Shown: in pieces, positions 1 through 44,953 of the stretch
Layout of the letters: every line of letters begins with the position of its first letter
Position numbering within the stretch: the stretch's first letter is position 1
Notes under the pieces: model-generated
The model's database searches: none
What the model saw: the letters and a program-made list of their open reading frames with translations, nothing else
Told to the model about the DNA's origin: nothing
Assembly: GCA_002894665.1 (NCBI GenBank)
Contig: NCRB01000019.1
Location: 1-44,953, forward strand
DNA: 44,953 bases
Source of the DNA: Salinivenus iranica
GTDB taxonomy: Bacteria > Bacteroidota > Rhodothermia > Rhodothermales > Salinibacteraceae
Reading direction: 5' to 3'
Position numbers and translations under genes: made by a program

Positions 1-163
1 GCCACGCCCCGACGGCCATCGCCCCGAACGCGATCCACCCAATCGCCAGCAGCTTCCACAGCGCCGTCGCGACGGCGAGCCCCGACACCGCCCCCATCGC
101 GCCCACCCCGACCCATCCGGGCCCGTTCATCGAGAAGCTGGGGTGGGACGCAGAGGACGTCAT
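1..163 (-). CDS. Partial membrane protein, N-terminal 54 residues
   Basis: An open frame begins with ATG at 163 and runs off the left edge, giving 54 visible codons. The peptide begins MTSSASHPSF and then becomes rich in Gly, Ala, Val and Trp, with two hydrophobic stretches (about residues 17-33 and 36-54) separated by a Lys-containing turn. This suggests the first helices of an integral inner-membrane protein. The start is supported by a promoter-like element 13-41 bases upstream (176-204), which would give an almost leaderless message. No family can be recognised from so short a piece. It is transcribed in the same direction as the genes to its right, but the 142-base gap and its own promoter suggest a separate unit. 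I am fairly sure it is coding and know nothing of its function. Confidence 0.55.
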   Translation of the reverse strand, partial: MTSSASHPSFSMNGPGWVGVGAMGAVSGLAVATALWKLLAIGWIAFGAMAVGAW

Positions 164-175
164 TGCGCAATGAGG

Positions 176-204
176 ATTATAAGAGGAAATAGACAGCCCT
201 CAAA
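176..204 (-). promoter_or_regulatory. Candidate promoter, TTTG-N19-TATAAT
   Basis: Read on the minus strand, TTTG (204-201) is followed after exactly 19 bases by TATAAT (181-176). This matches the Bacteroidota primary-sigma layout (TTTG at about -33, TAnnTTTG at about -7) and also a plain -10 box. The predicted start of transcription lies only a few bases before the ATG at 163. Confidence 0.5.
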
Positions 205-305
205 CAACGCGGACGGCCCGCAACGATCCGCAAATTATTGACCAAGGCGCTCCGACGTGCCCTCCCGCCCGGTCTCCTGATGGCTGCGGGGGCCGCCTCC
301 GGCAC

Positions 306-965
306 TCATCGGGGCTCCGCGATCAGGACGGCCGAGGGAACGCCCCAGGCCCGTACGACCTCGTGGTGGCGAATGTCCCACTGGGCCTCACCCAGGAACC
401 GTCGCACGTCCACTGGGCGACAGCCACCCACCCACGTCGACCATCTCGCGTGCAGCCCCTTCCAGATCGACGACACAAGTCGCGTGACGGGCGTGTCGCC
501 CCACGTGAGCCCGGCCACCACGAGGCGTCCCCAAGACCGGAGCACCCGGTGCGCCTCCGAGAGAAATGCCTGGATGTCGGACGCGGACAGCAGATCGAGC
601 ACGTAGGTCGCCATCACACAATCCTGGGATCCGGCCTCCAGGTCAACCGACAGCCGTCCATCGGTCTGCCGTACGCGAGCGCGAGACCGAAACGAGGACA
701 GACGATCCTGGGCAATTGCCACCATCCGACCACTGAGGTCCAGGCCAAGGTAGTGGGCCTCGTCGGAGAGATGGGTGCGGAGCAGCCGCTCGGCCAACCG
801 GCCGGTGCCGCACCCGAGCTCGACCATCGACTGGACGGCGCCCCAGTCGGGGCGTGTGCAGAGGGCATCGAAGGCCGGGCCGCTATAGAACGAGAGGATG
901 TCTTGCCACCGTCCCGTGCGGTCGTAGAGGCGGCGGAGCTGGGAGCGAGAGAGCGAGGCGCCCAT
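306..965 (-). CDS. Class I SAM-dependent methyltransferase
   Basis: A 219-residue protein with the Rossmann-type methyltransferase fold. Motif I is VELGCGTGRLAERL at about residues 48-61, the acidic post-I motif is in GLDLSGRM, and a later LRSWGRLVVAG strand fits motif III of the UbiE/Methyltransf_11 group. Methyl acceptor unknown. I chose the ATG at 965 because it lies 7 bases after the peptide deformylase stop; the longer reading from 1010 would overlap that gene and adds an Arg-rich tail not expected in the family. The tight spacing suggests co-transcription with def. Arg content is higher than in neighbouring proteins. The family is clear, the substrate is not. Confidence 0.8.
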   Translation of the reverse strand: MGASLSRSQLRRLYDRTGRWQDILSFYSGPAFDALCTRPDWGAVQSMVELGCGTGRLAERLLRTHLSDEAHYLGLDLSGRMVAIAQDRLSSFRSRARVRQTDGRLSVDLEAGSQDCVMATYVLDLLSASDIQAFLSEAHRVLRSWGRLVVAGLTWGDTPVTRLVSSIWKGLHARWSTWVGGCRPVDVRRFLGEAQWDIRHHEVVRAWGVPSAVLIAEPR

Positions 966-972
966 GGCGGAA

Positions 973-1560
973 TTACCGGGCCGAGACCCGTTCGTCGCCC
1001 TTCGTGACAAGCGGATAGTCGGCCGCCACCTCGCCGTTCACCATCTCGCGCAGCGGGCGGCGCAGAAGGCGCTTGCGGAAGCTGCTGAGGTAGTCGGTAA
1101 AGAGCACGCCGTCGAGGTGATCTCGCTCGTGCTGCAGGACGCGGGCCAGCACGCTGCCCGTCTCCAGCTCTTGCTCCTCAAAGTTGCGATCGAGGTACCG
1201 CATCCGGATGCGATCCGGGCGCGTCACGGCCTCGCGCACCTCGGGGATGGAGAGGCACCCCTCCTCCATGTCCGTCGTCCCGTCGCTCTCCGCCACAACC
1301 TCGGGGTTGATGCACACCAACGGCTGCTCCGGGATCGGCTCGTCGTCCTCCTTCATCTCGGTCGCCATCGGCGTCACGTCCACCACGAACAGCCGCTCGG
1401 TGCGCCCCACCTGCGGCGCCGCCAACCCAATGCCCGAGGCGTTGCGCATTGTCTCCAGCATGTTGTCGATGAGCGACTGGAGCGCCTCGGAATTCTCAGT
1501 GACGGGCTCAGTCTCTTCGCGCAGGGCCTCGTGGCCGTAAACGTAAATCGGGAGAACCAT
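973..1560 (-). CDS. def: Peptide deformylase
   Basis: Removes the formyl group from the N-terminal methionine of new proteins; a cytoplasmic metalloenzyme. All three family motifs are visible in the 195-residue protein: GIGLAAPQVG (43-52), EGCLSIP (100-106, metal-ligand Cys102) and HERDH (144-148, the HExxH metal site with catalytic Glu145). An insert between the first and second motifs is Glu/Asp-rich, in keeping with a halophile. The ATG at 1560 gives the usual beginning (MVLPIYVYGHEALR); an in-frame start at 1596 would add 12 residues. The methyltransferase gene follows 7 bases after the stop, so the two are probably one transcript. Confidence 0.95.
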   Translation of the reverse strand: MVLPIYVYGHEALREETEPVTENSEALQSLIDNMLETMRNASGIGLAAPQVGRTERLFVVDVTPMATEMKEDDEPIPEQPLVCINPEVVAESDGTTDMEEGCLSIPEVREAVTRPDRIRMRYLDRNFEEQELETGSVLARVLQHERDHLDGVLFTDYLSSFRKRLLRRPLREMVNGEVAADYPLVTKGDERVSAR

Positions 1561-1665
1561 GGGGCGGGGGGAGAAGTCGAACAGCTGATCGAGCATTATC
1601 GCAACGATTTACTGGAGAAGAAGTGCCGCTCGGGCGGAGGCGACCGACGCTGTTCAACTGAAATC

Positions 1666-2010
1666 CTACTCGCGCCCGTAATCGTCCTCCAATCGGATAA
1701 TATCGTCTTCGAGGCAGAGGCCCAGCTGCGTTTCGATGAAGACGAGCGGCTCGTCTCCGTCGTTCTGAATGCGGTGCACGTCGCCCACGTCGATGAAGCA
1801 GGTGTCTCCTTTTTCGACCCGAATCTCTTCCTCGTTGCGGGTAAACACCCCGGCGCCCTGCACCACGACCCAGTGCTCCTTCCGGTGTTCGTGCTTCTGC
1901 AGCGAGAGGCGCTGGCCGGGGTGTACGATGATGCGCTTTACACGGTAGCCGGGCTCGTTGAGGTACTCCTCCCAGCGGCCCCAAGGGCGGTTGTCGGCGT
2001 CGAGTAGCAT
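1666..2010 (-). CDS. Cupin, mannose-6-phosphate isomerase type II-like
   Basis: A 114-residue single-domain cupin. The segment PGQRLSLQKHEHRKEHW (31-47) carries the metal-binding His/Glu residues and matches the C-terminal cupin domain of bifunctional mannose-1-phosphate guanylyltransferase/mannose-6-phosphate isomerases, here as a stand-alone protein. A later GDVHRIQN supplies the second cupin motif. Likely a sugar-phosphate isomerase, or a related small cupin of unknown substrate. The ATG at 2010 is preferred: the open frame continues to 2205, but that extension is Pro/Arg/Ser-rich and looks non-coding. No guanylyltransferase partner is nearby. Confidence 0.75.
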   Translation of the reverse strand: MLLDADNRPWGRWEEYLNEPGYRVKRIIVHPGQRLSLQKHEHRKEHWVVVQGAGVFTRNEEEIRVEKGDTCFIDVGDVHRIQNDGDEPLVFIETQLGLCLEDDIIRLEDDYGRE

Positions 2011-2128
2011 AACAAGAACAGACCGATTCGATGGTGATGAGCACGATGGGCCCACAGCATAACCAGCCGGCGGGGCGGGGGCAACGGGGGGACTCCGGTC
2101 GCTCCGTGAACTTTGTACGGACCTGCCG

Positions 2129-4090
2129 CTACGCGCTCGCCTCGGCGCCCACCGGCATCTCCTCTTCGGACGGGGTGTAGGTATCCACGGGCCGGCCGAA
2201 GACACGGAGGAGCACGCTCAGCAGAAGCGCTCCCACCGGGAGCAACACCCACCACGGCACCCCAAAGCCGGCGGGGAGGGTGCCCACGAACAGGGCCACC
2301 ACCCCTACGCTCAGGGCGTAGGGGAGCTGGGTGCGCACGTGCTCGATGTGGTCGCACCCGCTGGCCATGGACGACAGGATGGTCGTGTCCGAGATGGGGG
2401 AGCAGTGGTCGCCCCACACCGACCCGGCGAGCACACACGAGACGGACGAGTAGAGGATGTGGTAGTGCGCCGGGGTGGCCATGCCGTTGCCGGCCAGTAC
2501 GGCCCACGCCAGCGGCACCACCAGCGGCATGAGGATGGCCATGGTGCCCCAGCTCGACCCCGTCGCGAAGGCGGTGGCCGCCGCCAGGACAAACACGATC
2601 CCCGGCACCACGCCGGGCGGGAGCGTTTCGCCCAGAATCGAGACCAGGAAGTCGGCCGTGTGCAGCACCTCCGTGATGTTGGACAGGCCCCAGGCGAGCA
2701 CGAGGATGATCATGGCAAAGAGCATGGACTTCAGGCCCTCGTACCACGCCTCCACCGTTTGCTCCAGCGAGAGCAGGCCCTGCCCCAGCGACAACGCCGC
2801 GGCGGCGAGCACGCCCAGCAGCGAGCCCCACACGAGCGCCGCAAACGAGTCCGCCGCGCCGATGATTTCACGCAGGGAGGCGTCGGCGCCCGTTCCCTCC
2901 ACGCCCGTGGCGTACAGGCCGCCGAGCACGGTGAAGACGAGGACGAGGACGGGAATGATGGCGTTCAGGGCCCGGTGGGGCGTTCCCTCGGGCGGGGCCA
3001 GCTCCTCCCCTTCGCTGGCCGCCTCGTCGACCTTGGCGTCGGGCCCCAGCACCTCGCCCGTCTCGCGGGCCCGCGTCTCGGCCTTGTACATCGGCCCGAA
3101 ATCGCGCTTCGAGTTGGCCACCACAAACACGAAGTAGAGCGCCAGGATCGGGTAGAAGCTGTAGGGAATGGAGTTCAGAAAGATGGAGTACGCCCCCTCA
3201 CTGAACCCCTCGATCCCGGCAACCGCCGTGTTGACCAGCCCCACCTGGTACCCGATCCACGTCGTCACGAAGGCAAGGGTGGCGATGGGAGCCGCGGTCG
3301 AGTCGACAATGTAGGCGAGCTTTTCCCGCGAAATGCGGAGGCGGTCGGTGACGGGGCGCATCGTATTGCCCACGATGAGCGTGTTGGCGTAGTCGTCGAA
3401 GAAGATCCCGAGGCCCAGCACGCCGGTCGCCACCTGTCCGCGCCGCGAGTCGCTGGCCCAGCGGGTGATCTGCTCCACGATGCCGAGCGTGCCCCCGTTG
3501 CGGGAGATGATGCCCACCATGCCCCCAATCATAAGCGAGAACAGGATGATGGCGGCGTGGCTCTCATTCGCCATCGCGCCCAGCACATACACCTGCATCG
3601 TATCGAGCAGGCCCTGCAGGGCCGCCCACGGCGTGTACCCAATCGCCAGCACGGCCCCGATCCACACCCCGAAGAAGAGGGCCGGCACCACCCGCCGGTA
3701 GAGAAGGGCGAGGGCGATAGCGAGGAGCGGCGGCACGATCGACAACCAGCCCGGGATGGCCCGCGTGTCGACCGACCGAAGCACCGTATCGTTCGCCACC
3801 ACCTCCACGGTCGCCGCCCCGCTGGCGGACACCGTCACTTCGTCGGCCGTCCACTGCTCGGCCTCGGCGTCGTAGGCGAGCGAGGTGGTCGTGCCGCCCA
3901 CCCGCACGGCGGGCGGCCCCTGCGCCGCGAGCGACGAGTCGCCCGGCACGGTCACCGAAAACTCAATGCCGGAGAGCACCGGGTCCGGCACCTCCACCTC
4001 GCCCCCGTCCTGCGCCCACCCGGGGGCGGCACAGACGAGGAGGGCCCCGAGCAGAACGACGATCGTGCGAGTCCGGGAGACGCGAGTCAT
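2129..4090 (-). CDS. NhaC-family Na+/H+ antiporter with N-terminal extracytoplasmic domain
   Basis: A 653-residue membrane protein expected to exchange Na+ for H+ across the inner membrane. Residues 1-27 form a cleavable signal peptide ending at GWAQ, residues 28 to about 112 look like a beta-rich extracytoplasmic domain, and the many-helix permease begins near 114. Family-typical segments include FFDDYANTLIVGNTMRP, the Ser/Gly-rich SSWGTMAI, and GSVWGDHCSPISDTT near the C-terminus. A charged loop (KVDEAASEGEELAPPEG) lies mid-protein. The ATG at 4090 is chosen because it starts the signal peptide; the longer frame to 4201 adds 37 residues of no clear character. It fits the salt-loving lifestyle implied by the window. 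Confidence 0.85.
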   Translation of the reverse strand: MTRVSRTRTIVVLLGALLVCAAPGWAQDGGEVEVPDPVLSGIEFSVTVPGDSSLAAQGPPAVRVGGTTTSLAYDAEAEQWTADEVTVSASGAATVEVVANDTVLRSVDTRAIPGWLSIVPPLLAIALALLYRRVVPALFFGVWIGAVLAIGYTPWAALQGLLDTMQVYVLGAMANESHAAIILFSLMIGGMVGIISRNGGTLGIVEQITRWASDSRRGQVATGVLGLGIFFDDYANTLIVGNTMRPVTDRLRISREKLAYIVDSTAAPIATLAFVTTWIGYQVGLVNTAVAGIEGFSEGAYSIFLNSIPYSFYPILALYFVFVVANSKRDFGPMYKAETRARETGEVLGPDAKVDEAASEGEELAPPEGTPHRALNAIIPVLVLVFTVLGGLYATGVEGTGADASLREIIGAADSFAALVWGSLLGVLAAAALSLGQGLLSLEQTVEAWYEGLKSMLFAMIILVLAWGLSNITEVLHTADFLVSILGETLPPGVVPGIVFVLAAATAFATGSSWGTMAILMPLVVPLAWAVLAGNGMATPAHYHILYSSVSCVLAGSVWGDHCSPISDTTILSSMASGCDHIEHVRTQLPYALSVGVVALFVGTLPAGFGVPWWVLLPVGALLLSVLLRVFGRPVDTYTPSEEEMPVGAEASA

Positions 4091-4216
4091 GAGATCGGGG
4101 AAGAGAGGTGAGACGCAGGCAAATCGAAGGGAGAATGAGAGTTTCCAGCCCCCGCCACGGTCCGGCGGCGCAACGCCCACAGTCAATCCATCAAGACACA
4201 CGAGCGACCCCGACCC

Positions 4217-4855
4217 TCAGGATGCCCCCTCCCGCGTGCCGAAGATCCGGTCCCCCGCGTCGCCGAGGCCGGGCCGAATGAATGCATTCTCGTCAAGCTC
4301 CCGGTCGAGCACCGCCGTCACGACGGGCACCTCCGGGTGCTCCTCGCCGAGGCGCCGCACGCCCTCCGGCGCGGCCACCAGACAGGCGAACGTGAAGGTC
4401 CGCCCGCCGTGCTCCTTCAGGTGATTGATGGCAAAGGAGGCACTCCCGCCCGTCGCCAGCATCGGGTCGACCACGAACACGTGGGCGTCCTCGATGCCCT
4501 CGGGAATGTTGCTGTAGTAGTCGACGGGCCGGTACGTCTCCTCGTCGCGCTGCATGCCCAGGTGGCCCACCCGCGCCTCCGGCACATAGCGCACGAACCC
4601 ATCGACCATGCCGAGGCCGGCCCGCATGATCGGCACCACCATCACGTCCTCCGCGAGCTCGTACCCGGTGGTGGCCTCCAGGGGCGTCTCAATCTCCGTC
4701 TCCCGGAGGTCGATGTCGCGCATCGCCTCGTAGGCAAGGATGGCCGCCGCGTTGCTCACCGTCTGCCGGAACTGGCCGTGCGGCGTCTCGTCGCGGCGGA
4801 GCACCGTCAGGTCGCGCTTCAAGAGCGGGTGATCGACGACTGTCAGGTTGTCCAT
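4217..4855 (-). CDS. upp: Uracil phosphoribosyltransferase
   Basis: Converts uracil and PRPP to UMP in pyrimidine salvage, in the cytoplasm. The 212-residue length is normal for the family. The PRPP-binding loop VDPMLATGGSA begins at residue 129, the conserved VPIMRAGLGM is at about 74-83, and the C-terminal GLGDAGDRIFGT matches the uracil-binding end of Upp. The ATG at 4855 gives the expected N-terminus with the VDHPLLKRDLTVLR segment. It sits between the AGCS symporter (60-base gap) and the NhaC-type antiporter (126-base gap), all on the same strand, with no obvious functional link. Confidence 0.95.
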   Translation of the reverse strand: MDNLTVVDHPLLKRDLTVLRRDETPHGQFRQTVSNAAAILAYEAMRDIDLRETEIETPLEATTGYELAEDVMVVPIMRAGLGMVDGFVRYVPEARVGHLGMQRDEETYRPVDYYSNIPEGIEDAHVFVVDPMLATGGSASFAINHLKEHGGRTFTFACLVAAPEGVRRLGEEHPEVPVVTAVLDRELDENAFIRPGLGDAGDRIFGTREGAS

Positions 4856-4915
4856 TGGGGAAGGGGATCGAGACCAAACGTACGACGACAGTGGATCATG
4901 TGCCCCCAGGCGGCG

Positions 4916-6739
4916 CTACTCCGACGACTCCTTGTCCGCCCGTCGCTTCTCCCGCGCCTTGCGGGCCGGCTCCACGTTGTCGAGCCACGCCTTCCGCTCG
5001 AAGTAGCTGTCGGTAATCTCCTTCAGCTTGTCCGACAGCAGGAGAACGCCCACGAGATTCGGAATAATCACGAGGCCCAGGGCAATGTCGCCAATGGCCC
5101 ACACGGTGGCCAGCGGCGCGATGCCGCCCAGGAAGTTGACCGTGACGAACGCCACCTTGTAGGGCAGCACGGCCCCCTCGCCGAAGAGGTAAATGGCACA
5201 GCGGTCCCCGTAATAGCTCCATGAGATGGACGTGGAGATCGCGAACAGGATGACGCTCAGCACCACGATGAGACCGCCCCAATCGCCGAGCGGGGCGAGC
5301 CCCCGCGCGAAGGCCTTCTGCGTTAGCGGAGCGCCCGACTCCACGGCGGGCCCGTAGAGCATCCCGTACTCGGTCCCATCCTCCGACACGGCAACGCCCC
5401 GCTCCGTATTGAGCGTCCCCGTAAACGGCCGTTGCAGGTCGCTGGACTGCTCACAGCTCCCCGCACAATCGACAAAGAAGCTATCGACGACCGCCTGATT
5501 CCAGGCAAACTCCGGCGTGCCCTCCTCGACCTGCGACTCGCCATTCACGATGCGAATTTCGGTGGGCGGGTCCTCATTGGCAATGATGCCCCCCTCGTTC
5601 TCCACGCGGTAGCTGTGCGCCCCGCCGTCCAGGTCCAGTTCTTTCGGAAAGGTGTCGTCCCACACGCCGGTCACAACGATGGCGAGCCCGGTAATCGTAC
5701 ACACAATAATCGTGTCGATGAGCGGCTCCAGGAGCGCCACGCTTCCCTCCGACACGGGCTCGTCGGTCTGGGCGGCCGAGTGGGCAATGGGGGCCGACCC
5801 CATCCCCGCCTCGTTGGAGAAGAGCCCCCGCTGCACCCCGTAGATCATGGTGAGCAGAAACACCCCGGCCCCGGTTCCGGCCACCCCCGAGGTTGGACTG
5901 AACGCCTCCGTAAAGATGCTCGCGAACGCCCCCGGCACCTCACTGGCATTCAAGGCCAGGATGAGCAGCCCGCCCAAGACGTAGATGGCCGCCATCACGG
6001 GCGCCACGATGCCCGTCACGCGCCCGATGCGGGTCACCCCCCCGATGATCACGACCGCGACGATTCCGGCGACGATGGCCGCCACAACCACGCTCATGAC
6101 GAATGGATCGAGCCCCACGAGGCCGCTATAGGCCTCCATCGTGTCGGTCACCGTATTGGCCTGGTTGGCGTTGCCCGTCAGGAACGACGTGATGCCCAGG
6201 AGGGCCGCCGAGAGGACGGCCATCCAGGTCCAGTTGGAGCCGAGCCCCTTTTCGATGTAGTACATCGGCCCCCCGGAGACCGTCCCCAGCCAGCCCGGCG
6301 TGTCCCCGTCGTCGGTGATTGCCTCGTCCCGGTAGAACTGCGCCAGAGTCACCTCACTGAACTTGGTCGCCATCCCGAGCACGGCGGTCACCCACATCCA
6401 CAGGAGCGCGCCGGGGCCGCCATAGTGAATGGCCAGGGCCACGCCCGCAATATTTCCGATGCCGACGGTGGCCGAAAGCGCCGTGGTGAGCGCCTGGAAG
6501 TGGGGAATGTCTCCCGGCTCGTCCGGATCATCGTATTTGCCCGAGGTCACGGCAAACCCGTGCCATAAGCGCCGAAACTGGACGAACCCGAGCCGCACCG
6601 TCAGATACAGCCCCGCGCCCAGCAACAGAAGCACAACAATCGGGATGTCGTTCCCCGTGCCGGTGGGAATCCCAAAGCCCCACACGAAGTCAACGAGGAA
6701 ATTGACCCCATCCGCAAGCGTCTCCAGGAAGGTAGACAT
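4916..6739 (-). CDS. Alanine/glycine:Na+ symporter (AGCS family) with a periplasmic insert
   Basis: A 607-residue inner-membrane symporter that should import alanine, glycine or a related amino acid with Na+. Family signatures: TALSATVGIGNIAGVA (86-101), GGPMYYIEKGLG (156-167) and FSNEAGMGSAPIAHSAA (308-324). About 10-11 membrane segments can be traced. Between GVWDDTF (near 358) and the helix near 490 there is an insert of about 110 residues, acidic, with two cysteines (425, 429), predicted to face the periplasm; this explains the length, since typical members are about 450-540 residues. The ATG at 6739 is preferred over an in-frame GTG two codons upstream. The C-terminus is Lys/Arg-rich. 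A promoter-like element lies at 6869-6900. Confidence 0.9.
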   Translation of the reverse strand: MSTFLETLADGVNFLVDFVWGFGIPTGTGNDIPIVVLLLLGAGLYLTVRLGFVQFRRLWHGFAVTSGKYDDPDEPGDIPHFQALTTALSATVGIGNIAGVALAIHYGGPGALLWMWVTAVLGMATKFSEVTLAQFYRDEAITDDGDTPGWLGTVSGGPMYYIEKGLGSNWTWMAVLSAALLGITSFLTGNANQANTVTDTMEAYSGLVGLDPFVMSVVVAAIVAGIVAVVIIGGVTRIGRVTGIVAPVMAAIYVLGGLLILALNASEVPGAFASIFTEAFSPTSGVAGTGAGVFLLTMIYGVQRGLFSNEAGMGSAPIAHSAAQTDEPVSEGSVALLEPLIDTIIVCTITGLAIVVTGVWDDTFPKELDLDGGAHSYRVENEGGIIANEDPPTEIRIVNGESQVEEGTPEFAWNQAVVDSFFVDCAGSCEQSSDLQRPFTGTLNTERGVAVSEDGTEYGMLYGPAVESGAPLTQKAFARGLAPLGDWGGLIVVLSVILFAISTSISWSYYGDRCAIYLFGEGAVLPYKVAFVTVNFLGGIAPLATVWAIGDIALGLVIIPNLVGVLLLSDKLKEITDSYFERKAWLDNVEPARKAREKRRADKESSE

Positions 6740-6868
6740 GAACACACGAACCGATCAGACAGAGTACGCTCGAAGTAGCGCCGCCAGACCCCCACGGGCC
6801 TCGGCGCCCCCGGCAGTCGAGGGGTGCACTCCACCATTTTCCGTCGCTGCGCAGGGAGGAACGCCGTT

Positions 6869-6900
6869 GGAATATAGGAGCCGGAGTGGATGTGCGCAAA
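6869..6900 (-). promoter_or_regulatory. Candidate promoter for the AGCS symporter, TTTG-N20-TATATTCC
   Basis: On the minus strand TTTG (6900-6897) is followed after 20 bases by TATATTCC (6876-6869). The layout is close to the Bacteroidota consensus with one extra spacer base. It lies about 130 bases before the ATG at 6739, inside a 231-base gene-free gap in which I see nothing else. Confidence 0.35.
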
Positions 6901-6970
6901 CGCCCCGTCCTCAGCCTCTATCGGCCGGCCCGTCCCCATCGCTCGGGACCAGGCTGGGCGGGGCCGTCCG

Positions 6971-7927
6971 TTAGCTCGACGACGGGCCGGACGCCGTCTC
7001 TCCTTCGTCTTCCACCTGCGGCTCGAGGCCCGGAAGGTGTTTTTTCTCCACGTTTCGCCGAAGCGACTTCTGAACGGCCGGCGCCACGTAGTTGTAGGCC
7101 GCCGCCACGCCCACGTTGAACAGGGCCGCCCCTACCCCGAGCGCCGCGTCGAGGTAGCGGGGGCCGGCCAGGGCGAGCCGAATCATGACGGTCGCGGCCG
7201 CGAACCCCGAGTTCCGAAAGACGACATGGTAGGTGACGCTGTACCGCAACGACACCAGCACGATGAGCACGTCCGTGAAGATGAGCACCGTGTAGAACGT
7301 GTCGAAGAACGGGCCGCCGAGCCCCGCGACAAAGGGCCCCAGCACGGTGTTCACCCCCAGCCCCACGAGGACCAGCAACAGCCCATTAGCGATCATCTTT
7401 TTCCACCGCACAAACCGGCGCTGCTCCTGCACCGACTCCGTGATGGGCTGGTGGCGCTGGAGGGTATAGAACAACCCAATCGTGACGAAGATGAGGAGTG
7501 CCCCGGTCGCATCCACCATCACGAGCTGGACCGCCTCCCGCCCCACGCCCTCCAGCGTCCACTGGATGGGCTCCTCACTGAAGTTGACCAGCTCCTTGAA
7601 CGACTGGCGGAGCAGGATCAGGGAAAAGACCTCGAACTGCTTTCCGGCCGTGTCCGCTACACTCGTCGCCAACCCCACGATGAGCCCCACCAGCTCCACC
7701 ACCAGAAAGAGCGTAAAGGCGACGTCGATGGCGACGAAGTGGTTGGTCGACACGGTCGCGGCCAGGTCCGGCGGCAGCCACCCCTGCCGGTTGGCCTCAA
7801 TCACGAGCAGGGCCGACAGAAACCCTCCCGTGAGCACGTACGCGACCATGCGTCGGGCCTCGGGGCCCTCCCACCACGCCGCGAAGGCATCAAAGAAACG
7901 ATCGCTGAGACGGAGAAGAATCCCCAT
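6971..7927 (-). CDS. Uncharacterised multi-pass membrane protein
   Basis: A 318-residue protein I cannot place in a named family. Hydrophobic segments near residues 28-45, 66-92, 138-158, 176-200, 208-230 and 262-290 indicate six or seven membrane helices. A region between the second and third (VADTAGKQFEVFSLILLRQS and following) looks like a conserved amphipathic segment. The C-terminal tail is charged and ends in an acidic/Ser stretch, probably cytoplasmic. The ATG at 7927 is preferred: the open frame runs to 8257 but that part overlaps the FtsE-like gene and is Arg/Gly-rich. It lies 125 bases downstream of the FtsE-like ATPase on the same strand, yet does not look like FtsX, which has four helices and a large periplasmic loop. 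Confidence 0.7.
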   Translation of the reverse strand: MGILLRLSDRFFDAFAAWWEGPEARRMVAYVLTGGFLSALLVIEANRQGWLPPDLAATVSTNHFVAIDVAFTLFLVVELVGLIVGLATSVADTAGKQFEVFSLILLRQSFKELVNFSEEPIQWTLEGVGREAVQLVMVDATGALLIFVTIGLFYTLQRHQPITESVQEQRRFVRWKKMIANGLLLVLVGLGVNTVLGPFVAGLGGPFFDTFYTVLIFTDVLIVLVSLRYSVTYHVVFRNSGFAAATVMIRLALAGPRYLDAALGVGAALFNVGVAAAYNYVAPAVQKSLRRNVEKKHLPGLEPQVEDEGETASGPSSS

Positions 7928-8052
7928 GGTGCCTCGTCCGGTGTGTGGGACACGAGCACGACTCGTAGAGCACAATGAACACACCCCGAGCGCCGTTTTC
8001 TCTTCGGCCAAGCATCGCAGCACTGTCACATTTCGCGCCGCCCCCCGCCGAA

Positions 8053-8736
8053 TCAGAGCGTTTCGGGGTCGATCTCCACGATCTGTCCGTTCATCAGGGC
8101 GTAGGTGGTGGCCGGGAAGGACTTGACCAGCCGATAGTCGTGCGTGGCCGTGAGCAGCGTCATCCCCTGCCGATGCAGGTCCACCAGCAGCTCCTGAATC
8201 TCGTCGGCGACCATCGGGTCGAGGTTGCCCGTCGGCTCGTCGGCCAGCAGCACCCACGGATCGTTGGCGATGGCGCGGGCAATGACGACGCGCTGCTGCT
8301 CGCCCCCCGACAGCTCGTGCGGGTAGTTGTCCTGTTTGTGACTGAGCCCCACCTTCGCCAGCGACTTGAGGACGCGACTCTTCACCTTCGACTCGCGCAT
8401 GCCGGTGGCGTAGAGCGCGAAGGCCACGTTCTCGTACGCGCTGCGGTCCGGGAGCAGCTGGAAGTCTTGAAAGACCACGCCGAGCGAGCGGCGCAGGTAG
8501 GGAATCTCGTTCTCCTCGATCAGGTCGGACCGGTAGTCGCCGACGCGGGCCACCCCGGAGTCCGGGAAGAGGTCCATGTAGAGGAGCCGCAGGATCGTGC
8601 TCTTGCCACTGCCGGTCGGCCCCACCAGGTACGCGCGCTCCGACTGGTCGAGGTGCAGGGAGGTGTCCTCTAGCACGGTGCGGCGGCGACCGTTTGGCAG
8701 CGTGAACGAAACCGATACGTTGTCGAGGTCAATCAC
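8053..8736 (-). CDS. ftsE: FtsE-like ABC transporter ATP-binding protein
   Basis: A 227-residue ABC ATPase. Walker [10 protein letters not shown] is at 39-47, Q-loop in [14 protein letters not shown] (88-100), signature LSGGEQQ at 142-148, and Walker B VLLADEP at 162-168, followed by a switch His in ATHD. The [17 protein letters not shown] segment and short length are typical of FtsE, which with FtsX controls cell-wall hydrolases at the division site. No ftsX is adjacent: upstream is a methyltransferase (25-base gap), downstream an unrelated-looking membrane protein. The closely related LolD/MacB group is an alternative assignment. Family certain, FtsE identity likely. Confidence 0.82.
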
Positions 8737-8761
8737 GGAAACAGAGGCTCAGGCGCAGGAC

Positions 8762-9523
8762 TTAATCAAACGGGCGGCACAGCACCCAGTGGATGCGCGG
8801 GCTGTCGGCATGGGCGGGGACGGTCGTCACGCCCTCGTACGCGGCCTCCACGGTGAGCGACGAGTCGTCGAGAAGCGCCTGCACTTCCGCCAGGGTGTAG
8901 GCCCGTTGCACGTGCCGTTCCGTGACGGACTGCCCGTCGACCAGGAGGTCGAACGTGGTCTCGTGACGACGCGTCTCGGGGTCGTACTGGTTCTCGCGGA
9001 CATAGGCAAACCCGTCCACCGCTGCCTCGTCGGCGAAGTCCTCCTCCCGGTTCTCCGAGTTCGCCGGGGTACTCTGATCGATGACCGCCACGCCCCCCGG
9101 CCGCAGCAGGTCGTGGACACGGCCAAAGAGCGTGGCGACGGCGGACGACTCCAGCAGGTAATTCAACCCATCGTAGACCAGCACCACCGCATCGGCGGGC
9201 CCGTCGAGGGGCAATCCCTCGCGGGTAACGGTTGTAAAATCGGCCGTATGGCACCGGATCGGCACGTCGGTCGCGGCCACTTTCTCGCGGGCCCGGGCAA
9301 TCATGGCGTCCGAGCCATCCGTAAGCACGTAGTCGTAATCGCCCATCGGTTGGAGGCGGAGGGCGAGCGACCCGGTCCCGCCGCCGAGCTCCACGACCCG
9401 CGTCGGCGCGTCGGCGTAGCGCCGGAGCAGCATGTGGACGTACGCCGCCCAGGCGTCGTAGTCGACGTGCTCCATCACCCGGTCGTACCCGGCGGCCAAG
9501 GCACTGTAGGGCTCCACGGACAT
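8762..9523 (-). CDS. Class I SAM-dependent methyltransferase
   Basis: A 253-residue methyltransferase. The N-terminus (YSALAAGYDRVMEHVDYDAW) is typical of small-molecule methyltransferases of the Methyltransf_25 group. Motif I is VVELGGGTGSLALRL beginning at residue 43, the acidic motif is LTDGSDAMIARAR, and VVLVYDGLNYLL fits motif II. The C-terminal half is beta-rich and ends IHWVLCRPFD. Acceptor unknown. It lies 25 bases upstream of the FtsE-like gene and 48 bases downstream of pdxA, so the three may share a transcript. Two such methyltransferases occur in this window but do not look like recent duplicates. Confidence 0.82.
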   Translation of the reverse strand: MSVEPYSALAAGYDRVMEHVDYDAWAAYVHMLLRRYADAPTRVVELGGGTGSLALRLQPMGDYDYVLTDGSDAMIARAREKVAATDVPIRCHTADFTTVTREGLPLDGPADAVVLVYDGLNYLLESSAVATLFGRVHDLLRPGGVAVIDQSTPANSENREEDFADEAAVDGFAYVRENQYDPETRRHETTFDLLVDGQSVTERHVQRAYTLAEVQALLDDSSLTVEAAYEGVTTVPAHADSPRIHWVLCRPFD

Positions 9524-9571
9524 GGGACTGGCACAGTGATCGAGAACAGAGCAGGCCCCCGCGGCCGGCGG

Positions 9572-10639
9572 TTACGCCGTCGGGGCCGCCGCCTGCCGAT
9601 GACGGGCCACCGCCACGGCCACCTCCAGGGCGCTCCGCATGCTCCCCGCCAGTGCCATGCCTTTTCCGGCAATGCCGAGGGCCGTGCCGTGATCGGGCGA
9701 GGTGCGCACGATCGGCAGGCCCGCCGTGTAATTCACCCCATGATCGAAGGCGAGCGCCTTGAAGGGCACCAGGCCCTGATCGTGGTACATCGCCAGGACC
9801 GCGTCGTACCCGGCCTCGAGCTGCGTCGCGAAGAAGCCGTCGGCGGCCACCGGGCCGTCCACCCGGAAGCCTTCCTCCCGCGCGGCCTCCACCGCCGGGG
9901 CAATCACCGTTTCCTCTTCCTGCCCAAAGGCCCCCGCCTCTCCGGCGTGGGGGTTGAGCCCCAGCACGGCCATCTTCGGGTCGTCAATCGCAAAGTCGGT
10001 GCGGAGCGACTCGTCGATGACCCGCACCTTCTCCAGAATGGCTTCTTCCGTAACCAGGGACGGCACCTCGGAGAGGGGCACGTGGCTCGTCACGAGCCCC
10101 ACGCGCAAGCCCCCCGCCACCATCATCATGGTCGGCTTGGCCGTGCCGGTCCGCTCGGCGATATACTCCGTGTGGCCCGGGATGTCGTACCCTGCCTTCC
10201 GCACGGCCTCTTTCGAGATCGGCGCGGTGGCCATCGCATCGACGGTGCCGGCCAGGCACGCATCCACGGCCCGCTCGACGGCCCGCATGGCAAGGCGCCC
10301 GCCATCCGCCGTCGTGGTACCAAAGGTCACGGGCGGCTCCGGCCTTTCCGACACGTCGAGGAGCGCCACGTCGCCCGGCGGCACCTCATCGGGCACCTCG
10401 TCGACCACATGAATGTCGAGGTCCGAAAAGCCCAGCACGTCGGCGTGGACGCGCAGCACGTGCGCCGAGCCGATCAGGACCGGGGTCATCGACGGCACGA
10501 GGCCCGGGTCGTGGAGGCTCTTGAGCACCACCTCGGGCCCGATGCCGTTGGGGTCGCCCAGGGTAATGGCAATGCGGGTGGGCGAGCCGTTGGGGGCGGG
10601 CGGTTCCGGTCGCTGGAACGTGGGTCGCTGGATGCGCAT
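9572..10639 (-). CDS. pdxA: 4-hydroxythreonine-4-phosphate dehydrogenase
   Basis: Oxidises 4-phosphohydroxy-L-threonine in the DXP-dependent pathway to pyridoxal 5'-phosphate; a cytoplasmic, metal-dependent, NAD-linked dimer. Clear motifs in the 355 residues: ITLGDPNGIGPEV near the N-terminus, TAPISKEAVRKAG and PGHTEYIAERTG, GLNPHAGEAGAFG, the metal-site MYHDQGLVPFKALAF, and RTSPDHGTALGIAGKG near the C-terminus. The ATG at 10639 gives an N-terminal extension of about 25 polar residues before the conserved start; an internal start is possible but no nearby ATG is obvious. Other pdx genes are not present in the window. Confidence 0.93.
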   Translation of the reverse strand: MRIQRPTFQRPEPPAPNGSPTRIAITLGDPNGIGPEVVLKSLHDPGLVPSMTPVLIGSAHVLRVHADVLGFSDLDIHVVDEVPDEVPPGDVALLDVSERPEPPVTFGTTTADGGRLAMRAVERAVDACLAGTVDAMATAPISKEAVRKAGYDIPGHTEYIAERTGTAKPTMMMVAGGLRVGLVTSHVPLSEVPSLVTEEAILEKVRVIDESLRTDFAIDDPKMAVLGLNPHAGEAGAFGQEEETVIAPAVEAAREEGFRVDGPVAADGFFATQLEAGYDAVLAMYHDQGLVPFKALAFDHGVNYTAGLPIVRTSPDHGTALGIAGKGMALAGSMRSALEVAVAVARHRQAAAPTA

Positions 10640-11069
10640 GGAGGAGCCGTCGATTTCTACGGGAGAGCGGGTGGAAAGTCGAAGCCGGGGGCGCGACGCG
10701 GGAGCACACCGCCGATCCCCAAGGTACGATGCGGGCGGACCGACCCCAAGTCCAAGGCCGGCTGCGGGGCCGTCCCGATTGCTCCGGCCGTATGCAACAG
10801 CGGTGTCGACCCGTCTACGCCGTGCCGAACCGCTTCCAGGGCCGACCCCGCGTGCATCATCGGAGCGAGACCGTTCAGGAAACGTGCAGATCCAGGCGCC
10901 TGCCCTCGTCTACCGTGCATTGTAGCCCCCATGGCCGCCCTGGAAAGGAAAAGAAAGTTCGGCAACGTATCTACCTTAGTCGCCGGTGGTGTGAAAGGTC
11001 AACCGTTGGGCGCCGGCATTGCGGACACTTCACAGTCAATCGACGCCCCGCGGGCCTCCCTGCCCCGGT
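10640..11069. other. 430-base gap between nrnA and pdxA without a recognised gene
   Basis: No convincing gene. A 102-codon minus-strand frame (10657-10965) has a composition that looks accidental. On the minus strand there is a TTGACC (11003-10998) with TAAGGT 19 bases on, and a TACAAT (10924-10919), either of which might serve a pdxA promoter; neither is a strong match. Confidence 0.3.
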
Positions 11070-12137
11070 CTAGTCGGACTTGTCTTCCAGAAGCGTCTCC
11101 AGGTATGCCTGATCCTCGGGCGACAGCTGCCCGTCCGGCCCGTGCGGGGTGTCGAACTCGACGAAGCGGCCGGCCGCCTCGACAACGTCCTCAATCGCCT
11201 CTTCGAACGACGGGCGCTTCACGTACGCCCCCGCGGCGTTGCGATGCCCGCCCCCGCCGAAGTGGCGGGCCCATTCGTCCACCCGCACGTCGGCCTCGGA
11301 GCGAAAGCTAATCTTGGCCCCGTCGTCAACCTCCGAAAAGAGAAGCGCCGCTTTCACCCCCTCGATGGACAGGACGTAGTTGACGAAGCCTTGTTTGTCG
11401 TCCCAGCTGGCGCCCGTATCCTCCACCATGCGCTGCGTGACCGCAGAGTAGCCGAGTTGGCCGTCGTAGCGGAGGCGGATGCGGTTCAGGGTGCGGCCCA
11501 GCAGCCGAAGCCCCGGCATCGACTTGCGGTCGTAAATCGTCTCGTGAATGGGAGCCGGCGAGATCGCGCCCCGCTCCAGAATGTCGGCCACAATGCGGTG
11601 CAGCTGCGGCGTGACGCTGCTGTACCGGAACGAGCCCGTGTCCGTCATGATGGCCGTGTAGAGCCCCGTGGCAATCGTCTCCTCGATAAGGTCGGGGTCG
11701 ATGGCCGCGATCAGTTCGTAAATGAGCTCGCCCGTGGCGGCGGCCCGGTCGCGCACGAAGGCCAGGTCGAACCACTGCTCCGGCTCCAGGTGGTGATCGA
11801 TGAGGACCGTCGTGGCGGTCGACTCCCGCACCATCGAGCCCACCTTGCCCAGGCGCTCCTCGTCGTTGGTGTCGAGCACAAAGGCCACGTCGGCGTCGGC
11901 GAGGGCCTCGTGCTGGTCGAGGGACCCGTCAAAGACCTCCACGTCGTCGGCCCCGGGCATCCAGTCGAGGCTGTAGGGCGGCTCCTCGCTGTTGATCATG
12001 GCCGCGCGCTTGCCCAGCTTCTGCAGAAATCGGCCGAGGGCGATCTGCGAGCCGAGGGCATCGCCGTCGGGCCCCAAGTGGGTGACGAGGAAAAAGTCCT
12101 CGTTTTCGCGAATGAGCCGTACAACATCATCGAGCAT
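11070..12137 (-). CDS. nrnA: DHH/DHHA1 phosphoesterase, NrnA-like (nanoRNase/pAp phosphatase)
   Basis: A 355-residue DHH-superfamily enzyme that in related bacteria degrades 2-5 nucleotide RNAs and/or dephosphorylates 3'-phosphoadenosine 5'-phosphate. Visible metal-binding motifs: HLGPDGDALGS (about 20-30), LDTND, and the name-giving IDHHLEP (about 117-123). The C-terminal DHHA1 domain shows FGGGGHRNAAGAYV near 290-303, which binds the nucleotide. Overall order and length match NrnA rather than RecJ or PPX. The protein is very acidic near its C-terminus. The ATG at 12137 is the natural start. The galactokinase-like gene ends 125 bases upstream, on the same strand. Confidence 0.88.
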   Translation of the reverse strand: MLDDVVRLIRENEDFFLVTHLGPDGDALGSQIALGRFLQKLGKRAAMINSEEPPYSLDWMPGADDVEVFDGSLDQHEALADADVAFVLDTNDEERLGKVGSMVRESTATTVLIDHHLEPEQWFDLAFVRDRAAATGELIYELIAAIDPDLIEETIATGLYTAIMTDTGSFRYSSVTPQLHRIVADILERGAISPAPIHETIYDRKSMPGLRLLGRTLNRIRLRYDGQLGYSAVTQRMVEDTGASWDDKQGFVNYVLSIEGVKAALLFSEVDDGAKISFRSEADVRVDEWARHFGGGGHRNAAGAYVKRPSFEEAIEDVVEAAGRFVEFDTPHGPDGQLSPEDQAYLETLLEDKSD

Positions 12138-12262
12138 GCGTCGCCTCCGGCGCTGCGTGTCAGGGTGCCGAGAATAGCTTACCCTTTACGTGGGGGGCCC
12201 GGAAGGGTTCACGACGGCCCATCGGGTCGGTCCGGACGTCGCCTCAGTGCGTCTCTGGCCGG

Positions 12263-13414
12263 TTACGACTGCGCGAAGGCGCCCACCGCGGGCCGGCACG
12301 CAATCACGTCCAGCTCGGCGTCGAACGCGTCGGCGTACGCGGCCGCCACGGCGTCGGCCTCGTCCGTCCCGAACCCTTCGCTCGTCCACGCCATGGTCGC
12401 CCCCCCAAACCCGGCCCCCGTGAGGCGTCCGCCCAGCACCCCGTCGGTGTCGCGGAGCCGGTCCACAACGAAGTCGAGCTCGTCGGTGCTATTTTCGTAG
12501 TCGATGCGCGAGCTGTCGTGGGAGGCGAAGAGCAGATCGCCCACCAACTCGTACGCCTCGTCGCGCAGGAGCCGCACGGCCCGCTGTACCCGGCGGTGCT
12601 CCGTGCTCACGTGGCGGGCCCGGCGGTAGAGCACCTCCGGGAGCTCCGCCTGCACCTCCGACAGCTGATCGGGCGACACGTCCACAAGGTGGTCGACGCC
12701 TCCCAGGAGGTCGTCGAGTCGGTCGCGGGCCGCACGCGCCTCGTCGTGCCGCTCCTGATAGTGCGCATCCGCCAGGGCGTGGGCCTCGTGGGTCCGAAAA
12801 ATCCAGAGCCCGGTCCGGGGCGGAAATGGCACCGACGTGATCTCGTCGGTGCGCGCATCCACCCGTACGAGTCGATCGTCGGCCCCAAACGCCACGACCG
12901 CCTGATCGAGAATGCCGCACGGCACGCCCACGAACTCGTTCTCGGCCCGCCGGCACAGCTGGGCCAGCTGCTTCCGGTCCAGGTCGTCCCCCACGGCTTC
13001 CACGACGGCGACGGCCGTGGCCAGCTCCAGCGCGGCACTGCTGCTCAGCCCGGCCCCCACGGGCAACGTGCTCTTAACCCGCAGCTCCATTCCGCGATCC
13101 AGGGCCACGCCCGCCGCCCGTAGCTCGACGATCACGCCCAGGACGTAGTTGGCCCAGGCCCGGGCGCCGGACTGCGCCTCCATCGCGTGCAGCGGGAGGC
13201 GAACCGCCGCCTCGGCGTCGGCGCTGCGCAGGACGAGTCGATCGTCGTCTCGAAAGCACACCCCGACCTCCACCCGCCGATCAATCGCCGCGCCCAGCAC
13301 CCAGCCGCCATTGTAGTCCGTGTGGTTCCCGATGAACTCGATCCGACCGGGGGCCGAGCCCCACGCGTCTACGTCGTCGAAGGGACAGGCGAGAGAAGAC
13401 GACGGGGCGTTCAC
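12263..13414 (-). CDS. galK: Galactokinase-family GHMP sugar kinase
   Basis: A 383-residue GHMP kinase expected to phosphorylate galactose or a related sugar at C1 with ATP. Motif 1 is GRIEFIGNHTDYN (23-35), motif 2 PVGAGLSSSAALE (118-130) binds ATP, GILDQ (167-171) contains the presumed catalytic Asp170, and motif 3 is LTGAGFGGATMA near the C-terminus. In classical galactokinases motif 1 reads GEHTDY; here Asn replaces that Glu, a sugar-contacting position, so specificity may differ. The start is uncertain: GTG at 13414 gives a family-typical N-terminus, while TTG at 13450 adds 12 residues. No galT, galE or galM is adjacent. Confidence 0.82.
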   Translation of the reverse strand: MNAPSSSLACPFDDVDAWGSAPGRIEFIGNHTDYNGGWVLGAAIDRRVEVGVCFRDDDRLVLRSADAEAAVRLPLHAMEAQSGARAWANYVLGVIVELRAAGVALDRGMELRVKSTLPVGAGLSSSAALELATAVAVVEAVGDDLDRKQLAQLCRRAENEFVGVPCGILDQAVVAFGADDRLVRVDARTDEITSVPFPPRTGLWIFRTHEAHALADAHYQERHDEARAARDRLDDLLGGVDHLVDVSPDQLSEVQAELPEVLYRRARHVSTEHRRVQRAVRLLRDEAYELVGDLLFASHDSSRIDYENSTDELDFVVDRLRDTDGVLGGRLTGAGFGGATMAWTSEGFGTDEADAVAAAYADAFDAELDVIACRPAVGAFAQS

Positions 13415-13597
13415 GAGATCGGGCCGACGAGCTGTTGAGACAGAATGCAACGTGTGCTGCGCACAACCTCTGGAGTCGAACTGAGGGGTGCAACGGTGCC
13501 GAGTGAGTTTGCGACGGAGATGCCTCCCGTCCGCTCCTCTTCTACCTCAAGGCCCTTCTACGGCCTCTTCCGCCGGCCCTCGCGAGAACCTCAGCGC

Positions 13598-14110
13598 TCA
13601 GTCGCGCGAGGGCGGGGCGCGGAGACGTCCCTCCACCTGCACGCCGGCATCGCCCCCGCCCCGGTGCATTTGCCCCCGCATCTCGAACGAAAACGTGGCC
13701 GCCACCGTCTCCCCCTGCACGCTCTCGACGGTGAGCGTGCCGCGCTCGGCCGTGAACGCGGCGTCGCTCGTCGTCAAAAACGCCATCGTCCCCGCCGCCT
13801 CCGACGTGTCGGCCTGGTTGCCAAAGAGGGGGCCGTCCACGCTCGTGTAGCGGCCCGGAGCGAGCGGGCGGGGATCCAGTTCGAGGGACATCCCCACTCC
13901 GTCCGGCGTACCCAGCTCGATTCCCACGAGGTGCCCGTCGCGCATCCGGTACTGCACAGGGCCCCGCAGGGTGTCAGTCACGCTGCCGCCGATCTCTATC
14001 ACAAACTCTCCCGACGGCACGTCCATCGACGCGGACTCCGAACAGCCGAGGACGAGCGCCCCGGCCACAGCACACACGAGCCATGCGAGGAGGGAAGAAC
14101 GGTCAGGCAT
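13598..14110 (-). CDS. Hypothetical lipoprotein
   Basis: A 170-residue protein with a lipoprotein signal: hydrophobic segment LLAWLVCAVAGALV followed by the lipobox LVLGC (Cys23). The mature part is beta-rich and acidic, with phrases such as GEFVIEIGGSVTDTLRGPV and VAATFSFEMRGQ that resemble small beta-sandwich lipoproteins, but I recognise no named family. It probably sits at the inner face of the outer membrane or in the periplasm. It is flanked by ndh (122 bases upstream) and the galactokinase gene (183 bases downstream), with no evident link. Coding character is good: frame, lipobox and composition agree. Confidence 0.7.
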   Translation of the reverse strand: MPDRSSLLAWLVCAVAGALVLGCSESASMDVPSGEFVIEIGGSVTDTLRGPVQYRMRDGHLVGIELGTPDGVGMSLELDPRPLAPGRYTSVDGPLFGNQADTSEAAGTMAFLTTSDAAFTAERGTLTVESVQGETVAATFSFEMRGQMHRGGGDAGVQVEGRLRAPPSRD

Positions 14111-14232
14111 AAGCAGGAGGCACCGCGGGCGAAACAGCCGATTGTGGGAAGCAGCCTAACGCCATCACCAGGCAATTGCTCCGCCCCCTCCCAACGCCCC
14201 GCGGCACTACCACGCCTCCCTCGGGCCCCAGC

Positions 14233-15570
14233 TCATGCTTCTGCCTGCACCGGCGCCCGCTGCTCCCCTCCACTTTGCTCGGCGGGCACTTGGAGGTCGG
14301 GCTTCGACACGTCGTCTAGGATGAGGCGGGCGCTGCGGCTGTACGTGAAGTAGTTGTAGGCCCAGTTCACGAGTGCACTGAGCCGGTTGCGGAAGCCCAC
14401 CAGCTTGGCGATGTGAATAAAGACCCAGAGGAGCCAGGCAAAGAGGCCCTTGAAGGTGACCCCACCCGGAAGTTCCGCCACGGCCGCATTCCGCCCAATG
14501 GTGGCCATCTGACCGTAGTCGCGGTACGCAAACGGTTCGGTAGACGCTCCCCGCAGTTGGCGCTGGACCTGCGCCGCCGCGTGGCGCCCGCTCTGAATCG
14601 CCACCTGCGCAAGCTGCGGCTCGTAGCCGTCCGCGCCTTCGATCGCCGCCATGTCCCCCACCGCGTACACGTTCGGCGCCTCCGGCACGCTCAGGTCCCG
14701 GTGCACGATGACCCGGCCATCGCGGGCCTGCTCCGTTCCCAGCAGGTCGGCCAGCGGACTGGCCTTCACGCCGGCGGCCCACACGAGCGTCTGGGCCGGA
14801 ATCGCGTCCCCTTCCCGCAAATGGATCCGATCCGGCTCCACGCGCTCCACGGCGGTTCGGGTCCGCACCTCGACGCCCCGCGCCTCCAACACCCGGCGCG
14901 TGTACTGGCGCAAGGAGGGCTGGTACGGCGGCAACAGATCGTCTTGCATCTCCAACAGGAGACACTGGGCCTGGGCCCGCGTGTCGAACGCCGCAAAGTC
15001 GTCGTTGAGCGTGTCGAAAAGCTCGACCAGCGCCCCCGCCATCTCCACCCCGGTCGGGCCGCCCCCCACAATGACAAAGGTCAAGGCCCCCTCGCCCGCG
15101 GCCTCCCGGTGCTGGTCGTATCGCTCAAACTGCTTGAGCACGTGGTTGCGCAGGGTGACCGCGTCCGGCACGTTCTTCAGCGGGAACGCGTGCTCCTCCA
15201 CGCCCGGAATGCCGAAATCTGTGCTCACGGCCCCCGCCGCCAGGATCAGCGCATCGTAGGCCAGGACCCCGCCCTCCTGCAACTGCACCTCCTGCGCGTC
15301 GCGGTCGATGCCCACAACCGTGCCGAGATGAAACTGAACGCTCTCGTCCCCCTGAAACACGCTCCGAACGTTGTGGGCAATGTCGTCCGGCTCCAGCCCC
15401 GCCATCGCCACTTCGTAGAGCAGCGGCTGAAACTTGTGGTAGTTGTTGCGGTCGACCAGCGTCACCCGAACGGGGGCGTCCCGCAGGGACTTCGCGGCCT
15501 CCAGCCCCGCAAATCCGGCCCCAACGATGACGACGTGTGGACGATCGGAGGCAGTATCGGAAATAGACAT
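14233..15570 (-). CDS. ndh: Type II NADH dehydrogenase / FAD-dependent oxidoreductase
   Basis: A 445-residue NDH-2-like flavoprotein that passes electrons from NADH to quinone without pumping protons. Two Rossmann motifs are clear: VIVGAGFAGLEAA (14-26, FAD) and VIVGGGPTGVEMAGAL (166-181, NADH). YAVGDMA further on is the second FAD-contact motif. After about residue 370, FAWLLWVFIHIAKLVGF is a hydrophobic stretch typical of the membrane-attaching C-terminus of NDH-2. The ATG at 15570 is preferred over an upstream frame beginning at 15654. It follows amtB by 141 bases on the same strand. Confidence 0.9.
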   Translation of the reverse strand: MSISDTASDRPHVVIVGAGFAGLEAAKSLRDAPVRVTLVDRNNYHKFQPLLYEVAMAGLEPDDIAHNVRSVFQGDESVQFHLGTVVGIDRDAQEVQLQEGGVLAYDALILAAGAVSTDFGIPGVEEHAFPLKNVPDAVTLRNHVLKQFERYDQHREAAGEGALTFVIVGGGPTGVEMAGALVELFDTLNDDFAAFDTRAQAQCLLLEMQDDLLPPYQPSLRQYTRRVLEARGVEVRTRTAVERVEPDRIHLREGDAIPAQTLVWAAGVKASPLADLLGTEQARDGRVIVHRDLSVPEAPNVYAVGDMAAIEGADGYEPQLAQVAIQSGRHAAAQVQRQLRGASTEPFAYRDYGQMATIGRNAAVAELPGGVTFKGLFAWLLWVFIHIAKLVGFRNRLSALVNWAYNYFTYSRSARLILDDVSKPDLQVPAEQSGGEQRAPVQAEA

Positions 15571-15711
15571 CGGTGAGGTCGGATGGACGATCAACTCAGC
15601 GGAGCGCTTTTTGAACCGCGCTGACAAGGTTAGACGCACTCCGCCGAGAACCATTCCCGCGTTCCGGCTTCGTCCCCAGCTTTGGCGGCTTTATTACACA
15701 CCCGTTGGGTC

Positions 15712-17043
15712 TCACTCCTCCACGGGCGGCTGGGGGGAGGCAGTTCCATTGGTCGTAAATTCAGGGTACGCCTCCACGTCGTGCTCGTGGCGGTCGAGCC
15801 CCTTGTGCTCCGTCGCATCCTCGATGCGCAGGCCGAGCGCCTGGTCGAGCGCGTAGAAGAGCCCGTAGCTTACCGGGAAGGTCCAGAGGAAGGCGACGGC
15901 CACCCCGAGCGCCTGCACCCCGACCTGCGCCAGACTGAACCCGCTCGCGTCGAAGAGGCCGGCGGCCAGCGTGCCCCACGCCCCACACACCCCGTGCACC
16001 GCGATGGCGCCCACCGGATCATCCACGATGCGCTCCAGGCCCCGCGTGGCGTACACCACGATTGCACCCGCCACGGCCCCCGTGAGGATGGCGAAGGGGG
16101 GCGTGAGGGCGGCACAGCCCGCCGTGATGCCCACGAGCCCGCCGAGCACCCCGTTCAGCGTCATCGTGGCGTCCGGCGTTCCTCCGTCGATCCACGTGAC
16201 GGCCATGGCCAGGACCGCCCCCGCGCCGGCCGCCACAAAGGTGTTCAGCGCAATCTTCGCGATGGCGGTGGAGCCGGCGGTCGTGGACCCGGCGTTGAAG
16301 CCGAACCAGCCGAGCCACAGAATGAACACGCCGAGCGCGGCAAGCGGGAGACTGTGCCCTGGAATCGTTCGCGGCGTGCCGTCCGCTGCGTACTTTTCCT
16401 GCCGGGGCCCCACCACCAAGGCGCCCGCCAGGGCCGCCCATCCGCCCACGCTGTGCACGACGGTCGACCCGGCAAAATCGATAAACCCGAGCGCCTCCAG
16501 CCAGCCGCTGCCGTTGAACAGGCCGCCCCACGCCCAGGCCCCAAAGACCGGATAGATCACCGCCGTGATCGCCACCGAAAAGAGAAGATAGCCGCTAAAC
16601 TTGATCCGCTCGGCCACAGCCCCGGACACGATGGTCGCCGCCGTCGCCGCAAAGACGGCCTGAAAGAAGTAAAACGCGTAGGTCCACGTTTCGGGTTGAT
16701 CCCCGGTCCCCGTCAGAAAAAATCCGTCGGTGCCGACGATTCCCCCCCAGGACGTGCCGAACATGAGGCCAAACCCGACGGCAAAGAACGCCAGACCGCC
16801 CGCCGAGGCATCCATCACGTTCTTCATGATGATGTTCACGGCGTTCTTCGCCCGCGAAAAGCCAGCCTCCAGCAGCGCAAAGCCCGCCTGCATGAAAAAG
16901 ACCAGCGCGGCCGCCAGGATCGTCCAGACATAATTCAGGTTGGTCTGTGTCGTCTCGGCGGACTGTGCCGCCGCCCCGTCGACCCAGACGCCGGAGAAGA
17001 GAAGGGAGAAGAGAAGCAGATATCCAGTCGTACGAAGCCGCAT
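15712..17043 (-). CDS. amtB: Ammonium transporter
   Basis: A 443-residue Amt-family channel for ammonium uptake through the inner membrane. Residues 1-26 are a signal peptide (cleaved after AAAQ), as in several Amt proteins, and about eleven helices follow. Family motifs: FFMQAGFALLEAG near 50-62, DFAGSTVVHSVGGWAAL (pore region with the first His), GWFGFNAGS, and DDPVGAIAVHGVCGAWGTLAAGLF with the second pore His. The C-terminal tail carries DRHEHDVEAYPEF, similar to tails that interact with PII proteins, but no glnB/glnK lies next to it here. A promoter-like element overlapping a palindrome lies upstream at 17168-17202. Confidence 0.95.
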   Translation of the reverse strand: MRLRTTGYLLLFSLLFSGVWVDGAAAQSAETTQTNLNYVWTILAAALVFFMQAGFALLEAGFSRAKNAVNIIMKNVMDASAGGLAFFAVGFGLMFGTSWGGIVGTDGFFLTGTGDQPETWTYAFYFFQAVFAATAATIVSGAVAERIKFSGYLLFSVAITAVIYPVFGAWAWGGLFNGSGWLEALGFIDFAGSTVVHSVGGWAALAGALVVGPRQEKYAADGTPRTIPGHSLPLAALGVFILWLGWFGFNAGSTTAGSTAIAKIALNTFVAAGAGAVLAMAVTWIDGGTPDATMTLNGVLGGLVGITAGCAALTPPFAILTGAVAGAIVVYATRGLERIVDDPVGAIAVHGVCGAWGTLAAGLFDASGFSLAQVGVQALGVAVAFLWTFPVSYGLFYALDQALGLRIEDATEHKGLDRHEHDVEAYPEFTTNGTASPQPPVEE

Positions 17044-17167
17044 GGTTCATTTTTGAACAGAGCGAGGGAGCGCGAGCAGTGCGGGGCTCGGGGACCCAAG
17101 CCACTCCTCACGGTATCCACCGCTCATCCATAAGGCAAACTATTGGGGACTGGAAGCGTTTTTACGC

Positions 17168-17201
17168 CAAGTTATTATTTGCACGCCTAAATTTGTACAA
17201 A
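17168..17201 (-). promoter_or_regulatory. Candidate amtB promoter, TTTG-N20-TAATAACTTG
   Basis: Minus strand: TTTG (17201-17198), 20 bases, then TAATAACTTG (17177-17168). This approximates the Bacteroidota TTTG/TAnnTTTG promoter. The TTTG element is part of the palindrome at 17191-17202, so a factor bound there would cover the upstream promoter element. Confidence 0.35.
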
Positions 17202-17202
17202 T
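17191..17202. promoter_or_regulatory. Perfect 12-base palindrome ATTTGTACAAAT upstream of amtB
   Basis: A perfect dyad about 150 bases upstream of the amtB start, in an AT-rich setting. It could be an operator for a dimeric regulator of nitrogen uptake. No other copy was noticed in the window. Confidence 0.35.
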
Positions 17203-17347
17203 AAATTCGTCTAGGGCGGGCGCTGTGAAAGGAAACAGAAATTTTTGGCCCGAGTCGATTCCTTCTGGGTAGGACCGCCCCCCGCGCTTCGGGGTCGGAA
17301 CTGTGAATTTAAATTAAACCAACCGGCACAGCCCTTTTCCGCCGTAC

Positions 17348-19093
17348 TCACACCAGTCGGCGACTGCGGAGGCAGCGCTGAAGCCACTGCTTTTTGCGCT
17401 TCAGGAGTTTGAGGCTCATGTCGGACTGCGCTTTGCGAAATCGCTCCTTCGCCTTCGCATGGACGTCCCGGATGTGAACGTCCATGCCCCGGTTTTCGAG
17501 GGTGTGGGCCACCTGCGTGGCCAGCTCCGCGCACTCTTTCCGGAGCTTTTCCTCCCGGGCCGATAGGTCGAGCGTGTCAGGATCCGGTTCCTCAAACGGC
17601 TGGCGCTGCACCTGCAGGTTGGCATCCCGGCTGTTGCTCTCCAGCTCCAGCCGATGCGTTTCAATGTCGCCCTCATTCACCCCTGTTAGCGCCCACTCCG
17701 AGGCCTCGTCGTTTTGTTCAACCTTCTCAGGCGCGGTCCCTTCTTCCGTCCGGCGCCGCAGGCCCTCCTGCACCTCGCGCGTCATCCAGTCGAGGGTCTG
17801 AGAGAGGCCCAGGTCGCCCGAGGTAAACACGTCGCACACGTTGGCCGCCTCGTCCCAGCCGTCGTAGTACCGCATGCCGCGGAAGATCTGCTGCAGCGTT
17901 TTGGAGCGGGCGCTCACGAGATCCAGCTTGGCGATGACGCTGATGGTTTTGATGTCGGTGCCCTCGCCAATCATGTCGACCTGCACCATCACGTCCACGT
18001 CGCCCTGGCGGTAGGCCTCCAGGCGTTTTTCCCGCTCGTCGCGCGACACGTCCTGTCCGATGCGCGTGGTGGTGAACCAGCCGTAGCGCCGCTCCATGAA
18101 GTCGAGCACGTCGGCCGCGTGGCGGTTGCTCATGCAGGTGACGAGCATCTGGTGATTGCGCTCGTCGCCGGGCCCGAAGTGGCGGGCCCGCTTTTCCTGC
18201 AGTCGCCCCACGGCCGGGCCCAGCAGGGTGTCGAGGTATACGTCGTGGAAGCGGAGGCTGCGGCGGGCGAAGTAGCGGTCGAGGTGTGCGGTGTCGCGGC
18301 CCACCTCGTTTTTCAGTTCAGCGAGGCTCACCTCCACCTCCTCTCCGGTGTCCTCCTCCACCATCGTAATGGTGTAGTCGACCACGTGCGCCTCGATGCG
18401 CTTCAGGATCTGGCCCTCGGCGTGCGCGTCGCGCAGGCTCACCTCGTGGAGGGCGCGGTAGTGGAGCTGCTCCTGGCCGCTGTCGGTCGTTTCCACGTCG
18501 TGCGGGACCCCAAAGAGCGGCTGGCCGTCGCTGCGGAGGGGCGTGCCCGAGAGGCCGATAAGCGAGTCGTACGGCAGCCGCCCCACGGCCTGCGACCAGG
18601 CGCCCTCCTCGGGCAGGTGGTGGATCTCGTCGAGCACAAAGAGCGGCGATCCCTGCTGGCAGTAGCGCTGCAGGTCGCTGTTGCCGGATTGCCCGCAGGC
18701 GTACTGGTAGGTCGCGATGACGATGGGGATGTCGGGGTTCTTGACGAACACGCGGTCCGCGTCGGCCACGCAGAACGGCATGCGGGGCGCCCCGATCCAG
18801 CGGAGCATGCGGGCCATCTCGTCCGCGTCGGCGTACTGCTCCTGCAGGTTGCTGCGGGGCACGAACACCACCAGCTTGTCGCACACGCCCATGGCGCGGG
18901 CCACGGCGAAGGAGGCGAGGGCCGTCAGCGTCTTGCCGTAGCCAGGCACGAAGACGCCAAGGTGATCGGTGCGGCCCTCCTGGTAGGCCCGGGCGAGCTT
19001 GGCGAGGAAGGCGAGCTGCCCCTCGCGGAACGAGAAGTCGTCGGCGGGGGCGAGGCCGGGGAGGTTGGCGGCGTCGATGTTGGGAATAGACAT
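17348..19093 (-). CDS. Superfamily 2 DEAD/DEAH-type helicase
   Basis: A 581-residue ATP-dependent SF2 helicase/translocase of the ResIII/UvrB-like group. Motifs in order: FREGQ near 22 (Q-like motif), Walker A PGYGKT (50-55), DEIHH (155-159, motif II), SGTPLRSDG (182-190, motif III-like), DMIGEGTDI (373-381, motif V) and QQIFRGMRY (401-409, motif VI). The last 120 residues are highly charged and helical, with many Glu, Arg and Lys, and may bind nucleic acid or a partner. No nuclease or methylase domain is visible, so it is not a whole restriction enzyme. It lies 171 bases downstream of jetD on the same strand, so it may be part of, or just next to, the defence operon. Exact role unknown. Confidence 0.85.
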   Translation of the reverse strand: MSIPNIDAANLPGLAPADDFSFREGQLAFLAKLARAYQEGRTDHLGVFVPGYGKTLTALASFAVARAMGVCDKLVVFVPRSNLQEQYADADEMARMLRWIGAPRMPFCVADADRVFVKNPDIPIVIATYQYACGQSGNSDLQRYCQQGSPLFVLDEIHHLPEEGAWSQAVGRLPYDSLIGLSGTPLRSDGQPLFGVPHDVETTDSGQEQLHYRALHEVSLRDAHAEGQILKRIEAHVVDYTITMVEEDTGEEVEVSLAELKNEVGRDTAHLDRYFARRSLRFHDVYLDTLLGPAVGRLQEKRARHFGPGDERNHQMLVTCMSNRHAADVLDFMERRYGWFTTTRIGQDVSRDEREKRLEAYRQGDVDVMVQVDMIGEGTDIKTISVIAKLDLVSARSKTLQQIFRGMRYYDGWDEAANVCDVFTSGDLGLSQTLDWMTREVQEGLRRRTEEGTAPEKVEQNDEASEWALTGVNEGDIETHRLELESNSRDANLQVQRQPFEEPDPDTLDLSAREEKLRKECAELATQVAHTLENRGMDVHIRDVHAKAKERFRKAQSDMSLKLLKRKKQWLQRCLRSRRLV

Positions 19094-19264
19094 AGAGATA
19101 CTGCGAGGCGACAGACACTGCAGAGGGTAACCGGGGCGACGGCCCCAGGCACAAACACCGCCCCCAACGTAGGGGTTACGAGATGGAGCCGAAAGCAGTC
19201 TGGATAGACGTTTCGGGAAATTGGTTTGCTTGAATGTGGTGGTTCATTCTGCGCGTGTCCATTT

Positions 19265-20185
19265 TCAATCGTCCTCTTGCAAAGCCTTGTGCAGGAGGAT
19301 CTCTTGCTCTAGCCCTTGCCCATACCGATGAAGCAGACGCAGAAGCCGTTGGATGTCTGGATGTGAGGCCTCAGCCAGCCCGTCGAGACGAGCAGCGCTG
19401 TCCGCGTAAAGATCGGATTTTCCATACCGCTCAAGAAGCACTTCCAGTCCATCCGGCCAAAACAGCCGGGCTTGCGATCCGCACACGTTATACAAGCGTT
19501 GAAATTCGCTCAGTCCTACAGGGTCGTAGTCGGGACAGTGGATGAGACTTCCAGTCCCAATGTCGAGCGCACCGAGCCACCCAACCATCCGGGTGGAAAG
19601 GACCCCCCCTCCGAGACACGCCAGCCGTGCCGTCGTGCCAAGGTCCTCAAAGCGCAGGAAGGCCTCCCGATTCTCCACGACGGCCAGGGACTCCTCAATG
19701 GCAATCGACGTGTCAGAGCCAAGCACCACGGCAGCGACCCCTGCTGTTTCGGTGAGTTGTCCCACCCGAAACGGAGACCCTTCATAGGTGATCGTCGTAC
19801 CGGGTGCGCCACGAAACAAGAGCACTTCGTCCCCGGCCGTTCCTCGTTTTGCATCCCGAAAGTGCGTCACTGCTTCGGAAGCCGGGAGAGCTCCATCGGC
19901 TCCACGGTCCGCAGCCGCACGCGCATCGTCGAGCCCGGAGGGATACCTTTTTTCGGCAAACTGCCGGACCACCTCCTCGTTTTGAACCGCGAGACGTCGG
20001 CCGCCTCCAGAACGCTCTACCGTCAACACGCCCGCCTCACGAAGAGAGCGAAGCTGGTCTCGCTGCTTAGTACTTACGCTACTCCAAGGCACACCCCCCT
20101 CGTCCAGAAGCCGACCCAGTGTCTGAATGAGTCCGTCTGCCATCCCGAAAGCTTTTTCAATCACAGATGCCGTGAGCGGGTTCAC
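19265..20185 (-). CDS. jetD: Wadjet subunit JetD, TOPRIM nuclease
   Basis: Fourth gene of a Wadjet (MksG/JetD-type) system; in studied systems JetD cuts plasmid DNA that the SMC complex has recognised by extrusion. The 306-residue protein begins with a winged-helix-like region (1-80: QRDQLRSLREAGVLTVER) and ends with a TOPRIM domain related to topoisomerase VI/Spo11. Catalytic residues are present: Glu171 in VVENREAF and Asp219/Asp221 in CPDYDPVGL; a terminal GQGLEQE resembles the family's closing motif. It is short: type I JetD proteins have, as I recall, about 390-400 residues. Starts: GTG at 20185 (taken here), GTG at 20203 overlapping jetC by 11 bases, or ATG at 20143. The long upstream open frame is a shadow of jetC. 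Confidence 0.85.
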   Translation of the reverse strand: MNPLTASVIEKAFGMADGLIQTLGRLLDEGGVPWSSVSTKQRDQLRSLREAGVLTVERSGGGRRLAVQNEEVVRQFAEKRYPSGLDDARAAADRGADGALPASEAVTHFRDAKRGTAGDEVLLFRGAPGTTITYEGSPFRVGQLTETAGVAAVVLGSDTSIAIEESLAVVENREAFLRFEDLGTTARLACLGGGVLSTRMVGWLGALDIGTGSLIHCPDYDPVGLSEFQRLYNVCGSQARLFWPDGLEVLLERYGKSDLYADSAARLDGLAEASHPDIQRLLRLLHRYGQGLEQEILLHKALQEDD

Positions 20186-20192
20186 ATCCGAA

Positions 20193-23006
20193 CTACCGGC
20201 CACTCGCAACGGACGAGCGAGGCCCTCCACTGGCCGTCTCCTCCTTCTGTCGAAGCTCAACCCGATGTTCGGGCCCGAGATAAACCCGCTCGCCATTCGA
20301 CTGAAGGTAGTAAATGTGCCGGACGGCCGTCGACTCAGACGGACTTGCAAGAACGGGAACGAACCCCATCTCGGTCGAGGCCCGCACGACCCCTTCGAGG
20401 TTGCTCTCGTCCAGGCTTGACGCTTCGTCGAGATAGAACGGAAGCCGGAGGGCGTCTTCCCGCAGTAGATCATTGATGAGCACCAGGTGCACGAGCACCT
20501 TGATCGTGATCGACGTTCCGTTGGATTGGATGTTGTCCAGCCCGTCGTACCGCTCGGTCCCTCCATCGACGGTCGTGACCGCAAATCCGACGTTGAAGAG
20601 ATCCGTGAGATGAATCTGCGGATGTCCCTGGAAAAGCTCTTTCAGTTGCCGGAGGTCCTCTTCAATCTCCCCCTCGCCCCCGAAGAGCGGCATTGCGTCG
20701 TGCTTCGCGACGCGCTCCAGAAGATCCGTAAATGACTCGATCGGCGTGATGTCCAAACGAAGACGCTCCAAATCCGAAACGGACGTTCCCCGAAGCCGGC
20801 GATTCATGCGGTCGACGACGCTCTGAATGGTCTCCAGGCTCGACAGGAGGTCGTTGATCTTTCGTCCCAGCCCGGTCATCAACTCGTCCCACAACGTTTC
20901 AAGTGTACGACGGCGAGCGTCGAGCCCTTCTCTTTGGTCGCGGAGTTCCTCAAGGGTAGCGGCTCTTGTGTCTTTCTTATACTCGCCGTAGGTGCCGCTG
21001 TGAATGCGATCCAGAGTCCTCTGTAGCCGATTTGAGGCGCGAGATTCCCGCTCTCTCTCCTTCTGATACTGGTCTGCCCAAGAGAGAATGTCCGCTCCAG
21101 CCGTCTCCGTCCCGATTGAGGGAAGAACTGGGGACTGATCTACTTGAGGGCCTGCCCCCTCCGGGTGGGCGACCGTCAGGTACCGCCCCCACGCCGGGGG
21201 AGGCGCCTCGAGTGTGCGCATTTGGGTTTCGATCCTCTCCGTTTGCGTCCGGAGCTGCTCAAGCTGAGACCGGCAAGTCCGACGCTCTCGCTTCAGATTC
21301 TGTAGTGCGGTCTCCTTCTCGGCCAGACGCTCTTTCGTGGTGTTCAACACATCGGTTCGATCGGCAATTTGGGACCGCACAGACTGGAGCTTCTCTTCTG
21401 CCGCCACTGCTTTCTCATACGTCTTCATCTTCGACTGAAGCTCCTCAAGGCGATCACCGATCTTCTCGGCCTTTCGACGCCTCGAAGTCACGTCCCGCGC
21501 AATCTCCAAGCGGCGGTCAAGCCGTTCGTACTCGGTGCGTCGCTGCTTCAGCTCGTTTCGAATGCGGTCCGGATCCGTATAGTCGGCGAGACCGGGATCT
21601 GAAAGGGCCGCAAGCGAAAGGTGACCGCCCGGAAAGTGCCAGCGTCCCTCGTCGAAACGATCACCGTGAGACCGTAAGCTCCGGAGCAATTCGTCCAGAT
21701 CGTCGAGGACAATCTCCTCCCCGTCGACGTTCAGTTCCAAGAGGTGAGGATTGAGAATCCGAAAGAGTCGCGTCAGCCGATCCTCCCCGAGATGCCTTTT
21801 CAATAGCGGCCCCATCAGGTCCTGGAGCCCCTCTAGGCGTTTTTGAAGACGCTTTATCGTGTTTTCAGCCCGGGTGCGGCGCTTCTGGATCTCTTCGGGA
21901 TCATCGGTGTCCGCCGACTTGAGGTCGGCGAGAATTTGTGCCTGCTTGTCCTTGAGCTCATCGATTCGGGCGGCCACCTCTTCCGGCTCGAAGTCGGAAA
22001 ACTGGCCAATCAGATCGGTGAGCTCTTCTTCTTTTCCGTTGAGCCGTCCGAGATTGCGGTTCACCTCGTCCCGTTTTTCTACGAGCGCCTGCTTCTCCTC
22101 CTGCACCGCTTGCAGGGCCGATTCCGTCTGTCGAATCTCGCGTTGAAGCTGCTGCTGTGTCCCCCGAAGAGACGCGCTCTGCCGACTGTTCGCCCGAAGA
22201 AGCCGGATCCACCCTTCGCCCGATCGGCGCCGAAGCTCCGATTGCCGGTTCGCGTGACGAAGCGCGTCCTCGATGTCCGCCTCGTGGCGCTTTAGGTGGG
22301 CAATCTCACGCCGGTATCGCTGCATTTTTTCAAACTCCTCGGCGTGGGCCTCTTTCAGGTTGATCTCGAGCGCCTCCATCTCCGAGGCATAGGTGCTGCA
22401 GAGCGTCTGCTTCAGGGCGTTCTGATCGAGTCGTCGGAGGCGAATGAGGCCCTTGAAGAGATTCCGGAATTTTGCGTAGCCGTTGTGGTCCTGCACCGGA
22501 ATGAGTCCCAGATTGAGGCCTTCACTCTCTCCAATCCCAGTGAGAGCGGCCCGAAGGGTTCGGGCCTCCAACTCCCGAAAGTCCTTCAGACTGAGCGCCT
22601 GTTTTATATCCTCGACCTCTCGGGGCACCGTCCCCTCCTCGGACGAGGCCACAAAATCCGTCTTCTCAAATTCGCCGCAGAAGGCAAATCGCTGGATGTC
22701 GTGTCCGTCCGCCGGTCCTTTTCCGTAGGCGCCGACCACCTGCATGCCCTCCGGGGTGAGGCACTCGAAGAGCACGTAGCTCCGACGATCGGGAAAGTAG
22801 TACGACTTCGTGTCCCGCCAGCTGTACCCGGGAAACGACATGTGGCTCTCCTTGTCGATGTAGAGCAGCTGAAGAATGTTGACCAGGGTGGTCTTGCCAA
22901 CATTGTTGGGTCCTACGAGATGCAGGGGCCTGGTGAGATCCACGTCGGCGTAGCTGAATTTCGCCGCGTTGATGAGGATGAGTCGCGTCGGTCCAGTGGT
23001 GGGCAT
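20193..23006 (-). CDS. jetC: Wadjet subunit JetC, SMC/MukB-like ATPase
   Basis: The motor of the JetABC complex: an SMC-like ATPase thought to extrude DNA loops and sense small circular DNA. In the 937-residue reading the N-terminal head has Walker A GPNNVGKTT (32-40). Long coiled coils run from about 210-400 and 480-600, with a compact hinge-like part between (405-480). The C-terminal head has a signature-like NGTSITIKVLVHLVL (829-843) and Walker B LPFYLDEAS (855-863; Asp860, Glu861). It is short for a MukB relative (E. coli MukB is about 1490). The ATG at 23006 gives a family-like beginning; a GTG at 23081 would overlap the jetB stop as GTGA and add 25 basic residues. GC is lower than in the flanks, as expected partly from Lys/Glu-rich coils. 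Confidence 0.92.
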   Translation of the reverse strand: MPTTGPTRLILINAAKFSYADVDLTRPLHLVGPNNVGKTTLVNILQLLYIDKESHMSFPGYSWRDTKSYYFPDRRSYVLFECLTPEGMQVVGAYGKGPADGHDIQRFAFCGEFEKTDFVASSEEGTVPREVEDIKQALSLKDFRELEARTLRAALTGIGESEGLNLGLIPVQDHNGYAKFRNLFKGLIRLRRLDQNALKQTLCSTYASEMEALEINLKEAHAEEFEKMQRYRREIAHLKRHEADIEDALRHANRQSELRRRSGEGWIRLLRANSRQSASLRGTQQQLQREIRQTESALQAVQEEKQALVEKRDEVNRNLGRLNGKEEELTDLIGQFSDFEPEEVAARIDELKDKQAQILADLKSADTDDPEEIQKRRTRAENTIKRLQKRLEGLQDLMGPLLKRHLGEDRLTRLFRILNPHLLELNVDGEEIVLDDLDELLRSLRSHGDRFDEGRWHFPGGHLSLAALSDPGLADYTDPDRIRNELKQRRTEYERLDRRLEIARDVTSRRRKAEKIGDRLEELQSKMKTYEKAVAAEEKLQSVRSQIADRTDVLNTTKERLAEKETALQNLKRERRTCRSQLEQLRTQTERIETQMRTLEAPPPAWGRYLTVAHPEGAGPQVDQSPVLPSIGTETAGADILSWADQYQKERERESRASNRLQRTLDRIHSGTYGEYKKDTRAATLEELRDQREGLDARRRTLETLWDELMTGLGRKINDLLSSLETIQSVVDRMNRRLRGTSVSDLERLRLDITPIESFTDLLERVAKHDAMPLFGGEGEIEEDLRQLKELFQGHPQIHLTDLFNVGFAVTTVDGGTERYDGLDNIQSNGTSITIKVLVHLVLINDLLREDALRLPFYLDEASSLDESNLEGVVRASTEMGFVPVLASPSESTAVRHIYYLQSNGERVYLGPEHRVELRQKEETASGGPRSSVASGR

Positions 23007-23077
23007 CGGACTGGATACACGTAAATGAATGGCGGAGACATTGAAATGCCGGCCGACTCTCCTGAACTGTCGTCTCT

Positions 23078-23668
23078 TCACTCAATTGAGGAAGAATCGG
23101 CCAGGTCTGGGGAATCGATAGCGGAATCCTGAGACGTTGAGACCTCTTCCGCCTCCCCCTCCTTAAGATCTGAGGCCTCGCGGCAGAGGTCCAAAAACCG
23201 GTAGGCGGCCCTTCGAAGCATAAAACCAGTGTCGACCCTCTTCGCGAACCCGAATCGCACCAGGGACCTCACGATGCCGTCCAGGTCGTCGGCGTCGTGG
23301 ACGTCAATGGCATTCATGTACTCCTCGTACCGGGCCGTTTTCAGGTGGGGCAGGTCCTCAATTCGGAACCCCGTGTCGAACAATGAGGGAACAATCGACG
23401 AATGGGTTTCGCCAAAGTGCTCAACGAGGACCAGCATGAACAGGCCCATCCGTCGTGCTTGCTTCCCCGGCTGCACGTTGTCGTTTGCAACCAGGTAAAC
23501 CACGTTCTTCGGATGCTTCTTCAGATCGAGCCCGAGGCTGTCAAACAAGCGCTGATACTCCCCAAACCGGTCCCAGAGCGTGCGGTAGACCTCGCCGTCC
23601 TCCGGGGTGAAATGATACCCCCGGCGGAGCTTGTTAAAAATAGGTTCGAGGTGGGGAAGAGAATCCAT
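23078..23668 (-). CDS. jetB: Wadjet subunit JetB, MukE/MksE-like
   Basis: A 196-residue protein placed where the MukE-like kite subunit belongs, between the kleisin (jetA) and SMC (jetC) genes. It has a predicted winged-helix fold: PEDGEVYRTLWDRFGEYQRLF, then KNVVYLVANDNVQPGKQARRMGLFMLVLVEHF, then a second helical domain with IVRSLVRFGFAKRVDTGFML, which resembles the wing of MksE/DUF4194-type proteins. The C-terminal 30 residues are acidic and probably disordered. In MukBEF-like complexes this subunit binds the kleisin and DNA. The stop at 23078 overlaps the alternative GTG start of jetC. The 63-base gap before it is longer than the other gaps in the operon. Confidence 0.82.
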   Translation of the reverse strand: MDSLPHLEPIFNKLRRGYHFTPEDGEVYRTLWDRFGEYQRLFDSLGLDLKKHPKNVVYLVANDNVQPGKQARRMGLFMLVLVEHFGETHSSIVPSLFDTGFRIEDLPHLKTARYEEYMNAIDVHDADDLDGIVRSLVRFGFAKRVDTGFMLRRAAYRFLDLCREASDLKEGEAEEVSTSQDSAIDSPDLADSSSIE

Positions 23669-23710
23669 ATCCTCGACGACTTGGGTGACAGAACGAGCGG
23701 CTCAGACTGG

Positions 23711-23729
23711 TTTGGCACCAAACATTATA
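23711..23729 (-). promoter_or_regulatory. TATAAT box and inverted repeat between jetA and jetB
   Basis: The 63-base gap between jetA and jetB holds, on the minus strand, TATAAT (23729-23724) immediately followed by the inverted repeat TTTGG-TG-CCAAA (23722-23711). No matching -35 or TTTG element is visible at the right distance. It may be an internal promoter with an overlapping operator, or chance in an AT-rich gap. Confidence 0.3.
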
Positions 23730-23731
23730 AT

Positions 23732-24961
23732 TTACCGAGAAGAGAAGCCTTCCTCGACCCTTATCCGAACCGGAACGGCCGACAGTACTGTGTCCCCGAA
23801 ATCGTATTCCCTTCGCGTGTCTCCGAATGTTGCCGACAACGTCTCGCTCTGCAGAAGGTAGCGGTAGGCTCGAAGGGTTCGCAGGGGGCCGGCGTCCCGT
23901 TCATCAATGAGCCAGGCCATCGCGTCGGGGATCGGACAGGTCGCGTGCGCATCTGAGATGAGTTCTTCCCTGTCGAGCACCGAGGGGACGCGTGACGACG
24001 AAGGCTCCTGAATGGGCTCCGGGTCCGGCGGTTCGTATCCCGCCATGTCGTGCAGATACGAACTGAGGCCCTCCTCCCGAAACACTGTTCGCATTCTGAA
24101 GCTCGCGAGCTCCATTTCTTCAATCAACTTCAGCGAATCCGCCCCCTCGTGGTGAACGCGGTTCAAAAGCGAGGACGCGCCTTCGAGGATGTCGCTATTC
24201 GTCTCGTGCTGCTCGTATAGACGGGTCGTTTCTCGCCGGGCGGCCTCGAAGTTCTCGAGGACGGTTCGCCGAACGCGTCGGAGTCGCGCCCTCGTCGATT
24301 TGAGATCTTGAACAAGGGAGGGTTCGTCCGAAAAAGCAGTCTGTGCTTCGCCAAGCATCACCCTGAGTTGGGAAAAACGCTTCTCAAACGGCCCCCGACT
24401 CTGGACGATGTTTTGAAGCGGCGTGACGTAGTCGTCGAGTAGCTCATTAATCATCGCAAAGCGCTCCCGAACGGAGTGGGACATCGTTTCGGCCCGGAGC
24501 TCGGTTACACGGTTCAGAACCGCCTCCCGGTTCGATCGAGAGAGCGTACGAATATTCTCAATTTCGGTATCGATATGTTCGAGCACGCGCTCTACGCCCG
24601 GGCCGTTAGACTCCTCGGTGCGGTGATCGAGTCGCTCCATGAGTTCTTCCAGACGATCGAGGTACGCCTGGATGGCCTTCGGTGTGCTTAGCTTCTGCTT
24701 TCGCCGGAACTCTCGAAAAAGCTGGCGCACTGGGGGCGTAAGTTCGAAGGACGCCGTCTCTTCAGGACGGGGCTCGATCAGCCGGTGTGTCTGAAACTGT
24801 CGGAAAACGTGCCCGGCGGAGGCCGTGTGGGGGGAGTCGTTGCCCAGTCGGGAGCGGAGTTCAGTCTCCCGCATTCCCTTCCGGGCGTCGAAGAGCGCCT
24901 CCAGCGTTTCGAAGTGCTGATGCGCCAACCGGAAAAACGTTTTGATGTCGGGCGTGGACAT
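23732..24961 (-). CDS. jetA: Wadjet subunit JetA, MukF/MksF-like kleisin
   Basis: First gene of the Wadjet operon. The 409-residue protein is almost entirely helical. Residues 1-75 form a winged-helix-like domain with ETELRSRLGNDSPHTASAGHVFRQF, residues 80-300 are long amphipathic helices, and the C-terminal 100 residues (from about 320) form a second small domain. This order matches the kleisin subunits MukF/MksF/JetA (DUF3375-like in type I), which bridge the SMC heads. Sequence identity to well-known members looks low, so the assignment rests on gene order and architecture. It starts 11 bases after the menB stop, with no room for its own promoter, so it is probably read through from menB or from a promoter inside menB. 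Confidence 0.8.
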   Translation of the reverse strand: MSTPDIKTFFRLAHQHFETLEALFDARKGMRETELRSRLGNDSPHTASAGHVFRQFQTHRLIEPRPEETASFELTPPVRQLFREFRRKQKLSTPKAIQAYLDRLEELMERLDHRTEESNGPGVERVLEHIDTEIENIRTLSRSNREAVLNRVTELRAETMSHSVRERFAMINELLDDYVTPLQNIVQSRGPFEKRFSQLRVMLGEAQTAFSDEPSLVQDLKSTRARLRRVRRTVLENFEAARRETTRLYEQHETNSDILEGASSLLNRVHHEGADSLKLIEEMELASFRMRTVFREEGLSSYLHDMAGYEPPDPEPIQEPSSSRVPSVLDREELISDAHATCPIPDAMAWLIDERDAGPLRTLRAYRYLLQSETLSATFGDTRREYDFGDTVLSAVPVRIRVEEGFSSR

Positions 24962-24972
24962 AAGATTTCAGT

Positions 24973-25866
24973 CTAATAGTGCCAGGGCACATCGCTCCAG
25001 TCCGGCTCCCGCCCCTCCAGAAACGCATCGCGGCCCTCCTGCGCCTCGTCGGTCATGTACGCCAGGCGGGTCGCCTCGCCGGCAAAGACCTGCTGCCCCA
25101 CCATGCCGTCGTCCACCGCATTGAAGGCGTACTTGAGCATGCGGATGGCCGTGGGGCTCTTGCCGTTGATCGTCTCGGCCCAGTCGAGGGCCGTCTCCTC
25201 CAGCTCGTCGTGCGGGACCGCCTCGTTGGCCATGCCCATCTCCACGGCCTCCGCCGCGGAGTAGGTCTTGCCAAGGAAGAAGATCTCGCGCGCCTTCTTC
25301 TGGCCTACCTGCCGCGCCAGCAGGGCCGAGCCAAAGCCGCCGTCGAAGCTGGCGACGTCGGGATCGGTCTGCTTAAAGGCGGCGTGCTCACGGCTGGCGA
25401 GGGTGAGATCACACACCACGTGCAGGCTGTGCCCCCCGCCGACGGCCCAGCCCGGCACCACGGCAATCACCACCTTGGGCATGAACCGGATGAGGCGCTG
25501 GACCTCCAGGATGTGCAGGCGTCCCGGACGCGCCTCGTCCGCCTCGCCTTCCTCGTCCTCGTACTGGTACCCGTCGGCGCCGCGAATGCGCTGGTCGCCG
25601 CCCGACGAAAACGCCCACTTGCCGTGTTTCTCCGAGGGGCCGTTGCCGGTGAGCAGCACGCAGCCCACATCGGCACTCTGGCGGGCATGATCGAGGGCCT
25701 GGTACAGCTCGTCCACCGTGGGCGGACGAAAGGCATTCAGCACCTCGGGGCGGTCGAATGCGATGCGGACCGTGCCGTGGGCCTCGGCGCGGTGGTAGGT
25801 CACATCGTCGAACTCGAAGCCCTCAACGGGCGTCCAGGCATCGGCGGCAAAAAGATCAGAAACCAC
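24973..25866 (-). CDS. menB: 1,4-dihydroxy-2-naphthoyl-CoA synthase
   Basis: Crotonase-fold enzyme closing the second ring in menaquinone synthesis, in the cytoplasm. The 297 residues include AFSSGGDQ (oxyanion hole region), PGWAVGGGHSLHVVCDLTLAS, and FKQTDPDVASFDGGFGSALLARQ. The Asp in QTDP is the feature of MenB enzymes that supply a side-chain carboxylate instead of using bicarbonate (as in mycobacteria), where the other class has Gly. An acidic stretch in the middle (DEEGEADEA) fits a halophile. The start is GTG at 25866; no nearby ATG fits. Other men genes are not in the window. The jet operon follows after 11 bases. A near-palindrome lies upstream at 25911-25928. Confidence 0.95.
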   Translation of the reverse strand: MVSDLFAADAWTPVEGFEFDDVTYHRAEAHGTVRIAFDRPEVLNAFRPPTVDELYQALDHARQSADVGCVLLTGNGPSEKHGKWAFSSGGDQRIRGADGYQYEDEEGEADEARPGRLHILEVQRLIRFMPKVVIAVVPGWAVGGGHSLHVVCDLTLASREHAAFKQTDPDVASFDGGFGSALLARQVGQKKAREIFFLGKTYSAAEAVEMGMANEAVPHDELEETALDWAETINGKSPTAIRMLKYAFNAVDDGMVGQQVFAGEATRLAYMTDEAQEGRDAFLEGREPDWSDVPWHY

Positions 25867-25910
25867 GGGCAGGAGTCGGTTGAATTCAGAAGGAGCACGA
25901 GCTTCACCGA

Positions 25911-25928
25911 GATCGTTGATCGACGATC
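25911..25928. promoter_or_regulatory. 18-base near-palindrome upstream of menB-jetABCD
   Basis: Arms GATCGT (25911-25916) and ACGATC (25923-25928) flank TGATCG, itself nearly symmetric, so only one opposed pair of bases (T/G) breaks the dyad. It lies 45 bases before the menB start codon and is a candidate operator for menB and, by read-through, for the jet genes. Confidence 0.35.
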
Positions 25929-26012
25929 CGGCCGCAGAGTTTCACCACCGGGGCGCACGGGACAACGGACGGGGTCGTTCGGGGCTTCGTTGCGACTCCC
26001 GGACTGCCATCA

Positions 26013-27089
26013 TCACGGGCCGGCAAACCACCGCCGAATCACACGTTCGGCCGGCTTGTCCTGCGGCGTAAAGCCGGTCGGGTGCTCGACCTCGGCGGTC
26101 GGGTGCCACTTCCACACGATGGCCCCGGCCAGCCACGGGGCCTGCGCCACCGTCGAGAAGAAGGCGCGGTAGCACCGGGCCTGCAGGGCGGGGTCGAGGG
26201 GCACGTCGTCTTTCTCGGGCCAGCGCCAGGGCGCCGCGGCCGCACTGGGGGCGCTCCGGTAGCCCACCTCGGTGAGGAGAACCGGTCGGTCGGTGCGCTC
26301 ATGGACGCGGGCAAGGGCCTCCCGGTGACGTCGCCAGCCGGCCCGAAGCGAGTCGAGCGACGGGTTGTCCGTGTTGCTCAGCGGAAAGTACGCCTGCACC
26401 CCCACATAGTCGAGCGCGTCCCAGAAGGCAATCTCGTCGTAGCTCTTATGCCAGTTGGCGGCATACGTCAGGTCCCCGTCGTACACGGTGCGCACCGTAT
26501 CGGCCAGGGCGCGCCAGAAGGAGGGGCGCTCGCGGGCGGGTCGTGTCAGTTCGGTGCCGAGCACCAGCACGTCGGCGTCGACCTCCGCGGCGAGGCGGGC
26601 GTACGTCAGCACGAACGCGCGGTAGTCCGCCATCCAGCGTCGCCACTCGGCCTCCGTGTCGAAGCCGATGTCGCTGCGGTCCTGGGCCTCGTCGTACCCG
26701 CCGATCCAGAGGTGCGGCTTCAGGATAACTTCCATTCCCAGCGTGTCGGCCCGGCGGGCGAGGGCCCGAATGCCGCGGTGCGACTCGCTGTACCAGCCGT
26801 CCGACGTGTCGATGCGCACGCGCGGATCGTCGGCCGCCCGCTGCCACCCGAACGAGACGAGCGTGAGGTGCGTGACCCCCAGGGAGCGCAGATGCGGCAA
26901 CAGGCCGGGTTCTGGGGGATTGCGGGCGTCGAGCGTGACCGACCGGATGTCGAACACGGAGTCGGTCGCGGAGGCCGTCGATCCCGCCGCCGGGCCGGAC
27001 GCCCCCTCCGGATCCGTACACCCCACCAGCAGCCCCGCCGCTACAATCACGACCCCCAGGAGCGCACCGGACGGAAATCGAGTCGACAT
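26013..27089 (-). CDS. GH113-like glycoside hydrolase, lipoprotein
   Basis: A 358-residue lipoprotein with signal segment LLGVVIVAAGLLVGC (Cys24) and a TIM-barrel domain resembling glycoside hydrolase family 113 (beta-mannanase-like). Visible barrel features: VILKPHLWIGGYD, VLVLGTELTR with the likely acid/base Glu180, YVGVQAYFPLS, and LLTEVGYRS with the likely nucleophile Glu274. Substrate is not certain; GH113 enzymes act on beta-mannans. It is anchored outside the inner membrane or on the outer membrane. The ATG at 27089 starts the lipoprotein signal; a longer frame to 27398 overlaps the divergent lhgO and is not believable. It is divergent from lhgO across 150 bases. Confidence 0.82.
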   Translation of the reverse strand: MSTRFPSGALLGVVIVAAGLLVGCTDPEGASGPAAGSTASATDSVFDIRSVTLDARNPPEPGLLPHLRSLGVTHLTLVSFGWQRAADDPRVRIDTSDGWYSESHRGIRALARRADTLGMEVILKPHLWIGGYDEAQDRSDIGFDTEAEWRRWMADYRAFVLTYARLAAEVDADVLVLGTELTRPARERPSFWRALADTVRTVYDGDLTYAANWHKSYDEIAFWDALDYVGVQAYFPLSNTDNPSLDSLRAGWRRHREALARVHERTDRPVLLTEVGYRSAPSAAAAPWRWPEKDDVPLDPALQARCYRAFFSTVAQAPWLAGAIVWKWHPTAEVEHPTGFTPQDKPAERVIRRWFAGP

Positions 27090-27138
27090 GGGTCGATGGG
27101 GGCGACAGATAAGAACGCCCGATAAACTCCTATCGCTC

Positions 27139-27153
27139 CGGGGTGTTGCCCCG
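27139..27153. repeat. Small hairpin in the divergent GH113/lhgO intergenic region
   Basis: CGGGG-TGTTG-CCCCG forms a 5-base-pair stem with a 5-base loop midway between the two divergent start codons. No DnaA-box-like sequence or clear promoter pair is seen in this 150-base region. Confidence 0.25.
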
Positions 27154-27239
27154 CTCGTGGTCGGGAACGGACCGGTGGGCGTCGGCGATTCATACATTCG
27201 ATCTGTGCCCGCTCCTCTCTCCTGACTCCGCGCTCTCTG

Positions 27240-28466
27240 ATGCCCTCCCACGACGTAGCGATCATCGGCGGCGGCATTGTTGGCCTCGCCACGGCCGACC
27301 GCCTCACCAACATGTACCCGGATCTCTCGGTCGCCGTTCTGGAGAAAGAGGACGCGGTGGCGGCCCATCAGACCAGCCACAACTCCGGTGTCATCCACTC
27401 CGGCGTCTTCTACGCGCCCGGCTCGCTAAAGGCGGAAAACTGCCGCGAGGGCAAGCACTCCCTGATCGAGTTCTGCGAGCGCGAAGGGGTCGACTACGAG
27501 ATGTGCGGGAAGGTCGTCGTTGCGACTGAGCCGCACGAGGTCCCCGAGCTCGAACGCATTCGGGAGAAGGGACGCGCCAACGATGTCGACTGCACGCGGA
27601 TTGGGCCGGAGCGGCTCCACGAGATCGAGCCCCACGTGCGGGGCGTGGCGGCGCTGCACGTGCCGGGGGCCGGCATCGTGGACTATCCCGGCGTGGCGCA
27701 CGCGCTGGCCGACCGGCTCCGCTCTCGGGGCCACGAGATCCGGACCGGCGCCGAGGTGCTCGACCTGCGCACCGAACCCGATCACGTGCGGGTGGTGAGC
27801 ACCGCCGGCGACGTGACGGCCCGGCACGCCGTCAACTGCGCCGGCCTATACGCCGACCGTGTAGCCCAGATGAGCGGGCAGGAGGGACTCGACGTGCAGA
27901 TCGTGCCCTTCCGCGGCGAGTACTACGAACTGGTCCCCGAGCGTCGGGACCTCTGCCGCAACCTCATCTACCCGGTGCCCGACCCGAACTTCCCCTTTCT
28001 CGGCGTCCACTTTACTCGCATGGTCGACGGCCGCGTGGAGTGCGGGCCGAGCGCCGTCCTGTCGTTTGCGCGGGAGGGCTACCGCCTGACGGACGTAGAC
28101 TGGGGCGAGCTCTGGGACATCCTCACCTATCCCGGCTTCCAGAAACTATCGGCTCGTCACTGGCAAAAGGGCACCCGCGAGCTCCTCCAGTCTCTGAGCA
28201 AGCGGGTCTACCTGCGGGCGGCCCGCCACCTCATCCCCGACGTACAGATGGAGGACTTCGTGCAGTCGCGGGCCGGCGTGCGGGCCCAGGCGCTCCACCC
28301 CGACGGCTCGCTGGAAGACGACTTCCTCATCCTGGAAACCGACCGGGTGGTGAACATCGTCAACGCCGCCTCGCCCGCCGCCACCTCCGCCCTCAACATT
28401 GGCCAGCTGATTACGGAGAACTACCTCGACGACCGGCTCGATCCGCTGCAGGTGGCGACCACGTAA
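27240..28466 (+). CDS. lhgO: L-2-hydroxyglutarate oxidase
   Basis: A 408-residue FAD enzyme of the DAO family that oxidises L-2-hydroxyglutarate to 2-oxoglutarate, passing electrons to the quinone pool in studied bacteria. The N-terminal FAD-binding motif is VAIIGGGIVGLATAD (6-20), followed by SHNSGVIHSGVFYAPGSLKA, a hallmark of the LhgO/L2HGDH family. PNFPFLGVHFTRMVDGRVECGPSAV and the C-terminal NIVNAASPAATSALNIG also fit. It starts with the ATG at 27240 and is the first gene of the plus-strand arm, divergent from the GH113-like gene. The AhpD-like gene follows after 82 bases. Confidence 0.93.
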   Translation: MPSHDVAIIGGGIVGLATADRLTNMYPDLSVAVLEKEDAVAAHQTSHNSGVIHSGVFYAPGSLKAENCREGKHSLIEFCEREGVDYEMCGKVVVATEPHEVPELERIREKGRANDVDCTRIGPERLHEIEPHVRGVAALHVPGAGIVDYPGVAHALADRLRSRGHEIRTGAEVLDLRTEPDHVRVVSTAGDVTARHAVNCAGLYADRVAQMSGQEGLDVQIVPFRGEYYELVPERRDLCRNLIYPVPDPNFPFLGVHFTRMVDGRVECGPSAVLSFAREGYRLTDVDWGELWDILTYPGFQKLSARHWQKGTRELLQSLSKRVYLRAARHLIPDVQMEDFVQSRAGVRAQALHPDGSLEDDFLILETDRVVNIVNAASPAATSALNIGQLITENYLDDRLDPLQVATT

Positions 28467-28548
28467 CGCGCCCTCGCCCTGGCCCACACAATTCTACGTT
28501 CAGTCCGCCCGTCCGTTTTTTGTTTTCCTATACTCCCCCACCCATACC

Positions 28549-29106
28549 ATGGCCTGGATTGACATCATCGCGCCCGATGACGCCGACGGCGAGCTCGCCG
28601 AAATCTACGACGACATTGCCGACTCCCGCGGCGGCGTCGCGAACATCTTGCAGGCCCACAGCCTGAACCCCAAGGCCCTCCGCGATCACGTCACCCTCTA
28701 CGAAACGCTTCTGTTCGGCCGCTCCAACCTGAAGCGCGCCGAGCGCGAAGCCCTCGCCGTCGTCGTCTCCGCCGCCAACGACTGCACCTACTGCGTGCGC
28801 CACCACGCCGAGGCCCTAGTCGCCTACTGGACTGAGGACCGCGTGGAGCAGCTGACCGCTGACCACACCGCCCTGGACAACCTATCGGCCAAACTCCAGT
28901 CGGCCTGTGACTTTGCCGTCTGCCTCACAACCGCGCCTGCCGAGCCGACCGAAGCCGACGTGGACCGGCTTCGCGAGGCCGGGTGGTCGGACCGCGACGT
29001 GCTCGACATCGCCCTCATCACCAGCTACTTCAACTTCGTGAATCGGCTCGCCACCGGACTCGGGGTCGAAGTAACCGACGAGGAGGCCGTCGGGTATGAC
29101 TACTGA
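28549..29106 (+). CDS. AhpD-like / carboxymuconolactone decarboxylase-family protein
   Basis: A 185-residue all-helical protein of the AhpD/CMD fold, in the group annotated as uncharacterised peroxidase-related enzymes. The redox motif is NDCTYCVRHHAEAL, with Cys79 and Cys82 in CxxC and the typical following His. It probably acts as a thiol peroxidase or disulfide reductase in the cytoplasm; the electron donor is unknown. The 82-base gap after lhgO contains TTTTTTG and TATACT just before the start, so it may have its own promoter. Strongly acidic. A 20-base dyad lies 6 bases after its stop codon. Confidence 0.87.
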   Translation: MAWIDIIAPDDADGELAEIYDDIADSRGGVANILQAHSLNPKALRDHVTLYETLLFGRSNLKRAEREALAVVVSAANDCTYCVRHHAEALVAYWTEDRVEQLTADHTALDNLSAKLQSACDFAVCLTTAPAEPTEADVDRLREAGWSDRDVLDIALITSYFNFVNRLATGLGVEVTDEEAVGYDY

Positions 29107-29111
29107 GGCCC

Positions 29112-29131
29112 TCTATCACAACCGTGATAGA
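29112..29131. promoter_or_regulatory. 20-base inverted repeat after the AhpD-like gene
   Basis: Perfect 8-base arms TCTATCAC and GTGATAGA are separated by AACC. It begins 6 bases after the stop codon at 29106. No T-run follows on either strand, so it is either a terminator without a U-tract or a protein-binding site. Confidence 0.4.
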
Positions 29132-29481
29132 ACGTCGCCCCGACCGTGATTTGCGTCGTCGCCCCCACAAGGGCACGACCATCGGCCCCCGCTACGCTCC
29201 TGTAGCGCCGCCGACAACCAATGCCCCCTCTCCACCCGGCAGGAGAGCTCCCGTCAAAACTGAGGCCCGCCTCATCACATCGCCTCCGGCCCCGCTCCCC
29301 TGCCCTTCCCTGCGCCCCTCTCCGCGCCCAGCCGCTTGTACGCAACCGGTCCCGGCGGGACCGTGCGCACGCCTCCGATTCCCTGTCCTCGCTCCCCTGG
29401 GCGCGGGGCGTACTTGCGGACCGCCTGTTGGCAAAGCATCCAGTCATTCCCTATTGTTGACGGTCCCCAGCATTGCAGAAG
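29132..29481. other. 350-base gap upstream of the DUF4249-like gene
   Basis: No gene is supported. It contains two hairpins: CGCTAC-GCTCCT-GTAGCG (29190-29207) and CGGTCCC-GGC-GGGACCG (29347-29363, seven perfect pairs). Frames in this stretch are rich in Arg and Pro and look accidental. A promoter candidate lies at its right end. Confidence 0.4.
29428..29457 (+). promoter_or_regulatory. Candidate promoter TTGGCA-N18-TATTGT
   Basis: TTGGCA (29428-29433) and TATTGT (29452-29457) are 18 bases apart, resembling -35 and -10 boxes. The predicted start of transcription would be about 15-20 bases before the ATG at 29482. Confidence 0.4.
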
Positions 29482-30411
29482 ATGCTTCTGCCCATGTCCG
29501 CTCCTCGCCCTCTCCCCAACCGGACCGCTCCACCGGCTGACGGCGCGTGGCTTCGTCCCTGTCGCCCCCTTCGGACCCTGTGCCTCGCGCTGCTCGGCAC
29601 GCTGCTCCTAACCGCGGGCTGCGACACCTCCGTTGAGGCCATCGTCCCGTCGGAGGACAAGCATTACTCGATGTTTGGCGCCCTGAACCCCGCCCAGGAC
29701 ACGCAGTGGGTGCGCGTAGAACCTCTTGCGGCCCCCACCAGCGACGGCGCCCCCCGCACCCTCGACGTCACCGTCACCCTGCGCAACCAGGCCACCGGAC
29801 AGTCCTGGACGCTTCGCGACTCGCTCATGGCCGTCTTCCGGGACGAACTCCAGCACAACTTCTGGACCACGGCCCCCATCCAGCCCGACACCCCCTACCG
29901 GATCACCGTTCGGAACGCCGAAGGAGACTCCACCTGGGCCACAACCACAACCCCGGCCCTTCCCCCAGACATTCTCGTCGAGTCTCCCCTCCGGATCCCC
30001 TGCCTCCAGACCGACGGCGCCAACGTGTTCAACGTCCGGCTCGAAGACGTAGAGGAGATGGCGGCCCTCCAGATCCGCTACTTCCAGACGTTCCAGGGCT
30101 TCAACTACACGTTCGACTTTGACTCGTACGACGACGCAACCCAGGTAGAGGGCGGATACAACGCTGAGATCAACTACCTGTCGGACCTCGAAACGACCAA
30201 CCGGACGCAGGACCGACGATGCATCGTCGACTCGGCAAAGGTGATCGCCGCCTCCGGCGGGCCCGACTGGCCGGAATGGGCACAGTACAACGATGCGTCG
30301 ATCTCGGAGATTGCCCGCCCGGACTCCTTCACAAATGTCGAAGGCGGCCACGGACTCGTATCCGGCGTGTACACGGACACGGCCGCGGTTCGGATTGAAT
30401 CCCGGCAATAA
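29482..30411 (+). CDS. DUF4249-like lipoprotein, partner of TonB-dependent receptor
   Basis: A 309-residue lipoprotein. After a basic N-terminal region, LCLALLGTLLLTAGC is the signal with its lipobox. The mature part is beta-rich: LDVTVTLRNQATGQSWTLRD and QPDTPYRITVRNAEGDSTWATT look like an Ig/fibronectin-type sandwich of the kind found in DUF4249 proteins, which sit beside TonB-dependent receptors in Bacteroidota. It probably acts at the cell surface or the inner face of the outer membrane, with the receptor that starts 102 bases downstream. ATG at 29482 or 29494 can both serve; a TTG at 29473 is less likely. The family call is tentative. Confidence 0.65.
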   Translation: MLLPMSAPRPLPNRTAPPADGAWLRPCRPLRTLCLALLGTLLLTAGCDTSVEAIVPSEDKHYSMFGALNPAQDTQWVRVEPLAAPTSDGAPRTLDVTVTLRNQATGQSWTLRDSLMAVFRDELQHNFWTTAPIQPDTPYRITVRNAEGDSTWATTTTPALPPDILVESPLRIPCLQTDGANVFNVRLEDVEEMAALQIRYFQTFQGFNYTFDFDSYDDATQVEGGYNAEINYLSDLETTNRTQDRRCIVDSAKVIAASGGPDWPEWAQYNDASISEIARPDSFTNVEGGHGLVSGVYTDTAAVRIESRQ

Positions 30412-30513
30412 ATAAGCCCCTCTCCAGAACCAACCGCTTATCTTCCGCACGAAGCGGGAGACAGCGGGTCCTCTCCCCTCACCGACGCCCTTCTGTACGA
30501 ACGACTGGGCCTT

Positions 30514-32802
30514 ATGCATATCGATACGCCCACCCTTTCCGTCGGTCGACTCCTCTTTCTGCTTGTTGGCTGCCTGCTCCTAGCCGGACCGGCTGTCCCG
30601 GTTTCTGCGCAGGAGCCTGCGGATGTGGCCATCATTCGCGGGTTCATTACCGATCGCACCGACGGAGCCCCCCTGCCCGAGGCCAACGTCGTCGTGCGGG
30701 ACTCGGCCCGCATCGTCCGGGCCGGCGTGTCGGACAGCGACGGGTTCTACCAGCTCCCCGACGTTCCCCCCGGCACGTACCAGTTTTCGGTACGCTATCT
30801 GGGATTCGAAACGTACCGCGACACAATCCGCTTCCGCCCCGGCACGCGCACCCTCTCGGTCGCCCTCCGCCCGGCCCCGCAGCAACTCGACGAGGTGACC
30901 GTGGAGGCCCAACAGGACGCCGTCGAAGACGCCCAGGCCGGCCTGCGCCGCATCGGCACCGCCGACATTGAGACGCTCCCGACGCCCGGCCCCGGCTCCG
31001 ACCTCGCAATGTACCTCCGAAGCCTCCCGAGCGTAACCTCGATCGGGGACCGCGGGGGGCGCCTCTTCGTCCGCGGCGGCACCCCGTCCCAGAACCTGAT
31101 CCTGGTCGACGGCACCCCCATCAAGAAACCGTTTCACATCATCGGCTTCTACTCCGCCTTTCCCGCCGACGTGATCTCCAACGCAAACTTTTACGCCGGG
31201 GGCTTCGGGGCGCGCTATCTCGGGCGCCTCTCATCGGTCCTCGACGTCAACCTCCGGCCCGGAAACCTCAAAGAGTATCAGGGGCGTGTGGAGGTCGGGC
31301 CGTTCGTCACGTCCGTCCAGGCAGAGGGGCCGGTCGACTACGGCGAGAAGTCCCTGCTGGTGAACGCCCGCCACTCGGTGATCGAGTGGGCCGGGCCCGA
31401 TCTCTTGGGACAGGAGACCCCCTACCGGTTCTACGATCTCATGGCGCGGCTCCACACCCAGGGCGACAAGTCGCAGTGTGCCTTCACCGGCATGCGGACC
31501 TACGACCGCGGGCGCATCGACGCGTCGCGGCCCTCCAGCTACCGCTGGTCGAACACCTCCGTCGGCGGAAAGTGTCTCTCGTTCGGCAGCGGCTCCTCCC
31601 AGCGAGTGTACGTGAGCTTCGGCACCTCGCACTTCAACAACTCCGTCCGCACCCCCGATCAGGACACCCGCTCATCAGGCTCGTGGGATACCCACGCCAC
31701 CCTGCGGATCGAGCAGCCGTATTCCTGGGGCCGGGTCCGCGGCGGATTCTGGGGCCGCAGCACACAGTTCGACTACGATTTCCAGGGCACCTTCCTCGGC
31801 GTGCAGGCCGAGGAGAGCTTCGATATTTCCGCCGGGGCATTCCTGGGGGCCGAGTGGAATATGGGGTCCACCGTCACCGCCTCCCCCAGCATTGGAACAC
31901 AGTTCCCCATCTTTTGGGGCACGAACACCATCGAGCCCCGGCTCCGCCTCGCCTGGCAGCCCACGTGGGCCGCCCGCACCAAAATCACGGCGGCCGGGGG
32001 CCTGTACCGGCAACTGACCGACGCAGTTACCGATGAGCGCGACGCCGGCTCCCCGTTCATCGCCTGGCTCCAAACGCCGCAGGACAAGGCCCTCCAGTCC
32101 ACCCACGCCATCTTGGGCGTAGATCACCAGCTGACCCCAAACGTGCGCCTCTCGGTGGAGGGCTACCACAAAACCTTTCGCGACCTGCCTGTCTCCGAGT
32201 GGTCCACCCTCGCCGTCTTTAACACGTCGCTCACGCTGGCCGACGGATTCGCGTACGGGGGCAGCGCGAGTGCTCGGTTTCAAACGAGCCGTCTCGACCT
32301 CCGCGCGAACTACGGGTTTGGCTGGGTGGAATACGAAGCGCCGCGCGACGAGCTCAACGCCTGGGTCGACGAATCATCGGTCGAGTACAACCCGCCGCAC
32401 GACCAGCGCCACAAGGTGGGGCTCACCGCTTCGCTCGACCTGGCCCCCTTTTCCGTAAGTGCCCGCTGGCAGTACAGCTCGGGCCGCCCCTTCACCCAGG
32501 GGTACGGGACCGACAACTTCCTCGAAATCCGCGGTCTGCGCGGGCGGCCCCGATCGGAACGGGGCAACAATCGGGTTCTGTACGATCGCCAGTACAATGC
32601 CCGGCTGCCCAGCTACCATCGCCTCGATGTATCCATCGAGCGGGACTTCACCCTCTCGCCCGACCTCACACTCACCGCGGAGGCGGGGGCCATTAACGCC
32701 TACGACCGTAAGAACCTGTTCTACCTCGACCTCCTGACCCGAGAGCGTGTAGACCAGTTGCCCATCATTCCGCACATCGGCTTCACGCTCGACATTGACT
32801 GA
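30514..32802 (+). CDS. TonB-dependent outer membrane receptor
   Basis: A 762-residue outer-membrane receptor. Order: signal peptide 1-32 (cleaved after VSAQ), a carboxypeptidase-regulatory-like beta domain (about 38-118, GFITDRTDGAPLPEANVVVRD), a TonB-box-like segment QLDEVTVEAQ, a plug domain (about 145-245, with GGRLFVRGGTPSQNLILVDG), and a beta barrel ending IGFTLDID. It lacks the length and FxxG-type signatures of SusC proteins, so it is a distinct receptor. Ligand unknown. It is preceded by the DUF4249-like lipoprotein gene, a frequent pairing. Two cysteines in the barrel (around residue 325 and 351) might form a disulfide. Confidence 0.88.
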   Translation: MHIDTPTLSVGRLLFLLVGCLLLAGPAVPVSAQEPADVAIIRGFITDRTDGAPLPEANVVVRDSARIVRAGVSDSDGFYQLPDVPPGTYQFSVRYLGFETYRDTIRFRPGTRTLSVALRPAPQQLDEVTVEAQQDAVEDAQAGLRRIGTADIETLPTPGPGSDLAMYLRSLPSVTSIGDRGGRLFVRGGTPSQNLILVDGTPIKKPFHIIGFYSAFPADVISNANFYAGGFGARYLGRLSSVLDVNLRPGNLKEYQGRVEVGPFVTSVQAEGPVDYGEKSLLVNARHSVIEWAGPDLLGQETPYRFYDLMARLHTQGDKSQCAFTGMRTYDRGRIDASRPSSYRWSNTSVGGKCLSFGSGSSQRVYVSFGTSHFNNSVRTPDQDTRSSGSWDTHATLRIEQPYSWGRVRGGFWGRSTQFDYDFQGTFLGVQAEESFDISAGAFLGAEWNMGSTVTASPSIGTQFPIFWGTNTIEPRLRLAWQPTWAARTKITAAGGLYRQLTDAVTDERDAGSPFIAWLQTPQDKALQSTHAILGVDHQLTPNVRLSVEGYHKTFRDLPVSEWSTLAVFNTSLTLADGFAYGGSASARFQTSRLDLRANYGFGWVEYEAPRDELNAWVDESSVEYNPPHDQRHKVGLTASLDLAPFSVSARWQYSSGRPFTQGYGTDNFLEIRGLRGRPRSERGNNRVLYDRQYNARLPSYHRLDVSIERDFTLSPDLTLTAEAGAINAYDRKNLFYLDLLTRERVDQLPIIPHIGFTLDID

Positions 32803-33214
32803 CAGCATCTCCCTTTCGCGGTCTCCCAGCGGGACGTCCCGACCTCACCTCTGATTATTGCCCGCAAAACGTGAAGGTTTAGAAAAATACCCACATCAAG
32901 GGAGATTGAACTCGCGACTCCCGAAAACACCCGTTACACTCAAAATTGTGAATAACGGTGAATTTCCGGTCGCCCTCTCTTTTGCAAATGCTTTAGCGAA
33001 TGGGACGATTGATACAGCCCCTCTAACTTCGGGATGGATGCACAGCCAGTATCGACGGGCACGTCGTTGATGCATCCACCTGTCTGCTGAGTCGCCTCCC
33101 CACTCCGGGGTCTTTTGTCCAAGGATCCCCAAGGTGTGCGACGACAGTGGCTGTTCAGTCTTCCTGCAGGCATCTGCGTGTATCCTCACTCTTACGAGAC
33201 AATCCCCCTTTGTC
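32803..33214. other. 412-base gap upstream of susC, probable long leader
   Basis: No gene is supported. The left part (32850-33000) is AT-richer, with a direct repeat of GTGAAT/GTGAAT around 32948-32963. The middle holds the nested inverted repeat at 33035-33078. I found no convincing TTTG/TAnnTTTG pair. The gap is long enough for a regulated promoter and a structured 5' leader, as is common for susC genes. Confidence 0.4.
33035..33078 (+). repeat. Nested inverted repeat in the susC leader
   Basis: Outer arms TGGATGCA (33035-33042) and TGCATCCA (33071-33078) enclose an inner hairpin CGACG-GGCA-CGTCG (33053-33066). Both stems are perfect. In RNA this would form a two-part stem with an internal loop, about 140 bases before the susC start codon. 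Confidence 0.45.
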
Positions 33215-36200
33215 ATGCTAAGAAAGAGCCTCCCTCTCGCGCTGCTCGCGCTGTTTGCGCTCGCCTCCTTTGCCGGGGACGCCTTGGCGCAAACCGGCAC
33301 GATCGAAGGCACAGTCATTGACAGCACCACGTCGGCGACACTGCCCGGCGTAAACGTCGTGGTGTCCGAGCTCGGACAGGGCGCTGCGACGGACGCAAAC
33401 GGCAGCTTCCGCATTACCGACATTCCGGCCGACTCGTACACCCTAAACGTCTCCTACGTGGGGTACCAGCAAAAGTCGATTCCAGTAGAGGTAGAGCCGG
33501 GAGAGACCACAACCATACAGATTGCGCTCACCCGGAGTCAGGTTCAGCTGGAAGACGTTGTGGTCACCGCACTGGGCGTAGAGCGTGAGGAGGAATCGAT
33601 CGGCTACGCCATTCAGCAGGTCGACGGGCAGGACCTCGACCAGGCCGGCGAGTCGAACTTCATTAGCTCCCTGACGGGCCGTGTATCGGGCGCGCAGATC
33701 CAAAACTCAAACGTCATGGGCGGCTCCTCCCGCATCACGCTTCGGGGGCCGGGCTCGCTTTCTGGATCGGGCCAGCCGCTCATTGTGGTCGACGGCGTGC
33801 CAATCGACAATTCGAACTTCAACTCGCTCGGTCAAAACACCGGAAGCGGCGGATACGACTACGGCAACGCCGCAAGCATGGTCAACCCCTCGGACATCAA
33901 GTCGGTCTCCGTGCTGAAGGGCGCCAGTGCTGCGGCCCTCTACGGATCCCGTGCCGCGGACGGGGTGATTGAGATCACCACCAAGAGCGGGCAGGACACC
34001 GAAGGCATTGGCGTAAGCGTCCAGACCGGCGTCGAGATCAGCGACATTTACGGCTTCCCCGACTACCAGAACGAGTACGGGGGCGGGGCCAGCCCAAACT
34101 TCTTCCAGAACGAGGACGGGCAACTCGTTGCCGACTTCGGAACGGACCAGTCCTGGGGACCTGCCCTCGACGGCCGCCAGGTGCGCGAGTGGCACAGCTA
34201 CGATGACGTGAGCGGGGCTCCGCTGGGACAGACCTCCGCCTGGGACGCCCACCCGGACAACGTCGACAACTTCTACAACACTGGGGCGACCTGGAACACG
34301 AACGTTGCCTTTTCGCAGGGCAGTGAGGACTACAACTACCGCTTGAGTCTGAAGAATCAGATGCAGCGCGGCAACTCGGTCGAGAGCGACCTGGAGAAGC
34401 GAAATATCAGCTTCAATGGCTCGCTAAATCTGACCGAGGAGCTCACGGCCACCGCCTCGGCCAACTACATTGACGAGGAAGCCCGCGGCCGCCCGGGAAG
34501 CGGCTACACCAACGCCAACGGCCCGTGGCTGCAGTTTAATCACTTCGGGCAACGGCAGGTGGATCTCTCCGATGATGCGCCGATGCGGGACATCGTGCGC
34601 CCGGACGGAACGCAGCGCTCCTGGAACTGGGCCAACAGTGGCCTGGGCAGCGACAACGCCCCGCAGGCAGGCGACATCATCTATGCGAACAACCCCTTCT
34701 GGATTCGGGAGCGGAACTACCAGAATGACGATACCGACCGCCTGTACGGCAAGGTCGAGCTCTCGTACGACCTGATGTCGAACCTGACGGTGACGGCCAA
34801 TGCCCGCACCGACTATTACACAACACGCCAGGAGGAGCGGATCGCGATTGGTTCGGTCGAGCAGTCCCAGTACGAGGAAGACGTCCGCGAAGTCCAGGAG
34901 AGCCACGTGGGCGGAACGATTGAGTACGGCGACCAGCTCACCGAGAGTATCAGCATCGACGCACTGGGCGGCGTGGATTACCGATACAATTCGCTCAGCC
35001 GCAACCAGGGCGTGACGCAGGGGGGATTGAGCACGCAGGGCGTCTTCACTCTCGAGAACTCCGTGTCGCGTCCGTCCCTCGACGACTTCTTCCAGGAGCA
35101 GGCCCTCGTTGGCGTCTACGGCGACGTGACGCTTGGCTACGAGAACCTGGCCTACATTGGAGGGACGCTCCGAAACGACTGGTCGTCGACGCTTCCGGAG
35201 GACAACAACAGCTACCTGTACCCGTCGGTCAACGGAAGCTTCGTCTTTACCAACCTCGCGGCCCTGTCCGAGTCCGACGTTCTGTCCTTCGGGAAGATTC
35301 GGCTGAACTGGTCGCGCGTGGGGCGCGACACCGATCCGTACCGCCTCTCCTTCACCTATCCGATCCAGTCCTCCTTCCGAGGCACGATTGGTCAGGCCCT
35401 CCCCGGCGCCCTCCCGAACTTTAACCTGGAGCCGGAAATCAAAAGCGAGTGGGAGATCGGCACGCAGCTCCAGTTCTTCAACAACCGGGTGGGACTTGAC
35501 GCCACGTACTACAGCGCCGAGATCGAGAACCAGATCATTCAGGTGGAGGGATCACGCGCCAGCGGATTCCAGTCGCGTGTGCTGAACGCCGGGACCATCG
35601 CGAACAAGGGGGTCGAGCTCTCGATGAACATCACGGCGCTCGAGACCGAGAGCGCGTCTTGGGATTGGACGCTCAACTGGTCGCGGAACGTCGAGGAGGT
35701 CGTGAGTCTCGCCGAAGGGGTGTCGCGGGTTCCGCTGAACAACACTGCCTCGTCTCCTCCCTTTGGCCCCTCCCTCACGGCGAGCGAGGGCGGCGAGTTC
35801 GGCGTCTTCTTCGGCCCCGGCTTCGCCCGCACCGATGAGGGCGATAAAATCGTGAGCAGCAGTGGCTTCTACCAGTCGACTGGGGCCCAGGAGCTGGGAA
35901 GCTACCTGCCCGACTGGCAGGGCGGCGTGTCCACCACGTTCTCCTACGAGGGCATTACCGCCTCCGTCCTGGTCGACGGCCAGAAAGGCGGCAACATCTG
36001 GTCGCTGTCGAACCTCTTCGGCCTCTACAGCGGCATGTTCGAAGAAAGCGCCGCGAACAACATCCGCCAGCTCGGCGCCCGCCCGGATGCTGTGCTTGAG
36101 GACGGCTCCCCCTATTACGGCGTCGGCGGCACGGCCGACAATCCGACCACCGCGGCCGGAAATGCCTCTGCGAAGAACGTTTTCCAGACGCTCTTCGGGA

Positions 36201-36469
36201 CCCATGAGGCTCACCTGTACGATGCCTCCTACATCAAGCTGCGTGAGGTCACGCTCAGCTACTCCCTTCCCCAGCAGTGGTTCGCCGGCACGCGGGTGCA
36301 GAACATGACGGCGTCGCTGTACGGGCGGAATCTTGCCACCCTGCTGAAGTACACTCCGAACTTCGACCCGACCGCCGTGGTGCGGGGCTCCAGCAACCTA
36401 CAGGGCATTGAGGCGGGACAGATGCCGCCGCGACGCACGATCGGCTTCCGCCTGCGCTTCAACTTCTAA
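33215..36469 (+). CDS. SusC/RagA-type TonB-linked outer membrane protein
   Basis: A 1084-residue nutrient importer of the outer membrane. Signal peptide 1-26 (ends ALAQ), carboxypeptidase-like domain about 28-110 (GTIEGTVIDSTTSATLPGVNVVV), the TonB-box-like DVVVTALG at 114-121, plug domain about 135-255 with SASC-type motifs PLIVVDGVPIDN and SVLKGASAAALYGSRAADGV, and a large barrel ending in GFRLRFNF, whose last Phe fits the BAM signal. The ATG at 33215 starts the signal peptide; the upstream in-frame codons add nothing. The susD gene follows after 56 bases. No sugar hydrolase lies in the operon, so the ligand may not be a glycan. Confidence 0.95.
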   Translation: MLRKSLPLALLALFALASFAGDALAQTGTIEGTVIDSTTSATLPGVNVVVSELGQGAATDANGSFRITDIPADSYTLNVSYVGYQQKSIPVEVEPGETTTIQIALTRSQVQLEDVVVTALGVEREEESIGYAIQQVDGQDLDQAGESNFISSLTGRVSGAQIQNSNVMGGSSRITLRGPGSLSGSGQPLIVVDGVPIDNSNFNSLGQNTGSGGYDYGNAASMVNPSDIKSVSVLKGASAAALYGSRAADGVIEITTKSGQDTEGIGVSVQTGVEISDIYGFPDYQNEYGGGASPNFFQNEDGQLVADFGTDQSWGPALDGRQVREWHSYDDVSGAPLGQTSAWDAHPDNVDNFYNTGATWNTNVAFSQGSEDYNYRLSLKNQMQRGNSVESDLEKRNISFNGSLNLTEELTATASANYIDEEARGRPGSGYTNANGPWLQFNHFGQRQVDLSDDAPMRDIVRPDGTQRSWNWANSGLGSDNAPQAGDIIYANNPFWIRERNYQNDDTDRLYGKVELSYDLMSNLTVTANARTDYYTTRQEERIAIGSVEQSQYEEDVREVQESHVGGTIEYGDQLTESISIDALGGVDYRYNSLSRNQGVTQGGLSTQGVFTLENSVSRPSLDDFFQEQALVGVYGDVTLGYENLAYIGGTLRNDWSSTLPEDNNSYLYPSVNGSFVFTNLAALSESDVLSFGKIRLNWSRVGRDTDPYRLSFTYPIQSSFRGTIGQALPGALPNFNLEPEIKSEWEIGTQLQFFNNRVGLDATYYSAEIENQIIQVEGSRASGFQSRVLNAGTIANKGVELSMNITALETESASWDWTLNWSRNVEEVVSLAEGVSRVPLNNTASSPPFGPSLTASEGGEFGVFFGPGFARTDEGDKIVSSSGFYQSTGAQELGSYLPDWQGGVSTTFSYEGITASVLVDGQKGGNIWSLSNLFGLYSGMFEESAANNIRQLGARPDAVLEDGSPYYGVGGTADNPTTAAGNASAKNVFQTLFGTHEAHLYDASYIKLREVTLSYSLPQQWFAGTRVQNMTASLYGRNLATLLKYTPNFDPTAVVRGSSNLQGIEAGQMPPRRTIGFRLRFNF

Positions 36470-36525
36470 ATGCGCCCCAACCTCCTGGCCTCCTCACTGC
36501 TTGACGCTCAGAACTCCGTAGACTT

Positions 36526-38085
36526 ATGAGATCTCTTCTTCAGACGATCACAATCGCCGGTCTCGCCGCGCTGATGGTTGCGCTCGGGGGGTGTGACATT
36601 ACCTCCCTGAACGACAATCCGAACCAGCCAACGGACGCTGAGCCGCCGAAGCTACTCGCAAATGCCCAGGCGGAACTCGCGGACCAGTATTGGCAGGATT
36701 ACGCCGGCGGCTTCTGGGTTCGGTACGCGCAGTACTGGACGACCAACCAGTACACAGATGCCGACCGATACCAGTATGCCTCCAGTCGACCCGGCGCCCT
36801 GAATGGCCTCTGGGAAAACTACTACCTGGCGCTCAACAACCTGCAGGAAATCATCCGGATCAATCGGAACTCCCCGCAGAGTGCCCAGGCCTTCGGCCCG
36901 AACGACAACCAGATTGCGGTCGCGAAAATTATGCAGGCCTGGACGGTGAAGACCATGACCGACATGTTCGGCCCCATCCCGCTGAGTAGTGCCCTGCAGG
37001 GGCGCTCCAGCAGCGACGCGTTTACTCCCGCGTACGACGGCCAAGAGGCCGTGTACGACTCGCTGCTTACGATGCTTACCGACGCCAGCCAACGCATCGA
37101 CACGGGCGCCAGTACCCTTGGCTCCGGCGATAAGATGTATGGCGGCGACATGAGCAAGTGGAAAAAATTTGCCAATGCCCTGAAGATGCGGGTGGCCATC
37201 ACGATTGCGGACCGGAGCCCTGGCGTTGCCGAAACCGCCCTCCAGGAGGCAATCGATGCGGGCACGTTCGAGAGTAACGACGACAGTGCCATCATGTCGT
37301 TCGACACTTCGCCGCCCTTCCAGAACCCATTCTACGAAAACCGAGTCGTCTCGGGGCGACAGGACTGGGCGGCCACGGAGTCGATGGTGGAGCCCATGAA
37401 CGAGACGAACGACCCGCGGCTCCCGGCCTACTACACCGACGCGTTCCCGGAGGAGGACGGCAATCAGTTCGTCGGCTTTCCCTACGGGCTCTCCCAGGGG
37501 GACGCCCAGAGCCTCTTTACGTCGGCCTCGTTCTCCATTCCGAGCGAGCGCGTAGCCTCCGCCCCCGACGCCCCCGCCATCTTCATGCTCTACGATGAGG
37601 TGCTCTTCATTAAGGCCGAGGCGGCCCTTCGACCGAACCTGGACGTGTCGAACATCAATATGTCGGGACAGGCCCTCTACGAAGAGGCCATCGAGGCCTC
37701 GATGCAGTACTGGGGCGCGAGCGAGTCCGAGATCAACGACTACTTCGCCCAGAGCGGTGTCCCCGCCCCGGTGACCTCAAGCAACTACGAGCAGGTCCTG
37801 GGCACGCAGAAGTGGATTGCGCAGTACCTGCAGGGCGTCCCGGGCTGGACGACCTTCCGGCGCCTCGACTTCGAAGGGGTTCTCTCTCCCCCGGCGGGCA
37901 ACCCCGGACAGGAGCAGTTTGGGAAGGCCTTTGCCGTGCGCATGGTGTACCCGAACGATGAGTTCTCCCTGAACGAGGCGAACGTCACCACTGCCATCCA
38001 GGACCTCCTCGGTGGAGACGGCGCCGGTGGAGACAATCAAGGCGTTCGGCTGTGGTGGGATACGGAGGATCCTCCTACTCCCTAA
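36526..38085 (+). CDS. SusD/RagB-like lipoprotein
   Basis: A 519-residue surface lipoprotein that forms the lid of the SusC importer. Lipobox ALGGC with Cys23, followed by the typical SusD start (DITSLNDNPNQPTDAEPPKLLANA). Tetratricopeptide-like helices are recognisable, as are LNGLWENYYLALNNLQEIIRIN and FMLYDEVLFIKAEAALR, which match the SusD-like_2 group. It is slightly longer and more acidic than many members. Together with susC and the fasciclin lipoprotein downstream (63-base gap) it probably forms one transcript ending at the terminator at 39348-39379. Ligand unknown. Confidence 0.93.
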   Translation: MRSLLQTITIAGLAALMVALGGCDITSLNDNPNQPTDAEPPKLLANAQAELADQYWQDYAGGFWVRYAQYWTTNQYTDADRYQYASSRPGALNGLWENYYLALNNLQEIIRINRNSPQSAQAFGPNDNQIAVAKIMQAWTVKTMTDMFGPIPLSSALQGRSSSDAFTPAYDGQEAVYDSLLTMLTDASQRIDTGASTLGSGDKMYGGDMSKWKKFANALKMRVAITIADRSPGVAETALQEAIDAGTFESNDDSAIMSFDTSPPFQNPFYENRVVSGRQDWAATESMVEPMNETNDPRLPAYYTDAFPEEDGNQFVGFPYGLSQGDAQSLFTSASFSIPSERVASAPDAPAIFMLYDEVLFIKAEAALRPNLDVSNINMSGQALYEEAIEASMQYWGASESEINDYFAQSGVPAPVTSSNYEQVLGTQKWIAQYLQGVPGWTTFRRLDFEGVLSPPAGNPGQEQFGKAFAVRMVYPNDEFSLNEANVTTAIQDLLGGDGAGGDNQGVRLWWDTEDPPTP

Positions 38086-38148
38086 CCTCCTCCGGAGTCT
38101 CCCAATGTCTTCCCGCCCGTATTTCTCGCTGAGCACACATTGTCTATC

Positions 38149-39318
38149 ATGCATATTCGAACGTCTCCTCTTTACCTCCTCCTCGCCGGCCTCCTGGCCA
38201 TCACCCTGACAGCCTGTGACCAGAGCTCCCAGAACGTAGATCTGGAGCCCGGCTCGAACCTCACGCTGCTCGGCCCGGATAGCCTAAACATTCCGAATTT
38301 CGATTCGACCGCCTCCGGGGAATATCAGATTCGGGCCTTCACCATCGATCAGGAGTACGAGTGGTCAACCTCCGGGGCCATTACGCAAGAGGGCACCCGT
38401 CGCGACGGCGAAAACCTCATGGTGTCGTCGAGTTCGCCCGGCCCGTACACCGTCTCCGTCACGACGACCATCGACGGGGAAGAGTACTCCGGCACCGTAA
38501 ACGCGGAAGCCGACTACCCGACCGTTGGGGAGCAGGCGACGAAATACAACCAGCTGAGCACGTTCGGCTCCCTCCTCCTGGACACGGGCCTGGTTGGCCC
38601 CCTGTCCTCGGACTCGCCCGAGAGTGCCATTAATGGCTGGACAGCCTTCGCGCCCTCCAACCAGGCCTTCCTCGATGCCCTCGACGCCAGCGGAAATGGG
38701 GAGCTCGAAAACGATGAGGTTCCGGCCCCGGGCGTGCTGGCGAAGGTGCTCCAGTACCACGTCGCCCTCGACTCGCTGACGTCCACGGAGGTGGCCGGGG
38801 CCACGCCAAGCACCCTCTTGCACCCCGAGGAGACGCTGTCCCTATCGGGGTCCGGCGTGGAGGCCACGAATGGAACCGCCGCCTTCGAAACGGTGGACAT
38901 CGCCACGAACGACGGCGTCGTCCATGAGATTGACGGCGTGCTGCTCCCGGCTTCCATCGTCTCGATCAACGACCAGACCGTCATCCGGGACACGGACGAC
39001 AACGTGGACTCGGTTGAGGTCGAGGGCATCTACGTGCAGGACGGCGGCTTCGTCGCCCTCCACGAGGACAGCCCCTCCGGCGACATCATTGGGGTCTCCG
39101 ACTACCTGGAAGCCGGCTTTCACGGCAACGCGTCCCCCATCGGCATTGAGCTGGACAGCCAGCTTAGCGACTCGACAACCGTGGTCGCCATGCCGCACGA
39201 GGACACGAACGGGGATCAACAGTTCACCTTCGACCCCAATCTGGGGACCGACACCCCATACACCCGAGGCGATAGCAATACGCCAGTGGTCGACTCGGCA
39301 CGCGTGGCGGTGCCCTAA
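38149..39318 (+). CDS. Fasciclin-domain lipoprotein with haloarchaeal-type C-terminal domain
   Basis: A 389-residue lipoprotein with lipobox TLTAC (Cys23). Residues 35-125 resemble a PKD/Ig-like beta domain. About 128-260 is a fasciclin (FAS1) domain: STFGSLLLDTGLVGPL, WTAFAPSNQAFLDAL, VLAKVLQYHVALDSL and DGVVHEIDGVLLP are standard FAS1 motifs. From about 270 to the end is a second domain, with IYVQDGGFVALHEDS, IGVSDYLEAGFHGNA, VVAMPHEDTNGDQQFTF and a C-terminal VVDSARVAV, which I recognise from haloarchaeal surface proteins (DUF7282, from memory). FAS1 domains often mediate adhesion. ATG at 38149 is preferred over an upstream TTG at 38140. Third gene after susC and susD. Confidence 0.82.
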   Translation: MHIRTSPLYLLLAGLLAITLTACDQSSQNVDLEPGSNLTLLGPDSLNIPNFDSTASGEYQIRAFTIDQEYEWSTSGAITQEGTRRDGENLMVSSSSPGPYTVSVTTTIDGEEYSGTVNAEADYPTVGEQATKYNQLSTFGSLLLDTGLVGPLSSDSPESAINGWTAFAPSNQAFLDALDASGNGELENDEVPAPGVLAKVLQYHVALDSLTSTEVAGATPSTLLHPEETLSLSGSGVEATNGTAAFETVDIATNDGVVHEIDGVLLPASIVSINDQTVIRDTDDNVDSVEVEGIYVQDGGFVALHEDSPSGDIIGVSDYLEAGFHGNASPIGIELDSQLSDSTTVVAMPHEDTNGDQQFTFDPNLGTDTPYTRGDSNTPVVDSARVAVP

Positions 39319-39347
39319 GGGAGGTCCTAACTTTTCGATCACTTCAG

Positions 39348-39379
39348 AGGGCCGGCTGCTCCCGCAGTCGGCCCTTTTT
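39348..39379 (+). terminator. Rho-independent terminator of the susCD-fasciclin operon
   Basis: A 12-base-pair stem (39348-39359 with 39364-39375, one G-T pair), loop TCCC, then TTTTT. It starts 30 bases after the fasciclin gene stop and is the clearest terminator in the window. Confidence 0.88.
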
Positions 39380-39531
39380 CTGTGCCGCCACTTTACAGTT
39401 TCAGTGAACTTCCCCTCAGGTCGATGATATAAGCCATGGGCTTTGTCCATTTCTCCTCGATGCGACGCTGGCTTTGAGAAAGGCCCTTCCGCCCCCCTCG
39501 CCACTCTCTTGAGCGCATCGTCCCCATTGCC

Positions 39532-39933
39532 ATGCGAACGTTCCGAACTGTTCTTTCGGCCTCCGTTTTCTTCTTCCTGGCTGCCCTGATGGGGTGTGCC
39601 TCCACGGGCCAGAGCGGCAGCTCTCAGAACGATCCAAATTTCATTTCCCAGTCGGAAATTCAGGAGGTGGGCGAAATCAGTAACGCCTACAACCTGATTC
39701 GTCGCCTCCACCCGCAATGGTTGCAGAAGCGAGGACGCGGAAGCATTAGCAATCCCGGCGACATTGAGGTGTACGTGGAAGGAAGCCGACAGGGCCCTCC
39801 CTCCGTCCTCCGCCAAATCAGCGTGATCGATGTCGAGACCATCAGATTCCTTCCGCCCGACGAGGCCACCATGCGGTACGGGAGCGGACACGACAACGGC
39901 GTAATCCAGGTCAACCTCAAAGGCGGCGGATGA
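39532..39933 (+). CDS. Small lipoprotein resembling the end of a TonB plug domain
   Basis: A 133-residue lipoprotein. Signal SASVFFFLAALMGC (Cys22), a Ser/Gln/Asn-rich linker, then about 85 residues: LIRRLHPQWLQKRGRGS, VEVYVEG-type strand (DIEVYVEGSRQG), LRQISVIDVETIRFLPP and MRYGSGHDNGVIQV. The last two parts match the closing part of TonB plug domains, where the text usually reads like 'ie.ievlkGp.a..yG.ga..GVI.i.T'. There is no barrel. Similar stand-alone proteins occur in Gemmatimonadota and relatives, from memory. Function unknown; perhaps an outer-membrane adaptor. It sits between the strong terminator and ppc. Confidence 0.7.
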   Translation: MRTFRTVLSASVFFFLAALMGCASTGQSGSSQNDPNFISQSEIQEVGEISNAYNLIRRLHPQWLQKRGRGSISNPGDIEVYVEGSRQGPPSVLRQISVIDVETIRFLPPDEATMRYGSGHDNGVIQVNLKGGG

Positions 39934-40045
39934 GCACGACCTCTCTCTTCTGACCGCCCTGTGGTCTCACTCAGGGTCTTGCGCAGTCGCCTGCTGCCCG
40001 TCGATCGGGCCGATTCTCCAGCGACGGCACCCTGCTGCATTCCGC

Positions 40046-40069
40046 TCGTCGGATCGTACGGTCCGACGA
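40046..40069. promoter_or_regulatory. 24-base near-perfect palindrome upstream of ppc
   Basis: Arms TCGTCGGA (40046-40053) and TCCGACGA (40062-40069) flank TCGTACGG, whose core CGTACG is itself a palindrome, so only one opposed T/G pair breaks the symmetry. It ends 40 bases before the ppc start codon. It could be an operator or, in RNA, a 10-base-pair hairpin with a GTAC loop; a T-rich run (TGTTTTTC) follows after about 11 bases. Confidence 0.5.
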
Positions 40070-40109
40070 CTCGCCCCTTCTGTTTTTCTCATATGCGTTC
40101 CGACACCTC

Positions 40110-42968
40110 ATGCACAACTGGGAGGGGCTTGACCTCGACACCGAAGGCACCGGCATTTCCGAACCCCTAAGCCGCCAGGTGCACCTGGTGGGCGGGCTGC
40201 TCGGACACGTGACGCGCGAGCAGATGGGCGACGAACTCTTCCAGAAGGTGGAGGACCTGCGCGTCCTCTGCAAGCGGGCCGACCGGGAGGACGATGCCTC
40301 CCTTCGGGCCGAGGCGACGGCCCGGATCGCCGACCTGGATACCGCCACCATCACGCGCCTGCTGCACGTGTACACGACGTTCTTTCATCTGGTGAACCAG
40401 GCGGAGCAGCAGGAGATCATCCGGATCAACCGGACGCGCGCCCGCCGGGCCGGCCCTTCGAACTGGCCGCTCGGGACGGGGACGGATCCGTCCTCCTCCG
40501 GGAATGCCCCCCGTCCCGAATCGATCGACGGCGCCATCGCGTCCCTTAAGGCCGACGGCTATTCGGTGGAGGAGGTGGTCGACCTTCTCCACCAACTCGA
40601 CATCCAGCCCACCCTCACGGCCCACCCCACAGAGGCCCGGCGGCGCACCGTCCTCCGCAAGCAGACCCGCATCGCCACGCAGCTGGGCACGCTCCGGGGA
40701 CGTGAGGCCACGCCGGCAGAGCGCGCCGATGCCCTCGACTCGCTGTACGCCCAGATTAGCTATCTGCTGGGCACCGACGAAGTCCGGGCCGATCGGCCCA
40801 CCGTGCGTGAGGAGGTGGAGCAGGGGCACTACTTCCTCCACGGTCCCATCTGGGACACGATTCCCGCGATTCACCGCGACGTGCAACGCGCCCTCCGCCG
40901 ACACTTCGACACGACAGCGGAGATTCCGCCCTTCCTCCAGTATCGCTCCTGGATTGGGAGCGATCGCGACGGCAACCCCAACGTGACTCCGGACGTGACG
41001 CGGTGGACGTTTGTCCGCCAGCGCCGCACGACCCTTGAGCATTACCTCGACGAGCTGGCCGACCTCCGCGACGACCTCAGCCTCTCGAGCCGGCAGGGCC
41101 CCGTCCCCGAGGCCCTGCACGACGCCCTCGAAGACGACCGTGAGGACGTCTCGCTCCCTCCGGACGTCCGTCGCCAGTATCGCCACGAGCCGTACCGGTT
41201 AAAGATCGCCGCGATGGAGGCGCATCTCCAGCGCCTGATCGACCATCTGGACGAGGCCCCTCTCGCCGAGCAGCCCACCGACTACACCGCCGAGGATGTA
41301 CGGGCGGACCTCGACCTCATTGCGTCGTGCCTGGCCGAGCAGGGCCTCTCAGACCCCGCCCATACCGGCCGGCTCCACCGGATTCGCTCGCTTGTGTCCA
41401 CCTTCGGCTTCCACCTCGCCGCCCTCGACGTCCGCCAACACAGTGGCGTCCACGAGGCCACTGTGTCGGCCCTGCTGTCGGCGGCGGGCGTCACGGACGA
41501 CTACGCCGCGCTGTCGGAAGAGGACAAGCTGGACGTCCTGGAGCGTGAGCTCACCAATCCCCGCCCCCTCGTCGCCGGCCCCGAGGCCCTCCCCGACCCG
41601 GCCGCCGAAATGATGGCCGTGTTCGACGCCATCCAGTCCATTCGGGCCGTGGACGCCAACGCGGTGGGCAGCTACGTGGTGAGCATGACCCACACCGCGA
41701 GCGACCTCCTGGAGCCAATGCTGCTCGCCAAGGAGTCGGGGCTCGGACGGATGGTGGACGGAACGTACCGGTGCCCGCTGGACATGGTGCCGCTTTTCGA
41801 GACGATCGACGACCTCGACGCGGCCGACGACCGAATGGACACCCTCTTCACCCACCCGGTCTACGCGGCCCACCTCGAGGGGCGCGACCACTTTCAGGAA
41901 ATCATGCTCGGGTATTCTGACAGCAACAAGGACGGCGGCTACTGGCGGGCCAACTGGTCCCTCCACCAGGCCATCCACGACCTCGGGGTCGTCTGCGAGG
42001 CGCACGACGTGGACCTGCGCCTCTTTCATGGGCGCGGGGGCACCGTAGGGCGCGGGGGCGGCCGCACCTCCGAAGCCATTCGGGCGCTGCCGCCGGTTGT
42101 ACACAACGGCCGCATCCGCATGACCGAGCAGGGCGAAATCATCTCGTTCCGCTACGCCCTGCCCGACATTGCCCGTCGCCACGTCGAGCAGCTCACCAGT
42201 GCCACGCTCACCGCCACGGCCCACGCCCAATCATCCGGCGCCCCCCCGGACGCCGGACGGGTGGGCACCGACTCCGAGGCCGCCGACCTCATGAGCCGGC
42301 TCGCCCAGCACGCCCACGACGCGTACCGCGAGTTCATCGACGCGCCCGAGGGCTGGACCTGGTACACGCAGGTTACGCCCATCGAGCACATCAGTCGCCT
42401 CCCGATTGCGTCACGCCCGGTCTCGCGCGGGGGGAACGAGGTCGACTTCGACGGCCTTCGGGCCATCCCCTGGGTGTTCGCGTGGATCCAGTCCCGCTAC
42501 ATTGTGCCCGGGTGGTACGGCACCGGGCAGGGGCTCACCCAACTGCTTGCGGACCGCCCCGAGGCCCTCGACCGCCTCCGCACCTTCTATCGAGACTGGC
42601 CGTTTTTCCGCGGGGCCCTCGACAGCGTCCAACGGGAGATGGCCCGGGCCCGCCTCCCCATCGCCGCGCAGTACAACGCCCTCGACGACGCGGACCGCCC
42701 CTTTCACCAGGCCATCGTAGACGACTACGAACAAGCCGAGGACGCCATCCTTCGAATCACCGAGCAGGATGTGCTCTTTGAAAACAACCCGGTTCTCAAG
42801 CGCTCCATCGAGCTTCGCAATCCCTACACCGACGTCCTGAATCTTCTCCAGATTGAGTTGATGCGACGCTATCGAGCGCCCCAGAACAACACCGACCGCA
42901 CGCTCCTTGGCGAAGCCCTGCTCCTCAGCCTCAACGGCGTCGCCGCCGCAATGCAGAGCACCGGATAG
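40110..42968 (+). CDS. ppc: Phosphoenolpyruvate carboxylase
   Basis: Adds bicarbonate to PEP to make oxaloacetate, refilling the TCA cycle in the cytoplasm. The 952-residue length is normal. Catalytic motifs: LTAHPTEARRRT (catalytic His172), SWIGSDRDGNPNVT, MLGYSDSNKDGGYW, and the flexible loop LFHGRGGTVGRGGG near residue 640. RAIPWVFAWIQSRYIVPGWYG and LRNPYTDVLNLLQIELMRRYR near the C-terminus are also typical. The protein ends MQSTG, where most members end in NTG. Many Asp/Glu residues on predicted surface segments fit a halophile. A near-palindrome lies upstream. The next gene follows after 36 bases. Confidence 0.97.
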   Translation: MHNWEGLDLDTEGTGISEPLSRQVHLVGGLLGHVTREQMGDELFQKVEDLRVLCKRADREDDASLRAEATARIADLDTATITRLLHVYTTFFHLVNQAEQQEIIRINRTRARRAGPSNWPLGTGTDPSSSGNAPRPESIDGAIASLKADGYSVEEVVDLLHQLDIQPTLTAHPTEARRRTVLRKQTRIATQLGTLRGREATPAERADALDSLYAQISYLLGTDEVRADRPTVREEVEQGHYFLHGPIWDTIPAIHRDVQRALRRHFDTTAEIPPFLQYRSWIGSDRDGNPNVTPDVTRWTFVRQRRTTLEHYLDELADLRDDLSLSSRQGPVPEALHDALEDDREDVSLPPDVRRQYRHEPYRLKIAAMEAHLQRLIDHLDEAPLAEQPTDYTAEDVRADLDLIASCLAEQGLSDPAHTGRLHRIRSLVSTFGFHLAALDVRQHSGVHEATVSALLSAAGVTDDYAALSEEDKLDVLERELTNPRPLVAGPEALPDPAAEMMAVFDAIQSIRAVDANAVGSYVVSMTHTASDLLEPMLLAKESGLGRMVDGTYRCPLDMVPLFETIDDLDAADDRMDTLFTHPVYAAHLEGRDHFQEIMLGYSDSNKDGGYWRANWSLHQAIHDLGVVCEAHDVDLRLFHGRGGTVGRGGGRTSEAIRALPPVVHNGRIRMTEQGEIISFRYALPDIARRHVEQLTSATLTATAHAQSSGAPPDAGRVGTDSEAADLMSRLAQHAHDAYREFIDAPEGWTWYTQVTPIEHISRLPIASRPVSRGGNEVDFDGLRAIPWVFAWIQSRYIVPGWYGTGQGLTQLLADRPEALDRLRTFYRDWPFFRGALDSVQREMARARLPIAAQYNALDDADRPFHQAIVDDYEQAEDAILRITEQDVLFENNPVLKRSIELRNPYTDVLNLLQIELMRRYRAPQNNTDRTLLGEALLLSLNGVAAAMQSTG

Positions 42969-43004
42969 CCGCCGGCCTCGCCCACCTCCTACTGCTGTCC
43001 CATC

Positions 43005-43499
43005 ATGGCCCACGCTTCCTCCACGCCGACCGATCCGCCGACGTCCGTCGCGTTTGACTCCGACGCCTTCGACGACACCCTTCGCACGCTCACGGAACAG
43101 CGCCCGGACCGGTCGGGTACGGGACTCGTCTTTCACGGCGGCACCCGCGAGCAGCGCCAACAGGCCCTAAGCCGCCTCACGCAGCAAATTACGGGGACGG
43201 TTCACCAGTTTGATGCGTCCTCCCTCCTTACCAACCGGCGCATGCAGACGCAAAACGAACTGCGGAAGGCATTCGACCACGCGGCCGAGGAGGGGGCGCT
43301 CCTTTACTTCGACCGGGCGGATCCCCTCTTCACCCACCGCCACCCCGATGCGCCCGACGCCGATACGGCCCCCACGACGCTGGAGTACGTGTTCGACCGC
43401 GTGGGCGCCTTCGACGGCATCGTGGTGCTCGGCCTCCAGCAAAAGCACCACGTCGAGCGGGCCCACCGCATCGTCCACCTCGTCGTTCAGTTCGAGTGA
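43005..43499 (+). CDS. Degenerate AAA-like protein
   Basis: A 164-residue protein with the outline of an AAA ATPase module but without the ATP-binding residues. Where a Walker A is expected the text is FHGGTREQRQQA (43-54), lacking GKT/S. The Walker B-like LLYFDRADPLF (99-109) has Arg where the catalytic Glu of FDEAD should be. VVLGLQQKHHVERAHRIVHLVVQFE resembles the sensor-1/arginine-finger region. It probably has a structural or regulatory role, or is a relic. It follows ppc by 36 bases and may share its transcript. Family call is tentative. Confidence 0.6.
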   Translation: MAHASSTPTDPPTSVAFDSDAFDDTLRTLTEQRPDRSGTGLVFHGGTREQRQQALSRLTQQITGTVHQFDASSLLTNRRMQTQNELRKAFDHAAEEGALLYFDRADPLFTHRHPDAPDADTAPTTLEYVFDRVGAFDGIVVLGLQQKHHVERAHRIVHLVVQFE

Positions 43500-43618
43500 G
43501 AACAGACGTCCATTCGGGGCCCGCCGCTGCAACTCCCCCTGTCGGCACCCGTTGACTGTGATCGGCTTATCGAACCGGGTTCTCAGTCGTTTTCCTTCAC
43601 GTTCTCCCCACTCCTCCT

Positions 43619-44218
43619 ATGCGCAGCAAAGGTGTTATTGCCCTCGTGGTCGGGGTCCTGCTTCTTGGGTTTGCCGGGTGCGGAGCCGCCAATTCCTATA
43701 ACACCCTCGTACAGGCCGACGAGCAGGTGAGCACGGCGTGGGCCAACGTCGAAACGCAGTACCAGCGGCGGGCCGACCTCATTCCCAACCTCGTGGAGAC
43801 GGTAAAAGGAGCGGCCGACTTTGAGCAGGAGACCCTCCAGTCCGTGACGGAGGCCCGGGCCAAGGCCACCTCCATCCAGATATCGGCCGACGACCTCGAC
43901 AATCCCCAGAGGCTGCAGCAATTTCAGCAGGCCCAGTCCGCCCTTGGGCAGTCGCTGGGTCGCCTGCTGGCCGTGTCCGAAAATTACCCACAACTCCAGG
44001 CCACACAGTCGTTTAGCGACCTTCAGGCCCAGCTCGAAGGCACCGAAAACCGCATCGCCGTGGCGCGCCGCGACTACAACAACGCAGTGCGCTCGTATAA
44101 CACGACGGTGCGCTCGTTTCCAACCGTGCTCTTCGCCGGCCTCCTGGGCTTCGACTCGAAAGCGGCCTTCGAGGCCGAGCAGGGCGCCCAGGACGCACCA
44201 GACGTGAACTTTAACTAA
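43619..44218 (+). CDS. lemA: LemA family protein
   Basis: A 199-residue LemA protein: one N-terminal hydrophobic segment, then long antiparallel helices. Family motifs YNTLVQADEQVSTAWANVETQYQRRADLIPNLVETVKG (beginning near residue 27), ARAKATSIQ, LQATQSFSDLQAQLEGTENRIAVARRDYN and FPTVLFAGLLGF are all present. The segment LLLGFAGC at 14-21 also reads as a lipobox, so it may be a lipoprotein rather than a transmembrane protein. LemA genes often precede TPM-domain genes, as here (44 bases downstream). Its role is poorly known; some relatives affect envelope stress. Confidence 0.93.
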   Translation: MRSKGVIALVVGVLLLGFAGCGAANSYNTLVQADEQVSTAWANVETQYQRRADLIPNLVETVKGAADFEQETLQSVTEARAKATSIQISADDLDNPQRLQQFQQAQSALGQSLGRLLAVSENYPQLQATQSFSDLQAQLEGTENRIAVARRDYNNAVRSYNTTVRSFPTVLFAGLLGFDSKAAFEAEQGAQDAPDVNFN

Positions 44219-44262
44219 CCCTCCCTCTGCTCTCCTGCGCCTTCGCTTCGTTTCGTCGCGCC

Positions 44263-44953
44263 ATGCGCCCCCGCTCCCTCGTCTTTCTCGCCGTCCTCCT
44301 GTGGTGCACGGGCATCGCAGTGCCGCACGTGCAGGCGCAGCAGTACGATTTCCCCTCCCGCCCGGCTGGCCCGGTGCTCGACCAGGCCAATCTGCTTTCC
44401 GGTGCCGACCAGGCCCGCCTTGCCCAGAAACTAACTGCGTTTGAGGACACGACCTCTACGGCCGTCGTCGTCGTTACGCTTCCCAGCCTCAACGGCGCAC
44501 CGATCTCGGATTATGCGTTCTCTCTCGGGCGCGAATGGGGCGTGGGACAGGAAGGAAAGGACAACGGCGTGGTGGTGCTTCTGTCCGAAGGCGACCGGGA
44601 GATCTTCATCGCGACGGGATACGGCGTGGAGGGGGCCCTTCCGGACGCCATCGCCAACCGCATCATCGAGACCGTCATGACGCCGGCGTTCCGGAAAGGG
44701 GACTTCTACGCGGGCCTCGACCGCGGCACGGACGCCATCATTCAGGCCACCAAGGGCGAGTTTGATGCGGAGGCGGCCCGCGCGGCGTCGTCGGAGGACG
44801 ACGGCATTCCTTATGCCTTGCTGTTCACCCTCCTGATCTTTGCCTACTTCTTTGGGCAGTCGTTCTTTCGGGGAGGCGGCGGGAAGAAGAGCCGGCGCTC
44901 CACCCGGCGCGGCGGGGGCCCGGTCGTCATTTGGGGAGGCGGTGGATTCGGCG
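44263..44953 (+). CDS. TPM-domain (YgcG-like) membrane protein, 3' end cut by window
   Basis: 230 residues are visible before the window ends. Signal peptide 1-25 (cleavage near VQAQ), then a TPM domain at about 36-165: VLDQANLLSGADQARLAQKLTAFE, STAVVVVTLPSL, GKDNGVVVLLSEGDREIFIATGYGVEGALPD and FRKGDFYAGLDRGTDAI. A membrane helix at about 183-200 (YALLFTLLIFAYFF) is followed by a Lys/Arg patch and the Gly-rich tail typical of this family. The domain faces the periplasm. Partner of LemA in many genomes; function uncertain (related plant proteins have been tied to photosystem repair and phosphatase activity). Confidence 0.9.
   Translation, partial: MRPRSLVFLAVLLWCTGIAVPHVQAQQYDFPSRPAGPVLDQANLLSGADQARLAQKLTAFEDTTSTAVVVVTLPSLNGAPISDYAFSLGREWGVGQEGKDNGVVVLLSEGDREIFIATGYGVEGALPDAIANRIIETVMTPAFRKGDFYAGLDRGTDAIIQATKGEFDAEAARAASSEDDGIPYALLFTLLIFAYFFGQSFFRGGGGKKSRRSTRRGGGPVVIWGGGGFG

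What the first reader, a model, noticed from the sequence alone, without database searches (positions are those of the whole stretch)
19265..24961. Complete Wadjet (JetABCD) SMC plasmid-defence operon
Four consecutive genes on the minus strand match the kleisin, kite, SMC and TOPRIM subunits. The SMC keeps Walker A (GPNNVGKTT) and Walker B (FYLDEAS); the nuclease keeps Glu171 and Asp219/Asp221. Nothing is broken, so the system may be active. JetA and JetB look distant from the members I know, JetC is only about 937 residues and JetD about 306, so this could be a divergent type in a halophile. Hand counts show GC of 31/60 at 22021-22080 against 42/60 at 25141-25200.
Basis: partly seen in the sequence, partly recalled or inferred. 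Interest (0 to 1): 0.85.

Follow-up and report, generated by a model that had tools for sequence, protein, structure and literature searches.

The report
Untyped Wadjet-like SMC nuclease operon
A salt-loving bacterium carries an intact, mobile four-gene machine that probably reels in circular DNA and cuts it; it belongs to a little-described branch whose DNA-packing relatives sometimes carry the cutting part and sometimes do not.

Summary
The four genes are real, intact and ordered kleisin, KITE, SMC, TOPRIM nuclease (24961-19265, minus strand). It does not fit PADLOC's Wadjet types I-III. The SMC (937 aa) scores 196 bits on NCBIfam's Mks-condensin SMC model but 23 bits or less on JetC models. 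The nuclease (292 aa) is about 100 aa shorter than canonical JetD and alone reaches only E 0.005; a 12-member profile still aligns with canonical JetD (91%), with E, DxD..G and LEQE in register. The operon is accessory: found in 5 of 41 genomes (own included), beside a resident SMC, with empty sites, and with a phylogeny that disagrees with its insertion site. Relatives sit on plasmids of Salinibacter, Pseudomonas, Neptuniibacter, Halioglobus, Polaromonas and Bacteroidota. In the Bacteroidota branch, SMC cores with and without the nuclease are interleaved (a single nuclease-less clade is rejected, p-AU 1e-8), including a pair 65% identical. Best reading: an untyped, short-SMC branch of the Wadjet/Mks superfamily that cleaves circular DNA, with a detachable nuclease. 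Function is inferred; no activity was tested, and both structure models were too poor to use.

The parts
23732..24961 (-). A: kleisin (JetA/MksF-like), 409 aa
   Evidence: NCBIfam NF040857 60.8 bits, matched by 11 of 12 members, window included; low-confidence model whose Foldseek ranks 1-4 are chains of MukBEF, MukEF and JetABCD entries at E 0.017-0.051
23078..23668 (-). B: KITE subunit (JetB/MksE-like), 196 aa
   Evidence: Pfam MksE 81 bits, 12 of 12 members; profile hits MukE at E 9e-6
20193..23006 (-). C: SMC ATPase (JetC/MksB-like), 937 aa; the ORF opens at 23081
   Evidence: NCBIfam NF040859 196.5 bits; Walker A, signature and Walker B intact
19265..20143 (-). D: short TOPRIM nuclease (JetD/MksG-like), 292 aa; alternative GTG start at 20185
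   Evidence: start shared with relatives; hhalign 91% to canonical JetD; DUF7281 in 11 of 12 members at E up to 1
22887..22913 (-). SMC Walker A GPNNVGKTT
   Evidence: G and K invariant in 12 members
20511..20525 (-). SMC signature motif SNGTS
   Evidence: S and G invariant in 12 members
20409..20438 (-). SMC Walker B FYLDEASSLD
   Evidence: D and E invariant in 12 members
19673..19675 (-). nuclease E157, TOPRIM glutamate
   Evidence: invariant in 12 of 12
19523..19531 (-). nuclease D205-Y-D207, TOPRIM DxD
   Evidence: both D invariant in 12 of 12; aligned with DLD of canonical JetD
19301..19312 (-). nuclease LEQE motif (278-281)
   Evidence: E279 and E281 invariant in 12 of 12; aligned with LEQE of canonical JetD
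24973..25866 (-). upstream border: enoyl-CoA hydratase family gene, ending 11 bp before A; not part of the system
   Evidence: in 13 of 13 genus genomes
17348..19093 (-). downstream border: SF2 helicase gene; not part of the system
   Evidence: in 13 of 13 genus genomes

Best explanation
An intact, accessory, horizontally moving SMC nuclease system that works like Wadjet. A, B and C form a kleisin-KITE-SMC motor that binds DNA and, using ATP, extrudes loops. D is a metal-dependent TOPRIM endonuclease carried by the complex. When the motor has reeled in a whole small or medium circle, D is activated and cuts both strands, so plasmids or circular phage intermediates are lost while the chromosome is spared. 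Shown here: gene order, intactness, catalytic motifs, profile homology of B, C and D to canonical Wadjet subunits, mobility, and a separate housekeeping SMC. Inferred from the Wadjet literature: loop extrusion, D activation, circle-specific cleavage. The lineage is a short-SMC, short-nuclease branch on the Mks side of the superfamily, outside PADLOC's types I-III.
For: SMC: NF040859 196 bits against JetC models of 23 or less; 11 of 12 members match NF040859, while 2 of 2 canonical JetC and 2 of 2 nuclease-less Bacteroidota SMCs scanned do not at E 0.001, and one further canonical JetC (G180) does so at only 22 bits. D: hhalign 91% to canonical JetD, six wrong-subunit controls 0.2-2.1%, catalytic motifs in register, eight residues including E and DxD invariant in 12 of 12. 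Linkage: 5 of 5 genomes with A also have D; D beside C in 11 of 15 plasmid records; all four genes together in a changed order C-D-A-B in G217. Accessory: full-length SMC in G000, above cut-off in 15 of 17 genomes. Mobile: at least three sites (genus site, G008 contig 236, plasmid pSR76) and a tree conflict with the flanks. Defence company on pSR76: GmrSD and a SNF2/PLD helicase. Wadjet mechanism: PMC10586767 (passages).
Against: No activity data. The profile signal to canonical JetD and JetB needs the wide set: with the six Salinibacteraceae sequences alone it is 6% for D, 9% for B and 51% for C. A is not securely related to canonical JetA by profile (3.5% with all 12, 21% with the six). AF2 models of D and A failed (pLDDT 39 and 41) and the fold search with D found nothing sensible. 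D lacks about 100 residues before the TOPRIM part of canonical JetD, so control of the nuclease may differ. In the genus the chromosomal insertion site is a general cargo site, not a defence island, and none of four neighbours of the G008 copy hits PADLOC at E 0.001.
Confidence: 0.72

Rival explanations
1. An accessory MksBEF-type condensin that organises a replicon (the chromosome, or the plasmid it came from), with D acting as a topoisomerase-like or regulatory partner rather than a plasmid killer.
For: SMC and kleisin are closest to NCBIfam Mks condensin models; nuclease-less three-gene relatives exist in Bacteroidota; relatives occur on large plasmids.
Against: Patchy presence with empty sites and a resident full-length SMC; invariant TOPRIM acidic residues in 12 of 12.
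Confidence: 0.15
2. A plasmid-borne competition module: the system first served plasmids against rival plasmids and was captured by the chromosome.
For: The sister group of the window and S. lutea copies is the G008 copy plus the copy on S. ruber plasmid pSR76; SMC relatives lie on 15 plasmid records; operon GC is below that of its surroundings.
Against: PLSDB holds only plasmids, so the sample is biased; the G006 copy at the same site has host-like GC 0.668; some 'plasmid' records have biosynthetic genes next to the operon and may be chromosomal. It does not exclude the best explanation; it concerns who benefits.
Confidence: 0.1
3. A Rad50/SbcC-like or Lamassu-like SMC system misread as Wadjet.
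For: PADLOC's best hit for the SMC is LmuB at 38.7 bits, and NCBIfam lists Rad50 at 29 bits.
Against: Their best stretches lie in the coiled coil (P0003 residues 578-805 and 508-625), whereas NF040859 covers head and arm from residue 30; kleisin and KITE genes are present, which these systems lack (recalled).
Confidence: 0.03

Closest known systems
Wadjet / JetABCD (MksBEFG), types I-III
   Same: Same four functions in the same order; related KITE, SMC head and TOPRIM part, with E, DxD..G and LEQE aligned.
   Different: Smaller A (409 vs 481-506), C (937 vs 1133-1171) and D (292 vs 380-403) than eight canonical operons from the same phylum; separate SMC clade, 100/100; A not securely related; PADLOC Jet models score 23 bits or less.
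MksBEF condensin (NCBIfam NF040857-NF040859; that these were built on the Pseudomonas aeruginosa complex is recalled)
   Same: Best family matches for kleisin and SMC; model lengths 412/232/926 fit A 409, B 196, C 937.
   Different: Scores far below the equivalog cut-offs (196 of 1900 bits for the SMC); the P. aeruginosa complex is described as having probably lost JetD (PMC10586767, passages), whereas this operon has it.
Bacteroidota three-gene Mks-like operons (L136, L139, L140, L155)
   Same: SMCs fall on the Mks side of the tree.
   Different: SMC 1209-1234 aa; no D gene and no significant D remnant in the fetched stretches.
MukBEF
   Same: B profile matches MukE at E 9e-6; 2 of 12 B members hit Pfam MukE.
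   Different: No MukB family match for C in Pfam or NCBIfam; MukBEF has no TOPRIM gene (recalled).

Membership tests
Wadjet types I-III | Four-gene kleisin-KITE-SMC-TOPRIM operon | tested here: met
   the kleisin call rests on NF040857
Wadjet types I-III | Subunits recognised by the JetA-D models of type I, II or III | tested here: not met
   no JetA; JetB1 E 3e-5; JetC3 E 5e-6 with its best stretch in the coiled coil; JetD1 E 0.005. The PADLOC program with its own rules was not run
Wadjet types I-III | SMC groups with canonical JetC in a tree | tested here: not met
   eight canonical JetC form one side of a branch, 100/100, apart from the Mks rows; midpoint root; types II and III were not knowingly sampled
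Wadjet types I-III | TOPRIM active-site E and DxD in the fourth subunit | tested here: met
Wadjet types I-III | N-terminal region of JetD of canonical length | tested here: not met
   the alignment starts at column 146 here and 246 in canonical JetD; the short N-terminal part could not be judged (model pLDDT 46-58 there)
Wadjet types I-III | Restriction of small circular plasmids | not testable with these tools
   needs an assay
MksBEF condensin (NCBIfam equivalogs) | Score above the curated equivalog cut-off | tested here: not met
   60.8 of 750, 73.3 of 400, 196.5 of 1900 bits
MksBEF condensin (NCBIfam equivalogs) | Homology of kleisin, KITE and SMC to the Mks models | tested here: met
   Pfam MksE also hits the eight canonical JetB at 37-83 bits, so the KITE match does not discriminate
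MksBEF condensin (NCBIfam equivalogs) | Role in chromosome organisation | not testable with these tools
   patchy presence beside a resident SMC argues against an essential role
Rad50/SbcC | Head-domain match and an SbcD/Mre11 partner | tested here: not met
   best Rad50 stretches in the coiled coil; the operon partners are kleisin, KITE and TOPRIM genes

The most novel reading that the evidence does not exclude
This lineage is an unclassified Wadjet type built on the Mks condensin core, and its superfamily shows that the nuclease is a plug-in: the same SMC-kleisin-KITE core has switched between armed (with D) and unarmed more than once. Pseudomonas-type MksBEF condensins would then be disarmed members of this short-SMC branch, and comparing armed and unarmed cores that are 65% identical would show what turns a loop extruder into a circle-specific nuclease.
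Probability: 0.4. Interest if true: 0.78.

Novelty: new variant of a known kind. Interest (0 to 1): 0.62.

Why it matters
Most work on plasmid defence by SMC nucleases concerns type I (review PMC10586767, passages). This branch has a smaller motor and a smaller nuclease, scores poorly on the PADLOC models used here (release of 2023) and so is probably missed by such scans, and sits closer to a chromosome condensin. If it cleaves circles, it is a compact version of the machine. The armed and unarmed pairs give a direct test of how one kind of complex can serve either chromosome packing or DNA destruction, which that review's abstract calls a paradox.

Tried and rejected
The Foldseek search with D gave unrelated proteins and is not used. 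The search with A put chains of MukBEF, MukEF and JetABCD entries at ranks 1-4, but at E 0.017-0.051 and from a poor model, so it is a lead only. Sequence searches of the PDB with D gave nothing or nothing significant (best E 0.5). Four scans of viral contigs found no homologue of D, and for the SMC one weak match. I first read Pfam MksE as separating this KITE from JetB; one search showed that canonical JetB scores 37-83 bits too, so I dropped that argument. I considered the low GC as proof of recent import and dropped it as such, because the G006 copy at the same site is at 0.668. I considered the neighbouring helicase as part of the system and rejected it: it is in 13 of 13 genus genomes, with or without the operon. 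Lamassu and Rad50 were rejected (coiled-coil matches). I considered replacement of the SMC arms by another allele: A, B and D differ from the S. lutea copy at dS 0.12-0.14 but C at 0.49, yet in each window of the SMC the S. lutea allele stays closer than those of G008 and pSR76; recombination with an unsampled allele stays possible. Of twelve canonical Wadjet stretches fetched, four were left out of the comparison because the operon was incomplete or unclear in the ORF list (L108, L109, L111, L114).

Full report
WHAT IS THERE. Operon GC is 0.589 against 0.667 and 0.649 for the two sides. A begins 11 bp after the end of an enoyl-CoA hydratase family gene, in the same direction. Against the Salinivenus lutea copy, dN/dS is 0.18 (A), 0.11 (B), 0.18 (C) and 0.24 (D), so the genes are under purifying selection. 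L007 (S. lutea) and the G001 contig have the same length and the same operon proteins, and are counted once.

WHAT THE SUBUNITS ARE. C: NCBIfam NF040859 196.5 bits, E 6e-58; the best PADLOC JetC is 22.6 bits with its best stretch in the coiled coil, and PADLOC's best hit overall is LmuB, 38.7 bits, also there. A: NF040857 60.8 bits. B: NF040858 73 bits and Pfam MksE 81 bits. D alone: PADLOC JetD1 E 0.005, and DUF7281 E 0.006, below Pfam's cut-off. NCBIfam calls the 926-aa SMC model 'MksF' and the 412-aa model that matches the kleisin 'MksB', whereas PMC10123090 (passages) calls MksB the homologue of JetC. Walker A, signature and Walker B of C are intact, and key residues are invariant in 12 members.

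D IS A JETD-TYPE TOPRIM PROTEIN. Of 12 members of the D alignment, window included, 11 match DUF7281 (best E 2e-11), 4 match Pfam JetD_C (best 1.5e-4) and 5 match PADLOC JetD1 PDLC00533 (best 3e-7), all at E up to 1. A profile of the 12 against eight canonical JetD from the same phylum gives 91.1%, E 1e-6, over the C-terminal half; six wrong-subunit comparisons give 0.2-2.1%. In that alignment VENREAF meets ITENEIN, PDYDPVG meets GDLDTHG, and LEQE meets LEQE. K99, E157, N158, D205, D207, G210, E279 and E281 are invariant in 12 of 12. The weak side: with only the six Salinibacteraceae sequences the same comparison gives 6% for D, 9% for B and 51% for C; with the five proteobacterial ones 47%, 94% and 87%. 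A gives 3.5% with the wide set and 21% with the six.

A DISTINCT LINEAGE. Twelve loci of this lineage have A 396-441, B 179-238, C 926-966 (Persicobacter 1233) and D 285-336 aa; eight canonical operons have 481-506, 191-248, 1133-1171 and 380-403. The twelve were chosen because their SMC or D was found by similarity to the window's. The eight are canonical in that their D is above Pfam's JetD_C cut-off; four more fetched stretches were left out as incomplete or unclear. In an SMC tree of 27 rows the eight canonical JetC are on one side of a branch (100/100) and the Mks rows on the other. NF040859 is matched by 11 of 12 members, by neither of two canonical JetC nor of two nuclease-less Bacteroidota SMCs scanned at E 0.001, and by a third canonical JetC, that of G180, at 22 bits. 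P. aeruginosa MksB, MukB and known types II and III could not be placed in the tree, as no such sequences were fetched.

ACCESSORY AND MOBILE. D is found in 6 of 41 genomes, own included (in G021 only a fragment, 68 residues matched), and A in 5 of 41, all five with D. Over the class, 21 of 146 genomes have an SMC-profile match; three are full-length and have D beside them, and the other 18 are short head-domain matches of 18-24 bits (G006 and G008 were evidently not drawn). Over the phylum, D is found in 4 of 395 genomes. A full-length housekeeping SMC is in the window's own genome and above cut-off in 15 of 17 genomes tested; the other two are incomplete assemblies. The flanking hydratase and helicase are in 13 of 13 genus genomes. 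At the ten other sites read the gap holds the operon in G006; is 0.36-0.39 kb in G008, G010 and G012; holds an S9-peptidase-like gene in G003, G004, G007 and G011; an SDR-like gene in G002; and no clear gene in G009 (these cargo names are by eye). G001 holds the operon at the same place; G005 was split over contigs and not read. The G006 operon sits at the same site, and its flanks are the nearest to the window's after G001, yet its SMC is 49% identical. The G008 operon sits elsewhere, in a genome with more distant flanks, yet its SMC is 69% identical, and it pairs with the S. ruber plasmid copy (98/98). D breaks this pattern: G006 D is 68% and G008 D is 65% identical to the window D, which hints that D and ABC have partly separate histories.

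RELATIVES ON PLASMIDS. tblastn of the SMC against PLSDB gave 15 records at E 0.01; all 15 were fetched. D lies directly after C in 10, lies before C in one (Photobacterium, no A or B detected) and is absent in three (Persicobacter pPP3, Persicobacter JZB09 plasmid 2, Parabacteroides). One cannot be judged: in Bacteroides finegoldii the C frame stops at 734 aa, 86 bases before the end of the record. Some subunits were placed by position and size only: A in L030 and B in L025, L028 and L030 had no phmmer hit from the window query, though 12 of 12 B members match Pfam MksE and one A member of 12 does not match NF040857; A in L136, L139, L140 and L142, and B in L142, had no hit. On S. ruber plasmid pSR76 the operon lies by a GmrSD-type restriction gene and a SNF2/PLD helicase, while four neighbours of the G008 copy hit nothing in PADLOC. 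G217 has all four genes in the order C-D-A-B (B).

ARMED AND UNARMED CORES. In a tree of 20 SMC rows, four without D and 16 with D (the eight canonical rows and Photobacterium left out, G424 and G217 added), holding the four together costs 135 log-likelihood units, p-AU 1e-8. Phocaeicola (D present) and G424 (D absent) are sisters at 100/100. Their SMCs are 65% identical over 1220 columns. Searching the stretches around the G424, pPP3, JZB09 plasmid 2 and Parabacteroides cores with five D proteins gives no significant match (best E 0.04, 32 residues, inside C). The change cannot be polarised, since the root is a midpoint; G217 is a long branch; and starred branches alone force at least two changes of state, three being the fewest on the tree. 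A review proposes that P. [quoted passage not shown] the present data show that such switches, gain or loss, happened more than once in a sister branch.

HOW IT PROBABLY WORKS. By the Wadjet model (PMC10586767, passages) the motor extrudes DNA until two motors meet on a circle, and the TOPRIM nuclease then cuts. In C, identity between the window and S. lutea is high in the first 180 residues, again at 361-480 and after 650, and lower at 241-360 and 480-650. I read this as heads, hinge and two short coiled-coil arms (inference). D lacks about 100 residues before the TOPRIM part, so the region that holds canonical JetD shut may be reduced (inference).

WHAT IS IN PRINT. Listings of searches for Wadjet with MksBEF or MksG, for JetABCD and types, for Wadjet-like, JetD-like or type IV terms, for DUF7281 and the Pfam accessions (no paper) and for Salinibacter with Wadjet (no paper) showed me no paper on this lineage in the held open library; I read passages of nine papers, none in full. 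PMC7485682 (passages) says that several families of MksBEF, each distantly homologous to another, had been discovered. The 2011 paper on the MksBEF family (PMC3179180) is not held and may contain this branch. So I claim an undescribed variant only within what I could search.

Noticed in passing
17348-25866 and the same site in same-genus genomes: A cargo-variable chromosomal site between a genus-wide enoyl-CoA hydratase gene and a genus-wide SF2 helicase gene: empty, S9-peptidase-like, SDR-like or SMC nuclease contents.
   Followed up: partly
20193-23006 against L007:8076-10889: The SMC gene differs from the S. lutea allele far more (dS 0.49) than A, B and D do (0.12-0.14), most in the arm regions; possibly a recombined allele.
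   Followed up: partly
L156:2235-8326 and L157:3501-9623: Two other four-gene operons (A 456/437, B 224/215, C 1056/1080, D 305/317 aa) that no PADLOC model hits at E 0.01; D carries CEN and DWDYxGL motifs, so probably another untyped SMC-TOPRIM lineage, although hhalign of D to the other D sets is only 3-7%.
   Followed up: partly
L135:3669-7362: Photobacterium damselae plasmid with a D-like gene in front of a 958-aa SMC and no detectable kleisin or KITE gene.
   Followed up: no
L154 and L161 (G217): Permuted operon order C-D-A-B with all four genes kept.
   Followed up: partly
L136, L139, L140, L155: Nuclease-less three-gene Mks-like operons in Bacteroidota; PMC10197239 (passages) reports that no known condensin was found in two Bacteroidetes species, for which such operons could be candidates.
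   Followed up: no
L138:2157-7109: A related operon in Bacteroides finegoldii 'plasmid 5' begins next to an annotated class A beta-lactamase gene, and its SMC frame stops early at 734 aa near the record's end.
   Followed up: no
NCBIfam NF040857 and NF040859: The names MksB and MksF look swapped relative to PMC10123090: the 412-aa 'MksB' model matches the kleisin and the 926-aa 'MksF' model the SMC.
   Followed up: no
19265-20143 (D) against G006: D of G006 is 68% identical to the window D while its A, B and C are 49-53%: D and ABC may recombine separately.
   Followed up: no
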